This document shows positions 1-33,309 of a DNA stretch of 33,309 bases, piece by piece. The DNA is from Ilumatobacteraceae bacterium. Lineage in GTDB: Bacteria; Actinomycetota; Acidimicrobiia; Acidimicrobiales; Ilumatobacteraceae. The stretch spans positions 1-33,309 of the forward strand of contig SHUW01000007.1 of assembly GCA_009694465.1 (NCBI GenBank). The letters are read 5' to 3'. The position numbers and the translations under genes were made by a program. The notes under the pieces were generated by a model. That model was not told the DNA's origin, searched no databases, and saw only the letters and a program-made list of their open reading frames with translations. How positions within the stretch are numbered: position 1 is the first letter of the stretch; every line of letters starts with the position of its first letter.

Positions 1-1381
1 TCGGGAGATCAGAATGAAACGAAAGTGGAATACCTCGTCGAAGTACAGATGCAGAACGCACCATCGCATCAGCCCGCTCTGGGCCGAGACCCCATGCACT
101 GTATTTGTCGGCAAATCCAACGGGATAGTACGGATTCGCAGACACGATTGCGCCAAGGCTCGCAATTCTCTCCACTTGGTCTTCTGTTGAGTTTGCGAAG
201 TGCACGATGACTGTCCGGTGATCATTTCTTGGCTGACGGCGTTGTGCTTCCTCAATGATATTAAGAAGAACTTCAAGACCAAGGTCTCCATTGACATGAA
301 TATGTATCTGCCATTCGGCATCCCAATACGTGTCGAAAACGAGTTTTAGTTGATCGGGCTCCATCATCCATTGGCCGTGATGGTCAGCATCTGGTTTGCC
401 CTCGTGGTCAAGATACGGATCTTTCATCTGCATCAATTGTGAAATGATTGCACCATCGGCAAAAAGTTTGACATGACGGTCGATCACTCTGACCTTGGTT
501 CCTTTTCCAAATTCGACCTGGCTGCGAGCATCAGCCACGAACTGCTCGGGTGATAATTGCCGTAATGGTTGGGTGCGTGCCTCAACCATGAAAGTACTTT
601 CGAACGGCACATCCTCATGGCCGAGAATTTCTTGATAGAGATCCCATGGCTCACTTGTCCACCAAATACCAGGTTCGTTGATCGCTGTTACGCCGTTCAT
701 ATGCAGATACTCAACTAATTGTTTCAATCCGAGATGAAATCGCTCGCGGGTCATGAAATGCGGCAGAAGATACTTGGCGAGAACAATCATGAATCCGTTT
801 TCATAAAAATGCCCGCGCGCCCAATCGAGTTGCTCGCTGGCGAGTCCAAAGCCCTGGGTCAACTCGCGGGTCAGCCCAATTGCGTCGAGAGCCGCCGAAT
901 TGAGAATCCATTCATGACAGGATCGTTGCCATATTGCAGTCGGGCGATCTCCAACCAACATGTCAAGGCGTTCGCGACTGAGCGGACCATGCCACAACTC
1001 GTGCCATCCCCATGAAAAGAGCCACTCGCCTTCTGCTAAAGATTGGTGCGCAGCGAGTAGACGATCGCTGTAATCGGTTTCATTTGAACACGCCACAAAT
1101 GTTCGGTGTGGCAGAACCCAGTCTTCTGGTGCGATGACTTCGGTTGTCAACGTGGTCGCCCCAAGCATCGGGTGCAGGTGTTGATCAATGAGTCCCGGAA
1201 CAAGAACACGATCAGCGAACACATGTGACACTTCATGATCGGAGCCAACTGTGGCCAGAACTTCTTCAAGTGATCCGACGGCGAGAAACTGACCGTCTCG
1301 AATAGCTACTGCCTGCGCCGACGGGCAATCGTCGTTCATTGTGATGATGCGCTTGGCCTGATAGACAACGGTCTTTGACAT
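1..1381 (-). CDS. Amidohydrolase family 3 (YtcJ-like) protein, 3' end off the left edge
   Basis: My own reverse-strand translation from ATG at 1381 (MSKTVVYQAKRIITMNDDCPSAQAVAIRDGQFLAVGS...VLVPGLIDQHLHPMLG) is open to base 1. It is absent from the ORF track because it runs off the edge. Metal-dependent hydrolase motif DQHLHP. Confidence 0.9.
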   Translation of the reverse strand, partial: MSKTVVYQAKRIITMNDDCPSAQAVAIRDGQFLAVGSLEEVLATVGSDHEVSHVFADRVLVPGLIDQHLHPMLGATTLTTEVIAPEDWVLPHRTFVACSNETDYSDRLLAAHQSLAEGEWLFSWGWHELWHGPLSRERLDMLVGDRPTAIWQRSCHEWILNSAALDAIGLTRELTQGFGLASEQLDWARGHFYENGFMIVLAKYLLPHFMTRERFHLGLKQLVEYLHMNGVTAINEPGIWWTSEPWDLYQEILGHEDVPFESTFMVEARTQPLRQLSPEQFVADARSQVEFGKGTKVRVIDRHVKLFADGAIISQLMQMKDPYLDHEGKPDADHHGQWMMEPDQLKLVFDTYWDAEWQIHIHVNGDLGLEVLLNIIEEAQRRQPRNDHRTVIVHFANSTEDQVERIASLGAIVSANPYYPVGFADKYSAWGLGPERADAMVRSASVLRRGIPLSFHSDLP

Positions 1382-1387
1382 CACCGA

Positions 1388-1393
1388 ATCGTA
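1388..1393 (-). promoter_or_regulatory. -10-like TACGAT, 6 nt before the ATG (leaderless promoter candidate)
   Basis: Reverse strand TACGAT-TCGGTG-ATG. Confidence 0.6.
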
Positions 1394-1431
1394 ATCCGTA
1401 CAACAACCTGCCAAGTACGCAGGATGAGCAG

Positions 1432-1624
1432 TTAAATGCGCTTCAGGTCGGTAACCACGCCACCAGCAACACGCACGATGTCATTCGGATTCGCACCGAA
1501 GTTGTCATTCCACGTTCCCGCAGCAGCCCACACTTCGTCGTACTGCAACAAGTCTGGATCCACGAACACACGTAGTTGAGTGCTGTGACCAAAGGGAGGC
1601 ACGCCACCATTGGTTTAGGCAACC
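1432..1624 (-). repeat. Reiterated 3' fragment of the YbaK/EbsC-like gene, copy A (193 bp)
   Basis: Reverse strand encodes NGGVPPFGHSTQLRVFVDPDLLQYDEVWAAAGTWNDNFGANPNDIVRVAGGVVTDLKRI*, matching the C-terminus of the intact gene at 2775..3257. No proper start codon. Confidence 0.92.
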
Positions 1625-2139
1625 TATTCTCTTCCGAACGTTTCGAATTCTGCTCGTCCGATTGACATCACCAAGCAATCATCATCACCGAACCGTCGGG
1701 GTCCCACTTCTTCGAAACCGAGCCGTCTGTAAAACGCAATGGCACGTTGATTTGATTGCAGCGGATCAATCACTATTGAACTGGCACCGTGTTTGACAAA
1801 ACAGAGTTTGAATGCCTCTTCCATCATTTTGGTTCCATGACCCTTTGATCGATACATAGGCTCCCCAATCCAGATATCTATCGCCCACGAATTCTGCGGA
1901 GCGTTGTCACCCCAATAGTGGCTCTCCTCCTGAAGTGCATCAATGATTACAACCATTCCGATTGGAACAGAATCAACCTCTGCTATCAGAAACTCACGCC
2001 AGTTAACACTGCGTGGTAGTTCATAGTCCCAGTCATAATTGTCGTCGTCACCACCCCATGACGTGGCCTCTTCGTCTTCATCCCACTTCTCCAAAACTGG
2101 GACATCTTCAATTGTCGCGTTGCGAAGATTTACAGACAT
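1624..2139 (-). CDS. GNAT family N-acetyltransferase
   Basis: ORF of 171 aa; GNAT features (SKGHGTKMMEEAFK, NQRAIAFYRRLGFEEVG). Confidence 0.88.
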   Translation of the reverse strand: MSVNLRNATIEDVPVLEKWDEDEEATSWGGDDDNYDWDYELPRSVNWREFLIAEVDSVPIGMVVIIDALQEESHYWGDNAPQNSWAIDIWIGEPMYRSKGHGTKMMEEAFKLCFVKHGASSIVIDPLQSNQRAIAFYRRLGFEEVGPRRFGDDDCLVMSIGRAEFETFGRE

Positions 2140-2145
2140 AGAGAC

Positions 2146-2151
2146 AGATTA
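2146..2151 (-). promoter_or_regulatory. -10-like TAATCT, 6 nt before the ATG
   Basis: Reverse strand TAATCT-GTCTCT-ATG. Confidence 0.6.
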
Positions 2152-2155
2152 TGGT

Positions 2156-2348
2156 CTAAAGGCGCTTCAGGTCGGTGACTACTCCACCAGCGACACGAAC
2201 GATGTCTGTCGGCGATGCGCCAAAGTTGTCATTCCATGTTCCCGCTGCAGCCCACACTTCGTCGTACTGCAATAAGTCTGGATCCACGAACACACGTAGT
2301 TGAGTGCTGTGACCAAAGGGAGGCACGCCACCATTGGTTTAAGCAACC
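2156..2348 (-). repeat. Reiterated 3' fragment of the YbaK/EbsC-like gene, copy B (193 bp)
   Basis: Reverse strand encodes NGGVPPFGHSTQLRVFVDPDLLQYDEVWAAAGTWNDNFGASPTDIVRVAGGVVTDLKRL*. Same length and same upstream boundary as copy A. Confidence 0.92.
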
Positions 2349-2365
2349 CTTGACGAACATCTAGA

Positions 2366-2734
2366 TCAGTCGATTCGCTGCCCTGCTCGTTGGAGTACCT
2401 CTGCAAGTTCTCCAGTAATCGGCATTGGCTGAGTGGCCGGAACACGAGCACGCCCTGTGTTCCCCGTTGGATAGCGACCCGATAACGAACCAGGACCTGC
2501 CACAGCAATCCTCGATAACTGACCCCGAACTTCACGCACATCTCGTTGCAGCATTGCAGTGACAAACATGGACCCATGCACCCTCACATGCAACAGTGCC
2601 CACGGCTGACTGAGAACATGTGCATCTTCTAGCAGTGTCCAACAACGGTCGAAGTCCTTTGACTTGCGCGCTTGACGCGACTCAATGAGATTCTGTTGAA
2701 GACGTGTGTGAATCTCTTCAGTCGGACGAGCCAT
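2366..2734 (-). CDS. DUF3703-like protein
   Basis: ORF of 122 aa; pattern LLEDAHVLSQPWALLHVRVHGSMF...EVRGQLSRIAVAGPGSLSGRYPTGNTGRARV resembles DUF3703 as I recall it. Confidence 0.75.
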   Translation of the reverse strand: MARPTEEIHTRLQQNLIESRQARKSKDFDRCWTLLEDAHVLSQPWALLHVRVHGSMFVTAMLQRDVREVRGQLSRIAVAGPGSLSGRYPTGNTGRARVPATQPMPITGELAEVLQRAGQRID

Positions 2735-2740
2735 GTTTCA

Positions 2741-2746
2741 AATCTA
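2741..2746 (-). promoter_or_regulatory. -10-like TAGATT, 6 nt before the ATG
   Basis: Reverse strand TAGATT-TGAAAC-ATG. Confidence 0.6.
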
Positions 2747-2774
2747 TTTGATTAGGTCTGAAGAAACGCGTCGC

Positions 2775-3257
2775 CTAGGCGCGCTTGAGGTCAGTGACCA
2801 CGCCACCAGCAACACGCACGATGTCAGCAGGTGCTGCACCGAAGTTGTCGTTCCACGTTCCCGCAGCAGCCCACACCTCGTCGTACTGCAACAAGTCCGG
2901 ATCAACAAACACACGCAGTTGTGTGCTGTGACCAAAGGGAGGCACGCCACCAATCGGAAATCCTGTGGCTTGGCGCACGACATCAGCATCGACCCGAGTG
3001 CACTTCAATCCCCCAGCAGCCAAGGCCAACTTCTTTTCGTCAAGTTGGTTCACCCCGCTGACATACGCCAAGACCACTTCGCCATCGACAGCAAAAATCA
3101 GGCTCTTCACAATCTGCCCGAGCTCAACGCCGATGGCTGCTGCTGCATCGGCCGCAGTCTTGGTGCCATCGGGGAAACGCCGTGGAACAATCTCAAGCCC
3201 CAGGGCACGAGCAGCCTCGACCACGCGAACGACGTTGGGATGCAGTGCTTCACTCAT
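2775..3257 (-). CDS. YbaK/EbsC-family aminoacyl-tRNA deacylase-like protein (intact)
   Basis: ORF of 160 aa, YbaK/ProX fold pattern (GQIVKSLIFAVDGEVVLAYVSGVNQLDEKKLALAAG...TGFPIGGVPPFGH). Confidence 0.9.
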   Translation of the reverse strand: MSEALHPNVVRVVEAARALGLEIVPRRFPDGTKTAADAAAAIGVELGQIVKSLIFAVDGEVVLAYVSGVNQLDEKKLALAAGGLKCTRVDADVVRQATGFPIGGVPPFGHSTQLRVFVDPDLLQYDEVWAAAGTWNDNFGAAPADIVRVAGGVVTDLKRA

Positions 3258-3260
3258 AAA

Positions 3261-3515
3261 TCAAAGAGTACCCGATGCCAATAACTGATCAATTGCCTCA
3301 GCCAAACCTCGATCACGCTCAGTCACAACACCTTTATCGTGGCTGATCAAAGTGATATGCACCGTGTTGTAACTATTGCTCCAGTCGGGATGGTGATCCA
3401 TCGTTTCTGCCAAAACTGCCACTTGGTTCATGAAAGTCCAGGCCTCAACAAAATCGGCGAATTCAAAATCACGATGCAAACCTTGACCATCTTCATGCCA
3501 AGCGCTGAGATTCAT
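3261..3515 (-). CDS. 4a-hydroxytetrahydrobiopterin dehydratase-like (PCD/DCoH family)
   Basis: ORF of 84 aa with MDHHPDWSNSYNTVHITLISHDKGVVTERD; overlaps the sufC stop by 4 nt. Confidence 0.88.
   Translation of the reverse strand: MNLSAWHEDGQGLHRDFEFADFVEAWTFMNQVAVLAETMDHHPDWSNSYNTVHITLISHDKGVVTERDRGLAEAIDQLLASGTL
3265..3270 (-). promoter_or_regulatory. -10-like TACTCT, 7 nt before the ybaK-like ATG
   Basis: Reverse strand TACTCT-TTGATTT-ATG. Confidence 0.55.
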
Positions 3516-4303
3516 GGAAATAAATTTAATCCCATCGGATCGCTCGTCGACGCTTCTTCAACAGTTTCTTCGGGGGTGAAAGCAGCGTAGCCATCTCGCT
3601 CAAGAACGTCTGCGAGTTCAGGGCCGCCAGTTTCAACAATGCGTCCCTTCACCAAAATATGAATCTTGCTCGGGCGAAGTTCAGCCAGTACACGACTGTA
3701 GTGAGTGATCACTAGAGCACCGAGCCCATCCTGTTCGGTGGCATCCATGACCCGGCGGGCGCAATCACGCAATGCATCAACATCGAGACCAGAGTCCAGT
3801 TCATCCAAAATCACGAATAATGGTTTGAGGATTGACAATTGCAGTGTCTCGTTACGCTTTTTCTCGCCGCCTGATAAATCAACGTTAAGCGGACGTTCTA
3901 AGAACTTCTCGTCAAAGTGAATGCGAGCAGCCTCGGTCTTGAGCAAAGTATCAAGGCGAGCGATGTCTCCGTCGCGACCGCGGCCTTTCAAAGCCTCTGA
4001 CAAAACATCGTTCAACATTACGCCTGGAACTTCAGTCGGGTACTGCAGCACCAAGTGCAACCCAGCAACTGCACGTTGCCATGTCGGTAATCCCAACATT
4101 TCAACACCATCAAGTAGTACTGATCCAGAACTAATGCTGTAGCCCTTGCGACCCAACACGACTGCCGACAAAGTGCTCTTACCAGCACCATTCGGGCCCA
4201 TCACCGCGTGCACTTCGCCTGATGAAATTTTTAGGTTGACACCATGGAGAATCTTTTTATTACCCACTGATGCGTGAAGATCACGTATTTCAAGTGTGCT
4301 CAT
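3512..4303 (-). CDS. sufC: Fe-S cluster assembly ATPase SufC
   Basis: ABC ATPase with GPNGAGKST, LSGGEKKR; SufC-like context next to sufB/sufD. Confidence 0.95.
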   Translation of the reverse strand: MSTLEIRDLHASVGNKKILHGVNLKISSGEVHAVMGPNGAGKSTLSAVVLGRKGYSISSGSVLLDGVEMLGLPTWQRAVAGLHLVLQYPTEVPGVMLNDVLSEALKGRGRDGDIARLDTLLKTEAARIHFDEKFLERPLNVDLSGGEKKRNETLQLSILKPLFVILDELDSGLDVDALRDCARRVMDATEQDGLGALVITHYSRVLAELRPSKIHILVKGRIVETGGPELADVLERDGYAAFTPEETVEEASTSDPMGLNLFP

Positions 4304-4623
4304 GACGCTGATCCTTTTGCTGAAACATGTACATCGCCATTGATAACGCTGGCTGGAAAAACGGGTACGGGCTGTGTAGCAGGGAACGTGTTTGGTAGTC
4401 CCGTTGTCAAACTAAATGCGCTTCCGTGCTTAGGGCATTCGAGTTGCTTCTCGGCGCACCACACTTCACCACCATCACTGAGAGAAACGTTGGCATGGCT
4501 GCACACATCTCCGATGGCGTACACATCATCGCCAATTCGCACTAAGGCAACGGCAACGCCATCTACGGAGACTTTCTTAGCAGTACCGGATTCAATTTCA
4601 TCAAGGCGACAGACGATACTCAC
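4300..4623 (-). CDS. Rieske [2Fe-2S] ferredoxin-like protein
   Basis: ORF of 107 aa with Rieske motifs CSHANVSL and CPKHGSAF. Confidence 0.92.
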   Translation of the reverse strand: MSIVCRLDEIESGTAKKVSVDGVAVALVRIGDDVYAIGDVCSHANVSLSDGGEVWCAEKQLECPKHGSAFSLTTGLPNTFPATQPVPVFPASVINGDVHVSAKGSAS

Positions 4624-5795
4624 GCGCCGACTCCAATCGAGAGTTTGTTGGCAACCTGTTGGCGCAACGATGTGGCCAAATTACCCACTGGCAGTTGAGC
4701 AAGTACTTCATCAAAGAAACCAAGCACTACAAGCCGTTGCGCAACATCGGGGTTGACACCCCGACTCTCGAGATAGAACAACTGATCTTCGTCAATCGGG
4801 CCAACTGTTGATGCATGACTGCACTTCACATCATTGGTTTCGATTTCAAGGTTGGGAACGCTTTCGGCCCAAGCACCATGTGACAAAGTCAGGTTACGAT
4901 TGGTCTGATAGGCGACAGAACCTTTGGCATTGTTGTGAATCTTGATGAGGCCGGTGTACACACTTTTCGCAGTGTCCTGCACCGCACCCTTGAACAACAG
5001 ATCGCTCGTTGTGCGTGGCGCGGCATGCTCTTGCAAAGTACGAAAATCGTGCATTTGAGTTCCACCGGCAAAGTACAAGGCTACCTGACGAGTATTACTA
5101 CCTTGGCCGAGTAAACGAGCCGCAGTACTCACTCGCGCGTAATCTCCACCCAGGGCAACAGTGGCCAGCAAAGTGTCGGAATCGCGATGACCTTGACTGT
5201 GATGCTCACCAATCTGCCATGCCTTGTCACCAAGTTCATTGATCGCCAAATATCGCACTCGAGCAGATTGCGCTGCACGAGCATCAAGGACCGGGACTAC
5301 CAGCGAACGGACGCCGTCGTTAGAGATGAAACGCTCGACAACAGTGACCTCGCTATTTTCGGCTGCGTCAATCACGAGACGAGGAAAATAAATATTTCCT
5401 TCGCCATTTAAAGTATGAGTGACAATGATCGGTTCGCTCGCCACGACACCGCGCGCCACTGAGATCACGATCACATCCATGTGCGCCAGATTTAAACTGT
5501 TAAACAAGTCGCTACTTGTTGTCTCACTAAAGAGGTCGGTCAAAGCGGGATCAAGAGCAACTGCTGAGGCCGATACCTGAGTGACGGTCACCGCGTCGGA
5601 AAGCCCAGTGATGCTCGTCGGCGTTTCGGCCACGGTAAAGGTTGCAAGATCTAGTTCGCCAATGCGGCTATAACGCCAAATCTCTTCGTCAGTGGTGGGG
5701 AATGACGCTGCAGTTGCCCGCTCGTGAGCGGATTGGCGAACCTGAGACCAGGTGGCACCAAGACTGAGCGCCGCATCGGGGGTAAGAACGGGCAC
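4620..5795 (-). CDS. sufD: Fe-S cluster assembly protein SufD
   Basis: ORF of 391 aa, SufB/D C-terminal core (KGAVQDTAKSVYTGLIKIHNNAKGSVAYQTNRNLTLS; ETNDVKCSHASTVGPIDEDQLFYLESRG). Confidence 0.95.
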   Translation of the reverse strand: MPVLTPDAALSLGATWSQVRQSAHERATAASFPTTDEEIWRYSRIGELDLATFTVAETPTSITGLSDAVTVTQVSASAVALDPALTDLFSETTSSDLFNSLNLAHMDVIVISVARGVVASEPIIVTHTLNGEGNIYFPRLVIDAAENSEVTVVERFISNDGVRSLVVPVLDARAAQSARVRYLAINELGDKAWQIGEHHSQGHRDSDTLLATVALGGDYARVSTAARLLGQGSNTRQVALYFAGGTQMHDFRTLQEHAAPRTTSDLLFKGAVQDTAKSVYTGLIKIHNNAKGSVAYQTNRNLTLSHGAWAESVPNLEIETNDVKCSHASTVGPIDEDQLFYLESRGVNPDVAQRLVVLGFFDEVLAQLPVGNLATSLRQQVANKLSIGVGA

Positions 5796-5839
5796 GGGTA
5801 AATATTACTACCGCCGTAGGAGAAATTCACCCTACAAGT

Positions 5840-6190
5840 TCAGTCCTTTGGACGACGTCGAAAGAATCGCTTGATTCCCCGACCACGTTCTCGTTCGGCT
5901 TGGACCTCAGCGAGCACCTCGGCTCCAATGGCGTTGAGGATCTCTTCGGCCTCGTCGAGCACCGCCGCCGCTGATCCATCATCAAGACCTGGTGGTTCGG
6001 GCGTATTACGCGGTGGTATGAGAGATCCGTAAGCCCAGCCGGCATCAGGACGGCGAGCATAAGCACTGCAGTTTTCAGGACAACGCCAAGGAGCGTCAGG
6101 AGCTAAATCAAGATTGCACTTGCGAACCGTGTCGCCGTTGGCATAAGTACGGCTTTCGAAGTTTTTGCATTCTTGGCGCATGGGCATCAC
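5840..6190 (-). CDS. Conserved-looking small Cys-motif protein inside the SUF operon, unknown function
   Basis: ORF of 116 aa between sufB and sufD; N-terminal Cys set QECKNF-x11-RKCNLD-x9-RCPENCSAY. Confidence 0.8.
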   Translation of the reverse strand: MMPMRQECKNFESRTYANGDTVRKCNLDLAPDAPWRCPENCSAYARRPDAGWAYGSLIPPRNTPEPPGLDDGSAAAVLDEAEEILNAIGAEVLAEVQAERERGRGIKRFFRRRPKD

Positions 6191-6207
6191 CCCACACTAG
6201 ATGCGAA

Positions 6208-7608
6208 TTAGCCGACTGAACCTTCCATTTGGAGTTCAATCAAACGACTCCACTCAACGGCATATTCCATCGGCAAGGTACGTGTCACGGGCTCAATGAA
6301 ACCGTTCACGATCATGCCCATTGCCTGTTCTTGTGAAAGACCACGACTCTGCAAATAGAACAGTTGCTCATCGGCGATCTTGGACACGGTTGCTTCGTGG
6401 CCAATCTGTGCATCTTTCTCGCCGACTTCCATATACGGGAAAGTGCGACTTTCGCTTTGATCGTCAAGAATCAAGGCATCACACTGCACGTGGCTCTTGC
6501 AGCCGTAGGCGCCTTCATCAACGCGCACGAGTCCACGGTAAGCAGTGATGCCACCGTCTTTACTAATCGACTTGGAGACAATTTTTGATGTGGTTTCAGG
6601 TGCAGCGTGCACCATCTTGGCCCCAGCGTCTTGATGCTGGCCTGCGCCCGCATAAGCCACGCTCAGCACTTCGCCTGTTGCCTTGGGTCCAACCAAGTAC
6701 ACACTTGGGTACTTCATGGTGAGCTTTGAACCGATGTTGCCGTCGATCCATTCCATGTGGCCTTCTGCTTCAACACGAGCACGCTTGGTGACCAAGTTGT
6801 ACACGTTGGGTGACCAGTTCTGAATCGTCGTGTAGGTCACGTGAGCGCTGGGCTTAACGATGATTTCAACAACGGCCGAGTGCAGCGAATCGCTGGTGTA
6901 CACCGGTGCCGAACAGCCTTCAATGTAATGAACCTTGGAACCTTCATCGGCAATGATCAGCGTCCGCTCAAACTGTCCCGCGTTTTCAGCGTTAATACGG
7001 AAGTATGCCTGCAGTGGCATATCGCATTCAACGCCTGGCGGAACATAGATGAACGATCCGCCCGACCACACGGCACTGTTCAAAGCAGAAAACTTATTGT
7101 CCCCTGGAGGAATAATAGTGCCGAAGTACTGCTTGATGAGTTCGGGATACTCGCGCAACGCAGTGTCCATGTCACAAAACAAAATGCCCAATGCTTCAAG
7201 ATCTTCGCGGTTGCGGTGGAAGACAACTTCTGATTCGTATTGCGCAGTGACACCAGCCAAGTACTTACGCTCGGCTTCTGGGATGCCCAACTTTTCGTAG
7301 GTTGCTTTCATCTGCTCGGGGAGATCGTCCCACTCATCAACTTGTGCGGTCGCAGGACGGAGGTAATAAAAGATGTCTTGAAAATCAATGTCTGGCATGT
7401 TCTTGGAAAACCATGGTGACATTGGCTTCTTCTCGAACAAGCGCAGGCTCCGCTCACGGAAATCGGTCATCCACTTGGGCTCGCCCTTCCACCATGAGAT
7501 CTGGTCGACGACTGGCTTACTCAAACCTTTTTCGGGTTTGAACGCGTATTCCACGTCATCGCTCCAACCGAGGGAGTATTTGCTGAGGTCGAGATCAAAT
7601 GAGGTCAT
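6208..7608 (-). CDS. sufB: Fe-S cluster assembly scaffold SufB
   Basis: ORF of 466 aa; SufB signature ([79 protein letters not shown]). Confidence 0.97.
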
Positions 7609-7662
7609 CTTGCGGGCTCCAAACGCTGGGAGGGCCTGTCAAACGACAAACCCAACTAGTGG

Positions 7663-7690
7663 AATTAACACTACGGTCATAGTAACAATT
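7663..7690. promoter_or_regulatory. 28-bp imperfect palindrome upstream of sufB (candidate operator)
   Basis: AATT-AAC-ACTA-CGGTCA-TAGT-AAC-AATT; outer AATT and inner ACTA/TAGT arms are symmetric. Confidence 0.5.
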
Positions 7691-7746
7691 AATGCAAGGT
7701 TTGGACTGTCGTGGGGACAAAAGAATTGCCCCAAAAGTCACACCCT

Positions 7747-8016
7747 TTAGAGACTGAGCGACAACTCGCCAACGCTTTGAGCAGGCATTTCAATAAAAAT
7801 ACATTCGCCCGGGCAGGCCTCGGCGGCGTGCACGACTGCCTGGTAACTCTTCAAAGGGACCCAAGCCAGGCTTCCTGACCCACCTGGATCATTGAGCGGC
7901 GAGCCCAATTCGGCAACATAGGCGATCCCATCTTCAAGCTGCACAAAGACGTCGGGACAATGGTCAAGGCAGAGTCCGTCCCCAGTACACAAATCTTGAT
8001 CGATCCACACCCTCAT
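7747..8016 (-). CDS. Single-cluster ferredoxin
   Basis: ORF of 89 aa: MRVWIDQDLCTGDGLCLDHCPDVF...AAEACPGECIFIE. Confidence 0.9.
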   Translation of the reverse strand: MRVWIDQDLCTGDGLCLDHCPDVFVQLEDGIAYVAELGSPLNDPGGSGSLAWVPLKSYQAVVHAAEACPGECIFIEMPAQSVGELSLSL

Positions 8017-8062
8017 CGCAATTCAGGATAACGGCGACACGCTCGAAGGGTCTGATCGGGCG

Positions 8063-8068
8063 TACCCT
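8063..8068 (+). promoter_or_regulatory. -10-like TACCCT, 6 nt before the GTG start
   Basis: TACCCT-CACACC-GTG. Confidence 0.6.
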
Positions 8069-8074
8069 CACACC

Positions 8075-10108
8075 GTGCCTTCTGACTCCCGCGGCCCCGT
8101 CGCCAAACAAGTGCCCCACATCCTCCCCCGCCCCACCGGACCGACAAACGATCCCTATTACTGGATGAGTAATCGCGAAGACCCGGAGACGATTACCTAC
8201 CTCACGCAAGAGAACGAACACTGCGAAGCGTGGTTCGCCCCACATGCCGAATTAGTTGAAGTTCTTTTCAACGAAATCAAATCACGAGTTCAAGAAACCG
8301 ATGCCAGCGTGCCGACTCTCAAAGATGGTTGGTGGTACACCACGCGCACCGAAGAAGGTTCACAGTACGCCATTCATTGTCGCGGTCTCTCACGTGATGC
8401 CGCAACTGCAAACATCATTCTTGATGAGAATGCTCTAGCCCATGGACATGAATACTTTTCATTAGGTTCCTTTGACATCAGCCCTGACGCACATCTGTTG
8501 GCTTGGGCTGTCGATACCGACGGTAGTGAGCACTTCACCATGCGCATTCGTGATCTACGCACTGGCCTTGATCTTGCTGATGAAATCACCGATACATCGT
8601 GGGCTGGCACTGCGTGGAGTACCGACTCGGCCTATCTCTTCTATGTCACCTACGACGAACAAGAACGCCCAAGTAGCGTTTGGCGCCACAAAGTAGGCAC
8701 CCCAGCATCAGACGACGTGCGGATCTTTGAAGAAACAGATGAGCGTTTCTATGTCGGAGTTGATCTGACGCGTAGTGGTGCATGGATCGTGATTGACGCT
8801 GACAGCAAAACATCAAGTGAATGCCGTTTGATATCTGCAAGTAATTGTCTTAATGAACCAGTGGTTGTTCGCCCGCGCAGCGAAAATCTCGAATACCACC
8901 TTGATCATTGGGGTGATTGCTTTGTTGTATTGACCAATGACAAAGCCGTTGACTTTCGCATCATGCAAGCCCCAGAAAATGATCCTGGTACCTGGGCAGA
9001 ATTGATCGCCCATGTCGTGGGCAACCGCATCACTCGCGTTGAGTGCTTCGCCACACACCTAGTGATTCATGAATGGGTCAATGCTCAGCCACAACTAAAG
9101 ATTGTGTTGCGCGACTATTCAACAATGCCCATTGATCTAGGACAGATGCCGCACGACGTGGACCTTGATAGTAATCCAGAGTGGAACACACAGTGGCTAC
9201 GTTTTTCAACTGAAAGCATGGTCAGTCCAGCAACTGTCTGGGAACAAAACATTGCTACCGGTGAACGCAATATGCTGAAGCGCTCACCCACACCCAATAT
9301 TGATCTCGGTGATTACGAGACACAGCGCCACTGGGCCACTTCGCTTGACGGAACGAAAGTTCCTTACGACATCGTGCGTCTCAAAAATGCTCAACCGAAC
9401 GGCACTGCGCCTGCCGTGGTCTATGCCTACGGAAGTTACGAGATCTCGATACCACCATGGTTTAGTGTCGCTCGATTGTCGCTCGTAGATCGCGGCTGGA
9501 CATGGGTCTTGGCCCATCCTCGCGGTGGTGGTGAGATGGGTCGGAACTGGTATCTCGATGGTCGCCTTGAGAACAAACGCAATACTTTCGATGATGTCAA
9601 CGCAATCGCTGACGCTGTCATCGACGCCGGTTGGGCTGCAGCAGGACATATCGGTGTGCGCGGTGGTAGCGCTGGCGGTTTGATGGTCGGAGCATGTATC
9701 AACTTTCGCCCAGAGCTTTGGAATGCAGTTGTCGCCGAAGTTCCTTTCGTGGATGTGGTGACGACAATGAGTGATCCATCCATACCTTTGACCGTCACCG
9801 AATGGGAAGAGTGGGGAGATCCACGGATTGAGCCATATGCAACATGCATGTTGCAGTATTCGCCATACGACAATGTGACTGCCCGCGCCTACCCAGCCAT
9901 TTTCGCCACTGGTGGACTCAATGATCCGCGCGTTGCGTACCATGAGCCAGCCAAGTGGGTAGCCAAGATCCGTTCGCTGCGAACGAATGATGCCCCTCTG
10001 CTTCTTCGCACCGAAATGGGAGCTGGACATGGTGGCCCGAGTGGACGTTACGAACGCTGGCGAGAAGAAGCGCGGGTCAGCGCTTTCTTGTTATCAACTC
10101 TCACCTAA
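8075..10108 (+). CDS. ptrB: S9A family prolyl oligopeptidase / oligopeptidase B
   Basis: ORF of 677 aa; YAYGSYEISIPPWFSVARLSLVDRGWTWVLAHPRGGGEMGRNWY and catalytic GGSAGGLMVG. Confidence 0.93.
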   Translation: MPSDSRGPVAKQVPHILPRPTGPTNDPYYWMSNREDPETITYLTQENEHCEAWFAPHAELVEVLFNEIKSRVQETDASVPTLKDGWWYTTRTEEGSQYAIHCRGLSRDAATANIILDENALAHGHEYFSLGSFDISPDAHLLAWAVDTDGSEHFTMRIRDLRTGLDLADEITDTSWAGTAWSTDSAYLFYVTYDEQERPSSVWRHKVGTPASDDVRIFEETDERFYVGVDLTRSGAWIVIDADSKTSSECRLISASNCLNEPVVVRPRSENLEYHLDHWGDCFVVLTNDKAVDFRIMQAPENDPGTWAELIAHVVGNRITRVECFATHLVIHEWVNAQPQLKIVLRDYSTMPIDLGQMPHDVDLDSNPEWNTQWLRFSTESMVSPATVWEQNIATGERNMLKRSPTPNIDLGDYETQRHWATSLDGTKVPYDIVRLKNAQPNGTAPAVVYAYGSYEISIPPWFSVARLSLVDRGWTWVLAHPRGGGEMGRNWYLDGRLENKRNTFDDVNAIADAVIDAGWAAAGHIGVRGGSAGGLMVGACINFRPELWNAVVAEVPFVDVVTTMSDPSIPLTVTEWEEWGDPRIEPYATCMLQYSPYDNVTARAYPAIFATGGLNDPRVAYHEPAKWVAKIRSLRTNDAPLLLRTEMGAGHGGPSGRYERWREEARVSAFLLSTLT

Positions 10109-10117
10109 AACAATGCG

Positions 10118-10492
10118 TTACAGGACAACTGTCAATAGCGCCAAGGCCATCAAAATAACATTGCGCACAACATGTTCAGGACCCAATGGACGCGAACTCC
10201 ACGCACCGAAACACGCGCACACAGGACGATGACCAAGCCGCAGTTGACGCACAATTAAAAAAGTAAAAACTGCAAGAAGCAGGAGAGCAATCATCCCCGT
10301 GATCGCGGAAGCGATGTGCGCCACCAATAACGCACCCAAGATAATTTCAAACCACGGAACAACGGGCACAAGTACGTCCGGCGTACCCAAGGCGACAGCG
10401 TCTATTGGCCAACGTTGACCACTGGCAATCTTTGAAGCACCGGCCACGCAGAACACGGCCCCGACGATGACCGAAGAAATGATGCCGATCAT
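10118..10492 (-). CDS. MauE/DoxX-like integral membrane protein
   Basis: Hydrophobic ORF with VFCVAGASKI and a VCACFGAWS motif typical of MauE-like proteins; start chosen at the ATG. Confidence 0.72.
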   Translation of the reverse strand: MIGIISSVIVGAVFCVAGASKIASGQRWPIDAVALGTPDVLVPVVPWFEIILGALLVAHIASAITGMIALLLLAVFTFLIVRQLRLGHRPVCACFGAWSSRPLGPEHVVRNVILMALALLTVVL

Positions 10493-10498
10493 CAAAGA

Positions 10499-11014
10499 CT
10501 ATTCAACGGTAGGTGTTTTGACTGACGCAACTTTGCCTCGAAAGAAGACCATCGCAGCAGCAACATCATCATTTTGGGCGAGGTCCTGAACACGACCGAC
10601 GACAAAAAAATGATCTCCAACTTCGTACACAACTTCAATCGTGCAATCAATCCAGCCAATCACGCCAGCAAGAATCGGTGAGCCATTTGCTGATGGCTTC
10701 CATTCCACTCCAGAAAATTTGCTGGTCTCACCATCAGCAGGTTCTTTGGCGAATTTCCAACACAGTTCATCTTGACCATCAGCCAAAATATTGACGCAGA
10801 ATTTTCCGGACTCAGAGATTGCGGGCCAACTACGCGACTGCATTCCCGGCAAGAAGCCGACCAATGGTGGATCCAACGAAACAGAAGAAAATGAACCGAT
10901 TGTCATGCCATGAGGCGCGCCCGATGAGTCCAGCCCAGTGACTACCGTGACCCCAGTCGGAAAATGTCCCAGTACATCTCGATAGCGGCGCGGGTCGATC
11001 TGCGAATCGGTCAT
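10499..11014 (-). CDS. Flavin reductase family protein (FMN-binding)
   Basis: MTDSQIDPRRYRDVLGHFPTGVTVVTGLDSSGAPHGMTIGSFSSVSLDPPLVGF. The track ORF extends to 11185 into the sulfite reductase gene; ATG at 11014 is preferred. Confidence 0.92.
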   Translation of the reverse strand: MTDSQIDPRRYRDVLGHFPTGVTVVTGLDSSGAPHGMTIGSFSSVSLDPPLVGFLPGMQSRSWPAISESGKFCVNILADGQDELCWKFAKEPADGETSKFSGVEWKPSANGSPILAGVIGWIDCTIEVVYEVGDHFFVVGRVQDLAQNDDVAAAMVFFRGKVASVKTPTVE

Positions 11015-11021
11015 GTCCTGT

Positions 11022-11027
11022 ACCTTA
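11022..11027 (-). promoter_or_regulatory. -10-like TAAGGT, 7 nt before the ATG
   Basis: Reverse strand TAAGGT-ACAGGAC-ATG. Confidence 0.55.
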
Positions 11028-11039
11028 GATGTTCCGACC

Positions 11040-12827
11040 TCAGGTAGCGCACTCTGATTCGGCGACGTCGGCAACGAATGGTCCCGTTTCGTCGTAATCA
11101 GTGAAGTAACCCTCGTTCTCCTCGGGAGTTGGAATGACATCAAGGTCACGGAGTCCGTCAGCGATCTTGCTTGCGCCGCCAACACGGTTCATCCATGTCG
11201 CAAAGAGTTCTCCAGCGTTACGCTCCTCTGCGAAGCGACGCACGACTCGTGCCACTCCTTCTGGGGCTGTCTTCGCCGGAAGCCGAAGAGCCTTCTCACC
11301 AAAGTGAATTTGCTCATCACCGACGTGACCACCAAGCAGCAACTGATACCCCGGCAAGGAGCGACCATGAGCACGACGTTCAGCTCCGAATAAGCCAATG
11401 TCTGAAGCATGGTGTTGGCCACAACTGTTCGTGCATCCCGAAATATTGATACGCACTCCGCCTACTTCAGCCAAACCCTCTTCTTCAAGGCGCTCACCAA
11501 TGGCCTTGGCTAAACCGCGCGACTGGGTGACGGCGATATTGCATGTATCGGCGCCTGGGCAAGCGACCACGTCACGCGCCAACTCAGCACCAGGACGCGC
11601 CATGCCGATTTCGTCAAGCCGATCAAATAATTCGCGCAACTGGGATTCTTGGAGATTGCGGAAAACGACATTCTGACGATTTGATAAACGGACATCGGCT
11701 CCAAGTGCTCGTTGAATGTTTGCAAGTGAGGCAAATTGCGCAGCGGTGATATCACCAAGAGCGGCATAAGCAACCGCAGAGACCGTGCCCTTGCCTGCAC
11801 CACGGATCACACTGGCCTGTTCCCAACGAGCAAAGGGATCAGACGAACGAAGAGTCACACTGACGCCTTGACCAACCTCAGACACCTCACCTGAAGTGGC
11901 CATTCCAGCGGGCGTATCGCCAGCGGCGATCACTTCTGGTGGAATGCCACCAGGCCATGTGGACGAAGCGGGCAATGTATGGCGGATTTTGATGACTCGG
12001 CGACGCACTTCATCAATGCCGATTTGATCGACGACCCACTTCAGTCGGGCGCGTAACTTATTGTCACGATTTCCTGTCTGTTCAAATAAGCGCAACACGG
12101 ATTCAATTGTTGGCAAAAGATCTTCACGGCTCGTGAAATCTTCAAGGGACTGAGCGGGGTGTGGATTGGCTCCTAAACCGCCGGCAACATAGACCCGAAA
12201 ACCAACCTCTGTTGTCCCATCTTCTCGCTGACGAGTCGCACCAACGACACCAACGTCGTTGAACATGGCTTGCCCACAGTCGGTACTGCAACCCGAAAAG
12301 TTGACCTTAAATTTGCGCGGCAAACGCTGACCTAGTGGGTTGCGCACGAAGTGACGATGAACTGCTTCAGCCCATGGAGTGACATCAAGTTTTTCGTACG
12401 GACATGCACCAGCCAAGTGACAGGCCATGACGTTGCGAACGGTATCTCCACAAGCTTCACGCGAAGTCAAACCGACAGCCGCCAGACGACGCAACAAATC
12501 AGGAATGCGAGCCAACTGCACAAAGTGGAATTGGATGTTCTGGCGTGTCGTAATGTGCCCCCATCCACGGGAGAACTCCGTTGCTAAGACGCCCATGAGT
12601 TCCATTTGTTCAGGAGTAATCGTTCCCGCGGGCAACTTGATACGAACCATCTGGTTGGTGCCACCTTGACGCTGTCCGTACACACCGTTGTTCAGACGCA
12701 TCACACGAAAGACATCTTCTCCAATTTCACCACCTAGATATTGACTAATAGCGATCTCAAAGCGTTCAATATCGCGCATCTGCTCGGCATCTAAGTCTCG
12801 GGGTTGTGGTGCGGGTGCAATTGCCAT
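11040..12827 (-). CDS. Ferredoxin-dependent sulfite/nitrite reductase (siroheme, 4Fe-4S); sulfite reductase by context
   Basis: NFSGCSTDCGQAMFNDVGVVG and NISGCTNSCGQHHASDIG; located in a sulfate assimilation operon. Confidence 0.93.
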   Translation of the reverse strand: MAIAPAPQPRDLDAEQMRDIERFEIAISQYLGGEIGEDVFRVMRLNNGVYGQRQGGTNQMVRIKLPAGTITPEQMELMGVLATEFSRGWGHITTRQNIQFHFVQLARIPDLLRRLAAVGLTSREACGDTVRNVMACHLAGACPYEKLDVTPWAEAVHRHFVRNPLGQRLPRKFKVNFSGCSTDCGQAMFNDVGVVGATRQREDGTTEVGFRVYVAGGLGANPHPAQSLEDFTSREDLLPTIESVLRLFEQTGNRDNKLRARLKWVVDQIGIDEVRRRVIKIRHTLPASSTWPGGIPPEVIAAGDTPAGMATSGEVSEVGQGVSVTLRSSDPFARWEQASVIRGAGKGTVSAVAYAALGDITAAQFASLANIQRALGADVRLSNRQNVVFRNLQESQLRELFDRLDEIGMARPGAELARDVVACPGADTCNIAVTQSRGLAKAIGERLEEEGLAEVGGVRINISGCTNSCGQHHASDIGLFGAERRAHGRSLPGYQLLLGGHVGDEQIHFGEKALRLPAKTAPEGVARVVRRFAEERNAGELFATWMNRVGGASKIADGLRDLDVIPTPEENEGYFTDYDETGPFVADVAESECAT

Positions 12828-12868
12828 CAGTTTTCCAATCTCCAAAGTGGGTAATACATAAGGCGTCT

Positions 12869-13126
12869 TTAACGCCCGACTTCTTCGCCTGCTTCGCGCA
12901 ACGCGTCATGGATTGCTCCACGTAAACGCCGAGCACTATCACTTGATAAATGAGCAACTAGGCCTGTCCCCTGACGGCCCGCCTCTTCGACTGTCAGAAC
13001 AACTCGCGGGGTTGCATCGTCATAATCATCACAAATTGCGATTGCCCATGAGACCGCCGTGGCATCCTCATCACCTGGTGGGACATCACTCTGGGTCATC
13101 GGCTGATCATCTATCGAGCGACGCAT
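12869..13126 (-). CDS. Small acidic protein of unknown function in the sulfate assimilation operon
   Basis: 85-aa ORF MRRSIDDQPMTQSDVPPGDEDATAVSWAIAICDDYDDATPRVVLTVEEAGRQGTGLVAHLSSDSARRLRGAIHDALREAGEEVGR; tightly placed between cobA and the sulfite reductase. Confidence 0.7.
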   Translation of the reverse strand: MRRSIDDQPMTQSDVPPGDEDATAVSWAIAICDDYDDATPRVVLTVEEAGRQGTGLVAHLSSDSARRLRGAIHDALREAGEEVGR

Positions 13127-13127
13127 C

Positions 13128-13868
13128 TCAGACTCCCCGCGCCCACACCGATGTGCCTGCAGTTGGCGAGAAATCAAAAGCCGCCACTGCACCAATAACG
13201 ATCGTGCTCGGAGATTCAAGCGGCGCCTCTGCCAACTCCCCCAATGTCGTACGCAACGTGTTCTGCTCAGGTCGTGTTCCGTAGCGCACCGCAGCCACTG
13301 GTGTATCGGCGGCAAGTCCTCCGGCCATCAACCGTTCAGCAATGACCGCTCGTTCTGATACTCCCATGAGTACAACGATGGTCCCGCCTACCTTGGCTAG
13401 TGACTCCCAATCGATACCTGTTGCTCCACCTTTTTCGCGATGCCCAGTCACCACCGTGAAGCCAACCGAGACGCCACGGTGTGTCACGGGAATCCCCGCG
13501 GCAGCAGGAACGCCGATGGCTGAACTAATTCCGGGCACGACATCAAATGCGATGTCAGCGTCAATCAAAGCTTGCGCTTCTTCCCCACCGCGACCGAAAA
13601 CATACGGGTCACCGCCTTTGAGACGAACAACATTCAAACCTTGACTACCGAGATGCACCAGCAAAGTATTAATCATTTCTTGCGGAGTCGGACGGCCAGG
13701 TTTCTTGCCAACGTCAATCAACTCAACTCCAACGCGTGCCAGATCAAGAATTGCCTGATCGGCCAAACGATCATGCACGATCACGTCAGCTTGTGCGATC
13801 AGACGCGCCGCCCGAACTGTTAAAAGTTCGGGGTCTCCAGGACCGGCGCCTACAAGATAGACGGTCAT
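13128..13868 (-). CDS. cobA: Uroporphyrinogen-III C-methyltransferase (SUMT)
   Basis: MTVYLVGAGPGDPELLTVRAARLIAQADVIVHDRL...VRLKGGDPYVFGRGGEEAQAL. Confidence 0.96.
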   Translation of the reverse strand: MTVYLVGAGPGDPELLTVRAARLIAQADVIVHDRLADQAILDLARVGVELIDVGKKPGRPTPQEMINTLLVHLGSQGLNVVRLKGGDPYVFGRGGEEAQALIDADIAFDVVPGISSAIGVPAAAGIPVTHRGVSVGFTVVTGHREKGGATGIDWESLAKVGGTIVVLMGVSERAVIAERLMAGGLAADTPVAAVRYGTRPEQNTLRTTLGELAEAPLESPSTIVIGAVAAFDFSPTAGTSVWARGV

Positions 13869-14479
13869 GTGCTGACCACCGTTCCCTGCAACGACTCACG
13901 GGGGCATGACATATGAATGTTGTGGCTCGCCACAATCTTTTCGATGATGGGCTTCCAATTGATATCTTCGGTGCTGCGACCATCGGCATGAATGAGTTCA
14001 CGCTCTTGCGCCAACTCATTCACAACTTCTTCAAATTCTGGACCGACTAATGCTTCGAGTTTTTGGCGCATCCACGATGAGAGCGCCGGACTGTTGCCGC
14101 CAGTTGACACCGTGACCATTAGGTCGCCACGTCGCACTACTGCTGGCAAGGTGAAGGCGCAACGCTCAGGGTCATCGGCCGAGTTGATCCAGATACCTCG
14201 TTCTTCACAGGTGTCGTAGATCATTTGATCAAGATCTCGGTTACCCGTTGCAGTAATGACCAGACGCTGTTGATCAAGGTCTGCCAATTCAAAAGCGCGC
14301 TGATGAATCGTGACCGCAAGCCCAGCAAATTCACTGACGACTTCTGGTGCAACCACGGTGACAATCGCTCCCGCGGCCAATAGTTGTTCGGTCTTTCGCA
14401 AACCAATTCTTCCCGCGCCCACGACCAAGCACGACCGACCTTCAAGATTGAGGTTGATCGGGAATTGGTTCTTAGTCAC
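13865..14479 (-). CDS. Precorrin-2 dehydrogenase / sirohydrochlorin ferrochelatase-like (CysG N-terminal / Met8 type)
   Basis: FPINLNLEGRSCLVVGAGRIGLRKTEQLLAAGAIVTVVAPE...GNSPALSSWMRQKLE. Confidence 0.92.
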   Translation of the reverse strand: MTKNQFPINLNLEGRSCLVVGAGRIGLRKTEQLLAAGAIVTVVAPEVVSEFAGLAVTIHQRAFELADLDQQRLVITATGNRDLDQMIYDTCEERGIWINSADDPERCAFTLPAVVRRGDLMVTVSTGGNSPALSSWMRQKLEALVGPEFEEVVNELAQERELIHADGRSTEDINWKPIIEKIVASHNIHMSCPRESLQGTVVST

Positions 14480-15726
14480 TCGGAGTCTCGAATCATGAGT
14501 GCTGCACAGGTCATGCCCGTTGCTTCATCGATCAAAACTGCCGCACCACCGGGACGATGGCGGTCATAATTATCTATCACTAGCGGAACTGAAACATTGA
14601 GATGCACACGGCCCAAATCGTTTAGACCCAAACTTTCGGCAGGACTATGCGTCGCTGTTGCTACATCGTGGCGCAACTCAATCGCACTCACGAACGCTTT
14701 CGCTGTTCGGGTCTGATGCTTGATGATCCAGCGACTCCCAGTTTCAAGTGGCTTGTCAACCATCCACGAAATGTCCGCAATGATTCGGTCAGTCACAATC
14801 GGCGCCTCACTTGCGACGGCAGCGACCAATACATCACCACGCCCTATGTCAATGTCATCAGCCAATTGCACGCTGATTGCCTCACCAGGTTGAGCAGTGT
14901 CTTGCGGAACTCCACCACGATCAATTCCGATCACCGTTGATTGCTGTCCACCAGGCAGCACACGAATCAAGTCACCAATTGCCAAAGATCCACCCGTGAG
15001 CCGACCCGCAAATCCGCGATAGTCGTGATGTTCAGTTGAGTACGGCCGAATGACCCACTGAACCGCGAGTCGAGCACCGACGTTATGATCGCCTGGCACT
15101 TCAATCGTTTCTAAAAGGTCGAGTAGTGGCAGACCTTTAAACCACGGCATGTTTGTCGAAGCATCAACAACGTTGTCACCTAGTAGCGCCGAAATCGGTA
15201 ACGGATTGAGAACTACTGGCGCTGGCAATGCGTCGGCATGAGCAGTCGCTTCAGCAACGATGCGGTGATATGTAGCCTCATCAAAATCGACGAGATCCAT
15301 TTTATTCACGGCCAAGATCACGAGCTTCACTCCGAGTAGTGAAGCAACAAACAGGTGCCGGCGAGTTTGTTCGGTCAATCCGTTACGAGCGTCAACCAAA
15401 ACGATTGCGACATCTGATGCCGAAGCACCAGTCACCATGTTGCGCGTGTACTGCGCATGACCCGGAGTGTCAGCAACAACGAATGTGCGCTTAGGCGTCG
15501 CGAAATAGCGATACGCCACGTCAATCGTGATTCCTTGTTCGCGTTCGGCACGTAAACCATCAGTCAGCAAAGCCAGGTTCAACGATCCGTCGCCATAACG
15601 GGTGCTTGCTTTTTCAACGGCCGACAACTGATCTTCAAAAACAGTTTTTGTGTCGTGCAACAAACGGCCAATCAATGTCGATTTGCCGTCGTCAACCGAG
15701 CCTGCGGTAGCGATACGCAAAACCAT
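14476..15726 (-). CDS. cysN: Sulfate adenylyltransferase subunit 1
   Basis: LRIATAGSVDDGKSTLIGRLLHDTKTVFEDQL, DTPGHAQYTRNMVTGAS. Confidence 0.97.
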   Translation of the reverse strand: MVLRIATAGSVDDGKSTLIGRLLHDTKTVFEDQLSAVEKASTRYGDGSLNLALLTDGLRAEREQGITIDVAYRYFATPKRTFVVADTPGHAQYTRNMVTGASASDVAIVLVDARNGLTEQTRRHLFVASLLGVKLVILAVNKMDLVDFDEATYHRIVAEATAHADALPAPVVLNPLPISALLGDNVVDASTNMPWFKGLPLLDLLETIEVPGDHNVGARLAVQWVIRPYSTEHHDYRGFAGRLTGGSLAIGDLIRVLPGGQQSTVIGIDRGGVPQDTAQPGEAISVQLADDIDIGRGDVLVAAVASEAPIVTDRIIADISWMVDKPLETGSRWIIKHQTRTAKAFVSAIELRHDVATATHSPAESLGLNDLGRVHLNVSVPLVIDNYDRHRPGGAAVLIDEATGMTCAALMIRDSE

Positions 15727-16664
15727 CAGAAATATCCTTCGCGCTTGCGATCTTCCATGGCTGAATCGGAGAAGTTGTCATCGGCACGAGTAGCACCACG
15801 TTCGGTAATTCGTGCGGCTGCCACTTCAACAAGAACTTCATCAACATTGCTGGCCGTTGAGCGCACTGCACCTGTGCAACTTGCATCACCAACAGTGCGA
15901 TAGCGAACTGTTTCTTCAAACGGCGTTTCGCCTGCTTCGAGAACGACAGGTCCACCCACGCTCAGCAACATTCCATTGCGCTCGACCACCGTGCGACGGT
16001 GTGAGAAATAGATCGATGGCAATGCCACATTTTCAATGCCGATATAACGCCAAATATCAAGTTCGGTCCAGTTGGAAAGTGGGAAGGCACGCAGGTGTTC
16101 GCCTGGGCGGATCTTGGCATTCAACATGTTCCAAGGCTCGGGACGTTGAGCACGCGGTTCCCATTGACCGAAGTGATCACGAAAGGACAAGATGCGTTCT
16201 TTTGCACGGGCTTTATCTTCGTCGCGCCGTCCTCCACCAAAAGCTGCGTCAAATTTGTGCTCAGCAATGGCATCAAGCAAGGTCACCGATTGCAAACGAT
16301 TACGACTAGGGCGTGGACCCGTTTCTTCTACGGCGCGCCCCGAGTCAATTGATTCCTGAACGCTGGCCACGATCAACTTCACTCCGTATTGCTCAACCAG
16401 CATGTCGCGATAAGTAATCACTTCTTCAAAGTTGTGGCCAGTGTCGACATGCATCACTGGGAAAGGCAAACTTCCTGGCCGAAAGGCTTTCGCGGCTAGA
16501 TGCAAAAGAACAGCCGAATCTTTTCCGCCCGAAAACAACAAAACCGGATTGCGACATTCAGCGGCGACTTCACGGATAATCGTGATTGCTTCATCTTCGA
16601 GTTCGGCCACGCTCTGCTTGATTTCGGCAGGCGTTGCTTGTGTTCCGCTATCGATCATTGTCAT
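15726..16664 (-). CDS. cysD: Sulfate adenylyltransferase subunit 2
   Basis: LLFSGGKDSAVLLHLAAKAFRPGSLPFPVMHVDTGHNFEE; FGGGRRDEDKARAKERI. Confidence 0.97.
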   Translation of the reverse strand: MTMIDSGTQATPAEIKQSVAELEDEAITIIREVAAECRNPVLLFSGGKDSAVLLHLAAKAFRPGSLPFPVMHVDTGHNFEEVITYRDMLVEQYGVKLIVASVQESIDSGRAVEETGPRPSRNRLQSVTLLDAIAEHKFDAAFGGGRRDEDKARAKERILSFRDHFGQWEPRAQRPEPWNMLNAKIRPGEHLRAFPLSNWTELDIWRYIGIENVALPSIYFSHRRTVVERNGMLLSVGGPVVLEAGETPFEETVRYRTVGDASCTGAVRSTASNVDEVLVEVAAARITERGATRADDNFSDSAMEDRKREGYF

Positions 16665-17353
16665 GACTGTCCTTCAGACGTTGTCGTCAATTTCGTCGTT
16701 ACGTGTAATCCGCATTCGGTTTTGTTTTGGCCGGACCAGCGTCCAGCCCGCTTATCTTCACCCAGGGCGACTGGACGCGTGCATGGCCAGCATCCGATCG
16801 ACGGATAACCGCGTTCCACAAGGGGGTTGCGCGGGAGGTCGTTGTTCACGATGTAAGACTCAATATCTTCATCGCTCCAAGCCACGAGAGGATTGATCTT
16901 TGTGAGGCCACGCACTTCGTCGTACTGAACGACTGGCGTGTCGGCACGTGTCGGGCCATCAACCCGGCGAATGCCGGTAATCCAACCACTACGTCCCTGC
17001 AACGCTCGGTTCAGCGGCTCAACTTTGCGGCGCGCACAACATCCTTCAACGTCAAATTGCCACTGATCGTCGGGACGCACATCATCAAGTGGGCGAATGA
17101 TCTCAAGCGGAAACTTCAAACGCTGCTGAAGGTTTTCCACTAACCAACGAGTCTCAGCAAAGAGGTACTGAGTATCAAGCAACACAATGGGCACACCTGG
17201 AGCGTGGGTGGCAACCAAATGGACCAGCACTGGATCCTCGAAACTGGCGGTGAGCACGAGTCCATTGCCGAATTCGCGATGAGCCCAAGCGACTGTCGCT
17301 GCAGCATCGGTCTCATCAATCTCGTTGGGGATGGGGCTGATCTGCGTGCTCAT
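16661..17353 (-). CDS. cysH: Adenylylsulfate (APS-type) reductase with [4Fe-4S] cysteines
   Basis: GCCARRKVEPL, GCWPCTRPV and C-terminal ECGLH. Start at MSTQIS (17353) rather than the track's 17362 because of TACTAT-N7-ATG. Confidence 0.93.
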   Translation of the reverse strand: MSTQISPIPNEIDETDAAATVAWAHREFGNGLVLTASFEDPVLVHLVATHAPGVPIVLLDTQYLFAETRWLVENLQQRLKFPLEIIRPLDDVRPDDQWQFDVEGCCARRKVEPLNRALQGRSGWITGIRRVDGPTRADTPVVQYDEVRGLTKINPLVAWSDEDIESYIVNNDLPRNPLVERGYPSIGCWPCTRPVALGEDKRAGRWSGQNKTECGLHVTTKLTTTSEGQS

Positions 17354-17360
17354 TGCCCAC

Positions 17361-17366
17361 ATAGTA
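17361..17366 (-). promoter_or_regulatory. -10-like TACTAT, 7 nt before the cysH ATG
   Basis: Reverse strand TACTAT-GTGGGCA-ATG. Confidence 0.55.
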
Positions 17367-17370
17367 TCTA

Positions 17371-17395
17371 ATACCTGACTAATCCTGTCATATTT
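17371..17395. promoter_or_regulatory. IscR/Rrf2-like inverted-repeat operator candidate upstream of cysH
   Basis: ATACCTGACTAATCCTGTCATATTT; TGAC-N7-GTCA core; left half matches the recalled IscR type-1 half-site pattern ATASYYGACT. Confidence 0.4.
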
Positions 17396-17445
17396 GTGGC
17401 AATTATCATTTAAACGGATGTAGGATCGTTATCGACCTCATACTG

Positions 17446-18360
17446 GTGCCCACAATGACCCCTGCCGCCCTCGCCGATACCTGGAAGATCAAAGCCATCA
17501 CTGGCTCCTTCGGTGCTGAATTATCGACTGGTGACGTGCGCTCGGATATGGCCCCTGGTCAATTACTGGACATCCTGGAGAAGAATCTCGTTGTCGTGTT
17601 ACGCGACCAATTTTTGGACCACCGCGAGCAAGTGGCGCTAGCCCGTACCCTCGGAGAGCCAACACCCGCCCACCCTGTGGTCCCTGGTCACCCGCAGTAT
17701 CCAGAAATTCTTGAACTTGACGCTGCCCGAGGGGGCAAGAACGCTCAATGGCACACCGATGTCACGTTCGTTGCCACTCCGCCAGCTGGCTCGGTTTTGG
17801 TCGCCGATGTTTTGCCCGAATCAGGTGGCGACACCTTATGGGCTGACATGCGCACGGCATATGAACGCCTCAGCCCGAGCCTTCGTCATCTCGTGGACGG
17901 CCTTGAAGCGGTACACCGGATTTCACCGCTTGCCTATTGGGGCGAACCATTTGACTCGGCCATGTCGCGTGACGACGCGCAAAAGTTGTACGACGACGCA
18001 GCCAGAGTTCCACCAGTCATTCACCCAGTGGTGCGTGTACACCCGAGCACGGGTCGCCGATCTCTGTTCGTCAATCCCGGTTTCACCAGCCACATTGTTG
18101 GATACTCACGAATTGAGAGCGCCAACCTTTTGAAGTTGTTGTTTGAGCATGCAACTCAGCCAGAATTTGTGATGCGCCATCAATGGCGCGATGGCGATGT
18201 CGTGCTGTGGGACAACCGAGCGACGATGCATTACGCCATTGATGATTTTGGAGATGCGGAACGTCGCATGCGCCGAGTGACTATTCGTGGTGGAAATACC
18301 GTGGGACCGAATGGGACGACGAGTCACATCGTCGCCGATCCCCTCATCGCCGTGCGCTAG
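17446..18360 (+). CDS. TauD/TfdA family Fe(II)/2-oxoglutarate dioxygenase
   Basis: ORF of 304 aa; WHTDVTFVATPPAGSVLVADVLPESGGDTLWADMRTAY and HQWRDGDVVLWDNRATMHYAI. Confidence 0.93.
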   Translation: MPTMTPAALADTWKIKAITGSFGAELSTGDVRSDMAPGQLLDILEKNLVVVLRDQFLDHREQVALARTLGEPTPAHPVVPGHPQYPEILELDAARGGKNAQWHTDVTFVATPPAGSVLVADVLPESGGDTLWADMRTAYERLSPSLRHLVDGLEAVHRISPLAYWGEPFDSAMSRDDAQKLYDDAARVPPVIHPVVRVHPSTGRRSLFVNPGFTSHIVGYSRIESANLLKLLFEHATQPEFVMRHQWRDGDVVLWDNRATMHYAIDDFGDAERRMRRVTIRGGNTVGPNGTTSHIVADPLIAVR

Positions 18361-19250
18361 CCCTTAGTTGAACTGGTGGATAGCGAAACGACTTGATTTT
18401 CGGCAGCCGCAAATACTTCAACGCCGTGCTTCTCGCCACGACGACGAGCCGCTGCCAATAACTCATCAACTGCGGTATCGCTACGAGTTGGGTCATGGTG
18501 AAAGAGCGCCAATTTTTTGACACCACATTCAATTGCCACCCACACCGCATAATCAACCGTGCAATGGCCCCAATCACTCTTGCCAGCAAACTCCTCTGTC
18601 GTGTACTGCGCATCGTGAATCAGTAGATCAGCATCTTGACAAAGTTCACGCGCACCAGCAGTGATCCCCATTGAACCATCTGTAGGCATTTGATGATCAG
18701 AGATGTACGTAACACTTGTTGACTGATGCGTGACGCGAAAGCCAAGAGTTTTTCCGACGTGTGGTACAAGACGACTCTTGATTTGTAAATCACCGATCAC
18801 AAAATCGCTGTCATCCACATCATGGAAGTCAAATTTCCCAGGTAACGAAGTGACGCTCACTGGAAACATCGGAGGCTTGATGATCGACTCAAAAACTTCG
18901 CTCACCGTGCGACCATCATCTTGGGTCGGTCCGTAAATATTAAATTGTGCTCCGTCGCGCAATGTCGGAACAAAAAATGGAAGGCCCTGTACATGATCCC
19001 AGTGCATGTGTGTCAGTAGACAGTTTCCCTGGAAGGGACCCGTCGTTGGAACTCTTTCTCCGCAATAACGCAATCCTGTTCCAAGATCAAAAACCAAGGG
19101 TGCTTGATCAGGCGCGCTCAAACCAACACAAGATGTGTTGCCGCCATAACGCCTCGTGTCATCATCATGGCAAGGCGTGGATCCGCGCACGCCAAAGAAT
19201 GTGACCTCAATGTTTTGATTTTCCCCGATGACTTGAACGCTAAGTGACAA
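18357..19250 (-). CDS. MBL-fold metallo-hydrolase
   Basis: IEVTFFGVRGSTPCHDDDTRRYGGNTSCV, LLTHMHWDHVQGLPFF, DLLIHDAQYT. Exact start uncertain. Confidence 0.9.
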   Translation of the reverse strand: MSLSVQVIGENQNIEVTFFGVRGSTPCHDDDTRRYGGNTSCVGLSAPDQAPLVFDLGTGLRYCGERVPTTGPFQGNCLLTHMHWDHVQGLPFFVPTLRDGAQFNIYGPTQDDGRTVSEVFESIIKPPMFPVSVTSLPGKFDFHDVDDSDFVIGDLQIKSRLVPHVGKTLGFRVTHQSTSVTYISDHQMPTDGSMGITAGARELCQDADLLIHDAQYTTEEFAGKSDWGHCTVDYAVWVAIECGVKKLALFHHDPTRSDTAVDELLAAARRRGEKHGVEVFAAAENQVVSLSTSSTKG

Positions 19251-19324
19251 CAGGGGGTAATTGAAATGGCCAAAGTAGGTGACCTTCGTCGCAGTTGAGG
19301 TAGAGCGGTGTCAACACTGGCGAG

Positions 19325-19330
19325 TACCGT
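19325..19330 (+). promoter_or_regulatory. -10-like TACCGT, 6 nt before the ATG
   Basis: TACCGT-GGCGCT-ATG. Confidence 0.6.
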
Positions 19331-19336
19331 GGCGCT

Positions 19337-20221
19337 ATGGACCCAATTTCGGAACATTCAATTCGGGTCAACGATCTAGACATCACCTACCTTGCGGCTG
19401 GTCTTGATAACACTGGGCCTTTGGCTATTTGCCTGCACGGATTCCCTGATTCAGCCCATACCTGGCGCCATTTGCTGCCTAGATTGGCCGACGCCGGCTA
19501 TCGAGCCGTGGCACCGTTCTTGCGCGGTTACGCGCCCACGGAGGTGCCGAGTGATGGTCGCTTTCAGACCGCCGCCTCGGCCATGGACGCCTTGGCTCTG
19601 CGGGAGGCACTTGGTGGTGGCTCCGATTCGGTGATTATCGGACACGACTGGGGTGCAGTGATTACACACATCGCCGCCAATTACCGACCGGATGCTTTCG
19701 CCAAGGTCGTGACAATGGCTGTGCCTCCTGGCAACGCCGTGGGAGTGGCCTTCCTGTCAAACCTGGCACAGATTAAGCGCAGTTGGTACATGTTCTTTTT
19801 TCAACACCCATTTTCGGACTTCGTCGTCGCGGCCGACGACCTTGCCTATATCGACATGTTGTGGGATGACTGGTCCCCAGGTTTTGACGCCACCGAGGAG
19901 TTATCTCTCCTTAAGCCAAGTCTTCGTGATCCAGCGAACCTCGGCGCAGCACTGGGTTTCTATCGCGCCACACTAGGCGCTGGCTACAACGATCCGGCGT
20001 TACAAGCCGCGCAAGATATGTCCTCAACAATTCCACCACAACCCCTGCTGTACATACACGGGCGCACCGACGGTTGCATGGGTCTAGAAGTTGCCGATTT
20101 TGCTGCAGCTGAATTAACACCTAACGCGCGGATGCAGATCATCGACAACGCTGGACATTTTGCTCACCTTGAGCGGCCAGATTACGTGAATGACATTATT
20201 TTGTCATTCCTTGCTGAGTAG
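19337..20221 (+). CDS. Alpha/beta hydrolase (epoxide hydrolase-like)
   Basis: ICLHGFPDSAHTWRHLLPRLADAGYRAVAPFLRGYAPTE; VIIGHDWGAVITH; NAGHFAHLERPD. Confidence 0.93.
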   Translation: MDPISEHSIRVNDLDITYLAAGLDNTGPLAICLHGFPDSAHTWRHLLPRLADAGYRAVAPFLRGYAPTEVPSDGRFQTAASAMDALALREALGGGSDSVIIGHDWGAVITHIAANYRPDAFAKVVTMAVPPGNAVGVAFLSNLAQIKRSWYMFFFQHPFSDFVVAADDLAYIDMLWDDWSPGFDATEELSLLKPSLRDPANLGAALGFYRATLGAGYNDPALQAAQDMSSTIPPQPLLYIHGRTDGCMGLEVADFAAAELTPNARMQIIDNAGHFAHLERPDYVNDIILSFLAE

Positions 20222-20227
20222 CAGATC

Positions 20228-21667
20228 GTGAACCGCCCTACTCTGCCCGATGGTCTCGTCATCATTGTCAAACGCGAGTGCGCCACTTGTGTGATGGTTG
20301 TGCCGGTCATTGAAGAACTCATCAATGGGCCACTTCCAGTCACGGTCTTTGTACAGGATGACCCAACATTCCCTGAATCACTTGCACGCATTCACGATGC
20401 AGACCTGTCTATGAGTTGGCATTACGACATTGAAACTGTGCCGACAGTTTTGCGTATTGAAAACGGAATCGAAGTTGCTCGAACCGTGGGTTGGATGCGC
20501 GACGAATGGCTCAAAATAACTGGGCTCAGTTCGCTAGGAGTGGAACTTCCAGACTTTCGACCCGGTTGCGGTTCATTGAGTGTTGACCCCGATCTTGTTG
20601 ACGAACTACGCGTTCGCTTTGGGGTGAGTGCTCTTGCGGCACGCCGTGTCGAGGTGGCCGACGCAGAGGACGAGTTTGAAGCAATGTTCGATCGTGGTTG
20701 GACTGATGGACTTCCCGTCGTGCCACCTACCGAACAACGCGTCTTGCGCATGCTCACGGGAACAACTCGTCAACCGACAGATGTTGTTGCCATCGTTCCA
20801 CCAGACCTCGTGGAAATTACCGTTGAAAAAGTTGCCATCAATGCTGTCATGGCTGGGTGCAAACCCGAGTACTTGCCATGGGTGATTGCCGCACTTGAAG
20901 CCGTCTGTAACGACACCTTCAACATTCATGGTGTGCTTGCCACAACGATGCCCGTTGGTCCAGTCATCGTGTGCAATGGCCCAGGGACTCGCGCCATTGG
21001 AATGAACAGCGGGATGAATGTTTTCGGCCAAGGAAATCGCGCCAACCTGACAATTGGTCGCGCCGTGCAATTGATTATTCGCAATATCGGCGGTGGACGT
21101 CCTGGTGAAGTTGATCGTGCTACTCATGGCAATCCTGGAAAACTTTCCTTCTGTTTCGCCGAGGATGAACTTGGTACACCATGGACAACGCTGAGTGAGA
21201 GCCGTGGCATATCACGCACCACTGATGCAGTCACCGTTTTCCCAGGCGAAGGTCCGCGTTGTGTTGTTGACCAACTAGCACGCGACCCCGAGAGTCTGAC
21301 AAATACTTTTGCCGCCTGCCTACGGACCCTGCACAATCCCAAATCGGTTTTAGCTTTTGACGCAATCGTCGTCATGGGTCCAGAGCATGCCCGCGTGTAC
21401 GCCGATGCTGGCTGGGACCGCGATCGCGTACTGAGTGAAATCCATGCCCGCCTGCAGATTCCGGGATCAGAATTGATCCGAGGTGCCAATGGGATCGCCG
21501 AAGGGGTACCCACCCACCTCAGCGGCATGACTTTGCCAAAGTTCAGGCCCGGCGGGCTTCTACTTGTGCACGCTGGCGGAGGCGCGGGTCTTTTTTCTGC
21601 CATCATTGGGGGCTGGGCCAACGGAGATATCGGAAGCCAACCAGTCACTAGAGAGGTGCGAGCATGA
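20228..21667 (+). CDS. Thioredoxin-like N-terminal domain fused to a UGSC-associated domain of unknown function
   Basis: ORF of 479 aa; N-terminus LVIIVKRECATCVMVVPVIEEL...VPTVLRIENGIEV; C-terminal part begins DRGWTDGLPVVPPT. Stop overlaps the start of the next gene (ATGA). Confidence 0.82.
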   Translation: MNRPTLPDGLVIIVKRECATCVMVVPVIEELINGPLPVTVFVQDDPTFPESLARIHDADLSMSWHYDIETVPTVLRIENGIEVARTVGWMRDEWLKITGLSSLGVELPDFRPGCGSLSVDPDLVDELRVRFGVSALAARRVEVADAEDEFEAMFDRGWTDGLPVVPPTEQRVLRMLTGTTRQPTDVVAIVPPDLVEITVEKVAINAVMAGCKPEYLPWVIAALEAVCNDTFNIHGVLATTMPVGPVIVCNGPGTRAIGMNSGMNVFGQGNRANLTIGRAVQLIIRNIGGGRPGEVDRATHGNPGKLSFCFAEDELGTPWTTLSESRGISRTTDAVTVFPGEGPRCVVDQLARDPESLTNTFAACLRTLHNPKSVLAFDAIVVMGPEHARVYADAGWDRDRVLSEIHARLQIPGSELIRGANGIAEGVPTHLSGMTLPKFRPGGLLLVHAGGGAGLFSAIIGGWANGDIGSQPVTREVRA

Positions 21668-22197
21668 CGACATCAGCACATAGGTTCGTTCTTGATCCAA
21701 CCAATGAACGCCGAGCCTCAACTATGGAGCGCGTTGGCCGACCAACGTCACTCAAAGGTCTCACCGTTGGATTGCTAGATATTTCCAAGGCGCGAGGCGA
21801 TGTTTTTATTGATCGTCTTGAAGAACGTTTGTCAGAGATGGGGGCCGACGTCAAGCGTTACAAAAAGCCGACCTTCACAAAGCCCGCACCTGTCGACCTC
21901 CGCCACGAAATTTCTATCAACTGCCAAGTGGTTATCGAAGCCCTTGCCGATTGAGGCAGTTGTACGTCGTGCAGTGTGCACGACATTGTGGATCTAGAGC
22001 GTCGGGGTATTCCCGGCGTATTTGTGGCATCTTCTGAATTCATTTCGGCTGCCGATGCTCAGTCAAGATCTTTGGGTTTCCCCGATGTGGCGAGAGTCTT
22101 TACACCTCACCCCATTCAAGATCGCACCGACGACGAAATGCGGGCTTATGCCGATGCTGCCCTTGAAGAAATTGTGGCCGCAATTACGCGCAACTAA
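21664..22197 (+). CDS. UGSC-motif selenoprotein (TGA at 21952-21954 read as Sec97)
   Basis: Track ORFs 21664..21954 and 21976..22197 are in one frame separated by a single TGA: ...VVIEALAD-U-GSCTSCSVHDIVDLERRGIPGVFVASSEFISAADAQSRSLGFPDVARVFTPHPIQ. A SECIS-like hairpin lies immediately downstream. Confidence 0.9.
21966..21984 (+). promoter_or_regulatory. Bacterial SECIS element candidate
   Basis: GTCGTGC-AGTGT-GCACGAC: perfect 7-bp stem, 5-nt loop with G at loop position 2; the loop begins 18 nt after the TGA. Confidence 0.85.
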
Positions 22198-22208
22198 TAA
22201 AGAGTTGA

Positions 22209-23090
22209 TTACGGCAATAAGAGTTCGCCATTTTGACGAATCACCAAACCTTCATCGACGAGATTCGCTACCAATCGTTCTGCTATTGCAGGTGGGCGAT
22301 CCATAATCTCTGCCACTGCGTGAATGGGCACTGCACATTCTCCGAGTTGTTTGATGAGACGACCACGAGCCTGACGATCTGAACCTTCAAAGCGAGCCTG
22401 AGCGACACTCACTCCTGCCGAACCAACGCTTGGGTCATCACCAGTTCCACGCCACGAGCAGCGATCTACCAAGGGGCACTCTTCACATAGTGGCTGCGGT
22501 TTACAAACAGTTGCACCCAAATCCATGAGTGCTTGATTCCATAACCAAGATTCACCTGCAGGAATCCAATGATCAGCCAGTTGTTGGGCTTCACGAAGTT
22601 TTAGTTTTCTGCCGTGGAATCGTGCTAACACTCGCGCAATATTTGTATCAACGACTGCCACATCACTTTCGAATGCAAATGCCAAAACTGCGCGTGCTGT
22701 ATATGGGCCGACACCTGGCAAAGCAAGTAGTTCATCAAGCGTGCTTGGCGTGAGACCATTATGTTGCTCCACAATGACTCGCGCGGCAGCTTGCAGATTT
22801 CGCGCCCGACGCGGATAACCGAGACCCTGCCAGAGACGCAGAACATCACCCAAGGGTGCCCCAGCACAATCGGCAGGTGTGGCAAATGCATCAACAAATA
22901 TCTGCCACTTCGGCATGGCACGACTGACCCCAGTTTGTTGCAGCATCACTTCGCTGACAAGGACGTGCCAAGGATCTCGTGTATCGCGCCAAGGTAACTG
23001 CCGCAGTCGCGGAGTGATCCACGAAAATATCGATTCGTGAAGACCAATGTGGTCACTCACAGAAGAAGCAACTTTCAGGCTTCGCCCCAT
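22209..23090 (-). CDS. mutY: A/G-specific adenine glycosylase
   Basis: RQLPWRDTRDPWHVLVSEVMLQQT, LPGVGPYTARAVLAFAF, and Fe-S loop CKPQPLCEECPLVDRC. Confidence 0.94.
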   Translation of the reverse strand: MGRSLKVASSVSDHIGLHESIFSWITPRLRQLPWRDTRDPWHVLVSEVMLQQTGVSRAMPKWQIFVDAFATPADCAGAPLGDVLRLWQGLGYPRRARNLQAAARVIVEQHNGLTPSTLDELLALPGVGPYTARAVLAFAFESDVAVVDTNIARVLARFHGRKLKLREAQQLADHWIPAGESWLWNQALMDLGATVCKPQPLCEECPLVDRCSWRGTGDDPSVGSAGVSVAQARFEGSDRQARGRLIKQLGECAVPIHAVAEIMDRPPAIAERLVANLVDEGLVIRQNGELLLP

Positions 23091-23593
23091 GCGGCATCCC
23101 CGTTGTACGGACGCTCACGACTCGGAGCAAACTCTCGCTTCCAAACCATCACCCGACGACGGAAGTAACACACTTCTTTGCCATCTTGATTAAAGCCTTT
23201 AGTTTCAACGGTGACGATGCCACGATCATTCTTTGATTTGCTCTCTTGCTTATCAAGTACCCGAGTTTCGGCGTGAATCGTGTCCCCATGAAAGGTCGGA
23301 AACTTATGCTGCAAAGTTTCCACTTCAAGATTGGCGATTGCCGCTCCACTGACATCAGGCACACTCATGCCGAGCACTAGGGAGTAGACCAAGTTGCCAA
23401 CGACCACATTGCGACCCTGAACACTCTTGCCAGCAAACCAATCATTGGTATGCAACGGATGGTGGTTCATGGTGATCATGCAAAACAAATGATCGTCATA
23501 TTCAGTAATAGTTTTTCCTGGCCAATGGCGGTACACATCGCCAATCACAAAATCTTCTAGGCAACGGCCAAATGGGCGCTCGTGAATAGTCAT
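23075..23593 (-). CDS. MaoC-family dehydratase, possible mesaconyl-CoA hydratase
   Basis: ORF of 172 aa; EDFVIGDVYRHWPGKTITEYDDHLFCMITMNHHPLHTNDWFA...FHGDTIHAETRVLDKQESKS. Confidence 0.88.
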   Translation of the reverse strand: MTIHERPFGRCLEDFVIGDVYRHWPGKTITEYDDHLFCMITMNHHPLHTNDWFAGKSVQGRNVVVGNLVYSLVLGMSVPDVSGAAIANLEVETLQHKFPTFHGDTIHAETRVLDKQESKSKNDRGIVTVETKGFNQDGKEVCYFRRRVMVWKREFAPSRERPYNGDAAWGEA

Positions 23594-23599
23594 ACCTAG

Positions 23600-23605
23600 A
23601 AACTA
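23600..23605 (-). promoter_or_regulatory. -10-like TAGTTT, 6 nt before the ATG
   Basis: Reverse strand TAGTTT-CTAGGT-ATG. Confidence 0.6.
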
Positions 23606-24841
23606 GTCCTGCTGACGCCGAAAGTTTTCGGCAGAACGAATCTCTTCTTCAGATGGGGTCCGAATTTGACCGGTTCTTTCCTTGCCTGGAAAGCGCTCGG
23701 AGAAGTCCAATATCCGTTCATCGCCCGAACCCACCGTCGCCACGACATTTCGCAATGGCTCGAGTCGGTTGCGATCAATGGCCCACGGACCGACTCGCAA
23801 AGACAAATACGTCAGACCACCAATCAATATCGGGAGCCAAAATTGAGCCACCCGGTAGGAGACGACTCCGACCACCGCTGTCGCCCTAGTGAGACCAAAT
23901 CCAACCAAGACTGGAACATAGATACCTTCGACCACACCCAGTCCCCCAGGTGTGAGAGGAATAGCAGCCAGCACATTGGCCAAACCAAAAGCGACGATCA
24001 ATGCATCAAAAGTCAGCGATCCACCAAAAGCGCGCAGAAAAACCCACAGTGCGGCTGCGTCAATCAGCCAGTTAGCAGTAGCCCACCCAACGAGGCGTCG
24101 CAACATTGCCTTGTCCCCCGCCAATTCTTTCATTCGTCCACCGATATGACGCACCGCTTCTCCTGCGCGTTCCTCATTTAAGTGCAGTCGACGCGCAATA
24201 GAGCGGAGTAGTTTTTCTGACCGTTCTTGACCTTCAATCAACCCAAAGATGATTGCTACCGCGATGCCCATTAAAATGATTCCAGCGATGGCAGCTGTTC
24301 CATAGACGGGGTTCACTCCGCGCAACGGGATTGAAACGATCAATCCGCCCCACAAAATAAAATTCAGAACAACTGCTGAAGTCAAGCCCGCTGTGGCCAA
24401 TGCAAATCCAGCATCTGGACCAGGCACACCCGAGGCCACCATCAGACGGAAGCCGAGCGCCGAACCAGCTGCACTTCCTCCAGGCACCAAACTTGATAAA
24501 GCGCGCGTCGACAACTGAATCCGAAATAGGTGCAATACCGAGAGGTGGTGCCCAACGGGTCCGAGCGCAGCGCGAGTCATCATCGAATAACAGAGCAGGG
24601 CAACTATTTCAAGACCGAGTCCAAGCACTAAGAGTTCTGGGCGGACATCGCTCAGTTGATCCATGGCATTACGTAATCCCGGAATGTTGAGAATGAGAAA
24701 ATAGACAACGAGCAGGGTGGCAAGAACCTTGAGCATTCTGATCGTTGCGCGTTGACGGGATCGTCGCAAACCCCGCTTGTCTTCATCAGCCCCTGACCTA
24801 GGTGGAGGCACCACTTGCTCCCCACCAAATTCACTGGACAT
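23603..24841 (-). CDS. Flippase-like/UPF0104 (lysylphosphatidylglycerol synthase TM-like) membrane protein
   Basis: ORF of 412 aa, many hydrophobic helices; FLRAFGGSLTFDALIVAFGLANVLAAIPLTPGGLGVVEG. Confidence 0.85.
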   Translation of the reverse strand: MSSEFGGEQVVPPPRSGADEDKRGLRRSRQRATIRMLKVLATLLVVYFLILNIPGLRNAMDQLSDVRPELLVLGLGLEIVALLCYSMMTRAALGPVGHHLSVLHLFRIQLSTRALSSLVPGGSAAGSALGFRLMVASGVPGPDAGFALATAGLTSAVVLNFILWGGLIVSIPLRGVNPVYGTAAIAGIILMGIAVAIIFGLIEGQERSEKLLRSIARRLHLNEERAGEAVRHIGGRMKELAGDKAMLRRLVGWATANWLIDAAALWVFLRAFGGSLTFDALIVAFGLANVLAAIPLTPGGLGVVEGIYVPVLVGFGLTRATAVVGVVSYRVAQFWLPILIGGLTYLSLRVGPWAIDRNRLEPLRNVVATVGSGDERILDFSERFPGKERTGQIRTPSEEEIRSAENFRRQQD

Positions 24842-24892
24842 ACCTATGTTCTAGCAGTTCACCGAGTCCCACAACGGGAATCCCCATACTCG

Positions 24893-25969
24893 TCAGGGAG
24901 CGAAAGCCCCCACGATTCGGTCTAATTGTGCGTCAAGATAAGGCTGTGTTTCAGCGACCCATTTCCCCAAATGCACGACGACAAGATCGTATTGAGGCAC
25001 AACAATCGTTCGCTGACCCTCATACCCCTGAGCAGACATGGCCCCCGCCAGCGATTTCCAAATCCACCAATGCTGTCCGTAGCCATGACCACTTTCAATA
25101 TCAACCGCATGCTGCCGTCGCGCAGCATCAACCCGATCTCGCGACAACAACTGGCCACTCTCGCACTCTCCACCGCGTAAATACAAATATCCAAAGCGGG
25201 CAAAGTCACGGGCAGTGGCATAAACATAAGAGGACCCGATAAAAGTTCCTACCTCGTCAAACTTGGCAGTCGCAGAAAGCATCCCTAGTGGTGTAAAGAT
25301 TCGCTGATTCAAGAAGTCCTCAAGACTTTTTGTGCCCAACAAATCCTTAATCAGTCCACAGAGGATATTGGTTGAACCTGATGAGTACGACCAAACACTT
25401 CCTGGCTCATGTTTAAGTGGCCGAGACCTGGCGTATTGAGCAACATCGCTCGAGCCACTACCGAAGAGCATTTCTAGGACATCAGATTTACTCTGACCCG
25501 ATTCATTGACGACATACTCTTCAACAAAATCTAGACCATCGCGCATTTCTAATAGATGGCGCCAAGTAATCGTGCTGCGTTGATCACCCGACCATTCAGG
25601 AATCGCTACTGGTGAATCAACATCAATGCCCATCTCGTCAAGGAGTATCGCCAATACGGTTTGAGTGATGCTCTTGGCCATGCTCCAAGAAATCAACGTC
25701 GTATCGCGATCAACAGGACCACCTGCACCAAACGCTGTGTCAGGTTGAGTGCCATAGCGCTCAAGAACTAATTTCCCACGATGAATGATCACCGTCGCTA
25801 ACGAAATGCCCTTACCCACGGGTGGATTTACTCCGTGATCAAATAACTTGCCAAGAGCACTACTGATCTCGCCATCCTTGGCACTTGGGTCGAGGTCCCC
25901 AATGATCCACTCCCTCGTCGGCCAAACAACACTTGGCGATTGCGGTGGAAATGGAAATAGTTCGCTCAT
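24893..25969 (-). CDS. Class C beta-lactamase-like serine hydrolase
   Basis: ORF of 358 aa; SWSMAKS (SxxK), YSSGSTNILCGLI (YxS/N-type). Confidence 0.9.
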   Translation of the reverse strand: MSELFPFPPQSPSVVWPTREWIIGDLDPSAKDGEISSALGKLFDHGVNPPVGKGISLATVIIHRGKLVLERYGTQPDTAFGAGGPVDRDTTLISWSMAKSITQTVLAILLDEMGIDVDSPVAIPEWSGDQRSTITWRHLLEMRDGLDFVEEYVVNESGQSKSDVLEMLFGSGSSDVAQYARSRPLKHEPGSVWSYSSGSTNILCGLIKDLLGTKSLEDFLNQRIFTPLGMLSATAKFDEVGTFIGSSYVYATARDFARFGYLYLRGGECESGQLLSRDRVDAARRQHAVDIESGHGYGQHWWIWKSLAGAMSAQGYEGQRTIVVPQYDLVVVHLGKWVAETQPYLDAQLDRIVGAFAP

Positions 25970-26622
25970 AAAAAATCTTTGGATGAAGAATCGTTGCGCG
26001 TTGAAGTGACATCGAGATTGCGCAACTTGCCGTCAACTTTCGGTGCTGGACTCGAGGCGATGCGCACAGCCTCCTCGACAGAAGTCGCACGGTTCATCAT
26101 CACTCGATAGTTCTCCTTGACAAAGCCAGTTGAAATCATGTGCTCAAAGGCTTCAAAGAGCCGCGCGTAATAACCGGTTCCATCTAGAAAGACAACTGGT
26201 TTAGCGATCAGCCCTAGTTGATTCCAAGTGAGGATTTCGAACACTTCATCAAATGTGCCGAATCCCCCAGGCAAAACTATGAATCCAACCGAGAGCGCCT
26301 CCATGCGCGCCTTGCGTTCGTGCATCGAGTTCACAATCTCTAATATCGTGAGTCCTTGATGGGCGGTTTCAGCTTTGACCAGATGCTCGGGTATCACGCC
26401 GTGTACTTGGCCGCCGCTGTCGAGTACCGAGTCGGCGATCAGACCCATCAACCCGATTCGACCGCCTCCGTAGACCAAGCCATGTCCTCCGGCCACCAAT
26501 GCCGACCCCAGGGCCACAGCCTCGGCAGCAAACTCTGGGGTTAAACCAGAACTGGAACCGCAATAAACGCCGATATTGCGACCCATTACCTGCGTTGCCA
26601 TGTCACAAGCCTGACACATCAA
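25966..26622 (-). CDS. LOG family protein (TIGR00730-type, nucleoside monophosphate phosphoribohydrolase-like)
   Basis: IGVYCGSSSGLTPEFAAEAVALG...LVYGGGRIGLMG...MHERKARM...LPGGFGTFDEVFE. Confidence 0.94.
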   Translation of the reverse strand: MMCQACDMATQVMGRNIGVYCGSSSGLTPEFAAEAVALGSALVAGGHGLVYGGGRIGLMGLIADSVLDSGGQVHGVIPEHLVKAETAHQGLTILEIVNSMHERKARMEALSVGFIVLPGGFGTFDEVFEILTWNQLGLIAKPVVFLDGTGYYARLFEAFEHMISTGFVKENYRVMMNRATSVEEAVRIASSPAPKVDGKLRNLDVTSTRNDSSSKDFL

Positions 26623-26720
26623 GGGGTAAGTGGGATGGGCTCAACTGGAGGTGACGCTTGACCATGACGGGACTCAGATTTGAGGGACCTCCGACTTCCC
26701 GCATATATCCCGCAGATGGG

Positions 26721-26726
26721 TAGCGT
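26721..26726 (+). promoter_or_regulatory. -10-like TAGCGT, 7 nt before the ATG
   Basis: TAGCGT-TTCACCC-ATG. Confidence 0.55.
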
Positions 26727-26733
26727 TTCACCC

Positions 26734-28356
26734 ATGAGTTCACCTTGCGTCACCCCCGACTTGCAGACCGCCGCTGAGGTCATCGATCTCTCTTCACGGG
26801 TCGTGACCCAAGGACTTCGTCAACTTTCCACCACTGGTGGAGCCGACAAACATCAAGTCTTGGCCTATGACTTAGCCCATGCCGCTTCGGCGGTTGAGAC
26901 GGCGCGTTCACTACTTGACTACGGCTCCAAGGGCGACCATGAAGGTCTCATCGCTTGCGCCTTTACGGCCGATATGGCTCACGAGTTGATGACAAAGTTG
27001 ATTGGTCGCGAAACCCTTTGGGGACTCGACGCAAACCCGTTAGCCGCAACCTTGCCGTTCATCACCGTGTATCGCGATCCAGAATTCATAGCATCGCTGG
27101 CCGATGTTCAAGGGCCACGCCACCTTGATGACGACTTTGAAATGGTGCAAGACACCTTTCGCTCCTTCACCGACAAAGTGATCTCTCCGCGTGCCGAACA
27201 CGTGCACCGCTATAACGAAGATGTTCCCGAAGAAATCATTAGTGGTCTCGCCGAGATGGGTGCATTCGGTCTATCGGTACCTGCCGAATACGGTGGTTTT
27301 TCCGAAGGCGGGCAAGGTGAATACATGGCAATGGTGGTGGCTACCGAAGAACTCAGTCGCGGCAGTTTGGGCATCGGTGGATCATTAATCACGCGTCCCG
27401 AAATCTTGACTCGCGCTCTGGTGAAGGGTGGCACCGAAGCCCAGAAGCAAGAGTGGCTTCCAAAATTAGCAACTGCCGAAGTGATGGTTGCCGTCGCCGT
27501 AACCGAACCCGACTATGGCAGTGACGTGGCTGGCATCAAAGTGACTGCCGTTCCTGCAACAGGACCCGAAGGCCAAGCCGGCTATGTCATCAATGGTGTG
27601 AAAACATGGTGCACCTTCGCCGGCCGAGCAGATGTTTTGATGCTCTTGGCACGAACTGATCCAGACCGCTCAAAAACTCACCGTGGTCTCAGTTTGTTCA
27701 TTGTCCCTAAACCTCGGGGCGACGCTCACGGATTTGAGTTCACGCAAAATATTCGTGACGATGGCTCTGTCGGCAAGATGGAGGGCCGCCCGATTGACAC
27801 CATTGGTTATCGCGGCATGCACTCCTACGAAATCGCCCTAGAAAACTGGTGGGTCCCCGCCACCAACTTGATTGGTGAAGAAGGTGGACTCGGCAAAGGC
27901 TTCTACTACCAAATGGAAGGCTTTGAGAACGGACGATTGCAAACTGCTGCTCGCGCCGTGGGTGTCATGCAAGCTGCCTATGAAGCTGCCTACGACTACG
28001 CCCACAACCGCACCGTCTTTGGCAACAATGTTGCCGAGTACCAACTCACGCAGGTCAAGTTAGGTCGCATGGCTGTTTTGATTCAGGCTGGTCGACAGTT
28101 CGGCTACGAGGTCGCAAAGTTGATGGCCAAAGGTGAAGGTACGACGGAAGCCAGCATGGTCAAGGCTTACGTCTGCAAGGCTGCCGAATGGGTCGCCCGT
28201 GAAGCGATGCAAATTCACGGTGGCTACGGATACGCCGAAGAATATTCGGTCAGTCGCCTATATGTCGATGCACGAGTTTTATCAATCTTTGAAGGTGCCG
28301 ATGAGACATTGTGCCTCAAGGTCATCGCTCGTCGATTGCTCGACAATATTCAGTGA
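26734..28356 (+). CDS. Acyl-CoA dehydrogenase with N-terminal extension, candidate (2S)-methylsuccinyl-CoA dehydrogenase
   Basis: ACAD motifs (VAVTEPDYGSDVAGIKVTA; IHGGYGYAEEYSVSRLYVDARVLSIFEGADE). About 140 aa precede the ACAD core. ATG 26734 preferred over the track start 26680. Confidence 0.92.
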   Translation: MSSPCVTPDLQTAAEVIDLSSRVVTQGLRQLSTTGGADKHQVLAYDLAHAASAVETARSLLDYGSKGDHEGLIACAFTADMAHELMTKLIGRETLWGLDANPLAATLPFITVYRDPEFIASLADVQGPRHLDDDFEMVQDTFRSFTDKVISPRAEHVHRYNEDVPEEIISGLAEMGAFGLSVPAEYGGFSEGGQGEYMAMVVATEELSRGSLGIGGSLITRPEILTRALVKGGTEAQKQEWLPKLATAEVMVAVAVTEPDYGSDVAGIKVTAVPATGPEGQAGYVINGVKTWCTFAGRADVLMLLARTDPDRSKTHRGLSLFIVPKPRGDAHGFEFTQNIRDDGSVGKMEGRPIDTIGYRGMHSYEIALENWWVPATNLIGEEGGLGKGFYYQMEGFENGRLQTAARAVGVMQAAYEAAYDYAHNRTVFGNNVAEYQLTQVKLGRMAVLIQAGRQFGYEVAKLMAKGEGTTEASMVKAYVCKAAEWVAREAMQIHGGYGYAEEYSVSRLYVDARVLSIFEGADETLCLKVIARRLLDNIQ

Positions 28357-28964
28357 AGCTGATGCACCATCACGGTGTAATCGTCGCCGGTGATTGAGCC
28401 ATCGCCATTCCAGTTTGAATATTCAGCAACGAAAGTCAAGCCCGCGGCCAACGCATCGCGTTGATAATCAGCACCGAGATACGAGTCGCCACGATCTTCC
28501 AATGAAAATCCTGTAATCAGATATCCATCAGTAACAATGTGTTGGGATAAAGATTTGATAATCGCTGCTTGCGATCCTGGAGCACAAAAAAGCGGAATGT
28601 TTCCTGCCATCACGACCACTTCACTTTTGCTACCTAACGCGAGTTTTGACAGGTCGGCAACATGCCACTCAATATCTGGGGCCTTGCTTCGTGCTCGGGC
28701 AATCATGTCGGGGTCGAGATCAACTCCAACAGCATGATGACCACGTGACGTCATTTCAATGGCTAGGCGCCCAGTGCCACAACCCGCATCCAATAAAGAA
28801 ATCTTCCGCTGGGGAAATAATCGCTCAATGAAATCAGCCTCACCGTGGATTGAATCGCCACGCTCGGCCATTAATGCGAAGCGTTCGTCGTACTTCAGTA
28901 GATCAACGGTGCGGCGCCATTCGATCCATCTTGGAGATACTTGCCAACCAGGAGCGTCGGTCAC
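28350..28964 (-). CDS. Class I SAM-dependent methyltransferase
   Basis: ISLLDAGCGTGRLAIEMTSRGHHAVGVDLDPDMIARAR. Confidence 0.93.
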   Translation of the reverse strand: MTDAPGWQVSPRWIEWRRTVDLLKYDERFALMAERGDSIHGEADFIERLFPQRKISLLDAGCGTGRLAIEMTSRGHHAVGVDLDPDMIARARSKAPDIEWHVADLSKLALGSKSEVVVMAGNIPLFCAPGSQAAIIKSLSQHIVTDGYLITGFSLEDRGDSYLGADYQRDALAAGLTFVAEYSNWNGDGSITGDDYTVMVHQLH

Positions 28965-29659
28965 GGCAAAAGATCCAGTAGCGATCGCACCCGATAAAAG
29001 TCACTACCCACATGGTCGTCATAAGGGTCAAGTAATACGGGAACCAGTCCTGCATTGCGCGCCCCTGCGATATCCATCGTGACCGAATCGCCGACGTAAG
29101 CCACGCGTGAACGATCAATGTCGGTAAGTACCGCCAATCCAAAATCAAAAATACGGGGGTCAGGTTTCGCCACGCCAACAAGAAAACTGTCCACAACTAT
29201 GCGCACTGGGACACCAGCACCTGGACCCACTTGACAGACCCCCGAGCGAGACAAAATGTCCTCAATCTGACCCGAGGCGTTACTCACGACACCGACGGGT
29301 ACGCCTCTGTCATAGAGACCACGCAACGCCTGAACACTGTCTTGTAAGGGCCAGCGCCAGATATAGGCACTGCGACTGCGATCCAAGGCCCGCGCCGCCT
29401 CTGCTCTGTCGTGAGCGGGCACCCCGACTGATTCGACGTAGGCCAAGTTGTATGCACTCCAATCAGATTCGCCCGACTGAGCCGCTGACTTGGCCGCCAT
29501 CGCCCAAAAATGAGCCCGATGATAGGCAGGAAGTTCGCTGCTCGCCCCGTAATAGCTCAGCAAAGGAGCCAACACATTGGGGTCCGGGATCACGAAAATT
29601 CCACCCGCATCAAACAACACGGCATCAATTTCATGGGTTCCGATTTGCAGCGCACTCAC
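28961..29659 (-). CDS. HAD-family hydrolase
   Basis: [56 protein letters not shown] start at 29659 preferred; the track ORF to 29851 would overlap the divergent gene. Confidence 0.9.
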
Positions 29660-29666
29660 CCCCTTC

Positions 29667-29672
29667 AGGGTA
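29667..29672 (-). promoter_or_regulatory. -10-like TACCCT, 7 nt before the GTG start of the HAD gene
   Basis: Reverse strand TACCCT-GAAGGGG-GTG. Confidence 0.6.
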
Positions 29673-29746
29673 GGCGAGTCATCGGGGGTGACGCGTTTCC
29701 TAAGGTTTTTTCCTGTGGTGGCTCCCGACACGGGGGTAAAAAGGCG

Positions 29747-29752
29747 TACCCT
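29747..29752 (+). promoter_or_regulatory. -10-like TACCCT, 6 nt before the GTG start
   Basis: TACCCT-CAGAGT-GTG. Confidence 0.6.
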
Positions 29753-29758
29753 CAGAGT

Positions 29759-30808
29759 GTGCGCAGCGCTAAAGACTTCTTCAAGCCCCTCGCCGTGGGT
29801 GCCCCCGAGCCCCTCCGCGAGATTCCCTTCCGCCCAAGTCGGATGATCCATTTCTTCCCTCCTTCCAACGAAAAGATGGTTGCCAAACTCGGTGACATCG
29901 TGCCGACCGTGGACATCATTCTCGGCAACCTCGAAGACGGTGTGCCTGCCACAGATAAAGAAGCGGCTCGCGCTGGATTAGTCAAAGTTGCTAAGACCGT
30001 TCCGATGGGCACAACGCAATTGTGGACACGTGTCAACAGTCTTGATTCACCGTGGGGTCTTGACGACATCACGACCTTGGTCACAGAAGTTGGCGACAAA
30101 TTTGATGTCATCATGATTCCCAAAGTTGAAGGGCCAGAAGATATTCACTACGTTGACCGCCTACTGGCGCAGCTTGAAGCCAAGGCTGGTCTGAAAAAGC
30201 CGTTAATGGTTCACGCGATTTTAGAAACAGCTCGCGGCATGGCCAACGTTGAAGAAATCTGTGGCGCTTCACCGCGCATGCAAGGTCTTTCACTCGGACC
30301 AGCAGACTTGGCTGCCAATCGCCGGATGAAGACCACTCGCGTTGGTGGCGGTCATCCTGATTATTTGGTACGCAATGACCCCGACACCAATAATCCTGAT
30401 GCCCCACGCGCTGCTCATCAACAAGATCTCTGGCACTACACATTGGCACGCATGGTTGATGCCTGCGTGATGCACGGCATCTTGCCTTTCTATGGACCGT
30501 TCGGTGACATCAAAGATGTTCTCGCCTGCGAAGATCAATTCCGCAATGCCTACCTACTCGGTTGCGTGGGTGCTTGGTCTTTGCATCCAGTGCAGATCGA
30601 TATTGCGCGGCGCGTTTTTAGCCCACGGCCGAGTGATGTCGCACATGCGACCCGAGTCATTGAAGCCATGGGCGATGGAACTGGGGCGATCATGCTTGAC
30701 GGCAAGATGGAAGATGATGCTTCAGTCAAACAATGTCGAGTCATTGTGCAATTAGCTCGCGAACTTTCTGCACGTGATCCCGAACTCGCTGCCTCGTACG
30801 GCTTTTAA
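29759..30808 (+). CDS. HpcH/HpaI/CitE-family lyase resembling L-malyl-CoA/beta-methylmalyl-CoA lyase (Mcl1-like)
   Basis: [84 protein letters not shown] 29759 preferred over 29510. Confidence 0.9.
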
Positions 30809-30821
30809 CAAGGAAAATCTG

Positions 30822-31688
30822 ATGTCTAATATGCGTCCCCGTCGTTCCGTTCTGTATATGCCCGCCGCCAATGAGCGAGCCCTTGACAAAGCCAAAAGTA
30901 TCCCCGCCGACGCTTTGATCTTCGATCTAGAAGATGCGGTCTCCCCGGATGCAAAGCCCGATGCTCGACGTAATGCTGTGGCTGCGGCACGCAGTGGCGA
31001 GTACGGCAATAAAGAAATCACTATTCGCTGCAATGGTCTTGAGACCCAGTGGGGAGCTGACGATTTGACCGCTGCCGCCATGGCTGGTGTCTCGGCCGTC
31101 GTGATTCCGAAGATCAATTCAGTGCGCGAGGTGGAGGCCGTTTCTTCAGCACTAGCAACGGCTGGCGCACCTGGGTCAATGAAAATCTGGGCAATGATTG
31201 AAACCCCAACAGCGATTTTTGATGTCCGCGCGATTGCTGCTCACCCAAGAGTGCAAACTCTGGTGATGGGTACAAACGATCTTGCCAAAGAACTCCGCGC
31301 CACCCAAGTTCGTGGTCGCGCTCCGTTGATGCACCATCTGGCAACTGCTCTGCTGGCAGCACGTGAGGCTGGGAAAATTATCTTGGATGGTGTTTTCAAC
31401 GACATTAAAGATTCCGATGCCTTCCGTGATGAATGTCTGCAGGGCGCGCAGATGGGTTTTGATGGCAAGACACTGATTCATCCATCACAAGTGGAGATCG
31501 CCAATGATGTCTGGGCTCCGACGGCTGACGAAGTTGATTATGCCCAGCGCGTGATCGCTGCTTTTGAAGAAGCGACGGCCGAAGGACGCGGGGTCATCAC
31601 CGTTGATGGCCGGATGATTGAAAACTTGCATGTGGATAATGCCCGTCGAGTTTTAGCGGTGCAACAAGCTATTGAATCTCTCTCTTGA
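30822..31688 (+). CDS. CitE-like lyase/thioesterase (HpcH/HpaI family, Mcl2-like)
   Basis: RRSVLYMPAANERALDKAKSIPADALIFDLEDAVSPDAKPDAR, AMIETPTAIFDVRAIA, GFDGKTLIHPSQVEIAN; ATG 30822 with an upstream AAGGA. Confidence 0.92.
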   Translation: MSNMRPRRSVLYMPAANERALDKAKSIPADALIFDLEDAVSPDAKPDARRNAVAAARSGEYGNKEITIRCNGLETQWGADDLTAAAMAGVSAVVIPKINSVREVEAVSSALATAGAPGSMKIWAMIETPTAIFDVRAIAAHPRVQTLVMGTNDLAKELRATQVRGRAPLMHHLATALLAAREAGKIILDGVFNDIKDSDAFRDECLQGAQMGFDGKTLIHPSQVEIANDVWAPTADEVDYAQRVIAAFEEATAEGRGVITVDGRMIENLHVDNARRVLAVQQAIESLS

Positions 31689-31689
31689 A

Positions 31690-32358
31690 CTAGAGAGTGC
31701 CGCGAAATAGTTCAAGAGTGCGGGCAAATGAGACGCTGGCTGCCTGTGCGTCATAAACATCTGGCCGAGCGTCATTGAAGAAACCATGGTGACATCCAGC
31801 GTGAATATTGAGCGTGGCATCTTTGCCCAGTGATTGCAATTGTGCTTGCAGAACTCTCACAGTTTCTGGATTGGCAAAATCATCATGCTCTGCATATTCG
31901 CCGACAACCCTGGCTTGAATGTGACCCCAATCTGGTTGTGCCGACGGCCAAGGAATCACGCCATAGTACGGAGCCGCTGCAGCCACTGCATCTGGACGTT
32001 GTGAGGCCAAGACCATCGCCAGCCCTCCACCCATGCAATACCCGACAACGCCGACCTTGTCGCGACCAGTCGTTTGGCACAAAAAGTCAACTGCACCGGA
32101 CAAATCCTTTGCGGCTTGAGCCAAGTTCAGTCCCATCATCAACTTTCCAGCTCCGTCCGGTTCACTTGATGATTCACCGTGATACAAATCGGGGGCGAGA
32201 GCGGTAAATCCCTCGGCGGCAAAGCGGTCAGTCACATCTTGAATGTGAGGAACGAGTCCCCACCATTCCTGAATCACGATGACGCCTGGGCCTCCTCCGT
32301 TGGCGAGGTATCCCCCGCACGTTCCGCCGTTTGATGTGAAAGAAATATGTTCGCCCAT
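31690..32358 (-). CDS. Dienelactone hydrolase family protein
   Basis: GVIVIQEWWGLVPHIQDVTDRFAAEGFTALAPDLYHGE; VGVVGYCMGGGLA; HAGCHHGFFNDARPDVY. Confidence 0.94.
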   Translation of the reverse strand: MGEHISFTSNGGTCGGYLANGGGPGVIVIQEWWGLVPHIQDVTDRFAAEGFTALAPDLYHGESSSEPDGAGKLMMGLNLAQAAKDLSGAVDFLCQTTGRDKVGVVGYCMGGGLAMVLASQRPDAVAAAAPYYGVIPWPSAQPDWGHIQARVVGEYAEHDDFANPETVRVLQAQLQSLGKDATLNIHAGCHHGFFNDARPDVYDAQAASVSFARTLELFRGTL

Positions 32359-32365
32359 GGCTCAG

Positions 32366-32371
32366 ACCGTA
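32366..32371 (-). promoter_or_regulatory. -10-like TACGGT, 7 nt before the ATG
   Basis: Reverse strand TACGGT-CTGAGCC-ATG. Confidence 0.55.
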
Positions 32372-32446
32372 GCAACGATCTCCCGTCTTGTGCATCTTTA
32401 CCGTCCTGTGACGAATAAGAGTATGTGAACTGAACGGCATAGGGAA

Positions 32447-32452
32447 TAGTCT
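32447..32452 (+). promoter_or_regulatory. -10-like TAGTCT, 6 nt before the ATG
   Basis: TAGTCT-CTGAAT-ATG. Confidence 0.6.
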
Positions 32453-32458
32453 CTGAAT

Positions 32459-33309
32459 ATGTCCGTACTTCGCACAAATCCCTCCGATGCACTGAAGCAT
32501 GATCGCTCCCATGTCTTTCATTCCTGGTCCGCTCAAAGTCTGATTAGCCCCGTCGTTGTCACTAAAACCGAAGGAAGCCACTTTTGGGATGAAGCGGGCA
32601 AAAAGTACCTCGACTTCTCTAGCCAATTAGTCAATGTCAATATCGGACATCAGCACCCAAAATTAGTGGCAGCTATCAAGGAACAAGCCGATCGCTTATG
32701 CACGATTGCACCGTTCCATGCCAATGACGCGCGCAGTGAAGCCGCCCGCCTGATTGCCGAGCGTGCACCTGGTGATCTGAACATGGTCTTTTTCACCAAC
32801 GGTGGGGCCGAGGCAACAGAGAATGCGCTGCGCATGGCACGGCTACATACTGGGCGTCACAAAATTTTGACAACATACCGTAGTTATCACGGAGCAACAG
32901 GTGGAGCGATTCAACTCACTGGTGATCCGCGCCGTTGGCCGAGCGAACCTGGTTTGCCGGGAGTCGTCAAGTTCTGGGGGCCATACCCCTATCGCTCTGC
33001 ATTTCATAGCACGAGCGATATTGAAGAATCACAACGCGCACTGCAACACCTGCGCGACACGTTGATGGTTGAAGGGCCGCAAACAGTTGCCGCGATCATG
33101 CTTGAGAGTGTCGTTGGCACCAATGGAATTCTTGTTCCACCACCTGGGTACATGGCCGGCGTGCGTGAGATCTGTGATGAATTCGGAATTGTGTTCATTG
33201 CTGATGAAGTGATGTCGGGGTTCGGTCGATGTGGCGAATGGTTCGCTATTGACAACTGGAAAGTCGCACCTGACTTGATTTGTTTTGCCAAAGGTGTGAA
33301 CTCTGGTTA
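32459..33309 (+). CDS. Class III (omega) aminotransferase, 3' end off the right edge
   Basis: My own translation from ATG 32459: MSVLRTNPSDALKHDRSHVFHSWSAQSLISPVVVTKTEGSHFWDEAGKKYLDFSSQLVNVNIGHQHPKLV...FFTNGGAEATENALRMAR...FIADEVMSGFGRCGEWFA; open to the end of the window. Confidence 0.93.
   Translation, partial: MSVLRTNPSDALKHDRSHVFHSWSAQSLISPVVVTKTEGSHFWDEAGKKYLDFSSQLVNVNIGHQHPKLVAAIKEQADRLCTIAPFHANDARSEAARLIAERAPGDLNMVFFTNGGAEATENALRMARLHTGRHKILTTYRSYHGATGGAIQLTGDPRRWPSEPGLPGVVKFWGPYPYRSAFHSTSDIEESQRALQHLRDTLMVEGPQTVAAIMLESVVGTNGILVPPPGYMAGVREICDEFGIVFIADEVMSGFGRCGEWFAIDNWKVAPDLICFAKGVNSG

Follow-up and report, generated by a model that had tools for sequence, protein, structure and literature searches.

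Arrays of small gene cassettes separated by repeated 3' ends of a ybaK-like gene in Ilumatobacteraceae

The question raised by this locus is how a series of genes came to stand behind a ybaK-like gene with copies of its 3' end between them. The initial annotation left two possibilities side by side, namely a site-specific insertion hotspot and a cassette-like module exchanging by recombination between direct repeats. We examined the locus itself, its counterparts in related genomes, and the recombination functions of the genomes that carry it.

The ybaK locus of the window

The window, i.e. the whole stretch of 33,309 nucleotides that was analysed, belongs to a metagenome-assembled genome (MAG) of 1.48 Mb which is 69% complete. 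It contains a single family of direct repeats, consisting of three 192-nt copies that are ~84-91% identical and lie at 1433-1624, 2157-2348 (91% identical to the 1433-1624 copy) and 2776-2967 (84%). The last of these makes up the 3' part of a ybaK-like gene that is intact and specifies a product of 160 amino acids with an aminoacyl-tRNA editing domain; the other two copies are headless. Within the window's own genome the repeat is present at this locus only, and no Rfam families were found in the window. The features, in the order in which they are read, are as follows:

2775-3257, minus strand: intact ybaK-like gene, the array anchor (ORF; PF04073, E 5.7e-25)
2776-2952, minus strand: repeated 3' part (tail) within the intact ybaK (direct repeat; match at 2781-2952)
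2366-2734, minus strand: cassette 1, DUF3703 gene, 122 aa (PF12487, E 8.2e-35)
2334-2348, minus strand: junction motif GGTTGCTTAAACCAA, preceding tail copy B (from the sequence)
2156-2333, minus strand: tail copy B, 3' part of ybaK (headless, with an open frame and an intact stop)
1624-2139, minus strand: cassette 2, GNAT acetyltransferase gene, 171 aa (PF13523, E 3.6e-20)
1610-1624, minus strand: junction motif GGTTGCCTAAACCAA, preceding tail copy A (from the sequence)
1432-1609, minus strand: tail copy A, 3' part of ybaK (headless, with an open frame and an intact stop)
2-1414, minus strand: cassette 3, amidohydrolase gene, cut by the contig end (PF07969, E 6.7e-34)

The repeat search, the ORFs and the Pfam matches bear out the gene order given in the initial annotation, i.e. 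ybaK, DUF3703, tail B, GNAT, tail A and amidohydrolase on the minus strand. Its finer points hold as well: both headless fragments share the 5' junction GGTTGCYTAAACCAATGGTGGCG and keep an open frame through to the ybaK stop, the GNAT stop (1624-1626) shares one base with the junction of copy A, and the start codons of the genes lie ~16-50 nt past a ybaK stop. The likely ATG of the amidohydrolase gene is at 1381.

Beside the anchor, at 3261-7608 on the minus strand, is an apparent Suf-type cluster with SufC-like ABC ATPase and SufD/SufB-like products, and a small pterin-dehydratase-like gene also adjoins ybaK; both assignments were made by eye from the translations. This neighbourhood of ybaK is common to the sister genomes G018 and G022.

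Arrays and cassettes across the family

Relatives were searched for the repeat in two rounds, covering 61 relatives and then 222 genomes of the family, and many genomes proved to contain multiple tail copies spaced 0.6-1 kb apart. A tail profile built from 101 fetched loci recovered 199 copies in these loci, 73 of them anchored in ybaK and 126 free. The arrays are strictly polar: none of the 199 copies lay on the opposite strand, and in all 29 contigs having both kinds every free copy was downstream of ybaK. Arrays with free copies occur in ~50 genomes from at least nine genera of one Ilumatobacteraceae-like family (Acidimicrobiia), mostly lake-dwelling actinobacteria, and the largest has nine free copies in one locus. 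A scan for the junction pattern in ~85,000 prokaryote species, with one genome per species, returned 19 stretches. All were in MAGs, and all were either labelled as the same actinobacterial group or shared contigs with it, a few labels being evidently wrong. A phage or plasmid vehicle was considered and rejected, as the junction motif was not found in viral contigs, nor a similar repeat in plasmid and phage records.

Comparison with relatives, as the initial annotation had proposed, revealed no fixed order; the genes behind ybaK and their arrangement differ. The same structure in ~50 independently assembled genomes, among them G019 (7 contigs) and G033 (99% complete), likewise answers its concern that the repeats might be an assembly artefact. 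A single locus is lengthened stepwise with direct repeats of the 3' end of its target, its content varies among close relatives, and its cassettes are common to several species.

Neighbouring copies enclose 96 intervals, most of them 0.4-1.3 kb long and as a rule with one gene each. Cassettes measuring 300-1000 bp number 55; in 49 of these a single ORF takes up 60% or more of the length, and the main gene points in the direction of the array in 35 and the opposite way in 19. The cassette proteins scanned with Pfam include glyoxalase-like, GNAT, methyltransferase, DinB-like, TrmO-like, cation efflux, RibD-like and aminoglycoside-acetyltransferase-like proteins, together with several domains of unknown function. 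The first cassette behind ybaK at locus L125 (genome G090) specifies a member of the aminoglycoside 3-N-acetyltransferase family (PF02522, E 2.6e-75), that is, a gene of the antibiotic-resistance type within an environmental cassette array. In a family-wide count limited to ORFs of 110 aa or more, a TANNNT box was found 5-8 nt before the predicted start of 30% of cassette ORFs, vs 3-4% at control spacings. The earlier proposal of a TANNNT promoter for each gene therefore holds in the form of an enrichment, from which it follows that many cassettes carry their own promoter.

Cassettes have moved between genera. They are 92-98% identical across genera, while the ybaK 5' parts of those same genomes are only 62-75% identical, and near-identical cassettes recur in other genera at different array positions. 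The DUF3703 cassette of the window is 92.7% identical to one in G198, a member of another genus, over the full 439 bp, and the amidohydrolase cassette shows ~93% identity to cassettes in G063, G078, G195, G202 and G244, again in other genera. Reordering is best illustrated by G033 and G225, in which the ybaK 5' parts are 99.6% identical and the cassettes are permuted: the first cassette of G033 is the second in G225 (99.8% identical over 1350 bp), where it is preceded by a relative of the third cassette of G033. This evidence of exchange comes from comparison of MAG sequences, a type of data which is blind to excision and to live exchange.

Junctions, tails and crossover positions

With at most three substitutions allowed, the motif GGTTKCCWAARCCAA stands at the start of 88 out of 111 free copies and at none of the 73 anchored ones. 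No conservation was seen upstream of it at the free copies, and its exact matches in ten array genomes fall mostly within the arrays. A motif kept at many unrelated cassettes and absent from ybaK is not explained by recombination in the tails, and it looks like one half of a specific site. No other observation speaks as strongly for a specific step of capture or insertion; the compact joints, with the gene stop near the motif and a gene start right past the tail, also suggest a precise capture step. Free tails at L136:2451, L137:1834 and L178:1745 (array-oriented) have a different, mutually shared left sequence resembling ccgaccgctacgcaatcggt, possibly a second junction type.

The free tails are conserved as protein-coding sequence. 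Their stop is at the exact standard codon in 66 of 95 near-full-length copies and within a few codons of it in most others, and pN/pS is 0.22 for free and 0.24 for anchored tails, with dS ~1. Headless gene fragments under protein-level selection are unusual in themselves. Unless translated, a tail that lacks a start cannot be maintained for itself, and the simplest account of their conservation is that free tails alternate with, or recently derive from, a functional ybaK end. The divergence of the tail and that of the 5' part show a rank correlation of 0.80 in array-less loci and 0.25 in array loci, a contrast weakened by near-saturation of the array set (halves of the 5' part correlate with each other at only 0.36). 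This decoupling is in line with exchange of tails with the functional ybaK end. An expected increase in degraded copies with distance from ybaK was seen as a weak trend only. Some tails in the g4, g6, g2 and g10 loci (e.g. L144, L145, L184) have about four inserted codons in common (DGVND/DGIND), and this tail haplotype is spread across several genera.

The left junction motif is fixed, yet the breakpoints of recent transfers differ in position within the tail. For the 99.8% identical cassette of G033 and G225, identity reaches 134 bp into the upstream tail, and ~70 bp of the downstream tail are shared with one mismatch. In other pairs that are at least 95% identical on one side the shared run extends into the tail by anything from 1-2 to 38 bp, the identity of some near-identical cassettes being gone within 1-2 bp of the border. 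The ratio of mismatches to background drops towards the shared side from 0.89 to 0.39 in right-hand pairs; in left-hand pairs it is 0.29 at the shared end, with a noisy gradient beyond. Varying breakpoints inside a long repeat are the trace one would expect of homologous recombination, and would be compatible with an original site-specific step. A sharp step in divergence at the tail border in the first ybaK profile was discarded, since that same 5' part had been the basis for picking the pairs. When the upstream flanks were used for the choice instead, the step shrank to a modest rise, and therefore no fixed crossover is claimed from this profile.

Recombination functions, alternative explanations and known systems

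No array-linked recombinase was found among the families tested. Genomes G004, G008, G033, G109, G115, G190 and G227 each encode only two tyrosine recombinases, and in G033 (99% complete), G008 (97%), G004, G190 and G115 neither is near the array. In G033 and G004 their neighbours, identified by eye from the translations, are of the housekeeping type expected of XerC/XerD, i.e. dprA- and sigma-factor-like genes in both and trpS- and NUDIX-like genes in G033. None of the 20 proteins scanned with Pfam is a recombinase, serine recombinases are present in only 3 of 15 array genomes, and no integron integrase (TIGR02249) scored above the curated cut-off in any of the 15. ComEC, which allows DNA uptake and is no proof of it, is encoded by 13 of the 15.

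We regard it as somewhat probable that the locus is a ybaK-anchored additive cassette array, the genes of which are exchanged by homologous recombination in the ybaK tails. A unit would comprise a single gene or a small number of them, in many cases under a promoter of their own, with copies of the last third of ybaK between successive units. The units would be gained, lost, reordered and swapped across species, for the most part through homologous recombination of one ~180-bp tail with another, presumably with the use of RecA and on DNA probably taken up from other cells. A unit landing beside ybaK would supply a replacement 3' end, so that ybaK stays functional, and we infer that this repeated replacement is what keeps the circulating, cassette-borne tails protein-coding. 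Of the two possibilities raised at the outset, the module exchanging through direct repeats fits best, given that the breakpoints vary within the repeats; the site-specific hotspot is left without a supporting enzyme.

A site-specific step may nonetheless have been involved. A recombinase acting in trans (of a phage, an ICE or unannotated) might insert circular one-gene elements near the GVPP codons of ybaK, each element bringing a replacement tail as tRNA-gene islands do, with homologous recombination blurring the breakpoints later. We hold this to be possible but rather doubtful. It would account for the fixed 5' junction and its motif at free but not anchored copies, for the strict polarity downstream of ybaK, for a tail that leaves the target gene intact, and for ybaK tails that are more diverged than the 5' parts in most close pairs, and it has an analogy in cassettes that repeat tRNA 3' ends. 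However, neither the Pfam-scanned cassettes nor the conserved recombinases of nearly complete array genomes offer such an enzyme, viral contigs lack the motif and plasmid and phage records the repeat, and recent breakpoints are scattered rather than at one position. Equally tentative is the suggestion of a dedicated, non-integron gene-capture system that would recombine at the 3' third of a protein-coding gene. Here an enzyme or host pathway would join arbitrary genes to GGTTKCCWAARCCAA and a working ybaK tail, insertion would take place next to ybaK, and repeated replacement of the tail would preserve the host gene.

XerC/XerD acting at a dif-like junction site, as in pdif modules, seem a very unlikely cause even though XerC/XerD-like proteins are the sole tyrosine recombinases in several array genomes. 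The sequence CCCATAATNNNCGTTATG is among the pattern hits of most family genomes searched, usually once per genome (e.g. G019:C1:437079-437096 and G033:C45:148694-148711), and is likely to be the chromosomal dif of the family. It does not resemble the junction GGTTKCCWAARCCAA..GGCGTGCC, and no dif-like site was found at a module border. A sedentary chromosomal integron, or a derivative of one, is less probable still. The tandem one-gene cassettes of ~0.5 kb, the repeat after each gene and the sharing of cassettes recall such an element, but no IntI scores above the curated cut-off in the 15 array genomes, genes stand in both orientations, and the repeat is protein-coding and shows no excess DNA folding in its free copies (mean z 0.04 on the top strand, 0.38 on the bottom strand). 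That the window holds one old tandem duplication or an artefact of its MAG is hardly credible at all. The incompleteness of this MAG and the breaking of contigs at the repeats in several relatives might have pointed that way, but variable content and order in ~50 separate assemblies refute it.

If the exchange through ybaK tails favoured here is correct, integron-like sharing of genes is possible without a detectable integrase of its own in many genera of lake actinobacteria, and the coding tail of a host gene serves as the exchange region. The junctions of the ybaK arrays are precise, numerous and comparable, and so lend themselves to a concrete study of how a gene is turned into a cassette. 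In the literature on YbaK cassettes, non-integron cassette arrays, Ilumatobacteraceae islands and partial-duplication arrays, with incomplete coverage of subscription journals, we did not find the system described.

Several known systems share some of its features. Chromosomal integrons and superintegrons likewise line up cassettes of ~0.5 kb in tandem, most of them with a single gene and every gene followed by a repeat, and their cassettes, too, are shared across species; the ybaK arrays differ in having no IntI and no structured attC, genes in both orientations, and a 180-bp coding repeat. As in Islander-type islands and tycheposons, a 3' end borne by the insert keeps the target whole and the displaced copy marks the far end, whereas the ybaK units lack an integrase, are one gene in size and occur with up to nine copies, and their tail is 180 bp long in place of a short att core. 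The pdif modules (XerCD/dif cassettes) are likewise small and are moved although they encode no integrase themselves; the ybaK units differ from them in having a junction unlike the likely dif.

The closest described systems are additive flexible genomic islands (fGIs) with repeated tRNA 3' ends. In fGI-2 of 'Ca. Methylopumilus' small cassettes lie behind a tRNA gene with its 3' end repeated (PMC10872708), and fGI1 of 'Ca. Actinomarinales', also an additive island, repeats tRNA 3' ends and has been reported to be transferred between genera (PMC7771536). In the ybaK arrays, too, small cassettes pile up behind a host gene, the 3' end of which is repeated with the insertions. Unlike the tRNA-anchored islands, they have a protein-coding anchor, a coding tail of ~180 bp under protein-level selection, a separate 15-bp motif before the tail, and breakpoints that vary inside the repeat. 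We therefore consider the ybaK array to be a variant of additive islands and integron-like arrays, set apart from the tRNA-anchored islands by these four features.
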